Below, in pieces: positions 1 through 64,000 of a stretch of 64,000 bases of DNA (position 1 is the first letter of the stretch; the number at the start of each line of letters is the position of its first letter). Under the pieces are notes generated by a model. The model ran no database searches. It was not told the DNA's origin and saw only the letters and a list, made by a program, of their open reading frames with translations. The translations under genes and the position numbers were made by a program. The DNA is from Tetmemena sp. SeJ-2015 (lineage: Eukaryota; Ciliophora; Spirotrichea; Sporadotrichida; Oxytrichidae): assembly GCA_027382625.1 (NCBI GenBank), contig JAJKFJ010023570.1:94784-158783 (forward strand), given 5' to 3'.

Positions 1-29
1 AAGTTAAAGGTAAATTTTAATTAGAGAGC

Positions 30-1672
30 ATGCATTAGCAAATGGACGAAAGTGCAAAAGAGCAAAAGAAGCTAAGACTTAAAATTAATTAGACATAAAA
101 TGAGCTTGAGATGTCTTTGAACAACTTAAATACCCTTTTGAAAAAGCACCAAGTAAACGAACCTTCCCTCTCGAATTCCTAAGCCTCAATCAAAATTAAT
201 ACAAGTTCTTCAAATTTAAGACTTAATAGGAGTAATTAATTGGACAGTTCTTTAGAAAGAGGAAAAAATAAAGTCAAGCAAATTACAGCAAATTCAAATT
301 TTGAAAGTCCTCGCTAAAGCCATTAACAGAGAAATAGCTTTCAAAGGAACAATCACTCAAGGGATAGTTCAATTTAAAGCAATAAAAGTTTGAAGAGTAT
401 AGATAAAAGGAAAATTAGTACACAGAAACAAAGCTTAAGATTAAAAAGTAGCTTAGGTTACTCTCCATCATACAATTTCTTAAAATAATTTTCAGTTAAA
501 TTTAATCATAAAATCTTAACTAGTCTGGAATCTCTATCAAAAGTAGGGGAAGTGAGAAAAGTCTTAATTAAAGCTTAGATAGGCAAAAGCTTAATTTGGG
601 AAAGTCTCCATCTGCGGGATAAAATAGATTCTAGCGCCAATAATAGCTCCTTCAATAACAGAGATCTGGTTCTAAAAGTAAATTAAAAAGAGAAAATAGC
701 GTTAAAAAGAACCAAAGCCCAATGAATGGATAGAGATAAAGTTAAGTTGTATAAGTAAATTCATCTAACAATATGAATAAAGAGCTAAAAAAGATACAGA
801 TGATGCTCAATAGTAAAAGCTTGCATACTGATGATAGCGAGGATGAAAGAACTTCTACTTTTACACTCGGAGAAGAGCGATAAAAAGTTATGATTTATTT
901 TATCAAAAGTATAAACTTCTGCTTACATTCCTTCTAGAAAAGCCAGATTAAGCTCCATACAATTAGAACATCTTGAAGGTATCTCTTGATTCATTCACAT
1001 AAGATTCTTTCATGTAAGATTTGTAATATGGCCAGCTCCATTCAGTTACAAATAGTTCAAGTGCAAAAGATTTAAGAAACTTTTAGGAGAAAAACTTTTA
1101 AAGGTCAAACATTGAAACCTCTCAAATTTTGAATCAATCCATGAACGTTTAGAAGTTTGAATTGAATCAGAATAAAGAAAATTAGCCAATAAGACTGACA
1201 CAGGAATAGCTTCATTGTCATTCTAATTAAAATTAGTAGGTATTAAGAAAGCCGCCTCTGATAGCATCAAGCAGCAAAAGTACAATTGAAAGCTCTAATC
1301 AATTTCAACAAAATTTTGGCTTTAATAAAAACATTAATTGCAGTAATATTAGCATCATACATTATTTAAAAAATATTTTATTTCATAAGTCAACAAGCTG
1401 CAGATTCATTACTAGATAGCAGTAGTATCTTTCATCTGAATACAAGCTCTTTGAGAAAGGATGGAAATAACTTGGGTTCTAATGAGATAAACTCAGCGAA
1501 AAACAGCAATATCACTTATAGTTAAGCGAATTAGTCATAAATTTAGTAAAATGCAACGGCTTAAGCTTCGTAAGCTAATCAATTCAATGTCTCTGATATA
1601 GATTAGAGATACAATAACTTATTAAGCATGCTAAGAACTGCAAAAGCAGGAGGATCGATAAATACAAATTGA
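30..1672 (+). CDS. Q/N/S-rich protein of unknown function
   Basis: I do not recognise this protein. With TAA/TAG read as Gln it is open from the window edge to a TGA at 1670-1672, once four short IESs are removed (476-489, 883-904, 971-983, 1355-1382). The protein is low-complexity: Ser, Asn, Gln and Lys rich, with a charged, possibly coiled N-terminus (MHQQMDESAKEQKKLRLK) and no membrane segment or conserved domain. The ATG at 30 is the first in frame, but the frame stays open upstream to the window edge, so the true start may lie outside. The next gene converges from the - strand about 100 bp downstream. That it is coding is fairly sure, because each pointer excision restores the frame; the function is unknown. 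Confidence 0.6.
476..489 (+). other. IES (14 bp, pointer TTTC)
   Basis: TTTC at 476-479 is repeated at 490-493. Removing one copy plus the spacer moves the reading frame by two bases and joins two open stretches of the Q/N-rich gene. Confidence 0.6.
883..904 (+). other. IES (22 bp, pointer AAAAGT)
   Basis: AAAAGT occurs at 883-888 and 905-910. Excision continues the upstream frame into an open segment that otherwise has no link to it. Confidence 0.6.
971..983 (+). other. IES (13 bp, pointer TCTTGA)
   Basis: TCTTGA at 971-976 is repeated at 984-989. The insert shifts the frame by one and brings in a TGA; excision restores an open frame. It is one of the shortest inserts in the window. Confidence 0.6.
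1355..1382 (+). other. IES (28 bp, pointer TCATA)
   Basis: TCATA at 1355-1359 and 1383-1387 flank an almost pure A/T stretch. Removal links the upstream open frame to the C-terminal open frame that ends at 1672. Confidence 0.6.
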
Positions 1673-1773
1673 TTTAAATAAAAAAAAGCGTTAATCTTTA
1701 TAAAAAAGATAAAAATACTTTACAAAAATTTGGGAGGTTATTAAATCAGAATAAACTTAAATTCTTCTAAAGG

Positions 1774-4700
1774 TCAATAATTAGTACGATTTTCTTGTAC
1801 TCCAGGAGTGAAAAAGCCGCTCATCATACTTGAGTTTAGAGCACCTCCACCTCTCTTAGATAATATAGAATTAGGTCTTTAAACGCCCCTCACTTAACTT
1901 TAAATATAATGAATTGTGCTTATATTTATATTTTTTTGAAACTTCCGTTCAGTTAAAAGCTAGAGAATGAAAGTGCCGAAACAATTTTGAAATTACTTGC
2001 TTGCGATTAATTTGTGGTAGAGTGGTTAGGATTATGGTAAATTTAAGTCACTTAAGTTTGTTGAATTTCCTTTTGATTTTATTTCTCTTTGTCTCTCTCT
2101 TTGATAATTAAATTTAAAGGATAGCGAGTGCTTGATGTTCTAAGTTTTGCACGATTTATAGCTATTTGAGTAGCAGGCTCTCGTTGAGAGTGAGTGTTAT
2201 TTGAAGAATTGAAGATAAAACTTTTAGACCCATCATAACCGAGCCTAATTTAATTCAATTTAATATATTGAGCTAGCTGCTGTTACCATTTTTAAGTATT
2301 GTACTATCTTGTGGTACATATTTTAAAGCCCTCATTTGCTATAGTTGAATTTCATTTGCATTCAGAGGCATGGAAGAAATTTGTGAGCTATTATTCGAGG
2401 CAGGCGTTTTCAAATGATTTATATTCCTATGATGATCAGAGCGCCTTCCATCATCTCTACTCAACAGCTCGCTTCTATTCTAGAGATATGGTTCTTAATT
2501 TACAATCATTCCGATGTCTATATTGCTATAGCTTTGTATTTCTCTGACTGAAAATATCTTCTATTTTTCTCTCATGCCAGATTGAAATATTTCAGAAATC
2601 CTGCCTTGAGAGGACTATCTATTTCTTTGTTGCAAGAATTTGCTGATTAAAATGCCTTCATTTTGAAGGAGGTTCTCATTCTAATCCAATTAGGGTGCTT
2701 TTTGCATTTAAGACATGTTTTTAAGCTGCTATATTTTTGAGGAGTGAATAGGAATAATATTCTAACTAGCAATCTCTCGGTTAGAATTCAAGAACTGAAC
2801 TTGGCCACCACTACTTGAATTTAAGACGTAGGTACTTGAACTTATTTACTCTTGAGATAGCTACTATTTTGATGTCTACTGAGTATTTAGTCTTGTGTGC
2901 TGATGATTCGGTGTCTTACTAGTTCGTCTCATTGTAAAGTTAGAACCTTGCTTGTTTTCTTTAATCTTAGTGCTCTAGATAATTAAAAACTTAGATGTAG
3001 TCGAAAATCAAGGATTGATCTTATCCTTCTTAAAATTTAGAGTAATCTTTTTCTATATTTTCAACTTCCACCTCTTGGCTTTAGTTTTAGAAATAGTCCT
3101 GCAAAAAATAAATACAAACTGATCCCTTTTAACTGATCTCTTTATTCCAGAATCGATCCTCCCTCTGAGGGAGAATTTACCTGATAAGCGTTATTTTCTC
3201 TCACTTCGTTTCCTACTACATTAAATAGCTAATAATTTTAATTTAAATAAAGAATTCACTTATTAAAATATTAAAATACAATAGAGATGTTTGCCTATTC
3301 CATTGAACAAAAATAGATAATCAAAGCTTTTTATTGGAGTGACAACTTCTCTTATGTTAAAAGGATTTACCTTTTGTTATATAGTCTTCTGAATGTGCTC
3401 CTTATAAGTAGAGAGTCTTTGATATTGACTAACACTTTTAGTGACACTATTGTTGAGAGAATTTTACTTCGTGGAATTGGCGAAACCTTGAACAGGTCCG
3501 AGTACAGCATTTGCAGAAGATTCTCTGAGAGTAAGACTATCGTTGAAATTATCTTCCATCTGACTGTAACTTCTATATTTTCATGCTATGATGCTTCTAA
3601 TTATCTTTTGTAGGATTTTAGAAGGCCTCTGATTCTAAGTTACGGAGATGCAAGTCTGCGTTTAGCGGTTGAGACTTCTTAGGTGAATTTTTAGTTGTTT
3701 AAGACTAGCCATTTCCACCGTTCTTTGTAAAATATGAACATCTTAAAATTCTAAAGGAGCAAACTTGAATTTGAAGGAACTAGTGGAGAGAGTGACGCGT
3801 CTTAAACTTGCTTTTCTTGCAAAGAATCGTAGTAGTTTATGATCTCCGCTGTCAAAGGTCTAATTTTGTTCTAGCTCTATTGTTGCTGCAGTAAATAAGT
3901 ATAATATAAAATTGAAAATCATCTTCATTCGCATCTCTTTAATCTTGAGCAAGCCTCCTTTACTCTCTGAGTATGGATTCTTACTCGATCAGCTTTTACA
4001 ATTTTTTCTCTCTTTATCTGGTATCTAAACTCCCATTAAATGTCATTTTCTTCTTGTCAGCTCTTCTATTGACACTAATATTTCTTTTCACAGTTGCATA
4101 AGATTTCTGAGGCTTTGGTAATACCTACCTTCTCTGATTGTTAACAAAAGCTGCATAAAAATAAATTTCCATTCTCATCCTAATATAATTCTTATTACAC
4201 ACTAGATTGTAAAGAATCCTTTTTTAATCAGTAATAGAAACTCATCTACTTTCGGTAAGAGTATCTCTCTTATTTTAATTATATTTTACAGTTATCATAT
4301 GCTAGGATTTCTTTAATTTTCGTACTGATTCATCACCTAAAGCGGCTTAAAATCCTAAAACACTCCCCTAAACTGTACCAGAATAAAGTTCAAATGAAGG
4401 ATCCTTAGCAGTTGGGCTATTTTATCCCATCTCGTTCAAATTCTAGCCTTTGATATAATCTTTGGCGTGTACGCTTGAGTTTGAATGAACAGAGGATCTT
4501 TTCTCTGCTTTTTTGGATACTGTCTTATTAGGGCTAGCTACTTATGCATTCTACTAAGGTTAAGGAAAGTAATTTCCATAGTTAAACCCATTTGAAGATT
4601 GAAATTGGTTATCTTTAATTGCAATAATAGATGGATTTACAAATTAATCTTTGTTCTATCTTTACTCTTCTATTATAGTTGCATTCTTGCTTTAAAAGCC

Positions 4701-7310
4701 ATTTTATAGTCCAATTTAGTCATTTTCAGCTCTGAATTTAAAAGAACCTTGTCTTATAGAAGCTGCCAAATTTTAACTTAAGAGATATTTAGGAGTTTCC
4801 AGAAAGCCATCTCTCTCCACTCCAGCAAGTGTTGTATTCTAGTTATTAAATAGGTTGTCATTAGAACTTTGAGACTCCATATTTGATTGATATGCTATAG
4901 CCCCATTATTGTTTTGAGTGCTGAAATTTTACGTATGGTAAGAACCTGGAGTTTAATCCATAACTTTTTTCGAATCTTGGGCTAAAGGAGTTTAATTTAC
5001 TTGAGTCACTTTGAAAAATTAATTGGGTTAGGATTAGCTTTAGTGAGCAATAGCAAGGTTGTTCCCATGAATTTTACTCATAACTCTTGTAGTGGGAGTC
5101 TTAGAATTGGAGGGATTATTCTAGTTCCTGGTTAGAGATGCATCTTTCTATGATAAATAGAAATGAGAATTATGAATGATTAGTCATTACTGTTATTGAT
5201 GTTGAAAGAGATTAGAGTTTGCTTCAAAAATTGATTATTGAACTTCTAAGAGGAAGCCCGCTTCTTAAGAATACTTTCTCTATTTTTGTATATGACATTA
5301 GATTGACTCTTTGAAGTTGACTCAGGTATTTCATTTAACTGAATTCTGTTTGGGTCGCCGAATAACTAAGATTCAATAAGAACTTAAAAATAGATTTCCT
5401 CTTGGTCTTTGCAATACTTTCATTGAGAGTTCTTCCTAGAGCATTTGGGGTTTGACTTCTGCTTAAAATAAGTTACTCCTCTTTCCAGCTTGAAACTTTA
5501 TTGTTCTTAGAATTACTAGGTTACTGAATACCAGGTGAACTATGTTTTGATCTCCACTTATCCTCAGGAGATGACTCTCTGTGAGTCAATGATCTTCTTA
5601 GCTCGTACTTTGTATTCATCTAAAGAGCGTTTTATTTTAGCGAGGGCTTTAACTTCTTTGGCTTTTTAAGTTCTAACTATTTTTATCACGATCAGATATC
5701 TGTGGCCCTTCATCATCGCTCTCATTTATTACCATGTAATAAGAACAATAAATTTTGCTTATATATGTAGTTGTGAGTGTTGTTGTCTATCATTTGTATA
5801 TCAGCTATTTCACCTTCTCCGGCGAGATATTCTGTTCCATGAGATTAGTTTATAATCATCAACGAGTCATTTATTGCCAGCTGGCCTTTTTTATTACTTC
5901 AATAATTGTTCTTATTAAAGTGAGACTGCATAGTGAAAATGTTAAATATTTATTATATAAGTGTGCTAGATCTTCAGCATGGCCACTATCAAAAGACTCC
6001 CCTGTTTCTTCCCTAATATGCTCCAGTAAGGCTGCATCAGCTATTATATTTATTCCATCTTTAAATTAATCTTAGTTCTAGATATAGATATCACTTTCTT
6101 AATGACCTTTTTCATCTATATTTACAAATAAATTCAAAGATGCATATTATCTGCTTTGCAAAATAAATTATAAATTCTGCTACATTTACTAAAAATTTTC
6201 CTATTGTCGAATTTTGTTGGCCCTTTGGGTCACTATTTTAAGGCATAAATTATTTTTAGCTAGCTTGCTATGACTTTTTGCTAATCAGTATGTTCTTCTT
6301 TTACTTCGACGTGCTAGCATTCTTTCACCTTATTATCAATTTTGTAGAGTCACAATTTAAGGAATAAAAGCTCAAGAGTAGAAGTTTTTCTTTAGTAAGC
6401 TTGAGTTTGATTGATAATTTCTGTGTCCTCTCCCATCCCATGGCCTTCAAGTGGAAACATTGGAGTTTCATAAACACTGCTTGAGTTAAGAATTATTTTT
6501 CCTGGATTTTAAATCTTCATATTTTCATCTTGCTCATCTAGATTGGACTGATGAAGTATTTTATTTTGATCTTGCTTTGTAACTTTTCCTTTCTTTAAAA
6601 CAAATTTACTTTTCTTAGTGTCAAGTATTTTTTGACTTGTGCATTTGGAAGCTTGGGAACCATGCCTACACTCCTCCTCCTAAGCTACTGTTAGCTTTCC
6701 TCTATGAAAAATAATGCACATGTGCTAATTTATATCAGATTGAATTACTAACTGTCCTTCAGTTCTAATGAATCTTGCTGAGAAGTCTATTGCTAAACTA
6801 GCTGTATCTCAAACGTTTTAACTTGCAAAGGCTCAGCCACACTCTACTTATCGAATGAGAGATCTTGACTAAGTATCATATAGTTGTTTGGAGATTAGGC
6901 TCTCGAAAGAGAAGGCGACCTTGCTACTTAAAATAATTTTAGAATTGAATTATGCTTTCAATTCTTAAAGTTACACTTTTCTCTCCTGCTTAATTTAATC
7001 CTGGATCAAATTACCCTTATGATTTTAGAATTCTTTTACTGATGGTCTTTTTCGTTTTGAGGTGGAAACTATCCATAGTGGTTTCCCTCCTTGCTAAGTC
7101 CTTGGTCTTTTTAAGACTTATTTCTCTTATCCTCATTCAATTAGCTTCTTTGGAAATTTCCAGCTTTTCTTTCTAAACTTGTTATTGGAACAAAAAAGTT
7201 TTATTTAAATTAAGTAAAGTTTATTGATCTGATAACTACGCTGCGATATAGGGGTTATTAGAAGTTGTCAAGTCTGAAATATCTGTATAAATAGGTTGCC
7301 AATGTATAAA
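1774..7310 (-). CDS. large Q/N/S-rich protein of unknown function (3' block)
   Basis: The minus strand is coding over most of this stretch with TAA/TAG as Gln; the last frame ends at a TGA whose complement is 1774-1776. The frame shifts many times, consistent with several IESs. One is clear at 5369-5391 (minus-strand pointer AATCT), and its removal joins two open frames. The protein is rich in Gln, Asn and Ser, with basic patches and no recognisable domain; the C-terminus is Gly/Ser/Thr rich. An ATG near 5734 could start a separate gene, or the block may continue the one at 7780-12443. Between 7310 and 7780 the DNA is AT-rich without clear coding and may be a long IES or an intergenic gap. 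Limits and gene number are uncertain. Confidence 0.5.
5369..5391 (-). other. IES (23 bp, pointer AATCT on the minus strand)
   Basis: On the + strand AGATT occurs at 5369-5373 and 5392-5396. Excision fuses two minus-strand open frames of the Q/N-rich protein. Confidence 0.55.
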
Positions 7311-7779
7311 GCATTTATATTTAATTATTGATTTACAGATAATGTCCAAGTGAATTTGAGAATTTATGTTTGTAAGTTATTTTAAAATATCATTTTTTGA
7401 ATTTTTCAAATCATGAAAGATTGGAGTTGATTAGCTTTTATAATTATTCTACAAAATGTAAATAAAATCATTAATAAGAATTATTATTAAATTTGAATTT
7501 CTTTGTTCTAATATAGGTTTGAAAATCTTAAAAATATTTATTTAGAATACCTTACATCTAAATACCATCTCAACTCTATACTATTGGCAAGGGCTGAAAA
7601 AGGAAAAAATAAAACTCTCATTTAATTGCTCATAATCATGATTCCTATCTTTAAATTATCTTTGAACTTATACAATATAATAAAGTCGCAAAATATAATT
7701 TGTTAATGTATATTCTAGATCGATTATACTAAATGAGTTCCTTAAATATGATAAGCTAAATGTTAATCTAAAGCAAATT

Positions 7780-10700
7780 ACACATTTAAAGTGTCACTTT
7801 CCACTCTTTAGAATTATCTGAGATTTACAGCAGACGTCTAATGTCCATTACTGGCTGAATTTGGAGAATTTAATGTTTCGTTAAGTTTATTATTGGAAAA
7901 TTCTTCATCATTTTGAATTGACGCATCCTTTTTCAAATTCATAGCTGAATTAGCACCTTTTGGAGCTTGATTGCGCTTTTCATCAATATATTCTACATTA
8001 GCAAGTCCATATAAAATATTTATAGATTCATTATAATATTGGTTGTAGTGAAGATTTTAATTATTGCGTTATCAAAAAAAATTTTAGGAAAGTTTAATAA
8101 TTAAAACATATTCAAATCATGATAAAATATTAATTTTTTTATTTATTAAAAGAATAAAAGCTAATTATTTAATGATTTGCTGAATGAATAAAATCAATTT
8201 CCTTCTGAATTTACAAATATTGACATTTGAATTTTTCCTTTGTTCCCTAATATGAGGAAGTGCTGAAAAGGGTCTGTATTCGTCTTTTTGAAAACTTTGC
8301 TCGGATCCTCTTCGCTGACTCTGATGCTGTATATTGAGAGAATTGATATGCATTAAATTCCTAAGGTTCTAATTGTTTTCCTTGTCTTGTGACAGCATTT
8401 GCTGATTTGTAAAATTTAAAGCTTAATCTTGCAACTTAGGGGAGAAAGATCTAAAGCTACTCTCTGAGCCCAATCTGTTTGAGCTTCCTCCTCGCATGTT
8501 CTAGATATTTTAGCTAGACCCATAATAGATATATAAACTAATATCATAACCTTACTTATAACTTATAAATATGGCCCTCTGTTGAAATATTTTTGTAATT
8601 TTTGCTGAGTTTTTTGAAAACTGTGTACGTGGTAAGATTTTCAGATCTTTTTTCTGATTTGCTGCCGTCTGATCCAATGTAGTAAGTGAACTGCTCATTT
8701 TTGGAAGGTTGGTTTCCTTGCAAAACTAAAGGTCCTTCCATTTTCAACATATGAACTTAATCTTCAATAAAAGTAATTTATTGTGACAATTATAATTTTT
8801 TTCAATCCATCCTCCAGCAGTTTGATTTTAGTTCTAATTATTGTTATACTGAGGTTTGTTTCTTATATTTTCAGCACTTGAGCCCCTTCTTCTCTTTAAT
8901 GGCAGCTCTCGAACAATTTTACCAGCCCTTAGGCTCTCATCACATTGAAAAACTGAAACATGAGCTCCTTCTCAAACTTAGCTTTTGCTATCTAAAAGAA
9001 TAATATATTTCATCTTATAATCAACATTCTTGCCAAGTTTCCTCTATGGGAGAGGTTAATTTTAATATAATTTTAATAAATAAGTCTTAAGGTCTTATAT
9101 TGGATTGGAGATGCCCCATACATTTATCTTTAAGAATTATTAAATGGCTTCCGGCTGGTTTCTATCGTAATTCATCCAACTTCATCTTTTGCTTAAACTG
9201 CATTTTCATCTCCCTAAAAAGTTAGACCTCTTTGCCTGTGATGTCAAATATGTCTCTCCCATCTCTCAGTTACATCAAGATAGAATTATCCTAATTCAAC
9301 AAAACCTAGGTGTCTATTCTATAACTCTAAGTAATATTTTTATAATCCATCAGAACTAATATAGAATTTATTGCTTTCATTTTAATCTTCAAATAAAAGT
9401 AACATTGCTCTCTTTTCTCTTTATCAAATTATTTTAGTTAGTTAGGATAGGCTAAGAGTTTTTCTTGTTCTATAATTAGTGCTGACCCTAAATGCCTCCT
9501 AGCACAGGGTTATAGGTTGGCTGCAGTTATTTCCTGTCACTCTCAGTTTGCATTTGATAATTCTAATTTTGGCCCTAGCTTCCTAAAGATGTCAAAATAA
9601 TTTAATTTCATTTATTAGGGCAGAATTTAAACTTCTGGGAACTGGTGAATCTCATTCTTTTAGTTTTCGAGTTGAAATGGCAAAAACTTATCTAACTTAA
9701 AAATATTGGGAGATTAAAACTATTTATGCTGATTGTTGTTGAAAGGAGAGGGTTTTCCAAGACTTTAAGGAGGACTTTAATTCATATTCATACTGCCAGC
9801 TCCAAAAATATGACTCATTCTACTCATACTTAATTTTATTTTCTAGCATAAATAAGTTGACGAAGCATAATTAATTGAGTAGCATTTTAGTCGTATCGTT
9901 AAGAGACCAAGGGGGAAACCATCTCAGATGTTTGGGATATATCAACTTGAGAAGATCTTTGAATCATATGATCCCTTTCCATTGAAGAGTAGGTGTGATT
10001 CAAATTTTGCGACTGCTGATTGAAAAATTTACTCCTTGTTTGATTATTCCGATCTGATCTATCTTCTTGGCCAGGCATAAAATAGTACCCAGCATTTTAA
10101 GAAATAAAGAATTTAATTTAATTTTGCATTTTAGAGATCCTAATTTTATAAACTTTTTCTTGTTGCAGGCTGATTAGACTAATTTAGCATACTTTACTCA
10201 TTTGAAAAACTTTAGCCTTTGACTTCGAATTATTGATACTAATTAAGAGTTCCACTCTATCTCATATTTTGAAATTATCTATGCTCTAATGATTGATATG
10301 TCTGCCCGATTAGGTGTTTTTACAAGTTCTATACAATTTCAGTGGGAACATTTATTCACTTACTGTTAGGTTTGATGTGTGTATTTAAGTTTAGGCTTGC
10401 TAGCTCAAGGCTGAAGTATTTTAGTAAAATCTTTCACTTGTTCTATGCTTGGCAGATCTTCTGCCACTTTGAATTGCTCTCTCAGCACTTTGATTAAGAG
10501 TATTTTTATTGGTTGCACTACTTGTATCTACATAAATAATTCGAATAATTCATAACTTACAGCTCTAATCTATATTTTAAATACTCTCTTTGCTCTTTAC
10601 TTTGATGTTAATATTAGATATCGAAGAAATAGGTTCATTCATAGCCAAATTTTTAGGTGAAGATGGTTAGCCAGAGGAGTTTATTAGTTTCTCAGTCTAG

Positions 10701-12443
10701 TGAGAAGCGTACATCTCAGTTTGAAATCAACTTAGCATTTGGTTTTATTCTATCACTTTGCTTTGATAATCAAGAGATAGTTACTAGATTTCTATAAAAT
10801 TTTCTGTCCTTTGACTATTAGAATCCTTTTAGGTTCCTCTCTTTTGCAATTACAAGTCTTCATGCTCTTGTTTCGGGAGGTAGGCGTTCTAATTGAATGA
10901 GATATAATGCTAACAAATAAATGGTTTTGTTAATTATAATTAAGCTCTGGATTGCTTAAGAAGTTCTCTCCTGATATGGTTTAAGGTTACTCTTGCTAGT
11001 TGATTTAAGTGTTGAGGTTTAGTTTTTAAATAACTTGTAGTTATCTCTGCATCTATTGACTGCTTTGCAATTTGCTAAATTCTTTTATCTGCTAATGAAT
11101 TGATGAAGTCCCCTCTTTTGAAGTTGTAGCATGATCGATCATCATCATTAAACTTGAATTATTATGTATAAGCGCACTACTATATAAATTAAAAGATAAA
11201 ATGTAATAAATATAAGCGTCTGCACCTTATATTATAATTTTTTGAATTAATATTATACATTTATCGTTTTATTTTTGAAATTGTAAAAGCTTATATCTAA
11301 CGAATTTTAATAAGTAATGGGAATTAAAAAATAATAAATAGGTACATTAGGGACTCAATCATTTAGAATATATAACTGTGAGCCTTAATACAATAAGTTG
11401 ATTAATAACTCAAAATTATATAATATAAAGACATCTGTAATATTACTTACATCACGTTAAAATTTTAGAATGGAGAATTTTCCCTCATATATTCCTACGC
11501 CCACTTATTAAATTTCTATCTTAATAATTCCCAGGACCGCCCACCACCCTCGGCGTGCAAAAAACCTAAAGAAAGCAAAGTTAGGATTTAAAATAATTAC
11601 ATAATTTTTGACTTGCTCCATGTTTTTCAGAATAATTATCTTAATTTTTATATTTGCGGAACTCCATACTACATCGCTCCTGAAATATTTTTCGTTTTTA
11701 ATTTTCTTGAGTTGATCTCTAAAAAATATATTTTTAAATAAAAGAAGGATATTTACTTACCTATTTTGTAGTTGTCTTGCAGGTTTTGGGTGGTGGGTGG
11801 GCTTGGAATTATTAAAATTGAAAATTAATGAGTAGGGCCAATAGGGGCATAGAGTGTGGAAAAAACTCCATATCTAATTTTTTAATCTGATGTTAGTTAT
11901 ATATAGTTAATCTGTATATTTAAATTATCCTCTACTAATCTCTTTAATTATTTTTTTACTGGCTGTTATACGATTACTAGCCTGAATACCCCTTAGGGGA
12001 ATCGTTAATTAACTCATTACTTATTCGTTAACTAATCAAAAGTTGATTAAATTTCTACAATTTCAAAAATCAAACGATAAATGTATAATATTAGATTTTA
12101 AATGAAGATTACAAAAGAGTGAAATCATTGATTTGTTTAAAATATATTGCTGCATTTTTAAATTTCTAGGGAAATATTGATCATAATTTTAAGTATAATT
12201 TATTTAACTTGGTTCATTTGCAGAAGTATTTGCAACTTCATTTAGATTAATTTCTCTTGGGTTGAAAGTTATTTGCTCCTTCTCTTTCCTACAAACGATA
12301 TAATTTAATATTTACACCATATCAGAAAATCAGTAAATCTAAAAACGATCTTACAAGTGACTCTGCATGTTTTAAGCATGCATTATCTTCTAATGAGGAC
12401 TTATTTGATCGGCTTAGCTTCTTTAAGCCATTTCTCTATTCAT
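7780..12443 (-). CDS. large Q/N-rich protein of unknown function (5' block)
   Basis: Minus-strand open frames with TAA/TAG as Gln run from an ATG at 12441-12443 (MNREMAQRSQADQISPHQK) to about 7780. A second in-frame start cluster (MMMID) lies at 11148. Between these two coding pieces lies the 846-bp foldback element, so if the upstream piece belongs to the same gene the element sits in an IES. The IES at 8763-8800 (pointer ATTGAA) is well supported by frame restoration, and another of roughly 150 bp lies near 8040-8200. The protein is Gln/Asn/Ser rich with charged stretches and no domain I recognise. It may be continuous with the block at 1774-7310, which would make one very large gene. Confidence 0.5.
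8763..8800 (-). other. IES (38 bp, pointer ATTGAA on the minus strand)
   Basis: TTCAAT at 8763-8768 and 8801-8806 (+ strand) bracket an A/T-rich insert. Removal gives a continuous minus-strand frame across the junction. Confidence 0.6.
11248..11565 (+). repeat. left inverted arm of the foldback element
   Basis: Imperfect inverted copy of 11775-12093. It is best conserved at the outer end (11248-11285) and at 11522-11550. Confidence 0.65.
11562..11692 (+). pseudogene. protein-kinase activation-segment fragment
   Basis: In the loop of the foldback element the + strand reads ICGTPYYIAPEIF at 11652-11690. This is the activation-loop end and APE motif of Ser/Thr kinases (GTPxYxAPE). In the same frame upstream it reads KPKESKVRI at 11562-11588 and a hydrophobic stretch where the DFG motif would be expected, but DFG itself is not intact (FDLLHVF). 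ATTT at 11586-11589 and 11604-11607 could be pointers of an 18-bp in-frame IES. No other kinase subdomain was found nearby. It could be an isolated MDS of a kinase gene whose other parts lie elsewhere, or a decayed captured fragment. The kinase identity of the APE segment is quite sure; its status is not. Confidence 0.6.
11775..12093 (-). repeat. right inverted arm of the foldback element
   Basis: Imperfect inverted copy of 11248-11565. The G-rich inner block (GGGTGGTGGGTGGGC) complements the C-rich block of the left arm. Confidence 0.65.
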
Positions 12444-12635
12444 GTTTTTATTTCTTATCCTTTAGAATTTATTTCTTATTTCAATTAAAAATCAAATATC
12501 AATATGCAAATTTAGATGTTTTAAAAACTTTTCTTCTAAAATAAGCAAACTATGTATGAGAAATGATCTCATTATTTTTTGGTGAATTTTCTTTAATTTG
12601 GAGTAATATAATAGCAGCATAATATATTTTTGTTA

Positions 12636-15576
12636 ATGAGATCTAATTTTAACTCTAATGAGCCAAAATAAGAGTAAAAGCTTCCCCCACTCCTCAAAAG
12701 AGATAGTTCCTCCTACTACAACAACAAAAATAGCGAGCAATAATAGTCAGAGCTTGCATAAATAAAGAATAAGTACAAGGAGTTAAGAGGTAGGCCAAGT
12801 GTGCGTGTATTTTAAGATTTTTATTCATCATTTTGATTTCTCAAGAATTTTATAGAAAGTGTTGGGGATCTAAATTTGAGAAAGCAAGCATCGGCACTCA
12901 ATCTTCGAGCTTCATAAACTTAATTAGACTCTTCAAGAGCTACTTAAAATATGAATGGAGGTCAATACAAGAGCGATTAAGTGCATCGCCTCCCAATTAA
13001 TAGATCTAAAGATAATTCAAGCCATCTAGAAGAAGAGAAAGGCGCTTCTTATTATGAATAAACTCCCCAGAGGCGTTTTGATATAAAGCCTCCACTCAAT
13101 CCAGCTTGGAACAAAAGTTCAGCTCTTATTAAAACTGTCAAAACAAGTTAGATTTTTAGCAAAAATACTGAAACTTCTGTGAAGAATATAAATGTAGGCT
13201 ACAAAAAAGACAACATCACTTTTGAAAGTAGCCCTTTTTATAAGCAAACTATCATTCTCAAAAAGGAAAGATCTTAGAGCAGTCTCCTTCCAAATTTTTA
13301 AAATAAAGATAGGGCAGTTATATCTAATGACAAGAATAAAATCAATAGCAGGTATAGAAACATATCCACAGAAAGCATCAAAGAAGATCAAATTTTATTA
13401 CATGATTAGTATTAATGTATGTATTTAATCGATCAAAAATAATTAAGGACAATCAAAGATAGCGATTTCTCGATAAATACAATTCACTGTAGAGGAGATC
13501 TTAGCTTAATAAAGTACGTTATAGAAAAGAATGGATGGAGGGAAGTGAGGTAGCCAGGCAAAGGGGGATATTTTCTGGTATGGTAACAGGCTAACTGAAA
13601 CGGATAAAGCTTTAGTTAGAAATAGAGATGCCTGGTAAACTATAATTTTTTTAACTCTGAGAAATCAATTCATTTGCTATTGAGTTTATAATAGATATGT
13701 GGGAGGCAGCTATTTAATGTATATTTAAATTATTTTTTGCTTTTTCTATCTGTCTTTCAAGAGAACTTTCTTGAATTATGAAATTTATATTTCTGTTAGC
13801 TAGTTTAACAGGCATAGAGAATATTTCCAAAAGACTTCGGTTCTTTTATGCCTAAGACTTACTTCTTTCCTGAAGATCTGCCAAAATTTAAAGAACAACT
13901 CTTTCTAAATCAACAATCATCATCTTCAACAACCAAATCTAAGAAACGTGCAAAAGATGAACTGATAACTTACATCGCTAAGCCTAGCAAGGGCTACGGA
14001 GGATAGGGGATTGTGCTTATTCAAGAAGAACCTGATATCCCCACACAAAAAGAAAGTCTCAAAGATATGGTTTGTTAAGAGTACATTGCAAATCCTTTAC
14101 TCATTGACGGGAATCCAATTAAATCTATGTTACAATAATCTTTATTTTTTGGAAGAAGTTTGATATGAGGTTGTATGTGCTCCTGAAAGATTTGGAGCCA
14201 AATATCTCAATATACCTTTGCTCTGAGGGGATGGCTCGCTTTTGCACAGAGGACTATGAGCCACCAAAAAGTAGCAACTTAAAAGATCTTTATGGGCACT
14301 TGACTAATTTCACTCTCAATTAGAATAATGAGAAGTATGTAAATAAAGAGGAATTCATGGAAGATGATTCTGGCACTAAGAGACTTGTCACAAACGTTTT
14401 TAAAGTAATGGAAAAGTCTCCAATCAACTGTGATTCTAAGATTATACTATTCTTCTGTTTAAAGTGATACGGAAGAGCTTTGGGAGAAAATAAAACAGGT
14501 TGTGGTGAAGTCGTTTCTAATAACGCTGCCATACCTTAAAAATAACTTTAAGATAGAGTTCACTTAGACACCCACTGGCCAGCCTAATATGATGCCTTTT
14601 ACGGATATTAACAAGCAAGTATTTCACTTATATGGCATAGACATATTGATTGATGAGGACTTCAATCCATGGGTTCTGGAGATCAATAGCAATCCAATTT
14701 ATAAACACTATGTATTTAATTTATTATAAAAAGAGCAAAATATTAAATTTAAATAATCCAAGCTTCAACATTAACATACAAAAGTTTGACAAGATTGAAG
14801 ATATAGTAAATTAGAAACATTAAATATAATTGAATCTTATCAAAACAAAACAAAAATAAAAAGTAATCTCTTATATCATAATATTCTATTTTTAAATTGA
14901 ATCTATAAAATAGAATATTTTAAGTTTAGAAGAAAAGACTGGATACCGGGTAAGAAGCGAGGTGAGTGAAATTGATAAGTATATAAAGGAAATGGTAATT
15001 TCAGATGCCTTCAAAATAATTTTGAATGAAATTAAAAGCAACTTTAACTAGTATGAGGAGCAAGAGAGTAGCTTTGAGCTTTTGTACCCCTCTAAGCAAT
15101 TTAAGAAGTTTAGATTCATAATTTGATTTTATGTTCTTGTTTAAACTTTATTTAGCGTATTTAATGAAATAGGAAACATATTTGAGTCCTTGACTGGGGC
15201 TAGAGACTATAGTGGACTCACAATTTCTCAATTTATGAAAATCATCCAAGCAGATCCTGATTTCTTTTACACTGTGCACTCTAGATCTTAAGAAAATTCA
15301 CAGCAGCTTTTGAAGCATGACTATGAGCTCATATTTCAACAACTATTAAAGGATAAAAATATAGCACCAGGTAGTAATCTTAATCATCAGAAAACTATTA
15401 ACCTTCAGAAGTTTTAATTAAAAATTCTTTTAGCTTATTTTAAGTAAATAAAGTTTTAACTAGGACTTTATATGATACTGGACAGGATCTATCCCAAAGA
15501 AGCAAATAAATAAAAATGGACTGTCAAAGAATTCAGTAAACTCACATCTATGCTCAAATTTTAATTAAATGATTGA
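12636..15576 (+). CDS. tubulin-tyrosine-ligase-like protein (TTLL family)
   Basis: Probable ATP-dependent tubulin glutamylase or glycylase acting on ciliary or cytoplasmic microtubules. A disordered Ser/Asn-rich N-terminus of about 250 residues precedes the TTL domain. Motifs in order: a DIFWYGNRLTETDKALV segment, the KPSKGYGGQGI nucleotide-binding loop, KKFDMRLYVLL, the GHLTNFTLN motif, and the catalytic-end motif DEDFNPWVLEINSNPSF. A helical C-terminal extension follows and ends at the TGA at 15574-15576. IESs at 14110-14150, 14430-14463 and 14691-14754 each interrupt a conserved motif that is restored on excision. Between about 13630 and 13800 the frame is broken by an intron or a longer IES. 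A one-base frame change occurs at the G run 13563-13567. The family is sure; the subfamily is not. Confidence 0.85.
14110..14150 (+). other. IES (41 bp, pointer GGAA)
   Basis: GGAA at 14110-14113 and 14151-14154. Excision restores LLIDGKKFDMRLYVLL, a hallmark stretch of TTL enzymes, which is strong support. Confidence 0.85.
14430..14463 (+). other. IES (34 bp, pointer GTGAT)
   Basis: GTGAT at 14430-14434 and 14464-14468. Excision joins ...SPINCD to TEELWEKIKQVV in one frame; unexcised, the frame runs into TGA. Confidence 0.8.
14691..14754 (+). other. IES (64 bp, pointer AATCCA)
   Basis: AATCCA at 14691-14696 and 14755-14760. Excision restores the TTL motif LEINSNPSFNI at the ATP/Mg site. 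Confidence 0.85.
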
Positions 15577-15764
15577 TTTGCTCAGTAAAGCTTTTATAGA
15601 TAGCTGATAGAGATTATTTATGTTAAATCTATCAAAGAAGAGTATTATATTTTTAATTCGTTATAAGGTTAAGTTTAGTGAGTTAGTTAATCTAAACTTT
15701 TAATACTATCAGCACATATAAATAGTAAAAGCTTTAAAACGATTCTTTCATTTCAGTGATACCC

Positions 15765-18455
15765 TCATCTCTTTCTAAAGCCTATTGATGTAGATCTTTA
15801 AGCAGCTGCTCCTTTGCTCGGTGCTGCTTTACCCCCTTGCTTCATCTAGTTCGCTTTATGTTTCTACTCACAGCTGGGGATGTGGCGCTTAGCTGCCTCA
15901 TCGTTGAATTTTCTTCCGCACCACTAGCATTCTGTCCTGTCATCATATTATTCAACTGGAGGCTAATTGCTTCCACCTCCGAAATTGCTGCTGCCTGAAT
16001 TAGCGTCTGGTCCTTTAACTGCTCTCATAGCTTATCTGAACATTTCCGATTATGCCTTCCATTTAGCGGCCTTGCTACCTTGCTTAATAGGCTTCTCATC
16101 TTAGGCTACGGCTTTCTTCTAAGGTTAATTTTTCTTGGGAGGTGGTTTGTATGAATACTCGTCTTTAGCACTCTCATCCATTAAGATATTATAAGAGATA
16201 TTTCATTTGAATATATCTTCTAACTGTCTTTGAGCCTTAGTGTCAAAGACTTTTCTCTTTTAGACGAACACCTTCTTGCAGACTTTGGCATGCTTTGATA
16301 TCGCTTGCTCATTGAACTTCCTTCCACAAGTAGGACATTCAACTCTTGATCCTGAATCAGCATACTAGTCCCCTCCATACTGATCGTCATCATCCTCTGG
16401 GTACTCAGATGGCATCGAACTCTTTTACGCTCCCGCAATTGCTGGTCTATCATCCGGGTCTCCACTATTTCAAATACCATACAATAAATTGTATTATCGT
16501 TGAAGCCTGGGTTGAAATTGCTCTAAGCTGCAGTTGTTCCTCCTCTTCCATTAACTTTAGTAAAATAATCAACTTACTAAGACATCACTTGATAATCAGC
16601 AATAACAAAAAGAACAAATTTAATGATTGGAGCCTAAGTTTCTTTTAGGGGCAACACCTTGATGAGAGCCAGGGTCATACTCACTAACTTTGGGGTTGAT
16701 GGTTTTCTTTTAATTGATCAAGTTATTTTAACTGTACTCATTAATATTCTTGTTAGAGCCAAATCTATTATTCTGTTGATTCCCTAAGCTCTTTTGGCCA
16801 GGATTATTAATCTATAGATATAAATATATAGCATTTGTGTAATTAGGCAAGTTAATTCCTCGTGAGTTGATGTTGTTGAATTGGTTGTCTAGATTTTCGT
16901 AAGAATCGCTCCTTTGCATGTTTCCTTCTCCCTGCCAATCAAAAATCAAACTTAGAATAAGAGATAATAGAAATAATATCACTATCTTCATTGGGGTTGA
17001 AGGCTTTACGGAAGTTATTGTTTTGATAGCTAGTTTGAGGATTTTTAGTGATTGAATTGCTGCTTATAGGGCGATCAGTTTTGTTTGGTCGGGGAACGTG
17101 GCCAAATTAAGTGTTCATTCTACCTCCTCTTCCCCCTTCATTCACTCAAATTTCTAGTTTAGATAAAAATGCCGAATTATTTCTTAATAAGATTGGCTAC
17201 TCCTCCTTCACTTGAGTATTTGCAATAAATAAATTCATTGAGTTGTCATAGCCTTGTGGATTTGAATAACTTTGCGCGCGATCTCGTGGAGCTTCATTTC
17301 CCTTCTGCGTCATTTTCTTTTTGAGCAGTACCAAGTTGTTTCTCGCAGCTGTAACCTCTTCCCTAGAGTATGAAGGCGGTCTTTGGCTCTTAAAGTCTCT
17401 ATTTAAATTAAAGACAAGTTAAAGAATAAGCGGTTAAATATTTTAGTTTGAGTAAGAGGGTTGATCTCTGGCATCATTGCCTCCATTAAAGTTACTACCA
17501 TTTCTATTGAATCCCGAAGTTGAAGTGTAGGATGCCTGAATCGTGTTATGGCTCGCTTCATAGCCAGGCTATTGTTTGAAATTGTTGTATTGATTGCCAT
17601 CATTAAAATTCAATAAGTAAAAGTTTTTAAAATTTACCAAACCCTCCATTCATAGTTTGAGGGCCATAATTGTTATTCTGTTTTTGATTTGGGTTGCTAT
17701 AACTGTTTAAATTAGGAAATTGAAATATGAAATGAGTGTCGTAAGAAATCGATTATGCAACTGAAGATGCGTTTCTGTGTCTAGCTGCTGCCGCATTTTA
17801 AGAATACCCTCCTCCAGAATTAATCATTAATCATTCTAGTTTAAATATTAAAGTTTATAATCAGAATATCCACTTCCAGTTATGGGTAGGTCATCATTCA
17901 TGCTCCCTTCATTGTAGGATTCAGCCTTGACTAGCTCATTCCTCCATAGCCAGTAAATTAATACTTATTTAGTTTTATCATCTATAGACAGTGCTTCAAA
18001 ATTATAGCAATATACTGAAAGCATAATGTGCTATTGTTATTGGAGTAAGAACTAGCACCTGGGATGCCTCTTCCCCCGCCATATTAAGAGTTGCCCATGC
18101 CCATATGAGAGTCTTGACTGTACTTTTAATAGCCCACTCCTCCAAAACCTCCTCCACCAACTGAGGTGGAAGTACTGAAATTTTCTCTTGGACCGCCTCC
18201 ATTTGAGCCACCTCCACTCATGTGCGAGAAGCCACTAGTAGATGTCGCGTCGGGCCTCTGCTGTGTTCCAGGAGTCTTTAGCATAAAATCTCCAGCTGTT
18301 TTCAAGAGAGAGTTGCCTTGCTTTCTCTCCTCTCTCAGTTTCTTTGAGTTTTCCATTTATTCTTTCCTTTCAGAAAATTTATCATATTAAATGATTCCTC
18401 TTTTGCGCCCAGTCATTGGCTCCTTAACTGCCTTTTAGGCCCATCCTGCACTCAT
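15765..18455 (-). CDS. C2HC zinc-finger protein, ZC2HC1/FAM164-like
   Basis: Two zinc-finger motifs of the zf-C2HC type are visible: CPTCGRKFNEQAISKHAKVC and CQWCGRKFNDEAAKRHIPSC, each CxxC followed by HxxxC. Between and around them the protein is Lys/Gln/Gly rich, and the N-terminal half has Gly/Ser/Asn-rich low complexity. The ATG at 18453-18455 is chosen because the frame continues through TAA codons (Gln) into MENSKKLREERKQGN, whose Met at 18356 is an alternative start. The stop TGA is complementary to 15765-15767. An IES at 16186-16212 (pointer ATAT) separates the two finger blocks, and another is likely near 16420-16490 (pointer GAT). Relatives in other eukaryotes are poorly characterised, so a precise role is not inferred. 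Confidence 0.8.
16186..16212 (-). other. IES (27 bp, pointer ATAT)
   Basis: ATAT at 16186-16189 and 16213-16216. Removal joins RQLEDI to LMDESAKDEY in frame; otherwise the minus-strand frame hits TGA. Confidence 0.65.
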
Positions 18456-18804
18456 TGTTTGTTGTGTCTTGAATTACAAATTGTATATTAATTTTACAAT
18501 ATGAAGAAAGGGCTACTAAATCTATCGATCAAGATTATCATAGTGTATCATTGGGTAGCAAAAATTTATAAATTTCATTTAATTACTATTTCATTATTGG
18601 AGGTTTATAATCATCAAAGACTTCTCAAGTAAATTAATTTTACCAATAAAATTCACCATAGTCATTTAAATCTGGGTATATTTTGTTAATTTCAACTTAT
18701 CTTTGACTAAAGAATTTAGTTAACTTTGCTTTAGTGAGAGTCAAATTTCTTTATCCCTAATTTGCATATGGCTTTTTTGGTATTTAGTAAATTAGTTAAG
18801 TTTA
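18456..18804. other. divergent intergenic region
   Basis: About 350 bp of AT-rich sequence between the divergently transcribed zinc-finger gene and eIF2B-delta gene. It presumably holds both 5' leaders and the promoters. No motif was recognised. Confidence 0.5.
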
Positions 18805-20880
18805 ATGGAAGGAAAAGATATCAAGCAGCAGACTCAATTAGAGCAGCAAACCTAAAATGTAAAGTAGCCTGCACAATAATCTATTTATCACACACTTTTA
18901 TGATAATGAACACTTTCTCATCAATTCAACATTTAGACAGAGGAAGTGAAATAAGGCAGCACGAAGCAGCAGCAATAAAAGAAGGCGCCTAAAGAGTAAC
19001 TCTTATAATTATTTTATTAAGAGAAGCCTCAGAAGGATGTAGAGAATCTCGTAGTTTCTGGGCAGCAATTAACCGCAGAAGAGAGTAAGCATGCATACAT
19101 TCTATATATTCTTAGTCATTTGAAGAGTTAGATAATATATGTCCATCTGGAAATATTAAATCTATTTTGCATAGAGTAAGCTTTAAGAAAAGCAAAGAAG
19201 GACGAAGCTAAAATTGCCAAGCAGAAATTGCAATAGCAAAAACAAGGAGCAGTAGAAGGGGCCGAAGAACAGAAGTAGCCTACCTCTAAAAAGAACAACT
19301 AAAAGTCAAATGAGCCCAGTAAAGATCAATCAAAGAGCAAGCCAGCAGATTAAGCTCCAATAAAAGTGGATGCATTTGCAGCTATGAAAAATAACATTGG
19401 AGCATAGCCTGTTCAAGAGACATCAAATCCCTAGATTCAAAGTCAAGTTACTGGTTCAAGCAATAATACTCTGTAAACTCCTTCCAACAATTTGAACAAT
19501 AGACAAAGAACAGGATCCTTTTTCTCTCACTACTCTAATGACCCCAATCTTTTGTTAAAACATTTTATTTAATCTTCGTCATCCCTAAAATCCAGTTTAA
19601 TAAGAGCTTAACTAAGCAGGATCTATTAAAGATATTGCACTGTTTAGTAGGTTAGCAAATGTGAAAGAGCAGACAGACTATTTGCAAAGACATGAACATC
19701 TCCATCCAAAGATCAGAGAAGTAGGTGCAAGAATGTTAAATGAACACTACGGGAGCTCAAACTTGCGATGCGTAGCTATGATTCATGCTTTGAAACATTT
19801 TATCAACGAGTTCTAAGTCCCTTAGAACAAATCTCTCAACAGAGAATTAGAAAGAGAGCTAGATTAGATCATTACCTTTTGGGTGGGATGCAAGCCCTTC
19901 ACTGCAGGTTTAGAGTATGCAACTGACTATATCAAGTTTTCATATTTTCGCTTTGAAAATAATTAAGTTATCAGTTGCTCAACTTAATACAAAGCTGACT
20001 GCAGAGCAGTAAAAGCGAATCATCACAGATAAGTTAGACAACTTTATTGTTGATAAGATCATTACAGCAGACGAATAAATTGTTCTGAAAGCAATGAACC
20101 TCTTTCCAAGCAATCAGCATGACGAAGAAGAAACTATTTTGACTTTGGGAGGAGTTCATCTATTACAGCTAATTTTCTCTGAAGCAAAGGACCAAGGAAA
20201 GCGTTTTAATGTGATTGTCGCTGACTCTGGGCCAGATTTTGAAGGCAGAGAAATGGTGAAAAGACTAAGCAACTATGGCATCAAATGCACTTATACCTTG
20301 ATTTGTCTTGTTTTTAGATTAGTGGTCTGTCCTTCCTTATTCAGAAGGTGAGTAAAGTTTTCATCGGAGCTTCTTCAGTACTTTCAAATGGAGCAGTAGT
20401 AGCAAAAATGGGAACCGCTTTGTTGACTAGTATCGCTTCTAAACAAAAGTTTTTCAATCATTGAAGATATATATAATGTTTGTTAAACACTCTAAGCCAG
20501 TGGTGGTGTTTTCAGAAACATATAAGTTCAGTGACAGAGTTAATCTTGATGCTATAAACAACAATGAAATCGGAGACCCATCTAAGATAGCTTCTCACAG
20601 AGGAGTAAATGCACTATTTATATTGTCGTTTTTAATAATTAGAGTTTCTAAATCAATTGAAACCACTCAAGCTAGCTCCAGTAATCTCCTTGGAGAATGG
20701 AAGAAGAACACTAAACTTGTGCTTCTAAACTTAAAATATGATCTCACTCCATGCAAGCACATCAACATGATAATTTGCGAGTATGGTCGTGTTCCTGCGA
20801 TTTCAGTTCCAGTTGTTATTAGAGAATCCCACAGAGAAATGGAACAAAACTCCGTGTCAGATACTCTTATAGAGGTATGA
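18805..20880 (+). CDS. EIF2B4: translation initiation factor eIF2B, delta subunit
   Basis: Regulatory-subcomplex subunit of eIF2B, the guanine-nucleotide exchange factor for eIF2 in the cytosol. A Lys/Gln/Ala-rich N-terminal extension (MEGKDIKQQTQLEQQ) is followed by the conserved helical and Rossmann-like domain: HPKIREVGARMLNEHYGSS, ITFWVGCKPFTAGLEY, RFNVIVADSGPDFEGREM, SKVFIGASSVLSNGAVVAK, PVVVFSETYKFSDRV and NLKYDLTPCKHINMIICE. IESs at 20300-20316, 20447-20493 and 20599-20640 interrupt the conserved half, and their removal restores the family consensus. One or more further IESs lie in the N-terminal half (about 18880-18970 and 19560-19640). Stop TGA at 20878-20880. The assignment is firm. 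Confidence 0.93.
20300..20316 (+). other. IES (17 bp, pointer GATT)
   Basis: GATT at 20300-20303 and 20317-20320. Excision restores CTYTLISGLSFLIQKVSK of eIF2B delta. Confidence 0.85.
20447..20493 (+). other. IES (47 bp, pointer AAG)
   Basis: AAG at 20447-20449 and 20494-20496. Excision joins IASKQK to PVVVFSETYKF, a conserved eIF2B stretch. Confidence 0.85.
20599..20640 (+). other. in-frame IES (42 bp, pointer AGAG)
   Basis: AGAG at 20599-20602 and 20641-20644. The length is a multiple of three and the insert has no TGA, so the call rests on hydrophobic, family-atypical codons and on the pointer repeat rather than on frame restoration. Confidence 0.55.
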
Positions 20881-21011
20881 GAGACAGTTTAGATAATTAA
20901 GAGTATTAATTACAAATATATTGCAAATAGTTTTAATGTTGAATATGAATATTCTTCCTAATCTTTTGAAAGAAAAATGTAAATAGTAAAGATTAAACTC
21001 TATTTCAATCA

Positions 21012-24000
21012 TCACACTATGTTGATACCATAATTTAAAGCTCCGCTAATAACCTGAGTTATTTTATTTTCTCTCAGGTTTTGTCTTGCCTAACTTACAA
21101 ACTAACTTAATTATTCCTAAAATAGTGTGACATAAATCCAAAGTGCTTACCCTCATAAGCTATCTTATGAATTGCTCTTGCTTCTGATCGATTAAGCTTT
21201 GTTCTCTGATTCTGTCTCTCCTTGCTTCTCTTTCTTTTCTTTTGCTAGATCTGTTGCCACCCTCGCTCTCTCTGCTCTTTGCATCTTCCTTCAATCTTAA
21301 GGTGAGACCTTGGACAAATCCCTTCATTTGGCCTTCTCCATGCTCCGTAACTAGGAATTAGGATTGCACGAGCCCTAATAGCTCGGGCAAGACTGGATGA
21401 GATTTGACATAGGTTAGGTTTTCCTCGTATTACAAGACTTAATCTCTAAGAATGAGTCTAAACGAGTCTCTCGTGGGTGATAAATAAGAGCTCAGCATAA
21501 AGAAGCAAAGCGATTCGATACAGAGGCAGTTTAAAAACTCAACATTTATTTTTTAAAACTTATCAGTCCCTAAACCTTTGCTTAGAGGCAACTGTTTCGA
21601 ATGAAAGGTGGAAACCAGTTTAAGAAGCTATTCCAATGAGATAATCCTTGAGACTTCTTGTGTGAAGTGGCTGTTTGAATTAACTCCATAACGCTTTGTT
21701 TGCCTTACAAATAACATAATATGTAAGAGGTTTTTACTAGCTGCCCTCTTAAGAATATCCCTATGGGAATTACTACTCATTGAACTTGCAAGAAAAGAAT
21801 CTGTGCAGTAAGTTATGATTGTTATCATTAGCTGATCTCTGATGTCAAAGAGTTAGAGCTACTTCATGCACTTGCGCACATCCATAGTATTCTTAAATGC
21901 GAAAGAGTTTATCAGTTGCATGAACTTTATGTTCACATACACGTTTTCCTCAACCAAATTATCTAGCTCCTCAATAAGAAATAACTTTATGAATTCTATA
22001 TGTATGAAGGTTATAAGTTTCTTGATATTTTGAAGAGTGTGAATTTCTTTGGACTGTATTTTTGGATTAACCTCAAAGTGCCTCAGGATTCTCGTAATTA
22101 TTAAAAGTTACTTGAAGAGGTCTTAGCCAACTTGACACTCCATATACTTTAAAGTTTGAGATTTATCACTCTAATAAAAACTTTAACTCAATATTAAGAC
22201 TTACAGGTTGTTGGATATCGTAGATCACAATGAATGTGAGGATTTCTAAAGTGAGCTCGATACTTCTCTTCGATATTACCTTTTATTCAGTGATGTGAAT
22301 ATAACCACCGTCTGAACCGTCTGTATTGGTTTAGGTCTCACTGAACAATAAGATCATTTTATTGAATATTTCTAAGAATTTAAATAAGGTTTGATTAACT
22401 TGCTCAATTCTGTATTCTTTTTGCTGTAAGAATGAGAAAAGCCATTCCAAAATGGATTAGTAATGCTAGCTTTGCAAGTTAGCAATATTTGATCTGCCGT
22501 TCGTATCCATTATGTGAGTAGTTTCTTTTATCAAAGTCCTGAGTTCTTTTAGCATATTTGCAGAAGTCTATTCGCTTTCAAGGAGAGCGATTGCATTTAA
22601 AGCTGACTCAAGCATCTCAAAGTGTAGAATCTGCTGCTTCTTTGGCTTGTGAAGATTTTTATTCAAATGATCTACTATGAAAAGTTAAAAATGACTTAAC
22701 AAAATACGTTTTAAAATATGAGATGAGCTATTTCAGAGTCATTCATAAGAGTATGAACGATTGAGCTGGTAGAAGGATATAATGAGTTTGCACTGTCGAA
22801 AGAGTCAGTGCTAGCTTCGATGATAGTTTTGATCAGATTTCTAGAAGATTGGCAGTTGTGATTCAAACACTCATCCATAAATTTGAAGCCCTGCCTACTT
22901 TTGAACTCTACTCTGAATTAATGTAATAAGAATAAAAGCTTTTCTTAGAATTTTGATGATTTGCACAATAGAAGTGACATGAACTTCACAGCGTATTCTT
23001 TAACATCAGGATTTTCCACTCTCATTAAGCGTCATTAAAGAGTTGAATATATCAAGCTTTAGAATTTTCTCAACCAGTGAAGATGATGACTCGTCAACTT
23101 CAATTTTATTCTAATTTAGTCATATTAACTACAATATGGATCGCAATTATACTCAAACAATCCATTTTTACAACTTAAAAATAGTTCAAATGTATTTATC
23201 CATTGAGAGCTAGCTCATTCTCTAATTTTTATAGCTCTACTAAGTAAAGAAATCTAGCAAGATCTTAAGATCCTGAACACACTCTTCCTCCGTAAATACC
23301 TCATTTTTTATGGCTGCGACATATATCTCGTAAATTTGCATTACTTGCTCATAAATAAACATGAACTTTGTATCACTGCTTATCAACTAGAACAGTCTGA
23401 CAATTGTCGATATTCCCATAGAAAGAATCAAAAGCAAAATAATTTTTCCATAGTTTCTCTAAACACTTTGAGATTATTGTAAACAGAGGGTTAGAATTTG
23501 AGACCCAAAGTTTCATTAGACCCAATTGCCAAGCTATCCTCACTGCTTTACACAAACTGAAGCTGTATTAAACTTGAACCTGTTGCTTAAGAATTTTAAG
23601 GAAGGTAGTTTGTGCTATTGTTAGCCATGGAATTCACATTTTCTTTGTTGGTAGTGATTTGAGTTTGCTATTATTAGGACTATGAATTTGAAGACTTAAC
23701 TCCATTTGCTCGAGTTTATAAAAATTAATATAAAATGGGGGATGATCATAAATGAGAAATTTAAATGAGCCTAATTTTACATAGAAGGCTAATGAGTTAG
23801 GAGCTAGTGAAGAGTGCTTAGAATTAGAGTCATGTGCTAATCCTTGAGTTGAGGAAGGATTCTCATTATAACTTTGAAAAATTCCATTTTGGTACTGTCA
23901 AAGCGAGGTATGAGTCGTAGCATATTTCCTTGTAAATGAGAAGGCTGCTTCTACAGAAGCAAATATATTTAGCATTCGCACTTTTATATAATTATAAATG

Positions 24001-24930
24001 TACGTTGTGCTAGTTGCATGCTATATCAACCAAGGTAAGAATGGCAAAGTGATCTGCATTCAGTTTATTAGATTGAGAATGGAGAATAAGTTGTTTGAGC
24101 GCTTCGAATCCATCTATCCTTGTAAAGAGCTGAACTATTTACGGGTTTGATCTGATGAGAAGAGAAGCAAGGAAAGTCAGAGACAAGCACACCTGCTTTT
24201 CATCTTAGCTAGCTGCAATCAACTCCAACCCTGCTATCAACGAATCCTCGTTGCATAAGTACTGCAAGTCAATTCTTACAAACCTATGATACTCAATTTA
24301 TGTAGCTTGTATGGAACAATATATTTTTGGTTTTTTAATGAAATTCTGCAAATAAAATGACAACTGCTACAGCAAAGTACAAAAAGTAAATTAAAATTTT
24401 AGCTCAGCTTCATAAAAACGCTTCTGCCAAATTATTATATTTTTTTTTCTTATGCTCTTTTTCGAATTTTAAATCCCTCTCAATAAAACAGAATGGCCTT
24501 TAATCTCATAACCGAAATTCTCTTTTAGCAAGTTCAGTCCTCGCAAGCTAGGTACAGAGCTCTTGTAACTAAGTAAAATCGCACAGTCAACTTCCTTCCC
24601 AGCCCATTCATTCTCATCAAGCGAAGACTTAAAATTCAAGTGAGCAGTACATATAAAATCTAAAAAGTTTCAAGTATTCTCCACACCAGGCTCATCAAAC
24701 TTCCACTTCAACTGCTTACTTTTCTTAGCCTCCCTAGCATCAAACCACAAAAGGGAGGAACTCTAAGGAACAGACGTCTTCTCATTCTCAAATAAGAGAG
24801 TTAAAATAATCTTTGCTAAATATGGAGCCCTCTGAATTCTATCACTCTTAAGCTTAAATTGAGGATGAGAACAAGAGAATTTTCAACAATCATTTGATGA
24901 AAGAGAGGCAGCCTAAATATAGTCTAAATT
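21012..24930 (-). CDS. large helical-repeat-like protein, function unknown
   Basis: A long minus-strand gene I cannot name. The protein is Leu-rich with many amphipathic helices (for example QLFTRIDGFEALKQLILHSQ and LTFLASLLIRSNPQIVQLF), like ARM/HEAT-repeat proteins, and includes a low-complexity Ser/Asn stretch in its N-terminal third. The C-terminus is charged and helical (SSKRKEREARRDRIREQS) and ends ...ALNYGINIV at a TGA complementary to 21012-21014, after a 34-nt GT-AG intron (21117-21150). Several frame breaks point to more IESs. The 5' end is unclear: minus-strand coding can be followed to about 24930 but no convincing ATG was identified. It converges on the eIF2B gene with about 130 bp between the stops. 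Confidence 0.6.
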
Positions 24931-25183
24931 TTATAGAAAATCAAATATCTTACAAATTCAGTAAGATAAGAATTTAAATCGTTATTTTGCAGTGAAAAGG
25001 TTTATTTAAATGTATAGAATATAATTATTCTCAATTTACTTTAAATTTGGCTATAACTATAAAACCAAATAATTTAAAGGGAAATATAAAATATAGAAAC
25101 AAAGCAATGAAGTAATTCAGCCATAAACTAAAAAAATTGATGTATTTAATTAACCTAATATTTGATATGCAAATAGTTTAAAG

Positions 25184-28054
25184 ATGAGTAATTTGACTAA
25201 TCTCTAGAGAAAGATAGTAGCCACTCATAGTTTCAAAAGTCTAAACAATGAAAATTAGAGATTTAAGCTAAATGCAAATCCACAATAAATGGACAATAGA
25301 AATGCCAATTAGCCTTCAAGTCTTCACATTAAAGAGGGAGATTATTATTATCTAGGGGAGACTAAACAGATGATAAATCTATAAAATTAAGAGACAAATA
25401 AAGCTACATAAGATCTATACCTGGCCAATTTCAACTAAAACCGACGAAAATAGATCGAACTATAGAATAAAGCAATCAAAAAACAAATTCAGTAGTAAAT
25501 GGACACTCAAGTGTAAAGTTTGCATTTAAGCTTTCGATATTTTTTATGGATCAAGGAGAGAACTTAAGAGAGAACAATGTGATTAGTGTTCCTAATTAAC
25601 CACATAATTAGGAATGCTAATACTCGCCCTCAAACTGTCAAAGAATTCAAAATGAAGAAAAGTGTGCAAGACAGAGATATACCAGGCCTGACACAGCACC
25701 TAACACACGAATTGAAATCTAACATGAAGATTTTAATTAAAGATCTCTTTTTTAATATTATGGAAGAGAAGGGATGCTTCAGCAAAATCCTTGTTCACTA
25801 CAAACTAAGGCGCTAAGAAGTTTTTATCTAAATAAAATTCTTTGGCAACTTTTAGCTCACCTGCATCTTAAAACGTTGGGGATGAGTGGTAGACTAGGCT
25901 TCATTTCATAAATTAGTTGAACTAGATAAAAAATCAAAATTAACTGTACTTCTCTGGCCATGACTTGGGTGATCTTGATTAATTGGAGAGCGAGGAAAGA
26001 CTTAAAGCTTAGAAATACTTCAGTACTAACATCAGAGAAAAGATAGAGAAGCAACATCACGATTTACCAGCAAGCTTGGTTGCACTTTAATACAATAGAT
26101 AGTTCATTCTAAACTATAAGGATATTCAGATATATATTAAAGTCATTCTAAACTAATTGATAAACAGGCAAGGATATTTTAGTGGATCAGCAGAATAATC
26201 TTTTGTAAACAAATTACCACAGGGTGAGCCTACAAAATCAGCTTCTCCAGATAGGAGTGGCAGATAGTCTAAAAGCATTACTTTTGTTGTAAGTCCGCGA
26301 GATAAGTGATCCTAAAATAAGAGTCCAGTTGATTCTAGAGCGCAGTCTAGAATTTAATCATCGATTCCAAGCTAAAGAATTCAGGTTATAGAGAGACCAA
26401 GTTCCTAATAGAAATTTGTGTTCATTATTTTCTTCCCCATCTGCTTATGAGAGCAATCCATATACCGCATAGTAAAGAGATAAATACTTTCTCAATTAAT
26501 TAAGAAGACAGTCAGTCAACAAATTTAAAAACCAATTCTTAATGCGAGAGCAAGCTCACTTGAAAGAAGAACACTATAAAAAACTGCAAAGCCGCTCCTA
26601 ATACGATAATGCAATTGCCTAGTTCAGATTCTTACCGAAAGATAGACAAAGGAAAATATAAGAAGACATCAAACTAGTATTAGATCACGGTGAGAGGTAG
26701 AAACAATTCTAGTTCATCTTATTTATGATAAACATATGGAACATGTGTTGGAATAGTGCATAAATGGAACGGAGCCTGACTTCTTGGCTCTCTCTAGTCC
26801 AGTATCAGTTTAAAGTTCTCCATCTAGGTCGAAATAGATCGTGCCTCCTCTTAGCTATAAAAGGATTTGAGGCAGCTCTTGAGGAAGAGGAAATTTAAAA
26901 TATTTTTAGTCATAAGATCAATTTGCTTTTATTTAGGAGAATCTGCTTGAGAAAAAGATTTCTGAGGTGCAGCTAACAAACACAGACCGCTATCTATTGA
27001 GGAAGAAGCAAAGATAGAAAAATGAAGATGTAAAAATGCATAAGAGTAAGTTTGGCACGACCAAGAAGACTTCCTTTGTAGCTAGTTTTAGTAGCAAACA
27101 TAGTCATAGTGGAAATGGAAGCTTTTAGGCCAAATAAGAAAGGATGATCGATTATAAAATAAGGAATGATGAGCAGCAGCAATAAGGATTAGTAAAAGTC
27201 TATAAAGTTGCAAGCCCTAGTCATTCTTAATAAAAACAGAAACCATTTTAAGAACTTGCCGTGAGATTTGAAAGAGAAATGGATGAAAACTTCATGCCTG
27301 GAAAATAGGAAAGTAAAATGGAAAATGAATCAGAGAGCAAGTCTTCCTATTTTAATCAAGGTACGGGAATGAGAGTGCTCTCATCTTCCTTGTTTAATAA
27401 AAACTCTATTAGGAATAGTATTAACAATTTACAAATAAAATTTAATTAAGCGTTCGATTTTATCAATTTGAATTTATAATTAGAAGGGGATACATCTTGT
27501 TATTCAGAAAATTTAATTTAATTATAAACATAAATCGCAATTCTTCTTTGTTAAGATATTTTATCTAAAATTGTAATTTTATTCTGAATATATAGAACAA
27601 AAAACTATTTTAAGATAAGAAGAGTAAAGGGAAGAATTATTGTATAAATTGTAGAGAATATGCTTATTCAACTTCAATTAGGATAATTTTAAGATTGTAA
27701 AAATATCAGTATCTTTATATTTCCCTGTTTTAAAAGTAAAAATATATATCAGCCTTTTAAACTCATCTTTACGAAAGAAAATAGGTGGCTTGGAAATCTT
27801 TAGATTTAATAAACGCTTAGAGCTTAGAAATTGAAATGTTGAGACAATTAGTTTTAAATTTTAAATGATACCATAATATTATGATGAGAGGTGTTGAATC
27901 TGACTTATAGCATATCAATAGCAACTAATTTGATACTTAAAAAGTATATCAATCCTCTAATAAGTCACTAATAAATCTATCAGGAGAAGGACTGAAGATA
28001 GAAGACTTCGATGTTCAGATTCAAAGTAATTAGATTAACTTATTTAATTAATGA
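25184..28054 (+). CDS. Q/K-rich protein of unknown function
   Basis: It starts at the ATG at 25184 (MSNLTNLQRKIVATHSFK), after an AT-rich leader. The first ~130 codons are open and Gln/Asn/Lys rich; a further conserved-looking block (TRPQTVKEFKMKKSVQDRD) lies at 25620-25810. The C-terminal part (26950-27460) is basic, Ser/Gln rich, and predicted largely disordered with a helical stretch. The last open frame ends at a TGA at 28052-28054. Frame breaks near 25560, 25810-25950 and 27460-27890 suggest IESs or introns. No domain is recognised, and it could be two genes. It converges with the WDR89-like gene (stops 85 bp apart). Confidence 0.5.
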
Positions 28055-28139
28055 TTTGAGTTTATTTATTTAATTTCTTAATTTATGAAATTAAGTTTAA
28101 TTATTAGCCCCTTACTCAAAGGAATAAGACTTGTCTTCT

Positions 28140-29740
28140 TCAAAAAGGTTTGTAAGCCTTAGCATTTTTATGCTTCTTCTTTGCTTGGAAAGCATCATTA
28201 TCCTCATCTTCATGAATATCTTCTTTCATAAATTAATTCATGTCAAATGTTTTCACGACACTTCCATTTTGAATCCTTGCAGCTGCTGCTTCCTCTGGAC
28301 TGTACTTAAAGAGTCTTAAGTCTCCCTGTTCAGTAGTAACCACTATCTAGTTTTAATTGATTCTGAGTGCGTTTCTTATGATGACATCTCCAAGCTGAGT
28401 AACAGTTTCAGGGTTTTATGACTGAACGAAAGTGTTTATTTGCATCTCTGCAGTTGTTTTAAATTCTTCAGCATGCCTTGATTCTGCTGCTGGTACTTGG
28501 ATGGTTATTTTAGGTTAGGGAATGATTATCATGTCTACGAGTGTGAGTTTTGGCTTTTTGTTATCAGCGGGATCTTCAACCAAGGTGTAGAGATACATCT
28601 CTCCTCTGTTATTTCCAGTGTAAATCATGAACTGGTTTGTGAATTTATCCATCTCACAACCAATCAACAAAATATGTCATCAACTTAATCTCTATAGAAT
28701 TTAATCACGTAGTCAACTTGATTTAATTACATAACTTTTTTTATGCAATATAATTATGATGAGGAAACTAAAGATAAAGATAAAGCAAGCAAGATAAATC
28801 GTACCTTTTCAACCTTAGCGTATACATCTAAGTTCTCTATGTTAACAATTTCGATTGAATTGATGCTAGTCAGAGTCCATATTTTGTCAGATCTAATTCT
28901 CAAATATTATAATGCCAAATTAAATATTAATCCAATGAAGCCGCAACTAATAAGAGGCTGTGTGCTGCAATATACTCCTTCTAAAGTGTCATCTTCCACT
29001 TCTATGTTAGGCTTGTTATTAAAGTCAAAATGACAAAGTAAGTTGTCAGTGGAGCATGAAATTAACCAGCTAGGCTTATCGGGATGGTAGGCTACTGATG
29101 TCACATCATCAGTGTGAGAAGAGCTGTAAGTATAAACGGGTGGCCTCATTTTCCTCATATCCCAAAATACAAGTGCTAATTACTTTGAGTCAATTAAATT
29201 TAATGAGACAAGTTCAGAATTAGTTCCTGCTGATATTAGCTACTTGTTTGTATCGACTGAGTAGAAAGGAGAGTTGTTGTGTCTGAGGGTGCTTACTATC
29301 TAGCCGCTCCTTCTATCCCAAATCTTAACTGTTCCGTCTTAAGATGCTGAAATAACTGCATGCTGCAAATTCTGACTCTTGTCATCATTGGTGTACTTTA
29401 TAGATTCCATAAATTTAAGTAAACTTGAGCGAGTGGATCATTTGAGTGTGACCTTATTCATTAGAGAAAGCAGCAGTCTACCCATCTTTGCTATTCAGAT
29501 CCATCAATCCTATCGAGAAATCTGTGTTTGCAAGAGCAATTTAAAATTTAATTCATGCATGCGAGAACATATATAAAAGGTAGCAAGCTCAGTTTAGATT
29601 AATTAATTCTGCTGGACATGCAATACGTAGTCTCCTGAGTTCAGAGGATACAATTATTGATTATGCTGCTCTACAAAGTTTGAGTTCTTTTCGTAAAAGG
29701 CAATCTCAGTCTGGTTTCTATTCACTGGCAATGACTCCAT
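28140..29740 (-). CDS. WD40-repeat protein, WDR89-like
   Basis: A seven-bladed propeller protein with clear WD40 blades: QHAVISASQDGTVKIWDRRS, HTDDVTSVAYHPDKPSWLIS followed by CSTDNLLCHFDF, and NQFMIYTGNNRGEMYLYTL. The order of blades and the Lys-rich tail (KKKHKNAKAYKPF) resemble WDR89. The stop is complementary to 28140-28142. The ATG at 29738-29740 (MESLPVNRNQTEIAFYEK) is the preferred start; a farther in-frame ATG at 29863 is possible but would leave only about 15 bp to the divergent gene. Coding is interrupted near 29520-29590, 29370-29400, 28920-28990 and 28680-28840, probably by IESs. The propeller fold is sure; the WDR89 assignment is moderate. Confidence 0.75.
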
Positions 29741-29878
29741 GGCTCTAATATGTAGTGCTATTCTGTTTAATCTATTAATTAATGTCAATCCTACTCCTAG
29801 TTTTATCTTCTTTTGGAAAATAAAAGATTAAATTGCTTTAAAATATTCAGTCATAATTTTCATTAGCTTAAAAATAAA

Positions 29879-32800
29879 ATGGAGCCTAGTTCAAGCGTTT
29901 AAAATCCATAAACTTAGAAAAACAAATAGGATAGTCCAGATGAATAAAGTAAAAATTATATCTATAATAACAACTTAGGAGAAGGATCTATCTAGATTAA
30001 TGAGTAGTAAAGAATAAGAGAGAAGACTTAGTTCAGTATTACATTTTTTTATTTTAATAAAACTAAATCAGTTTAGGAGGTAGAAGATTTAGATATGATA
30101 GAAAAGAAAGTCATCATAAGAAAAATCACTTAAAAATACTCGATGGAGAAGTAAGTTATAATCATCTTTTAACTTTTCCTCTTCTCGTCATAAATATCTC
30201 CTCTTACTTATATCTTTTTAGGCTGATGATGATGCTAGACAAGAAAAAGCTCGAAGCCCTTGAAGAAGAATTTTCTCATCACCCTGATGGTATAAAACTA
30301 GGGAATTTCGTATGGCTTATGAAAGCAGCTATTACTCACGATGAAGAAGATAAGTTTGACTTAGTGCACGGGCTATTAAAGCTGTTTGCAGAAATAGATA
30401 TAAACGGAGATGAGCATATGGAGTGGAGTGAATTCACACAGTATATCATAGACGCAGTTATTTAAAATCCCTCTATCAAGGGCTCTGGAGCATTTAATTC
30501 ATTGAGTTAAATTTTTTTTGCAAAGGGGAGAGATCTGCTTTAAGAAACTAAGATGATGAAGTATAAAAAGTACTTCCCATCAAGGTTCAAGGACAAAACT
30601 TCTCATAACTCCTGGACTAAAAGTGTAGTTTGGTGTCCAAAATTTCAGTCTTTGATGTACTTTTTTTTTTAAAAATTTATTGTTAACAATATTTTTGAAA
30701 TGATGGTTATAGAAAATAACTAGAAATGGATAAAACTGCTTGACCCAGAAGACTTACAGCCCAAATTCATCATTAATCTTCCACCCTAAAAGAAAGAGGT
30801 GTTTGTTATAGACATCGATTATTCTAACGAGCATTAAACAGTAAGTACCCTTGTCGCACCAAATTTATTAATACTATCATTTAGTTCGGATGCATAGATA
30901 GCGATTGCAACATGATCTTTTGGGATTACTTTATAAATTTGAAGATATGCAAACAGATAAAGTCTCCTTGTCTTTAATTGAAACTTAAATACTTGAGGAA
31001 TCACAAGACTTGGGTGACTATTGGCTAAGATAACATCATAAGGGAGTATGATTTGAAAAGATCGGATCCTCTAATTCTTCAAGTTGAAGGCCATACATTT
31101 TTGAATTGCATTTACTTATATACAAAGCAGATTCTAGACTTAATTGAACTACAAAGTCCGTTTGCAATAGCCTCCGCATCTCTTGACCACACTATAAGGA
31201 TATACTCTCTAGTAGATAAAGAAGAAATTTCAGTTTTGAGTGAGCATGCAAAAGGAGTCAGAAGTCTGAGTTATAACCCCAACTTTGGTGGCTTTATATT
31301 GAGTGTCGGCTTTGAAAGAAATATTTACGTGTGGTCTCCCGAAGTTACTTAGAAGAAATCACTTATTGGAAAACTATCAATTATTTTTTTCCATTTTCAT
31401 TGAACTAGAAGGCCACACTGAAATAGTTGTCTGCTCTAAATTCTTAAGTTTGAAGCCTTTCTGTGTCAGCTTAGATGAAAAATTTAACTTTAGGTTTTGG
31501 GATGTCCGTACGCTTACTTGCGTGCAAGTTATCACTAATGAGATTAACTCTTAAGTTCCTATCTATGGAATCTTCATGTTTAATTAAAGTAAAAAATACA
31601 ATTTAAATACGTTTCCTTCTAATCATGAGCTCGAAAGATTTGCAGTGCTCTCAAAGAGACTACTGTTTTATGACATCAAGAAAAAGGTTAAAATTTTATT
31701 AAGAGTTTGCAAGTTTTAATAGGAGAGCCATGTTTAGTAGCAACCGAAATAGCAACAGCAAGATAATATGGACTAGAAATTTTCAAATGACTAGTCAAAT
31801 CCTCTTATGGCAGAGTTCAATAAATACTACCTCAACTTTTCAATTCATATTAATTTTATGATGTCTATATTTATATAAGTCAATAGTCACTCCTCAAGAC
31901 ATTAGGATATACAATGCCAAAGATGGTAAACTGTAGAAGATCATTTAAAACATAGTTGACCCTAAAACTAAAGCACCTATAACCTCATTCTGCTCGGACG
32001 ATCGACAAAGAAAGTTCTATATTGGAGATTCAGCAGGAGGAATAAGAACTTATAACATCAGCAACGGAGTTTTTATAAAGACAGTTCAAAAGCCTTTCTC
32101 TAAAAATGGCCTTCATATTTTAGTTAGGCCATATTAACTTATTATGTGAAATGCTCCTAAAAAGTTTGATATGGTAAATGATATGGACTCACATGAGATA
32201 TCCTCACTTCACTATCTTCATTTGGAAAATCATAGCGCCTGTGTTCTTGTGACATCCTCTTGGGACTCTTCACTTTAGATTTATGATGAAGGTGAACAGC
32301 CTGATGAGAGTCACATGCTTAGATTGTCAGTTGGAGGTCATGGAAAGGAAGACATCAGCAGTATGACTGTATGTGCTGATTTAGCTCTAATCGCTACTGG
32401 TTCAATTTCAGGAATAGTTGCTGTAAGTTTATTTATTTTTATTCCTCTATAGATTTGGGACTTCGAAACCAGCAAGATTGAAAATTACTGCTTAGAACAT
32501 CAGAAGTCTATTTCCTCTCTGTACTTTATGAATCCCCTTTCAGTTCTGATATCTACTTGTTAAGAGGGCTACGCTTGCATTTGGGGACTGAAATAGGCAC
32601 CTCTGGATCATAGATATAAACTCCTCAAAAAGTAAGTCTTATAAATCTCTCAAACAATTTAATAGAATAAAAAATGTTTTGGAGGATCCTGAAAATGGGC
32701 TTCTCAAGGCCAATATAACTTGTGCCACTACTAAATTCCTCAGACTATTTGAAGATTAAAAGAAGGAAGAGCCTAAGGCAAAAACCTAACCTATTAATGA

Positions 32801-35800
32801 TGTGGATGAATCTGGATAAATAGTGCCAGTGATGATTCTTGGAGATGACTCTGGCTTCGTTAATTACTGGAACCTCTCTCCTCTTTTTGTTTAAATTTCA
32901 ATTGCAAACGATATATAAATGCTCCTCTGATGCAGGAATTGAAGGAACTGGGATTTAAAGAAGTGCCTTCTATTCCAAAATATCAGTTGTCGTTTAACCC
33001 CAAGAAAAACGCCCAGCTGAATTTACTAAGTGCCTCTCGCACTTAGATCTTCTTTGCAGAGCAGAAGTCTCGCAAAGTTAGCATCACTGATAGTCTTGGC
33101 TATTGCAAGCACAAGCAGTGGTTTGCTCATTCAGCCCAACTTAACTCGATTAGTTTCCTAGAAAATGATTGATCATTTTGAGTAGTTGAGTATTTATAAT
33201 TATATAAAACCCAGATGGAGTTATTACTTGCTCAGCAGACAGGCATGTTAAGCTTTGGTCACTTGAAGGTGAACTCTGGGGTGACATTAATTTACTGCGA
33301 GAGAAAGTAGAGAAGCATTGGAACTACCCTCTTGACTGGTCTGAGAAAAAAGTGAGGGAAATTGAGAAAGTCAAAAGACTCATGAAGATAGTCGACCCCA
33401 ATCACTAACAGCAAGTTATTCAGTAAGCGTAGTTGGAGGCTGCTGGAAATTCATAGGCTTATACAAATCAGCCTATAAGTTAAGCCATATCTATTGATGA
33501 GATTACAAATTTAATATATATATTTGAATTAAGAGACAGGAGAGAGGAAACCTTAGAAGACAATTATAGTTGAAGAGAAGATTGTGTTTGAGCAGGCTGC
33601 TAAAAAGGAAAGAGATTAAAGGGAGTTGATAGATTATCTGGCAAAGAGATAGAGACGCATGGATCTGGAGGAGAACCAAAAGCGTCAACATGAAAGATAA
33701 GTTATGCTTCAAAATCAAGAGTAAATGAGGGCCCAATATGTATCTCAGCAGATGAAATCAGAGTAAATCAAATTTAATTAAGCATGCATTGTCTTTAATT
33801 TAGTGAATACTCTGAGAATGTTTATATGGATAAGTTTCTCCAGGATTAAAATATTAATCTTAGTATTTTTAATGTCTAAGGAATTGCATATATTTATTTT
33901 TTTAATTCCTGTATCACCTAAGATTTAATATAAATTTAATAATTTAAGGATGTGTAGAAGGCTACTGATGAGAATTTTATGGGGTAAATGATGAAGAACA
34001 ACGTGATAAACATCATGGACCAGAGATTTGATGGTCTTATTCAAGCCTCTCTCTAAGGTGAAGGGATAAAAGAAATTATACTGAAAAGTGATGGTCTATC
34101 TACCATTCAAATAATTTTTAATCTTTTGAATCTGTAAAATTTATATTCCAGTCGCCCCACAAGCAACTTTGAGCAGATCTAACACCTATAATAAGAAAAT
34201 GGGAGTAGCTTAAGATGGGAGAAAGGTACCTGCTCTACACTAATTATCTAATTACTTTTCAATATTTTTATCTGGTTCAGCAAGCCACAAGTAATTGGGC
34301 GGCAATGAAAGGAAAGTAGGAATAGTAAACTACCCGAGACCGATAGTAAATAAAAAGGACATGAATAAGGAATTCAATTAGAATATGCTGAGTAAGATAT
34401 CAGGATAAGCTCAGCAGCTCTCGAATTTGCTTGCTCTCACCTAAATGGACTAAAAGAAATACCAAGAGTAAAAGGAATTAAGAGAGGCTAATGAAGCTAA
34501 TTTGAACAGTTTTAATATATATGGAAATGTAAATTTGATGCATATATATAATCTTAAAATATTTTAATGTTATTTTAGTCCTCCAAAATCTGCTCTGAAA
34601 GATTTTAGAGCTATGCAAGCATCTCACATCTCAGTTAGCTCGCCCTAATCACAACTTTTCTATTTGAAATATCTCGTATTTTATTTAAACAAAATAGAGT
34701 GAAGTTTAATGAAAGCTAAATGACCACACAATCAATGGGGGATTAGAAGTTTACTTTTTACAACCCTACTAAAACTACCAATAACCCTATGATGACCCAA
34801 TATATCAATCAACTTCAGCCTTTCTCACCTATTTCTAATAATTAAACTCCCTAAAATATGAGAGGAGTTTCTTTTAATTCTTTTTTTTATCACCTTTGCT
34901 TTTTGAGTTCTTTAGAACCTTAAAAATACTATCACCTACGGAAATCTAGCAGAGTCAATTAACTAAGCATAATCAACTGATATCTAGTCCAATCTAACTA
35001 ATTTCACAAATCCAGTCGGTATGATAAGGAGCATGAAATCCTCAAAAAGGAAATCAGCAAGGGCCTCCACACACAGAAAATAAGTATTTATTTTGAAACT
35101 AAACCAATGAATCTAGACCTTACACTAGCTCTATTATTTCCCCAGAATCTTAAGTGAGCAGCCTTCAAAAACTCAATCCATCTAAAAGTTAAGCTTAGTT
35201 CACACAAAAGATTCAACTCAATAGTAAGAATTGGCTTTTAATTTACAGTTGTAGGTGATTTGGATAGAGTTGCAAATTCTAATAATGTTGGTGATTATAG
35301 AGAGTCAGCTTAGGATAATTAAATAGGGATACCTTAACCATCTGAGTCAACTAAACTCTCTCTACAAATGAAAACGAATAAACTTGCAGAGATGCAAAGA
35401 AGACAGACTGCAAAGATAGTAGCCATGGCTTCTCATGTTGCCAGTAAATTATCTTGGTAATAAACTTTTTGAATTAGGCTAAGCAGATAAGCTGGAGTAT
35501 CAAATAAAGAAAGACTACTAAAGATAGAAAGAGTATTCGCAGCTAAAGGAACAGCAAAGAGTGAGTAGTGCCTATCCAGTTGACAGATAAAGCACACAGC
35601 AAACGCCCTCTCACTAGCCTAATTCCTCTAACGGTCTAGTAAATGCTATTGGGGGACCTCTTTCACATAGTAAATCCCTAATGAATATGAGACACACTGA
35701 CTCTAATTTCTACAAGAGTCCAAGCTAGACTGGACTTGCAGCTAATCATCATCACCATTTTGAAAGTAGTGCAAGCAAAAGAAAGAAGCATTAGGATGTT

Positions 35801-36360
35801 TTTACCCCAAAGCAGAGAAGATGCATTATTGGATTTGAAGGTGGTGGTAGCAAAGGAGCCTCTAATTCTAAGTTCCTCAGGAAAATTAATAACTTCCTTT
35901 GCTAAGCTACTGGACCATAGTCTCTGTAAGTTTTTCTGACTTCTTATGATATAGATTGGATGAGCAAGTTGCAAATATTAGATACCAAAAAGGTGAGGGG
36001 ATGAGACTTTTGAAAATTTGAATTCATTTTCTTGTTTTCTCTAAAATGAACTACAACAAAGTGCAGTTTGAAAATGATAACCTGAAAACGCAAGAGTTCG
36101 GCTACAAAAGAGTGGAGCCAGATCCAGTTCTTTACAACATCTTCAAAGGAAAATATGCTGCACAGGACTCCAATAATATCAATGAATTTTCAGGTGAGGG
36201 GAATGTAATTCTAAATGGAAGAGATTTGAATGGGAAAATAGGAGGAATTAAATAGGATACTACTGCTGGTGGTTTGAATAATGATCTTGAAAGCATTGGC
36301 TTTAAAAGCAGAGTTTCCTCTCCAAAGACCACATCATACTAACCTTCAGTGATTTCTTGA
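29879..36360 (+). CDS. EF-hand/WD40 protein, WDR49/EFCAB8-like (probable axonemal)
   Basis: A very long gene. The N-terminus is Gln/Ser rich; after a 71-nt intron (30151-30221, GTAAGT to TAG) an EF-hand loop follows (DINGDEHMEWSEF, with acidic residues at loop positions 1, 5 and 12). A series of WD40 blades then spans 30550-33350: ASASLDHTIRIYSLVDKEE, SVGFERNIYVWSPEV, ATGSISGIVAIWDFETSK, STCQEGYACIWGLKQ and SADRHVKLWSLEGELWGDIN. From 33350 on the protein is helical, then Gln/Ser/Asn-rich and disordered, ending at the TGA at 36358-36360. A second intron lies near 30843-30885, and several later frame breaks are IESs or introns. The EF-hand plus double-propeller order matches ciliary proteins such as WDR49; this link is by architecture only. 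Confidence 0.75.
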
Positions 36361-36469
36361 TATCAAGCTATATTTAAAGAATTATATAAGTACAAATTTA
36401 TTTCCAAATTTACTTCCTTTTTAAGTTAATTTTAAATAAATAATGACTTTAATAAAATAAAATAGTTTG

Positions 36470-39277
36470 ATGGATTATTTAGCTCGCACTCAAGCTTAGT
36501 TTTATACTTCTTAGAAACAAGGAATTCTAAATGATGAATAGAAGCTCAATGATTATCAATTATGTGAAAGTTAGACAAGAGTCTCTCGAAATAACTAACA
36601 AAATTATTTGTAGGGGATAGGTAAAGCAGAATATTAGAAAATTATGAGGTACTCATGAAATAGTCAAGAGAAGCCACTTTAAATGGCCCAATAAGAATAG
36701 AAGTCATTTTTATAATTAAAGTAGTCTCAAGATTATTATCAGTCTAAGAACAAATAAGAAAGCTAATATCCTCAGTCAATACAAGAAATGCCAATTGATA
36801 AAGGTGTAAGAAGAATACTCAGACAAAATTACAGACACAATTCCAATTTTCCAATTTAAGAAGAGAAGGATAATTTATAGAACAGATCCTTCTCAAATCA
36901 ATTCTCTAATGGGTAATAATCTAAAAAAATAGACGAAAGATATTTTATCTCTCATGGTCAATTTGAAAATCAAGTAAATATCTAGATAAATGGATACAGC
37001 AATCCCTAATTTCCTTAAAAATTAGATAGATAATCAATACTATGATCAATTGATGAAACGCAATTGCAAAATCAAAGCTCCTATAACTTGAGTATTTTTG
37101 ATAAAATAGAAAACTAGAAGCAGGAATCAAAGCATATTTAAGAGGAAATAAAACACAAAAAATCAATCTCTAGCTATAATAATCCTAGAACAGTTTCGTA
37201 AATTAAAGTGAAGTCTGAATTTCCTAATAGAGTAGAAGAGTAAAGATAATCAAAGGAATTTTTTCATTTGAGAAAAGCTTATTTAAAATCATACTTTTAT
37301 AATAAAGTTATTCGAATCTAAATTAAATTAATTTTTAGAAAAGCATCAGTATAATTTTTAAATGATTATAATTTATTGTTTTATAATAATTTTTGGCAAG
37401 AATTTTGTTGAAAAATTCCTTCTTTTTAAAAAGACTTTGGCATATAGAATAAGGTTAAAATTCTATTTAGAATTTACTTTTTTATTTAATAGGATAAAGC
37501 TAGCAATAACCATAAATATAAGTTATTGGAGCTAAAAAAGACCACTTAGGCAATGAAAAGACTGATGAGTCAAGCTTCAAACAACAGGAATCATACTAAT
37601 ATATATATGTTATTGTAAAAGAAAATCATCAATTTTAGACTGCTACTGCAAATATCAGAGCGATGAATCAATCTCAATTACAAACCATATAGCATCGATT
37701 AGATTTTAATGAACCCTCCACTTAGTAATAAACTCAGAACTTATAAAGCTGAAACATTCATCATAAAGCCCAAAGTCAAATTTATTTAGAAAGCCAATTT
37801 GCTTCGTTGAACTAATCAGTTAGAAGCATAACTGATTTGAAACATCATGAAAATAAGGATACACAAATGTTTTAATCGAACTTTAAACTTAGACAATAAG
37901 ATTTTAGTAAAAGCCTAGTGTTAGATTCATCTATAGGTTTTAATTAAACCAGGAAGAATAATGAAGCTTAATTATTTTTATCATATGAAGCTCAAAGTAA
38001 TTAGTAAAAATAAGACAGCTTTCCAATAACTAGAAGCTTAAAGGAAGGAAGTATACGCGATAGGGATATTAAAAACAGCGTTTTTGGTTCTAGAAACCAT
38101 TCGATTGGATTCATCAGTTAGAAAAATAGCCTACACTAGAGTTTGATAGTTCACTCTAGACAAAAAAGTAAAAAATAAGTCGAAATTTTTCGATTAGTAT
38201 TTTTAAAGTAAAGCAGAAAAAATGTTTGAGCTGACTATGAACAGCAGTTTCAACTTGCCAGCATCTGCAACTACAACTCATGTTTCAAGCACTACTGCTT
38301 AATCTCTCCCGCCTAACAGAGACACATCTTTAGGAAATGCCACTATGGAAATTAGCAGACGCTGGAATAGATATATTAAAATGAAAGAAGATCTAGATAA
38401 AATTAAGCAATCTTAGGCAATTATCATTAACTATATACTTTAAATAATTTTAATTATCGTTAAGAAGAAGAATTTGATAAATGCAATATCTGGTTTGAGT
38501 TCCTCCTCTTTAAAACTAAGCCCTTCTCAAATATTAAAGTAGTCGCCATCTGAACTAGAGTAAAGATATCTTGAGCACTTATTATCAATAAAGTAAAGCC
38601 TTGCTGCTAAAAGAATCCAAAGATATTGGAAAATGCATTACCTGAGAAAGAGATTCCTTAAGTGGTTTTTAAAAAGGGTAAGTGCTGCTAAAACTATTTA
38701 GATAGCTTGGAAGAGGTCAAAATGGGTTAGACTAACTAACATTCTTACGCATTAGATTTAAGTTTAATGAAATATCTTCTAAATTAAGTATATTTAGAGG
38801 AAAAATAATGCAGCGACACAAGTGTAAAAGTATTTGAAGTCATTTACAGCGAGAGTGCATGTTAAAGAATCCCTAAAGGCTAATAGACTTGATCTTGCAA
38901 TGAGATTTTTTGAAAGGAAAAGGATTGAGCTTTTGACCCACTGCCAAATAGTAATCGCTTACAGTTGGAGGAGACACAAAAGAAGAAAGGAAATCAAGCG
39001 AAGAATGAATTTACTAAGAAAGCTAAAGGAAAAAGAAGAATAGGAGGCATCAATCAAGAAATTAAAAGTTAAGAGCAGGGGAGTATTTTATGAAGGTAAA
39101 TCTGGGCCTGCATGGGGCTTTAGTAAAGTCACTAATTAACTGGCAACCTAAATAAGTGGAAACAGTCCTCCCACTAAGTAACTTAAAAGCTCTTGAAATT
39201 TTACAATTCCTTTTTCATTAAGATACACTTTCAGAATGATGAAAGTTTTAAAATTTGAAAGTGAAGATATACTCTGA
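36470..39277 (+). CDS. IQ-motif protein, function unknown
   Basis: It starts at the ATG at 36470 (MDYLARTQAQFYTSQKQG), 110 bp after the preceding stop on the same strand. The first two thirds are Gln/Asn/Ser-rich and disordered, broken by IESs including an AT-rich one near 37270-37500. The last third carries several IQ-like calmodulin-binding helices: AAKRIQRYWKMHYLRKR, AKTIQIAWKRSKWVR and ATQVQKYLKSFTARVHVK, followed by a Lys/Arg-rich helix (YSWRRHKRRKEIKRRMN). The frame ends at a TGA at 39275-39277. It may bind calmodulin or a light chain; no orthologue is named. Confidence 0.6.
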
Positions 39278-39344
39278 ATTAATTTGCGTTTGTTATTGCA
39301 CACTCACTTCTTCCACTCTCATTCCTTCTTAATATCTTTGCCTG

Positions 39345-39993
39345 TCATTATTTGTTCTCCTGAGCACCTGTCTTTTGCTTGTTGGCAACTGACTGATTGT
39401 AAGTTCTTGCAACATTGACCTCAGTGGTTGTAATTTGGTCCTTTAGGTAGTTAATATCTTCCTCAGTGCTTGCAAGTCTGCTGTTGGCGTTGCTTAAATT
39501 TCTCTCTAAGATTTCAATTGCCTCCTTGAAGTTATACTCCACCATCAGATTAGCGCCGAGCCAGAGTCCCACCTTTCCAGTGTCATTTGGGATCTTAGCC
39601 TTGGCCCAGATGTTATCTGCGATGAGGAAGTTAGTTTAGAGACTGCGCTTTTCCTCCTCCTCTTCTTGAGCCTTATCCATAAGCATCTTAACTGCTTCAA
39701 GAGTCTTCTTGATGTCTGGCAACTTGACCTTGAGTGAATCTCTACCGCGCACCAGCTGAGCCTCCATGAATTTGTAAACTTCTGGTATGAAAATTCATTA
39801 TATTAAGAGTGTGTAGAGTGTAAGTTTACTTTTAGTAGAGGGTGTTCATTTGAGCGAGGAGGGTTTCAGATCCATACTTGTCAACCCAGGCCTCAGTGTT
39901 TTCAATGAAGATAGCCTTAGGGATCTTGCGGATATTGTGTGCATCCTCAGTAAGGGGAATTACAACTTGCTTTACGGGCTCTGCAGTTGCCAT
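39345..39993 (-). CDS. VBP1: prefoldin subunit 3 (VBP1)
   Basis: An alpha-type prefoldin subunit; the hexamer delivers unfolded actin and tubulin to the CCT chaperonin in the cytosol. Clear family signatures: a helix with EAWVDKYGSETLLAQMNTLY, the YKFMEAQL segment, LKVKLPDIKKTLEAVKML, TNFLIADNIWAKAKI, GKVGLWLGANLMVEY (beta hairpins) and the C-terminal coiled coil with TTTEVNVARTYNQSVANK. The start is the ATG at 39991-39993 (MATAEPVKQVVIPLTEDA); the stop is complementary to 39345-39347. A 48-nt GT-AG intron at 39782-39829 lies between LYQK and the YKFMEAQL helix. No IES was needed to read the gene. The assignment is firm. Confidence 0.93.
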
Positions 39994-40535
39994 ACTTGCT
40001 TTCTTGTTTTATAAATTTGTAATTAACTAAGTAATATAATTCTCTTAAGCTTGCCCATTTTAAACAGAGAAGGAAAGTTTATGACATTTCCTGGAAGAAT
40101 TTAATGAAATAAAATGCAGATGTACCTATTTCTGAAGCATTCTTGATATCTCATAGCTATCTTAAGTTAATTGAGTGAAGTCTAAAACTACTCTGTAATT
40201 ACATTCTTAAATGTAGGAGAGAGAGGGAAAGTCTTATAATGGATAAATTTTGAGATAAGTTAAATTAGTTAGAGTATTACGATGTTCAGTAAATTAATAA
40301 TTATAGCTCAAGAAATATAAACAAGAAAAGTGATTTTATTAGGTTAATGCAAACTCATTATCAACTAATTCTTGAATTAAAGACTTTTAGTTTTAGATTA
40401 ATAAAATTCGATGAGAAAAAAATAGATTTAAGTTATTACTTAAAAATTTAAAAATGATCATAAAAAAATAAGGATAATCTTATGAATAAACTGAATTGAT
40501 GGATAATTATAAATTAATTAGAAGCACTATAATAA
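39994..40535. other. divergent AT-rich intergenic region
   Basis: About 540 bp between the divergent prefoldin and small membrane protein genes. Very AT-rich, with no open frame of note and no motif recognised. It should contain both promoters and probably germline-limited spacer. Confidence 0.5.
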
Positions 40536-41066
40536 ATGGGAGGTCACGACAACCACGGACATCACGATCATACTAACGCTCACGCCATTCCTGAGCCTGA
40601 TTCTCAGATGCCCCACAAGGTCAGAGAGATTGAACTCATCAAGCACTACCCCAACTCTCTATTTCCATTTTAACTTGTTCCATGTGTCTCCTTTCGATCT
40701 TGGAAAGGTCTACGAAATTTTGGGCGGCCACAAATATCTCGCTTACGAAGGCCTCGGTGCTGCCTTCGGCTACTGGTACTTCTCAGCTAAGAACAGACAC
40801 ACCCCTGCCACCTTCTACACCTACATCTTCCTCTTGACCTCAAGAGTCGTTCTGGGTGCTAGCGTTGGAGGCTTTGTTGGATACTTGAGATTCGGAGACA
40901 GACAAAGACTCAACAACGCATATGTTGCCGAAAGACTTAGAAGAAGATACCCCGACTGCATGTCTCTTAAGGTCACTGATCTTTATAATGCATTTCAAGA
41001 TATATAGCTAATCTGTACAGATACAAGAATGTTAAGGCCAGCCAGGAGTACTACAGATGGACATGA
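40536..41066 (+). CDS. small multi-segment membrane protein, 155 aa, possibly mitochondrial
   Basis: Two IESs (31 and 32 bp) divide the gene into three MDSs. After removal the coding length is 468 nt, an exact multiple of three (155 residues plus TGA at 41064-41066). The N-terminus is His-rich (GGHDNHGHHDHTNAH). Two hydrophobic segments follow (around GLGAAFGYWYF and FLLTSRVVLGASVGGFVGYL), then a basic segment (RFGDRQRLNNAYVAERLRRR) and YKNVKASQEYYRWT. Codon use is unusually C-rich at third positions compared with the neighbours, suggesting high expression. The composition is like small inner-membrane subunits of respiratory complexes, but I cannot name it. Confidence 0.75.
40656..40686 (+). 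other. IES (31 bp, pointer TCTC)
   Basis: TCTC at 40656-40659 and 40687-40690. Excision gives ...HYPNSPFDLGKVYEILGG in frame. Confidence 0.8.
40979..41010 (+). other. IES (32 bp, pointer ATCT)
   Basis: ATCT at 40979-40982 and 41011-41014. Excision restores LKVTDLYRYKNVKASQEYYR and a proper TGA stop. Confidence 0.85.
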
Positions 41067-41652
41067 TCAAGCTACCTATCTTTAATTTTAGGTATGTTTC
41101 TAATTTGAAAATAGCTGAGTTTGGCTGTTAATGAGGGCTCTCATACGCAGACTGGCTTGAAAGTTACGCTTAAACCACACAATTAAGAGTTAACAAGACT
41201 TAGAGTCCTAGGATGTCTCAGCTCTCGCCTAACTGAGATTATCCTTAGACAAAGAGAATTGTCAGTGCTCTTTCTTATTCTTAACTTAAAGTTTCATGAT
41301 ATCTCGTTAGCCGTTTGTCCTTGATGCTTCTCTCTTTTTTATCTCCCAACTTTATGCTTTGACTATTTGAGTCAGTATACCAATATCACTGTTTCTTTCC
41401 TTTCAAATTGATTAGCCAGCCCTATTTTCCTATTTATTATAATTTCTAGCATTCCATTCAGATAACTCAAATCCAATTAATCAAACATAATACTCTACAA
41501 GATTTACTTACCTATTCAAATAATCACTCTTCCTTCTAATATCAGCTAGAAATATATCATTCTGAATATGTGATCGAAGAGCTGAATTAATTTATTTAAT
41601 TTTAGAATTAAATTGCTCCAAGAAGAACAGGGTTTCAAACCTATAAAAGAAA
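41067..41652. other. intergenic region
   Basis: About 590 bp between two genes on the + strand. AT-rich with scattered short C/T tracts; no coding segment or motif was recognised. Confidence 0.45.
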
Positions 41653-43852
41653 ATGTCCATATCTCGCAAAGAGGCACTTGCCCAACTCAAAAATATGTTC
41701 CCTACTTACGATAAGTCCGCCCTCAGTACTCTACTAAGAGCTAACGGTAAGTTTATGAGATGATCATGAATCTGATTTCAATTAATCCTTCAAACCTTGA
41801 GTTTAAATAATTAAACTCTTCAAATTTGATCAGAGAAATTTGATCAAAGATTTCCTTCCTTTTATCTAACATCTTAATATAGATAATATGCTAAATCAGA
41901 CGATCGAGTATATCATTTAACTCACAGAAGAAGAAGCAAAATAGCATCAAGCAAAGTAAGTATAAGCAATATATTTAGTGCTAAGATGTTTTATTCACCA
42001 TACTTAAATGAGTATCTGACGTGTTCCTTTTAGGGAGGAATCAGGAGAAGATAGAGGAGCATTTGGTTAATCCACTGAATTCGGATCGTCAGCCTTTGGC
42101 GGAACTAATGAACGATCTGCCTTCGAAGAACTGGACAGCAATGAAGAGAGATCTGCTTTCGAAGACGAACCCGAATCATCATCTTAAATCACATTTTCAT
42201 TGATGCTAATCTTCATAGTAGTAGAACTAGAATTAAGAGTAGTAGCTATCTTAGGAGGAGGAAGAAAAGCGAAGCAGGGAATTGATAGACTAGTTGCTTG
42301 CAATGGAAATGCAGTAGAGATATGATGAAAGAGAGCAACAGAAATTGCAGTAGATTGCGATTGAGAGAGATCTAGCAGCATAACAGAAGCAGCGTAATCC
42401 TGCTACCACAACACAATAGCAGCAGAGATAGCAAAACTAAGTCCCTCAACAGCCAACGCAAAATTAGTAGAGATAGCAGTAGACTAGTTAGAGAGATATA
42501 TAGGGTCATCAGTAAATGCAAAATTAACGAGAGGAAGAAGCAGAGTATGGAGATGAATACTATTAAAAGAATTTTATTTAAAATTCTTTTTTGAGTTTAT
42601 CATGCTATAAAATATTTATTGGAGCCATTTTCTATGTTTAACTGTTATGCATATGAATATGTCCTCATTTTTAGGAAAATTACTTTATAAAGTTTTAATG
42701 ACAAAATTACTTAAGTTTATAATGATCTTTATTAAAAATTATAAGATTTATTTATCTACAAAAGGTAAATATAGTAGATGGAATTTGTCACTTAAATACT
42801 GCAGTGATATAACTTTTACTTTTAACAAAAGCCACAGCAATCTCTTATCTATTTCGTTTGTATAGTTTGAATAAAAATCTAAAGATATTATGACGAGGAA
42901 GACGATTCAGAAGCTTAAAATTCTACAGCTTAATCTTAAGCATAGTAGCAACAAAGAATGATGAGACAGTAGCAGGAGCAAGAGTTGCTTTGGAAGTAAG
43001 CTTAGCAGCAAAAATAAGCTTCACAAAGTAAAGCACAATCTCGTCCATAGACTTCTACAAGCCAAAACTAGTAAACTCATCCCTAAATAATAACAGCAAC
43101 AACAACAATAGCCAACTGTTATCTCCCAAAAATAGTAAAAGGAGCAGAGTTAAAAGCCAAAAGCTTCTGATTCTAAAAGTGGGACGAATAAGATAGCAGG
43201 CTTTTTCAAGGGCGCTTTCTAAGAAATCAAAGAAGCCTTCACTATTGATAATAAGAAGCAATCATCTTCCTTGCAAGTAGAAGAAAGCAAAAGTACCAAT
43301 AATGGACATAGAAACTCAGTCAAAGAGTCATAAGCTTAAGCATAAAATGGACATTAGGAAGAACCGAAATTAAATAATGGTGTAACTCCAGCTAAAAAAC
43401 TATCTTAAGAGGCAGCTATTCTTAACGAATATGTGAAGATATAATAGAATCAGAGATAGAATCAGCTTAGTTATTTAACTAGTTATTTATAGCTGGGTGG
43501 ATTAAACAGCCCAAAGCGTCATCCAAAGTCTTCCTAGGATTAAAGGGCAGTTAATTAAGATGGGCAAGAGTATGAAGTGATCGAGGAAATAGTTTTCAAG
43601 CATCCTAATTATAGTAACCCACTTGCAATGATAGAGTGCTAAATGAAAATTCAGAACAGAGGCTCAAGTTAGAATAGTAATAACCTGTCAAACAAATCCA
43701 GTTAACACTCTAGTAACAATAGATCTTCCTAAAATGGATTTAACTAGCAGCAGTAAAGATAAATGCAGAGCAACAGTCTGATGCAGGAAGAGGAGGACGC
43801 TGATTTTGGCATCCCTGAACTTGACTACTTTAGGAAAAATGGCTATGCTTGA
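41653..43852 (+). CDS. CUE-domain, Gln-rich protein
   Basis: The first ~50 residues form a CUE ubiquitin-binding domain: SRKEALAQLKNMFPTYDKSA with the MFP motif, then STLLRAN with the di-leucine motif, and a third helix (NQTIEYIIQLTEEEAKQ). Two introns split it: 41747-41882 (136 nt, GTAAGT to TAG) and 41956-42033 (78 nt). An acidic Ser-rich stretch follows (SAFEELDSNEERSAFEDEPE), then a long Gln/Asn/Ser-rich disordered tail ending at the TGA at 43850-43852 (LDYFRKNGYA). An AT-rich break at about 42555-42890 is probably an IES. The CUE domain is well supported; the cellular role is unknown. Confidence 0.75.
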
Positions 43853-44292
43853 AAAAGCAGTTAAAAAATCTGATAATAATCCTTATTAGAGACCAAGTTT
43901 AGCATTATATTTTTGTATCATTCATAAATTATTCCAAAGCAAATTCATTAGAATTCGAAATTGCTGTTGAGGGAATAAGATAGAATAGTATTAACACCAT
44001 TTAGTGAATGAGGCAGATAATTGTATACTCATTTATTTTAAGTGATAAAATCGTTTGGTTAGTTTAGATGATTTAATATTGTAAATATAAATGAGCAATT
44101 AGAATTGAAGTGAAGAATAAATAACTTAAAAATTTGAGGAAGAAAATAATTTCCTATATATTTATTACCGTTAAAGATAAATAAAACAAAGTATTACTCT
44201 GTAATAAAAAAGATTTCACTTTTTCTTTTTTAAAGTTTAATTTTTGTTTGTTTGAGAATATTTGATAAATTTTAATTTGAATTGTGCTGAAA
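43853..44292. other. intergenic region
   Basis: About 440 bp, strongly AT-rich, between two genes on the + strand. No motif was recognised. Confidence 0.45.
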
Positions 44293-47200
44293 ATGCAAGC
44301 TTTGAGTGTGCCACAACTCTAACAGCCTTTGGGATCTGGCCTTAATTAACTAGATCAACATTCCTCAACTTATTATGGATAAAATTGAATTATTAATCAT
44401 CGTTAAGCTAAATTTAATCTCAAAGGTAAGACGAGAAAAAAGTCTTTTATTTAAAAATAAAAGGTTAATGTAACTTAATTCAAAGAATTAGGCCTTTTAG
44501 TGGAAATAAAAGAATTATTAATTTATATGTGCCAGAGATTCGCTGGAAAATAAGTCTTAAAATTATGTTAAAATTTAATTATCAATATCAATGAGTTATA
44601 TCCCATTTTCATGAAGAATTCGCTTATCTCATGATGAGTAGTGAAGGTTATTATATAACAAAGAGCTTCAATAAAAAATTAGAAAGCAAGGTATTGAATT
44701 CCTAGTATGTGGTCTTGGATACATTACTTGTGCAAAGAAAGTGATGCATTTTATAAATTATATGAAAGGTAGGTAATGCTAAATATGCAGCATCTTACTT
44801 AGACAGCAGTCTATTCCTTGATATGTTTTTTATAAAAGATTTAGTTATTAAATATTACTAATATGAATAGCAACCGCTAGCTAATTATCAAGCTAGGAAA
44901 TCTCATTATCACAATCACCTGAATGATTAAGATGAGGTGTAACATTAAAATCAAGATTAAAGCTATGAGGATGAACATGCCGCAGGGGAAGAGAGCGAAA
45001 GTCATCAATGGACATAAAATAACAGAGCAAGTGAGAGATATTAATATGCCAGAGAATAAATTAACTCTGAAGAAAATGAGATAGATCATTATCAAGGTGC
45101 TAACTAAGCTGATTATGTAAATAATGAATAAGCGCGAGTCAATAAAGACTAGGAAGTTTATGATTTCAAGAATATAAGTTTTTAAAATAAATGATCGTTA
45201 AACTTTAGGAGAGCCTATTAACAAAGGAGAGTAAAGAGTGTCTAACGGATATGCTCAGGGTGACTTTAAAAATTTCTATGATAGCAATAGCTACAATCCT
45301 AGCAATACCGAGTTGACTCACTCACCTAATTTCAATAATCAGTTTTAGAGCGAGAGAGAAGGAGAGAATGGTTTTGATAATGGAGAAATTCATATTAAAA
45401 TAATTAAGGCTCAGAAAATTTCAATGTTTACGCTCAAGATGGATAAAGAATAGCTAGAAAAGATTCAATTGGAAGAGAAAGTGACCAAATTTAAGAAAAC
45501 AAGCTCCAAAATAGATCCAAAAACCTTCACAGTACGAGTACTTAAGTTAAAATTTATATATTATTGAGTAGAGTGAACCAGTAAAAATCAAACTTAGGTT
45601 TAAGAAAAACCTGAGGAGAAGCAGTCTAGTTCTATCAATAATAATGCAAAGGAAGATTTGGATTTTTTGAAGAAGCCCTTTAATTAACTAAATCCATTAG
45701 AAAAGTTGAAATACTCCCAATACGTTTTCAAATAAAACTGGAGAGGCATATTGACTGATTCCACTGGACGCCCTGGAACTTCAACCCTTTGCAATAAGAA
45801 ACGACATTTTGTCGAGCCTTCTCAACTTTTAGAAGAAGATAAGAGATAAGCTATTCTCCATAGAATAGTAGAAATCTTAGCCAAAGTTGAATAAGATATT
45901 CCAGTTTGTCAATAGATGCAAAATTAAATGGCTGGGGACTTGAGACAAAATAAGAGCGCCTACAACTTTTACCAAAATAAGAAGCAACAACAGATAAACT
46001 AATATGTTGCCGATCAGCAGGATATATCAAGATATTTAGATGAATAACAGCCATATATTAATCTCAAAAATTTCAAGACAATAAAGATGCACCAACTTTT
46101 AAATGATTTGCCACCTACTTAGACTTTTGGAGGCAGGATGACATCTACAAACTTGGATAATTCTGAGCTTCTCTATAAAATACTAAGAGGAGATACCAAA
46201 CTTGTAAGATCCATGCTTGAAGCTAATGGGATGTCCTACACAGAAAGCCATGAATGGAATATACTATGGTCAAGTTCATCTTGCAATAAATAAATTCACT
46301 CAGTATATGCTCGTAAATCATAGTGCAAGGGTTATTTATACGAAGGAATGAATGAGTATTAGAGAATAAATCACTTTCCTTCGAGTTATGAAGTCACAAG
46401 AAAAGATAGACTATGCTACAATATGGTAAAAATGTAAGAGAAATTTGGACGACAAAACTATGACATTCATAAATATCTTTAAGCTATTGTAAATCATAAT
46501 GAGAATTTGAATTGTACCAGATACTTATATCCTACCAAATGAGTACAAAGAATTTGTACAGCATTTCAATATGCTTGCTTAAAAAAAGCCAAAGAAGAAT
46601 ATTTGGATAGTCAAGCCAGCTAATTTGAGCAGAGGAAGAGGCATTCACTTGATAGACAGTCTTAATGATTATAAAATGAATAATAGCCCTTATTTTAAGA
46701 TGTGGTAGTTGATGACACATCTGTGATTTCTAGGTATCTCACAAACCCTTTATTGATAAATGGCCACAAGTTTGATTTGCGTATCTATGTGCTAGTTACT
46801 TCTTATGATCCCTTGAGGGTGTACGTTTTCAAAGAAGGACTTGCTAGGTTTGCATCTGAAACCTACTCCTCAAAGATGGATAAGGATAATAAATTTGCTC
46901 ACTTGACTAACTACTCAATCAACAAAAAGAACGATAACTTTGTCTACAATTAAAATCACGAGCAAGATGATGTCGGCTTCAAGTGGTCACTTTCCGCATT
47001 TTGTTCTCATCTAGAGCAAGTTGGTATTGACATGAATCTCATGTGGTCCAGGATATATGACCTAATCATAAAAGCCATTCTCAGTGGAGAGAACTATGTC
47101 AATGCAGGCATGAAGAAATACAATTTGCACAGATCTAACTGCTTCGAAGTGTTTTTGGATACGATGTGATTCTTGACTTCAGAACTTAAACCTTGGCTCT

Positions 47201-50200
47201 TGGAAGTTATAGTTAGCTTAATCATTTTATATAAGTAAGAATCGATCTATTAATTTTCAATAACTTATCTCCTTCTCTTGCTTGCGAATCACCCTTAGAT
47301 TTAACCATAAAATCTACTCTGCTTGCAGATACATTCAATATGATTGCAATCAAAAAGTATGACAGAAGAAAGGAATCTTTAAGCAAAATGAAGCACAAAT
47401 CAAGTATTTTCAATATATAGAAAATTTTAAGTGTGACTGCTGCAAAGACAACGGCTAGCTCTAACGCTGCTCTTTTAGCTGCCCAGTAATCCCAGAATGA
47501 CATCTTTTATCCCGCATAGACTCACTTTGTTACCCCTTAGGTTACTTAGCTGATAGAGAGATTTGTAGAAGAAGAGGCTATGCTCAATAAATTAGGAGGA
47601 GGGGAAGAGTTACTCAACTAGGTTTGTCTTTTGAAAAACAGAGATATCGTTCTTGAGACTCTATCAGAATACCAAAGAAAAGGAAACTTCGTCAGGATAT
47701 TCCCTTCAAGGCATTCAAACATTACAAAATGTCAATATTTATTAGCTAACTTAACATGTATGATTAATACTTCCAAGGACCCCGTCCTTTGAACAAACTG
47801 ATACACAAGGTACTGTTTTCAGATAGACTTCTCAAATATCAAGGATACTCTCTCTCCAAATTAAAATAGCATCTCCAAAGCAGAATCATATCCAAGACAT
47901 ACCCAAAATGTATGCTTAAAATTAAAGACATTGATCTTGTATCTCAATCATCATCTACGAGTACAAATGCCACTGGAAAGAACATAAGCAAACAGCAGCA
48001 ATAAGATTAGAGTAATTCTCGTAAGGCAGTCTTTACTACTTATAAAAGTCAAAACCAAGTGCTCACAAATTCAAATGCATAAAACTATCTCAAAGAGAGC
48101 TATAGCTCAAACACCAATAGTGCTACTCCCAGAAGCTAAGCTAATCGTCTGAGATCACAGACGAATTAAGTCCTTGCAAGCACATATTCCACAACAGAAA
48201 GACATCAAACGAAAATTCCACTATTATAAATGGAGTAGGTAGCACTACTTCAAGTTAAATACAGCAAGTGAAAATTAATAGCCTGTTAAGCATCTGTCAA
48301 CAACTACATGACTTAGAGTATGAACGCTACCTTGAGATAAAGCAAATAAGAGGACTAATCAAAAATTAAGACTTAACCAACTAATCTAAATGGTGCAACT
48401 ATTAGAGCTTCAAAGTCTCCCACCAGTAATAAATCGCAGAGCAGATAAAACACAATCACTCAATCTTAGTAATAACTCCAGACAAATTAGAGTAGGTCAA
48501 AAAAGGTTTTTTCTCCTGATAGTTCTATTTAATCTTAGCGACAAGCACCTCAGACTTATTACCCCTCTAATTAGAATCAGCAGTAGTCTTTCTCGAAATC
48601 TTCTAATTACACCAAGGTTTAGTTATCCTCCTCTACCTCACAGCAGGTGGTAATCCACCTTCACGCTCATAACAGAAAAGCTAGCAATCTACTCCTTTGA
48701 AGCAAAAGGAAACTAATGGACAAATATCGATGAATTAGAGCACTACTTGAATTAATTGTAATCTTAGAAGTCACTTTCTTAAGTGAGCTAGAGTACAAAT
48801 GGGATGAAACCAAAATAGGAATAAGAGAGTCAGGAAAAAATCATTATTACTGGAGACGATATATTGATAGTAACTCAATTTCATCTTTTCATTATAAGAT
48901 TAACTTTTATTTTTGATAGAATACGTCTAGCGCATAGTCTATGTTTTGAGGAATAGAGGTTAGGATGAATAGGTCTTTCAAGATCAACAAGCTTAGATTG
49001 ACATAATCCAAGATGCAATTTTAAGATTTGCCACTCATCAAGTATGGCATGTTAAAGAGCAGTTTGAACAGTAGCCTGAGAATCCACTCTGGATGTATTC
49101 TTATGATCCTTCACTTAACTTAATTGAATGAAAACTTTACTTTAAGGATAGATGGAGGTGAGAATGAATGAATGCTAGATCGAAGAAGACGTCTCATAAA
49201 GTACATGCTCAAGAAAGACGGCAAAATTCCTCAGAACGCACAATCAAATTCACCAGAGTTTGAAGCATTCTACTCAGAAATAATCGATAAAAAGAATTCA
49301 GTAGTTTAAATAGAGTAATTGAAAAAATTTAAAACTTTAAACTTAAGTTCAGAGATTCTCATCTCATTAACTCGAAGATCTTCTCAAGACCTCAACTAAA
49401 AATGTTGCTTAAGAAGTGGTGAGCTGTATGATCCCAATTTAAGAGGGAATGAAAGGACTTCTCCTAGAGCTTGAGAAAATGTCCTCTAATTGAAAAGAGA
49501 GGAAGGACTTAATTAAGTAAGCTAAACCAAATTTTGAAAATGAGTTTTTTAAATTACTCTTATTCAATTTAGATTGTCCAAAGAGTAAAGTGAAAACCAA
49601 AATCATGCAGTAGATGGAAACAGTTAATAAGCAAGAAAAAACATTTCAAATACTGTACTATCATCCTAGAACGGAATCCAGACTTCTTCTCTTTAAAATA
49701 GATCCTAAGCCTATAGAGCGGTGAGTCCTAACAGAGCGCAAGCTGTTTCTAAATTATCAGGAAACAGTCATTTGCTGAAGAGAGCCTAATCAAGACAAAA
49801 CGATCGGTATGTCGGAGGTTATTAGGTGGATAGGTGATACAAGTAATCTCTCAACTTTGAGATCTCCTTTAAATTAAACTTCACTTAACAAAGCCTATCG
49901 TATACAAAATTAAGCACTTATATCAACAACATTTGTATAATTTCTTGTCAATAAGTTTTCTCCTTAGTTTAAACATATTTCTTTTAGAGAGAGGCAAAAA
50001 TGCTGATAACTCTTAGAACATGATTTTATCTCAGTCGCAGACTATCAACACAAGCACAGCATCTGGTTTCAATAACGCCCCTAAGTCTGCCAAGAACGGA
50101 ACCTATGTATTTTTATCTTTGTTGATGTAGGCCAGCATGCGTTTAATGAAAATGGGATTCAAAAATAACAGTAAAGCTCTGCCGCATTTACCAAAGCATA

Positions 50201-50348
50201 CTAGCAATAGCAATAGAATTACACCCCCTTTAACTAAGGTCTCATTAGCAGAGATAAACTTTATAATTAAATTATGCAAGTTATAATAAATTGCTATTAA
50301 AGATTTATGAGCAGTGGCACGATTCAAAGAAATAAATATATCAAGTGA
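44293..50348 (+). CDS. TTLL5: TTLL5-like tubulin polyglutamylase
   Basis: Initiates or elongates glutamate side chains on tubulin tails in axonemes and cytoplasmic microtubules. A long acidic Gln/Asn-rich N-terminus precedes the TTL core: NHFPSSYEVTRKDRL, IWIVKPANLSRGRGIHLID, VISRYLTNPLLINGHKFDL then RIYVLVTSYDPLRVYVF, KEGLARFASETYSSK, FAHLTNYSINKKNDNFVYN, FKWSLSAFCSHLEQVGIDM, HRSNCFEVF and ELKPWLLEVNLSPSLA. The order and wording match TTLL5 (and TTLL4). The Gln/Ser-rich C-terminal tail runs to a TGA at 50346-50348; the tail frames are tentative. Many IESs interrupt the gene, including one splitting LLEV from NLSPSL (about 47210-47265). Between CFEVF and SELKPW the conserved YGYDVILD is encoded in a shifted frame owing to T-run lengths at 47152-47156 and 47178-47179. 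Confidence 0.85.
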
Positions 50349-50535
50349 AAATGAAGCACCGATGTTATTTAAAGCTGTCTAAATTATCTTGTGAAGTAAA
50401 TAAGCAATTCTTATCAATTACCATAAATTTATCTTGAAAACACTATCTGCAAAGAATGAAAATTATTTTAGATATATTCTGCTTATAAGGGTAACAAATA
50501 CATATTTGCAATACACGATTAACTCTCTTTCTTTC

Positions 50536-51475
50536 TCAGTTGTAAATGTTGTGGCTTCTGTTATTTACTTCCTTTAATACCTCCTTGAATCCTGGAGCTC
50601 TGTGGATCTCACCCATCTTTAAGGATAGGTAATTTTTAAAAATACAATCTTAACATGAGTGATGCCTAGCACTTGCTCTACTATTGGAGAGAAAGCTTAG
50701 AGTGTCTCACTTGTAACATAGTGACTATCCACGACTGCCACAAAGTGCGCTGCTGGAAGACCGTTGATCTCAGCATGGATCAAAACTATTAAAAAATAAG
50801 AAAACTCCAGCTGTAAGGCCCCCAATCAAATTTAAAACTCCTGCTGGCTGAATTTTGCTAGTGAAAGCAGACAGCACTGGATCACTTGCAGTATGCGAAC
50901 TGCGGTAGTATTTCAAAGGATAGGTATCTCCAAGATTAGTTAGGTATCCTGTGTCTGTGGTAGAGTACTAAGTCTTATTTAAATATTAATCTGGAAAATA
51001 AGCTTCAAGAAATTGAGATCTTGTAAATAGTGTCAAGGAGAACGATGCGATCTAATTTAGAGCCAGAGGCTTGAACTTAACCAAAAACTTTTTCAATGAT
51101 TTAGCTCACAAACAGAGATTTCAGCCCTTCTTCAGGGAGAAGAACTACTATGTTTCCCTCACTGCCTGCGCCTGCATAGTGCAAAATCTTAAGCACATCA
51201 GTGTCCTTTTCCTTGTAGTGAGCCTCTACTTTACCGATATCTTTCAATTTGTCCCCTCCTACTTATCCTTCTCCAAGAATAATGCGAATGAGGGCTTGGC
51301 CATTGCCATGAGAAGGGACAAGTAAAGTTTAGATGTGTGCGGGGAGAGGAGATGAAAGTGTAAGCTTGAGTTCGAATTGCTCTTTCTTCTCTTCTTGAGC
51401 GTCCCTCTCATCTTCAGAGTCTACAAGATCTTCGTCATTGATAATCTCGTTCATTTGTTGGTCTAGAGTTTCCAT
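50536..51475 (-). CDS. PSMG1: proteasome assembly chaperone 1-like (PAC1/PSMG1)
   Basis: Probable PAC1 subunit of the PAC1-PAC2 heterodimer that templates 20S proteasome alpha-ring assembly. The start is the ATG at 51473-51475 (METLDQQMNEIINDEDLVDS), acidic as in PAC1; the stop is complementary to 50536-50538. Family-like segments: an early beta-rich region (GNIVVLLPEEGLKSLFV), a mid segment SKLDRIVLLDTIYKIS, INGLPAAHFVAVVDSHYVTS and AFSPIVEQVLGI, and the C-terminal NRSHNIYN, comparable to the end of human PSMG1. IESs near 50985-51020, 50790-50810 and 50625-50660 break the frame. The assignment rests on the C-terminal third and is moderate. Confidence 0.55.
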
Positions 51476-51759
51476 TTTACTTTTGCTTTATATTTTTGGT
51501 TGAAGATGGCTCTGCGGAAGTTTCAAACTCAAATTTAAAACCTATATAAAAAAATGATTGTAAGTTTTCCTTAAAGTTTTATCTATAAGTTCTAATTTAT
51601 AATTAGTTTTCTTATAAAATTTTGGTTAAGAGTGACTTAAGAATAAATTGCCTATGATTTTTATAAAATTAGCGTATTTATTGTCATTGATGAGATTGCT
51701 TTAGATAGGTTGAAGAGTGAATTACAAGAATTTTGATCTATTTATATCAATCAAATAAC

Positions 51760-54143
51760 ATGAGTTAAATTATCGCCTCAGAGAAAACCCTCAAAATTGA
51801 CCCTCTTCTAACCTAAGCATTTGCAAAACTAGGTAATATACTGCGATATAGAACTCATAACTACTAGCATATTCTTAATCCACTTACTAAATAAGCTTTG
51901 TAGATGAAATATGCAAGAATGAAAAAGAAATCAAGAAGCACTTTGAAGTTATTAGTGAGATGACAGCACTCAGATGCTTATATATGCTTGGGCCGATAAC
52001 AAACGATAGCCAATCAAAGATAGTCGTCAAGTCTTCAAAGCTCAAGTAAAATTTCTAAAATTCTGTATATCAATCTTTTTTCAGAGAAGGCACCATACTG
52101 AAGTATAAGGAGTTATCCAAGCAAATTTATGACAGAGACTCTGCAGGAAAATAATTTTTACAAAAGATCAATCATACCTATCCAGATTGGAATGCATAAG
52201 CTACAGTAAGTATTTTCTACAACTTACTCTATATAGTCACAGAAGAAATCTTTCCCAGCCCAAAGCCAACCTAATTTGAAGAAATCTTCTACAGTAAACT
52301 TCAAGCAATAGTTCTACTCTTAAGCAAAGCATTTCAACGCTCTAGATGATACAGGCGAAGATTCTTTAGAAAACTCAAAAGATATTTCGCAACTCAACAA
52401 GACTAATTTGTCTTTGGAAAAGCTGGCTCATGAACTCTCGCCATCTAGAAATTAAAAGATGGACCTAACTCAAGGAAGATAAATTACTTAGTCAACTTCT
52501 TAGGCAATTGGAGGGAAGAAATTCTTGCACTAAAGAACCTTAAGTCCTTTGCTAGAAACACTCTAAGAGGATGACGAAGCCTCTTCATCTAGGCACAGAG
52601 GAAATAAAGGTTAAGGCTAAAATGATCACAACAAGGAACTATTTGAAAGCGGGATGATATCTGATTCGGGATTTAGTAGCTCCAACAAGTAAGGAGATTT
52701 TGCGCCGATGAGAGTATCTCTATTGAGTCAAAAGGAGACAAAGGATTATATTAAGTAGAGCAGCTCTAGGAAGCAGAGAAAGAGTGTTTTAAGTTTAAGA
52801 AATTCTCAGGCCAAAATTAAAGAAATTATAAGCAGAGGAATACCCATAGATTAACTTTAAAATTCTATCTTGGATGGAGGGTAATGAGAATCTGATGACT
52901 ATGATTATGAAAGGCCAAAGAGAAAGCAAAGAAAAGTGTATGAAGACACTCAATAGGAGGAGGAGTCTCTCATTGAGCATTCTTTATTGGTAGATACTAA
53001 GAATGTTTTGGAAATATTTTCAAAGTAAATAAGAATAAAGCCTTGGGAGGAAGCTCCATTTTAGCTTCAGCCTTTTTACAGGATGCATTTATTGAAGCTC
53101 AGCAAAGACTTATTTAGATTGAAAACGGATAAAGATCTCCTAGTTTACATTAAGAATAGTAAGGCTTAAGATTAAATTTCATTTCAATTTTGCTATGTTA
53201 GAGGATTTCCTGACTATTTTATTTAGATTTGAGAGTTTTTAGCTCTGGTGATAAGTAGACCTTAATAAGTCTTTTAAAAGTGATTAAGTCTCCCTACGTT
53301 GCCTATGCTGAAGATGAAAATAGTTGCTTAATCCTCAAATCTATTTTCCATATTGAGGGTTCTAGTGATAATGTATATCAAGCTTTAAAGCAATCTCAAT
53401 CCTCAGATAATAAGGTTTTTGAAGCTTCTTCCTGCTAAGGATTTTCTTCTGGAGTGAGTCGGAATAAATACAGTAGAATAATTTATTCTGACAAAAGCGG
53501 CAAGTAAGATCATGATTGGTTTAATCAGATTAGAACAGAATCAAATATTTCCAGTGGAAACTAGAATCTTGGGGACTTGAAAACTCCCTTACTATAATTT
53601 ATGAGGAAAATTGACTCAAATTCTTTCATTCTAATTGAGTAGTCTATAATTAGCAGTGAGGCTAATGCTGTCCCAGTACGGATTATTTGCTTATATTTTG
53701 ATATAGGGAGGAGAAAACAATCACTTATATTCTATAATCTTATCTAAATTATAGTAATGAATGATATAAAATGAATGAAGTTGTGTGTTTGAAACTGCTC
53801 GTGGCAAAGCAAAAGAATACAAAGATTACCGAAATTAAGCAATACTTTAGCACTTCTAGCTATAACTCAGCAAGCTGGCTATCCTCATACGATTTTACAT
53901 TACTTTTAACTTGTTAATTTAAATTTAAATGACTTAAGTAAGTGTGCTAACAGTAGAAATATATCTATAGCAAGTGCTTGTGGTGAGGCTCATTTTAATT
54001 TTATTTTAGGAAATATTTGGAAAGGTTTAATATGCCGAAAAGGCGGAGAAATTAATCAGGGATTGGATCAGAAAATATAGGCTAAAACAAAGCAACTTAA
54101 GATATATTTTCAGAAATTAGAAGAAACCCTTTTTAAATTGAAG
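51760..54143 (+). CDS. protein of unknown function with Ser/Lys-rich centre
   Basis: It starts at the ATG at 51760 (MSQIIASEKTLKIDPLLTQA). Two introns are clear: 51833-51903 (71 nt) and 52046-52084 (39 nt, ending CAG). The N-terminal ~110 residues look globular (HFEVISEMTALRCLYMLGP, KYKELSKQIYDRDSAGK), the centre is Ser/Lys/Gln-rich and disordered with a possible basic nuclear signal (ERPKRKQRK), and the C-terminal third is mixed (WEEAPFQLQPFYRMHLLKLS, WFNQIRTESNISSGN). The last segment (KAEKLIRDWIRKYRLKQSN) ends at a TGA at 54141-54143 after a further intron or IES near 53940-54010. A nuclear or DNA-repair-type role is possible from composition only; I do not recognise it. Confidence 0.55.
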
Positions 54144-54722
54144 GATTTGCCTCCCTCATAAACCCTTTATAGTAATTAAGTTTAATAGATAGTCTTTACA
54201 TTTTATTTTAAGAGGAAGAGATCCCTCTATCAGAACAACTTAAGAATAGAAGGTAAGGAGAGGAAAATTACGTTAAAAGATAAAGTGGGCTTGAAATTTA
54301 AAATAAATATAATCCTAATGTATAGTATAAGTTGAGATAATTAAATTTAAATTAATTAAAATATTATACGTTCTACCCCAATTTTTGACTATTGGCAAGG
54401 CCCACTTTTTTAGTCTTTTTCAATTAAAAAATATTAAAATAAATTATGTTATTGGATATTTACGATTATTAAGAAAGCGATTTCACACTTTGGGCTTCTT
54501 AGTAAATAATAGCTATGAGTGTTAAATCTCTTTTTAAATTTGTTTTAAAAATTATTAAAATTAATTTTCCCAAAAAAACAATCCCTTCCCGATGCAAAAA
54601 AGCAAACCCCCAAACCCAAATTCCAACCTAAATTAAAAAATGAAAAAAATTTATTTAAATTTAAAAAAATTATTTTAAATATACTTATATCAAGGAGTAG
54701 TGAAATTATTTTTCATTTTGAA
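54144..54722. other. intergenic region with degenerate C/A-rich tract
   Basis: AT-rich spacer of about 580 bp. At 54583-54632 the + strand is rich in C and A runs, including ACCCCCAAACCCAAA at 54606-54620, loosely like ciliate telomere repeats but not a regular C4A4 array. Otherwise nothing was recognised. Confidence 0.4.
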
Positions 54723-57408
54723 ATGAATGAAATAAATTTACGAAAGTTAGACAGAAGAAATAAGAGAGACAAAATGATGGTTGAAAGAATTAGAGAGGAA
54801 ATTCCCCAGATCAGAGATGATCTTTAATTTCTTTCTTGTTTATTATGATGGAATCAGTTTACATCTTGATCAGGCCTAGAATAGCATCTATAATTATTTA
54901 TGAGTTACTTTTTTATAGATTGATAGCAGGAGAAATGTTCAAACTAAAAATGGAGGAAGCAACAGCATTCAAAGAGAGCCAAAAACTTCAAGCTATTATA
55001 ATGAAATGATGATGTGTCGCAAAATATATTTAAAAAATATTTAGCTAAGTTGATGATGCCCAGCTTGCCATGCAAATGCAAAACCTTTTTAATTATTAAA
55101 TGAGAGAAAGATTGACTTTGAGCGAAAGAGAAGAAGTCAAGGGAAGCGGAGTGGCATCTCCAGCCCAAGACCCGCTTTTAGTCGAAGGAAGTCTGTCTTA
55201 GTTTGATGATGATCAAGCTAGCGAAACTTCTGAGGATTCCTCCTACGATTATGAGGAATAATTTAGCACAACTATAAGTCTTTATTATAATGGAAGAACT
55301 GAAGCAAGTCACTCTAGAGCCTGGACAACAAAACAACTTCTTCGAGGAGATAGACTTCAGACGAGACCCTAAGCTTGGCCTAGTGTTCACTAACGAAGAG
55401 CTATTGAAAAAGTAAAGAGGAGTGATGTCTCACTTCATCAAGCAGATGGGATTCAATTTCTTGCATGGCAAATCGATTCTTTCCATCAGCTTGCCAATCA
55501 AGATAATATCAGTAAAGTATGAAAGACATTTATTTGTAATTATTAGAGATCTTCGACTCTAAGTCATTCCTAGAGAAGATAGCGATGTTCATGAAAATGG
55601 CTCCCTACTACTTTGAAAAGGCGGCAGCTGTGAAGCAAGACGGCTTTGCTGCAGCTCTGGAGAGATTCAAACTAGTAGTAGCTTTTGCAGTGAGCATCAG
55701 ATAGTTCACTGCGCAGATGAGAAAGCCCTTCAACCCTATATTAATTTGGCATGCGATTTAAATTTCTGATAATATTGGGAGAAACTTACGAGGCTAGAGT
55801 AGGCTAGTACAAGCTAGGCCTGGAGTAAATCTGTCACCATCCTCCCATTACTTATTACTCTTAATCATTCGATTTATTTGATCATATATTGGAACTCGCT
55901 TTGGAATGAAACCCATAGCAAGTTCAAGGCATATGGTTCTCTGGAATACAGACCGGTAATTGGAGCGAACACAGCAGGTGGGCACGGATTCGGACCATTT
56001 ATCGTGGAATTTGAGGGCGGTCACTAAATAGAAATTTGGTCCCCCAAGACAGAGGTCAGTGGAACACTCTATGGAGACCGTTCCTTCAATATCACCGATG
56101 TCATGACTATCAAGGATAAACTTTTCAACTTCAATTGCCAAATCATCTTTAACCCAGAAAGGAAAACTTATACTAAAATTTATGATAATTTATTAAGGAA
56201 TAAAAGCATATTTTAGTATTAAATATAGTTTTTTATTCCTAATCAAAGTTAATGTTATTTTTGAAAAGCTATTTCCCATATTAAAGCCTTGTGATGAAAT
56301 TAACTAATAAAATTTCACTAATCTGGCAACTTTTACCAATATTTAGAAGTAATTAATCTCTTAAGGTCGAATCAAAAATTATTTATTACAGTGATGAATC
56401 AAAATTGTAAACAAATTTTACAGCATTAGACGTTTTGAAGAAAATCATAATGCAAATACAAAATATCTTATCAGCTTGAAATTCACTCACTTAACACTTC
56501 TTTTAGTTAAGATACATGAAAGCTTGCTGCATAAAAATAAGCTTTATATAACTTTCTTAAACAAACATAAAAAATATAGGCTTTGAAATAATTTGAAAAC
56601 AATTACACTGAAGTAAATTTATCTATTGCAAAGATTTTGTTGAGAAAATGACCTAGTAAATTTCTTCAACTGCTTAATTAAATTTATTCAGCTCTTGTTG
56701 AAACTTTCTATTTTATTAAATGAATTTATGAATTCAAGCAATTTTTAGTTAACTGGATTGAAAGGACTTTTTGGAATGGGCGGAAGCTCATAAATCGAAT
56801 ATCAATAACTTGTTAATTTGTTTAAGATTTCTCATCTTCAAGTTAAAATTTGGACAATCGCGGAGACTATATAGAGGGAGTAATTTCTTTCAATGATTAG
56901 TTGGACTACAAAAAGAACAGAGGAAAGCTCTCACCAGGCAAAGACTATCTATGCATGATCACTGGCCACTGGACCGAAGACCTGTTCATTGATGGAGTGC
57001 AATACTGGAATGCAAATCAATACAAAGGACTCGCCATCAGACCCACCAAGAACCCTCTCCTAATGAAAATTTATTTTTACTTATCTCCCAAGCGACTGCA
57101 GATTCAGAGAAGACTTAATTGTTCAAGATACTCATGCATCAATATTTAGTAAACTTGATTCATTTGATTAACACAGATGAGGAAACTGGTTAGGTAAGGA
57201 ATCTATTCTTGGCACTCATCCCAAGAAAATTAAAGGAAAATATGTTCTCTTTCCAAGTCTATTTTTTCATTTTTCAATTAACTAATACCCTTACTTATAG
57301 AAATGGAAGGAGATTTTAGAGGACCGCCAACGCCATGATAGAAAATTAAGAGAAGACTGCGCAAAGAGAAGAGCTAAAGGTGGCAGAAAGTTCGCAAACA
57401 TCTTCTGA
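54723..57408 (+). CDS. oxysterol-binding protein-related protein (ORP)
   Basis: A lipid-transfer protein (sterol/PI4P exchange) at membrane contact sites. The N-terminus (MNEINLRKLDRRNKRDKMM) is acidic and Ser-rich up to about 55260, then the OSBP domain follows: GVMSHFIKQMGFNFLHGKSI, KAAAVKQDGFAAALERF, NPILGETYEAR, the HHPP fingerprint (LEQICHHPPITYYSLW), SPKTEVSGTLYGDRSF, LCMITGHWTEDLFIDG and the C-terminal KWKEILEDRQRHDRKLRED. There is no PH domain. IESs at 55501-55546, 55738-55771, 55857-55893 and 56157-56759 all restore family motifs. The N-terminal join near 55256-55292 uses pointer GGAA; a later IES has pointer TCTCC near 57060-57100. A 107-nt intron lies at 57194-57300. Stop at 57406-57408. 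The family is firm. Confidence 0.9.
55501..55546 (+). other. IES (46 bp, pointer AGAT)
   Basis: AGAT at 55501-55504 and 55547-55550. Excision restores ISLPIKIFDSKSFLEKIAMF of the sterol-binding domain. Confidence 0.85.
55738..55771 (+). other. IES (34 bp, pointer ATATT)
   Basis: ATATT at 55738-55742 and 55772-55776. Excision restores the ORP motif FNPILGETYEA. Confidence 0.88.
55857..55893 (+). other. IES (37 bp, pointer ACTC)
   Basis: ACTC at 55857-55860 and 55894-55897. Excision joins HHPPITYYS to LWNETHSKFKAYG. Confidence 0.85.
56157..56759 (+). other. long IES (603 bp, pointer GAAAGGA)
   Basis: GAAAGGA at 56157-56163 and 56760-56766 flank 603 bp of AT-rich DNA. Excision joins IIFNPER to TFWNGRKLINRI in one frame. 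The insert has no convincing coding segment, although a stretch near 56440-56560 stays open on the + strand. Confidence 0.75.
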
Positions 57409-57568
57409 GCTACATGAATAGATACCATTATAGCTAATCATCTATCAATATCATCAAAAATTAATAAATCTATATTACAAATCATTATATTCTTGAAAAA
57501 TTTAATTCCCAGTTTTAAGAATTAGTTACGTCTTTGTGAATCGCAAGTATTTTTTTCAATTTTTTAAT

Positions 57569-59029
57569 ATGACGTGGTCTAAACTGTATTATCGTAAACT
57601 AACTCCATCAATCTAAAAATAACTAAACCTCATCAGCTCTAAAAGTATCTTTAATTATAAATCATCTTTAACTTTAAGCATTTTAAATTGTTATATAAAA
57701 TCAGATTCGTATGCGATCAAAGAGAATATAAAGTCCAAAATTTCTTAGAAAATTGCTAAAGTTTCAAAATTAAGAGAAAGTTTAAGATAAGATTATAGAA
57801 GGGAGCATCAGGAATCAGCATTTAGGACTGCTATGAATTTCCAGAGTATAATTATAATTACGTGTATTTGCATCTAAGTTCTTTCCCTAATATTTATCAG
57901 TACTATTATTGTAAAGAGGAGTTAGGGATTATAATTTATTAGAAATAAATTTGAATAATTGCAGTCTAACCACTATTCCCTAACAATCACAAGATTCTTT
58001 CGAAAAGACTATTCAAACAAACCAAATCATCTTAAATTTTTTCCTATATTGAAGCTTGTTAGCTCCCCATCATATGTTCAACTACTTATCAAAAAACAAT
58101 TCTTTATTTTTTTCTTATGGACCCTAGGATATGTCATAATCCTAAATTTGCTCTACATTATAGTGCAATAGTGGTCTGGTATCACTTATGGATAAAAAAT
58201 TTAGGAGGTAGGTGCCATAAATAAACAAAATCACTCCCATTTCTTTCAAACTGATTAATTATGAAATAAAATTAAGCTTCAAAATCATTGAGTTTAAGCA
58301 TTTAATGGATAATCTTCCATTTAAGGTAGCTTGTTTATCCAAAAGTGCTTTTTAAAACAAAAGAGGACTTTTTATTCCGCATTTATGCAAATGATTTTGA
58401 AGCATTGATATTAAAACATGCTTATAGTTGAAATTCCTATTGAGAAAAATGTGGCTGGCTTGGACAAAAGACGCCTGTTCTACACAACTCGCTCTCCAGC
58501 CATCCTATATGAATTCTTTCACAAAATGCTGAGTAGATTCGATAGAGCTTATTGGACAGATTAGTGCGGATAAGATGCATACCTCTATCTTCTTTTCTAG
58601 AGAAGACTCTTCAGACAGGCATTCATTATGGCAGTAGCTTCTCTCATTTATTTAAACAAGCTATAGTTATATAAGTAATTTGAATGAATAGGATATTGTG
58701 AGCCTCTCTGTGAACTTATTCATAACATCTGAGCAGCAGGAATGGTTTGAAAAGAGTGGTCTCAATAACAAAACGCTTAACTCTATTTCAGTGTGGGCTC
58801 ACTGCGGTTTGGTGGTGCTGTTTACAGTCCTTACTTTCTTCACAGTGTTTGACCTAAGAGAAGAGGCAAGAGAAGTTTATCTCACTCGACAGAAGGCTAC
58901 TATCTAAGAAGCCAAATCAAAGCGCTCCAGCACTCTTAAGGAAGATGAGCAGTCAAAGAAAAAGAAGGATTACGAGTGGCTCAAAGCAAGGACCCTTCAT
59001 GTCAGAGGCTTGCTTCCCAAAGATAGAAG
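57569..59029 (+). CDS. TMEM63/OSCA-type mechanosensitive channel, 5' MDS block (scrambled gene)
   Basis: N-terminal part of a TMEM63/OSCA channel in forward orientation. A long frame from the ATG at 57569 (MTWSKLYYRKLTPSI) includes hydrophobic segments near 57850 and 58090-58165. Then come YPKVLFKTKEDF, IPIEKNVAGLDKRRLFYTTR and the family signature DQCGQDAYLYLLFQRRLF. A membrane segment (SVWAHCGLVVLFTVLTFFTVF) and LKARTLHVRGLLPKDR, equivalent to the TLxVxGLP motif, follow. IESs at 58408-58423 and 58669-58687 restore the frame. The block ends at the pointer 59019-59029. The remainder lies on the other strand at 59104-62078. The family and the block are well supported; the extreme N-terminus (before 58260) is less certain. 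Confidence 0.8.
58408..58423 (+). other. IES (16 bp, pointer ATA)
   Basis: ATA at 58408-58410 and 58424-58426. Excision fuses RIYANDFEALI to VEIPIEKNVAGLDKRR; unexcised, the frame hits TGA. Confidence 0.65.
58669..58687 (+). other. IES (19 bp, pointer ATA)
   Basis: ATA at 58669-58671 and 58688-58690. Excision joins YLNKLQLQ to DIVSLSVNLFITSEQQEW. Confidence 0.65.
59019..59029 (+). other. scrambling pointer, 5' copy (AAAGATAGAAG)
   Basis: An 11-bp pointer at the end of the forward MDS block. Its partner is the reverse complement at 62068-62078. Joining through it gives LLPKDRRGDMLKNELN with no frame change, as expected for the TMEM63/OSCA cytosolic loop. Confidence 0.9.
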
Positions 59030-59103
59030 TGAAAATTAGTGCTATTCATACTTTACATAAAAGGTAATTTGAATTATTTGTATAGTCAATATAAACTTCA
59101 ATA

Positions 59104-62078
59104 TCAATAATGCTTCATCAAATAATCGACAGACAGCTATTTAAGGTTTGAATCTTTCTTTCTAGTTTGAAAATATGTTAACTCACTCGTCTGAGATTTC
59201 AATTTAAGGGTGATTTTGATAACCATTTTAACTTGCTGAGCTGCTGGCTGCCTGGATATTGATCTAAGAAGTATTGCTTGCGTAATCTGTAGAATGCTTG
59301 TAAATGGATAACTAGCTGGCAACGCTTCCCTTATTTGGTTTTACTCCAACTCCAAGCTATCCGTTTACTTAATTATCAAATTTAATAATGATGATTAAAC
59401 TTAGTAAGATTCTTATGCGAATGGATTAATGGCCTCCGCTTAAAGTCCAGAGTTTGCAAATTGCATGGATGTATGACTCATGTGGGCCCCAGACAAATTT
59501 TACTGATGCAAGTGTGAGTTTCTACCATTATAAAAGTTAATGATGAAATAGATATTATTTGCAGCAGCTGAGCGATTTGTCTTTCTATCTGAAGAGCCAG
59601 AGCTGAAGATCAATTCCTTCAGTCTTTGCTCATTCTCTTTTCTCTTTATTTCTGCCTACTGCTCATCAATTGGTTTTTCGAAGTTGCTGCTATAATTACA
59701 AAAATAAATTTAATTAAAATTAGAACAAACAAATTTCTAGCAGATTCAAAATCTAATTGCTTCTTAACTTCAGCTATATTCAAATCAGCTGAGGCAGCTG
59801 TGTCTCTTTGCTCGCGATTGGGCTTTGCGGATATCAAAATTATTGAATGAATATAAGTACATGAGGATTAATTAGCCTTTATAGCTTCGAGGTCAAAAAA
59901 TTGAGAGCTTGATTTGGTTCCTATCATTAATGGATGGTTGTATTCCTACCTCCACTTTTGAAGGGGCACATATAAATCGAGTTATTCAGTTAGATCATTG
60001 ATGTGACGTTACTCATTAGATCCATCATCTCCATCTATTATTGAATCTCTGCCTAATGCATCCTATAGTGGAACGGGCTTATCGCCATTTGTTAGAGCTT
60101 GATCGGCGTATTCAGCGGCTTGTGCAGGGTTGAAGAGAGACTTATTGGTTACAAAAACTACGACGAGTAGTGAAATTGCAAACACAAGGCCTAAGAAGCA
60201 TGCGCAAGAGAGGTAGTCGTTCATCAGCATATATGCTACCATGCAAAGCTACAGAAGCAAGATTACAATTTATAATAAAGATTGCATACTGAGTATAGAG
60301 AAGTATCTTTTGGAAAACTTTGCAGCTGGAGTCTATTTCCTTGCGATTAATGGTCAACAGATTGTAGCTGTCAACAATGTGGCGAAGTCCAAAGAATAAA
60401 AGGGCACCGCAACAAGCTAGAGGGACTGAAGAGGCAAACACCAATAGGATGCTGAAAATTGCCAAATGCTGAGCATAGAAGAAACCATATTAGAATACCA
60501 TGTACTCTCTTCTCACATTTTTTAGATCGCAAATTAAAAGATTTTTCTCCTCCATGCTTAGGAATCATTGATATACTTTCTGCGGTAATGAGATAACCAA
60601 GGAGAGAAGAAGGCCGACCCAATATCACCAGGGCGTACGAGACATGAACAGAGTGACAAACATGCGTTTTGAATAAGCATGGAAACGAAGAAGACCCCAG
60701 AATCAGTCTGATAGAATGATCCTAGAACTGCCTAAAATTTTTTATTTTAATGCCAAAAGATTGTAGTCATTTGCTTTTATAACTTCAAGGTTAAAATGTT
60801 TTGAACTAAATTAAATTTAAAAATTAAAGGATGGAAGATTGGCTCGTTATATTCTTAAAATTATGCCAATTAAAGAGAAGCCATTAATATTCTTTAACAT
60901 TTGGATTTATTTTATTTATTAAATTGCTGGAATATACCATTTTATTTATTTAGAATCATTAGACTAATAAATTTGAATGCTATGAATAGTAACAGCGGGA
61001 ATAATGAGCATAATTTAGCATGAGATAAACATAAGCTTTGTTGAAAATAGAGTACTGATAATTGGAGTGAGTCTCTCTCTTTTCCCAGTAAGCTGCATAG
61101 TAAATTCCATACAAAAGGATATTGTTAATAGCTATGATAACGAGGGGAGGGAAGAAAGTTGCCATGAAATTGCTGCCCCAATCATCTGCAGTTGGAGTGT
61201 TCTAGAGAGTTGTCACATCCAAGAAACTGAAGAGCTAGTCATATTTGATGTGTGACATATTTAAAATAAGATTAGTTAATCTTGAGAGTAGAGTAAATAG
61301 CAGCAGGAGTTGAGAGAAACAGTACAAGTGAGAGGCCAATGACATTGAAGAAAACTTTGCGGAAGTAATACATACCTCTCGTTCCACCCATATTTCCCCA
61401 GATAATGTCAACTGGATCGCTGGCCTATGTCATGATTAGAGTTAGATCTTTTTCTCTATAGCCTTATGCGATAATCACATCTTCATCTTCAAACTGATTG
61501 AAAGTTTACTTATCTCCAATCGCACCATTTTTGGATGATAATCCTTTTCCGACTGTTGACAATGACTTTGAAAACATTGAGGAGAAGAAGGTTTTGGATA
61601 TTCTCTTTCACAGAAACCTTTGCAAGTCTCCAAGCATATCGAAGGTAAATTTAATTTAGATACTAGCATAAGTAGGGGTCATTCTCGACTGTTGAAGACA
61701 ATGATTAAGACTTTTAGCTGAATCAAGGACCACGAAGGCGTGGCCTGAGGACAAGAAGGGCTTCTCAATTTCATTTTGTACCTCGTTCTCAAGATACTCT
61801 CTTCTCTCAGGAACTGTTGCAGAGTAAGTCAAAACATATTTAATGCATCTCAAGCTTAAATATTAAGTCCACAGGCATCTGAAAATAGATTGTCTGAGAC
61901 AGCCAGGATTACCGTGTGCCTGCACCAAAATGTGGAGATCATCTAAATCCTTTTTCTCAATTTCTAAATCGAAGAGTCTTTGGAAATCAGGTACAACAAC
62001 TACATCAAGTACTCTGCCATTTATTGGCTTTAGCATGATGTTAAGTTCATTCTTCAACATGTCGCCTCTTCTATCTTT
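59104..62078 (-). CDS. TMEM63/OSCA-type channel, inverted 3' MDS block (scrambled gene)
   Basis: The rest of the channel reads on the minus strand from the pointer at 62078 down to a TGA complementary to 59104-59106. Family motifs in order: GRVLDVVVVPDFQRLFDLEI; FLSSGHAFVVLDSAKSLNHC; TLIMTQASDPVDIIWGN followed by MGGTRGMYYFRKVFFN and LSTPAAIYSTL; FMATFFPPLVIIAINNILL with YWEKRETHSNYQYSIFNKAY; DSGVFFVSMLIQNACLSL; FYAQHLAIFSILLVFASSVP; and CGALLFFGLRHIVDSYNL. A Gln/Ala-rich cytosolic tail follows. Membrane segments and loops match the TMEM63 pore region (TM3-TM10). Order within the block is normal, so the only rearrangement seen is the inversion. IESs break it near 61855-61865, 61650-61670, 61225-61280, 60725-60980 and 59840-60140. 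Confidence 0.87.
62068..62078 (-). other. scrambling pointer, 3' copy (minus strand AAAGATAGAAG)
   Basis: + strand CTTCTATCTTT at 62068-62078. It is the start of the inverted block and partner of 59019-59029. Confidence 0.9.
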
Positions 62079-62084
62079 TAATAT

Positions 62085-63480
62085 TCAATAGAAACTAATC
62101 ATATTTGTTGTATAAGTACTGCTTTAGAGGTAGTCGAGAGTAGATAAACGACCCTGGGAAACTTTCATATTCATAGAAGCACATCTTAAAAATCATTTAA
62201 TTGACAAATGAGTTAATAATCTTGAAATATTAATATGAATTTTACTGAAAAATGATTTTATACTTAAATTTTGTTGATCTAAGGTGACTTATCCTGTACC
62301 AAGAAGACGTCTAGGTGTTCATAATTTATAGGAATGATAAGTCTTAAACTCCACCCCTGATTAGCTACTGCTTGCGATAAATGAATCTTAGTAATTGAGT
62401 TGCAAGTACTAGAATTTTATGTGAGATCCTCGCTAGTTTATTAATCATTTGGAGAGAAGCCAGGCATTGGAACTTGCTTCAGAATTTTAGCTTTGGATTT
62501 AGATAGAATAAAAATAGTCAAAACTTAATTTGACTATAGATTATTCTTCTTCTTCTCTTTCTTCAGAAATGAAAGAGAGATTATCGTTGAGTAGGCCTCC
62601 ATTATAAATTTCTAGAACTTCCATATCATTCATTTGCATAAATGGACTTATATCAATGATATTATTTTAATATGATATTCAGCAATCTATTGAAGGCTCT
62701 GAATTGAGTGATTTTTATTTGCTGTTGTGGAAACAGAACTTTGAATGGGCCACTATCGAATCTAAGCTTGCTTCTGAATTACTCTGTCAAGTTAACTCCA
62801 TTTATCATTATCAATGGACAGAAGTTGGTGTTCTCTAACTGCTACGCTGAAGAAGTCTAGGCCTTAATTTGGATGTGAATATTGTAATTTATTGATAAAA
62901 GAAATTATAAATTGTTGAAGGAGTTGAATTTCAAAAAGCTGAGATGGTTACTTGCCATGGAGGATACATCTATGGGGATGCGTTTATAGAAATCATTCAG
63001 TAGGATTATTAAATTATCTCTGGTATCTGAAACGAAGGTACCAAATGTTTTAATAAATGATTAGAATTAATTAAATGACTCATTTGAGGTTGAGGAAGAT
63101 GAATATGATAAGGGGCTCCCTATATTTGAAGATTACATGTTTTAACTCACGAATCCCTCTAGAGATTGCGATTATTAGTGAGATGAATAATTTTGAGACT
63201 TGAGAGGACTAGCCCTCTCATAGATTATTTTCATATAAGTCTTCTCAGAGCGAATCTAGAAAAGTAAATTTTGGTTCATCTTAAGATCTTGTAACTTGAA
63301 CCACCCGTTGAATGCAAGCATATCAGAAAACTCAATTTCCTAGAAGAGATCGATTTATTAGATTCTAAAAATGAGCTAAAATTAATATCGATGTTATCTT
63401 CGAGACTTTAATTGTCATCTTATTATATGTGCAGATGTGAAAGTGGATACTCAATTTAAAGAGCCTGGATCACATTCTAG
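62085..63480 (-). CDS. protein of unknown function
   Basis: Minus-strand coding with TAA/TAG as Gln, broken by several frame changes (IESs). Recognisably globular pieces: FSDMLAFNGWFKLQDLKMNQ then NLLFQIRSEKTYMKIIYERA; ENTNFCPLIMINGVNLTEQF then RSKLRFDSGPFKVLF; FMQMNDMEVLEIYNGGLLND followed by a Glu run; and, near the 3' end, YEYESFPGSFIYSRLPLKQY. It lies directly upstream of the inverted channel block, and its 3' end comes within about 10 bp of the scrambling pointer. Start and stop are not determined and no domain is recognised. Confidence 0.45.
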
Positions 63481-64000
63481 AGATGATATGTATTTATCTG
63501 TCCTGTTACTTTATCTTTCAAACTTCCTAAGATTAGTTTAGGATCACTTTTAAAACTCAAAAAAAATGAATTTAGCATATTCACTAAGCTTAACATTAAG
63601 TAGAAGCTGGAAAATAAAGTCGCTCAAGGTTTTCATGAACGCTTGATTTTTCAAGAGTCTTTTTAACCCTTTTGGCTGTCAAATACTTTAAATCAATTTT
63701 AAGAAAGGGGGAAGTCAAAATTGAAAAATAAATCAACCGGAACTAAAAACTTCCCTATACAGGATAAATTAGCCCCGTGCCAGAAATAATTGGCTCAGAT
63801 CGACAGAATTCTTGCTCTACCCCGATTTGACCTTGGCGGGTAAATTTCGACTCGGCGGGGAATTTTTTACTGATCAGCTAAAATATACACGTGCGATAAA
63901 TATTTGAATAGGTTGCTACTAGAATGGACGAGACAAATGCAAATTTTTGACACTTAATTTCAAACTCTGCCGCTCTGATTTCATTGTTAAACGAAGCCGA
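63481..64000. other. terminal region without recognised gene
   Basis: No convincing coding segment. At 63827-63867 there are two degenerate copies of a GGCGGG-AATTT motif (GGCGGGTAAATTT and GGCGGGGAATTTTTT), GC-richer than the surroundings. Otherwise AT-rich. Confidence 0.35.

Follow-up and report, generated by a model that had tools for sequence, protein, structure and literature searches.

A TMEM63-family gene in two opposite-strand blocks sharing an 11-bp inverted repeat, a probable scrambled germline gene of a hypotrich ciliate

Results

A TMEM63-family gene is divided between the two strands

The DNA analysed (the window) is a 64-kb stretch that we infer to be germline (micronuclear) DNA of a hypotrich ciliate. 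Spliced alignment across it, with Stylonychia lemnae transmembrane protein 63c (TMEM63c; P0001) as reference, placed one TMEM63-family gene at positions 58074–62078, in two blocks on opposite strands. Across the joined blocks, 605 of 881 aligned residues are identical to P0001, which by sequence is likely the ortholog. Block 1 (58074–59029, + strand) comprises MDSs 1–3, with the start codon, the first ~196 residues, two IESs and one predicted intron; 137 of its 193 aligned residues are identical. Block 2 (59183–62078, − strand) runs from MDS 4 onward and, read from 62078 down, codes for the other ~80% of the protein, with identity at 468 of 688 aligned residues (434 of 576 before a weak C-terminal tail). 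The germline order is therefore 1-2-3 followed by the rest in inverted orientation, with MDS 4 last, and alignments to P0001 and three further proteins all place MDSs inverted relative to the product.

The protein match opens with an ATG at 58074 (MFNYLWTLGY, against MYNYLWTLGY in S. lemnae). The code, with TAA and TAG read as Q, and homology both point to a hypotrich, although sequence identity indicates that it is neither S. lemnae nor the source of P0002. An earlier interpretation made from the letters and open reading frames (the sequence-only reading) had started the coding region at 57569 and taken block 1 for the N-terminal third; homology starts at 58074, no support was found for 57569–58073 as coding, and block 1 accounts for about 196 of the 899 residues, about a fifth. 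Its − strand block, drawn from 62078 to 59104, starts where the alignment starts it but extends over ~80% of the protein rather than two-thirds, and the end at 59104 is tentative because the S. lemnae alignment favours a frame with its stop at 59185–59183 over the one that stops at 59106–59104. The gap between the blocks, previously given as 74 bp, is 74 to about 153 bp, as set by the choice of stop. This spacer (59030–59182 with the favoured stop; GC 0.24) is where the 3′ untranslated end and the end of the chromosome would be expected.

The gene has matches, one of them weak, to both domains typical of the TMEM63/OSCA family, in agreement with the family assignment proposed earlier. PF02714 (RSN1_7TM) matches in two pieces in block 2 (7.6e-10, above the cut-off, and 1.9e-5, below it), and PF13967 (RSN1_TM) matches weakly in block 1 (0.0098 and 0.43, both below the cut-off). 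P0001 carries both domains as precomputed annotations and matches solved TMEM63/CSC1 chains, and the putative product is a TMEM63-type ion channel. Further searches for relatives returned P0001 itself and P0006 only. Pfam scans of the flanks gave nothing above the cut-off in 52001–58060 (three + frames and one of three − frames) or in 62079–64000 (six frames), and Rfam and tRNA scans of the 64-kb window gave no matches.

The two blocks meet at an exact 11-bp inverted repeat

Block 1 ends, and block 2 begins, with the same 11-bp sequence: AAAGATAGAAG stands at the end of MDS 3 (59019–59029, + strand) and again at the start of MDS 4 (62068–62078, − strand). As the sequence-only reading had stated, one copy is inverted relative to the other. 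There are exactly two copies in the window; the repeat is exact and not extendable on either side. An 11-bp match by itself is not rare in a 64-kb window, since dinucleotide shuffles of the window contained the sequence 0.35 times on average and reached two copies in 4 of 100 cases; the real test is its position. Among random pairs of 31-nt zones drawn from 57000–62600, 9 of 20,000 shared an inverted run of at least 11, and when the ORF at the end of block 1 is compared with the one at the start of block 2, AAAGATAGAAG is the only run of at least 10 that they share. The alignment was given the + block followed by the − block with the position of the joint left free, and the alignment of S. lemnae TMEM63c switched strand exactly on the repeat. 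The joined alignment scored 2795, compared with 718 for the + strand alone and 2117 for the − strand alone, and neither strand carries the whole gene. Passage through the joint is in frame, within a run of 318 stop-free codons, and yields the uninterrupted family-typical loop that had been predicted, LLPKDRRGDMLKNELN, identical in the S. lemnae protein.

Residues 104–196 of the S. lemnae protein end at 59027 (+), and residues 194–423 begin at 62078 (−). The blocks encode complementary parts of one protein with their overlap confined to the 11-bp repeat. Four of the five relatives were mapped on the window (P0004 was left out), and each of the four matches block 1 on the + strand first and then block 2, breaking at the pointer. 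The − match of P0005 overruns the pointer over 62079–62249, a weak stretch with stops that was not accepted as a decayed duplicate. These results bear directly on the idea that the blocks are remnants of two different gene copies lying head to head by chance. An association of scrambled genes with paralogs and partial duplicates, described in PMC9797194, lends that idea some background; however, the halves overlap in 11 bp only, match the same S. lemnae protein at 71% and 68%, and no other copy of the ortholog was found in the assembly, making its probability practically negligible.

Conventional IESs, an intron and small frame breaks interrupt both blocks

Once the blocks are joined, the gene is interrupted by eleven AT-rich inserts of 19–137 bp, each between direct repeats of 3–6 bp. 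This is the signature of conventional IESs, as which they are predicted here, and the earlier expectation that ordinary IESs must be removed is supported. In block 1, a 29-bp IES (58085–58113, +, pointer CTTAT) separates MFNY from LWTLGY, and a second of 49 bp lies at 58646–58694 (+, ATT); both of these and the nine listed next were placed by alignment and repeats. On the − strand of block 2, in reading order, are IESs of 39 bp (61831–61869, GACTTA), 32 bp (61639–61670, TATGCT), 37 bp (61240–61276, ACTA), 137 bp (60852–60988, TAT), 40 bp (60791–60830, CCTT), 22 bp (60733–60754, GGCA), 35 bp (60515–60549, GAGAA), 19 bp (60265–60283, AATCTT) and 27 bp (59532–59558, ATAAT). Two further − strand IESs, of 36 bp (59833–59868, ATCC; in the weakly conserved C-terminal tail) and 47 bp (59693–59739, TAG), are tentative, being placed by repeat positions and not chosen by the script. 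At 11 bp, the scrambled pointer is longer than the conventional pointers of the same gene (3–6 bp).

The GC content of the IESs is 0.19, compared with 0.41 in the retained sequence (first 2300 nt). A repeat of 3 bp at each IES is present by construction, because the alignment script permits skips only between repeats of at least 3 bp or at GT-AG boundaries. The mean repeat length at the eleven IESs is 4.6 bp, compared with 1.6 bp at random places with equal spacings (0 of 5000 sets reached 4.6), a test that corrects only in part for the repeat rule and for the script's freedom to pick suitable spacing. Besides the joint, the script made 14 repeat-bounded skips, of which 11 were kept. TCT/54 (in frame) and AGT/56 (in the tail) were dropped, as was a 226-bp skip bounded by AAA (AAA/226), whose place was taken by a predicted GT-AG intron of 220 bp (58208–58427, +), with boundaries set by reading. 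Its excision would yield GVEIPIEK, where P0002–P0005 have GVEIPIDR, GVEIPIDK, GIEIPIDK and GLEIPIDK. A perfect 14-bp inverted repeat (58276–58289/58390–58403) was considered as a second inversion pointer and not adopted, because it lies inside this predicted intron and the region holds another, low-complexity perfect 14-bp pair.

Relative to S. lemnae, three small frame breaks were seen near 58162, 61591 and 61013 (two one-base skips and one two-base skip), and a fourth, doubtful one lies in the C-terminal tail. The three are probably sequencing errors. They could also be read as decay after a chance, non-programmed germline inversion that broke the gene so that it is no longer assembled, with the 11-bp repeat as the scar of a staggered break; such a break, filled in on both sides, would likewise duplicate a short sequence in inverted orientation at either end of the inversion. 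The joint is, however, in frame, the blocks are about equally conserved (137/193 and 468/688), no second copy was found in the assembly, and one-base indels also separate two contigs elsewhere, C762 and C3210. On this evidence a broken gene is very unlikely. The comparison of those contigs rests on one paralogous gene present on both, for which a single 1332-bp alignment contains 11 one-base indels; because aligning that gene takes four frame breaks in C3210 and none in C762, some contigs seem error-prone, with allelic differences as an alternative source of the indels.

The locus is the only one found for the ortholog, and a paralog is unscrambled

The locus is present in two contigs, identical over it and probably not independent, and this was the only place found for the ortholog in the assembly. 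An unscrambled copy of the same gene, which the sequence-only reading had named as evidence against it, was sought in the assembly and not found. The joined 37-mer had no match with up to 3 mismatches in this assembly, which is 146 Mb in size and appears to be germline. Chimeras formed in amplification typically have an inverted part joined at a short homology, and the assembly has overlapping contigs that diverge after window position 63690, both of which would suit an inversion created during DNA amplification or assembly. A flipped block would nevertheless require two false joints. After a single template switch, block 1 should recur as a mirror copy beyond 62078, but blastn of block 1 against 62079–63690 gave three matches of 12–15 nt only. 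Nor would an artefact position the 11-mer twice at a break exact to the codon, and an origin of this kind is extremely unlikely. A search near the breakpoints for a decayed duplicate of block 1 gave four blastn matches of 12–20 nt (best E 0.008), and these short matches were not accepted as the duplicate that a duplication model would leave.

A distant paralog in the same genome is collinear through the site equivalent to the joint, unscrambled, and has a conventional IES 4 nt downstream of that site; the chance of a paralog IES within 5 residues is 18% at any site. Over eleven sites (ten IESs and the joint), 3 lie within 5 residues of a paralog IES compared with 2.0 expected, which is not significant. 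This comparison leaves aside the window gene's skips at residues 37, 165, 787, 821 and 855 together with its frame breaks, and also an intron-like skip in the paralog.

Discussion

The locus is best read as one TMEM63-family gene in two opposite-strand blocks, likely rebuilt by flipping the ~3-kb block 2 at the 11-bp repeat and removing the IESs, a reading to which we assign a probability of roughly 0.93 and which preserves the core of the earlier proposal. In development, the conventional IESs would be excised, and inverted joining at AAAGATAGAAG, with one copy kept, would be directed by RNA copied from the old macronuclear gene. The product, a gene-sized chromosome, would receive caps, and its 3′ end would fall within the short spacer (59030–59182). 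The label "odd-even" attached to the locus earlier does not fit, because block 1 is ordered 1-2-3 and block 2 keeps strict order on the other strand, without odd and even MDSs in alternating sets; the arrangement is a plain two-block inversion.

Most likely, the locus adds an ordinary case to the gene scrambling familiar from ciliates of this kind. With thousands of scrambled hypotrich genes already on record, a further one changes little. What gives the locus value is its simplicity: it needs a single inversion, has just one scrambled pointer and a spacer of ~0.1 kb, and shares its genome with an unscrambled paralog. It is therefore well suited to the question whether one inversion through an IES, rather than duplication, can start scrambling, and its compactness suits it to tests of how the joining of inverted segments is guided. 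An origin in one step is conceivable though rather doubtful: a single inversion, broken within an ordinary IES at one end and shortly beyond the 3′ end of the gene at the other, would have made a scrambled pointer out of a conventional one without any earlier segment duplication. Both the paralog IES 4 nt from the equivalent site and the result that no decayed block 1 copy was found in the flanks fit such an origin, but a paralog IES within 5 residues has an 18% chance at any site, and IES positions of the two genes agree no better than chance.

Passages of PMC9797194 put scrambled genes at 15.6% in Oxytricha trifallax and 13.6% in Tetmemena sp., and report scrambled pointers longer than conventional ones in Oxytricha, Tetmemena and E. 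woodruffi. The window gene shares with the Oxytricha and Tetmemena loci described there the same MDS, IES and pointer anatomy, including the longer scrambled pointer. Odd-even alternation and paralogous MDSs are described for many of those loci (PMC9797194), whereas the window gene lacks alternation, and a search of its flanks found no duplicate of block 1. The word TMEM63 was not found in the literature surveyed, a limited search that is no proof of absence; the S. lemnae protein P0001 is known as a gene product, one continuous protein.

The actin I gene of S. lemnae, as far as excerpts of PMC2394655 describe it, offers a close comparison, with conventional pointers of 3–10 bp and IESs of 15–64 bp, lengths similar to those found here. 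Its scrambled pointers are 6, 17 and 19 bp (PMC2394655; scrambled status assigned by us from segment order). Both genes have an inverted block at one end (MDSs 1 and 2 in actin I), but actin I also needs translocation of segment 9 and has three scrambled junctions (PMC2394655), whereas one inversion and one scrambled pointer suffice in the window gene. In both, the pointer at the inverted joint is longer than the conventional ones, at 19 bp in actin I (PMC2394655) and 11 bp in the window gene.

The gene and its strand switch

The protein assembled from both blocks, block 1 (58074-59029, + strand; MDSs 1-3) and block 2 (59183-62078, - strand; MDS 4 onward), retrieved the Stylonychia lemnae transmembrane protein 63c (P0001, 899 aa), with 55% identity and 99% coverage, and four further relatives (P0002-P0005). 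Both PF13967 and PF02714 are annotated in P0001, which also aligns with TMEM63/CSC1 chains of solved structure; in the window, PF02714 is found as two pieces, both in block 2 and one exceeding the cut-off, and PF13967 gives a weak match in block 1. On these matches the membership of the TMEM63 family claimed by a sequence-only reading is secure, and ion conduction is predicted.

Plain tblastn searches, run with all the relatives except P0004 (so with P0001, P0002, P0003 and P0005), placed each protein in both blocks, with the strand change at the proposed pointer, the 11-mer AAAGATAGAAG; the P0005 match overruns the pointer through a weak stretch containing stops. A custom spliced alignment, in which skips were permitted between direct repeats of at least 3 bp or at GT-AG, was carried out using P0001 against the + block and then the - block, with extra sequence flanking the joint on both sides. 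It placed the change of strand at the 11-bp repeat. A version that additionally permitted one- and two-base skips gave identity to P0001 at 605 of 881 aligned residues; in that version the joined order scored 2795, whereas the + strand by itself reached 718 and the - strand by itself 2117. With three IESs taken out, 318 codons run from 58430 across the joint without a stop or frame break, in line with the uninterrupted loop that had been proposed.

The repeat is exact, as previously described, with copies at 59019-59029 (+) and 62068-62078 (-) and no other in the window, and the inverted match between them does not continue beyond the 11 bp on either side. Shuffled sequence held a mean of 0.35 copies, and two copies were reached in 4 of 100 shuffles, so the mere presence of the repeat is weak evidence. 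Its position is strong evidence: when 20,000 pairs of 31-nt zones were drawn at random within the region, 9 had an inverted run of at least 11 in common, and AAAGATAGAAG is the sole shared run of at least 10 between the closing ORF of block 1 and the opening ORF of block 2. A 37-mer across the joint had no match at up to 3 mismatches in the assembly, which appears germline.

Germline order reads MDSs 1-2-3, then every later MDS inverted and in strict sequence, so the odd-even pattern suggested earlier is rejected. The inversion takes in everything from MDS 4 to the 3' end of the gene, and between that end and the end of MDS 3 there are 74 to about 153 bp; the reported 74-bp gap holds as the lower value but not as the sole one. 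As nothing of the gene follows the inverted block, one scrambled pointer suffices.

IESs, intron and gene ends

Besides the joint, the script made 14 repeat-bounded skips, of which 11 were kept as IESs; AAA/226 was read as an intron, TCT/54 is an in-frame, simple length difference, and AGT/56 lies in the tail. The eleven inserts in the coding sequence, matching the ordinary IESs anticipated for this gene, are 19-137 bp long, flanked by direct repeats of 3-6 bp, and have a GC content of 0.19 versus 0.41 in retained sequence (first 2300 nt), so the locus looks like germline DNA. Since the script itself demanded a repeat of at least 3, repeat lengths were compared with random places of identical spacing, a control that somewhat overstates the case because spacing was fixed there, though the script could choose it: the mean was 4.6 versus 1.6 (0 of 5000 random sets reached 4.6), and six of the inserts had repeats of at least 5 bp, versus 0.14 expected.

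The IES at 58085-58113 (+) divides MFNY from LWTLGY and therefore sets the start codon at 58074, not at 57569 as first claimed. A GT-AG intron spanning 58208-58427 (+) is predicted on the basis of the family motif EIPI. Within it lies a perfect 14-bp inverted repeat (58276-58289 and 58390-58403, 100 nt apart), which may form a hairpin or mark where a small inverted segment is bounded. The tail beyond about 59870 is weakly conserved; in this part, two more IESs are tentative, as is the stop codon chosen.

Copies and assembly quality

With P0001 as query, 31 matches were obtained across the whole genome. Of these, twelve are at the locus (50-72% identity), six in each of contigs C1866 and C3720, which are identical over it; the other 19 (23-49%) are on other contigs and belong to paralogs. 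Two of these contigs, C762 and C3210, hold the same TMEM63 paralog (L058 and L059); alignment of these two paralog contigs showed each to be collinear across the site equivalent to the joint. An unscrambled copy, which would have made the locus the degenerate duplicate that the earlier reading named as a refuting outcome, was found neither by the genome-wide search nor in the two aligned contigs.

C1866, from its position 150001, is also identical to C3720 up to window position 63690, after which the two diverge; given this identity, they are probably one line of evidence. The final 310 bases of the window (63691-64000) match C3720, not C1866, and the divergence at 63691 is an assembly branch, a repeat edge or an allele.

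Three small frame breaks are left in the gene, one near 58162, scored as a skip of two bases, and two of a single base near 61591 and 61013; a fourth, in the tail, is doubtful. The paralog has none in C762 and four in C3210, and these copies differ by 11 one-base indels in one 1332-bp alignment. As copies of one gene differ in this way, the three breaks may be errors, and accuracy seems to vary between contigs; allelic differences may instead lie behind the C762/C3210 discrepancies.

Proposed unscrambling and possible origin

In S. lemnae and O. trifallax, the removal of conventional IESs tends to precede inversions and translocations (PMC2394655); joining is described as programmed by long noncoding template RNAs (PMC9797194). 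By the same scheme, the cell would here turn the ~3-kb block round, join it at AAAGATAGAAG and retain a single copy of the repeat. Scrambled genes make up 13.6% of genes in Tetmemena and 15.6% in Oxytricha (PMC9797194), and S. lemnae actin I has an inverted terminal block (PMC2394655). This locus is most likely a further scrambled gene of an already known type.

Scrambling in one step, by inversion through an IES, appears unlikely. Two observations fit it: a paralog IES lies 4 nt from the site equivalent to the joint, and the flanking sequence yielded no duplicate of block 1. But the chance of a paralog IES within 5 residues of any site is 18%, and overall agreement of IES positions between gene and paralog is no better than chance.

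Adjoining the inverted block, one frame of 62079-62210 (-) reads FKMCFYEYESFPGSFIYSRLPLKQYLYNKYD; it is coding in appearance and may belong to an adjacent gene. Upstream, one frame of 56915-57070 (+) reads RGKLSPGKDYLCMITGHWTEDLFIDGVQYWNANQYKGLAIRPTKNPLL and looks like part of a gene lying upstream.
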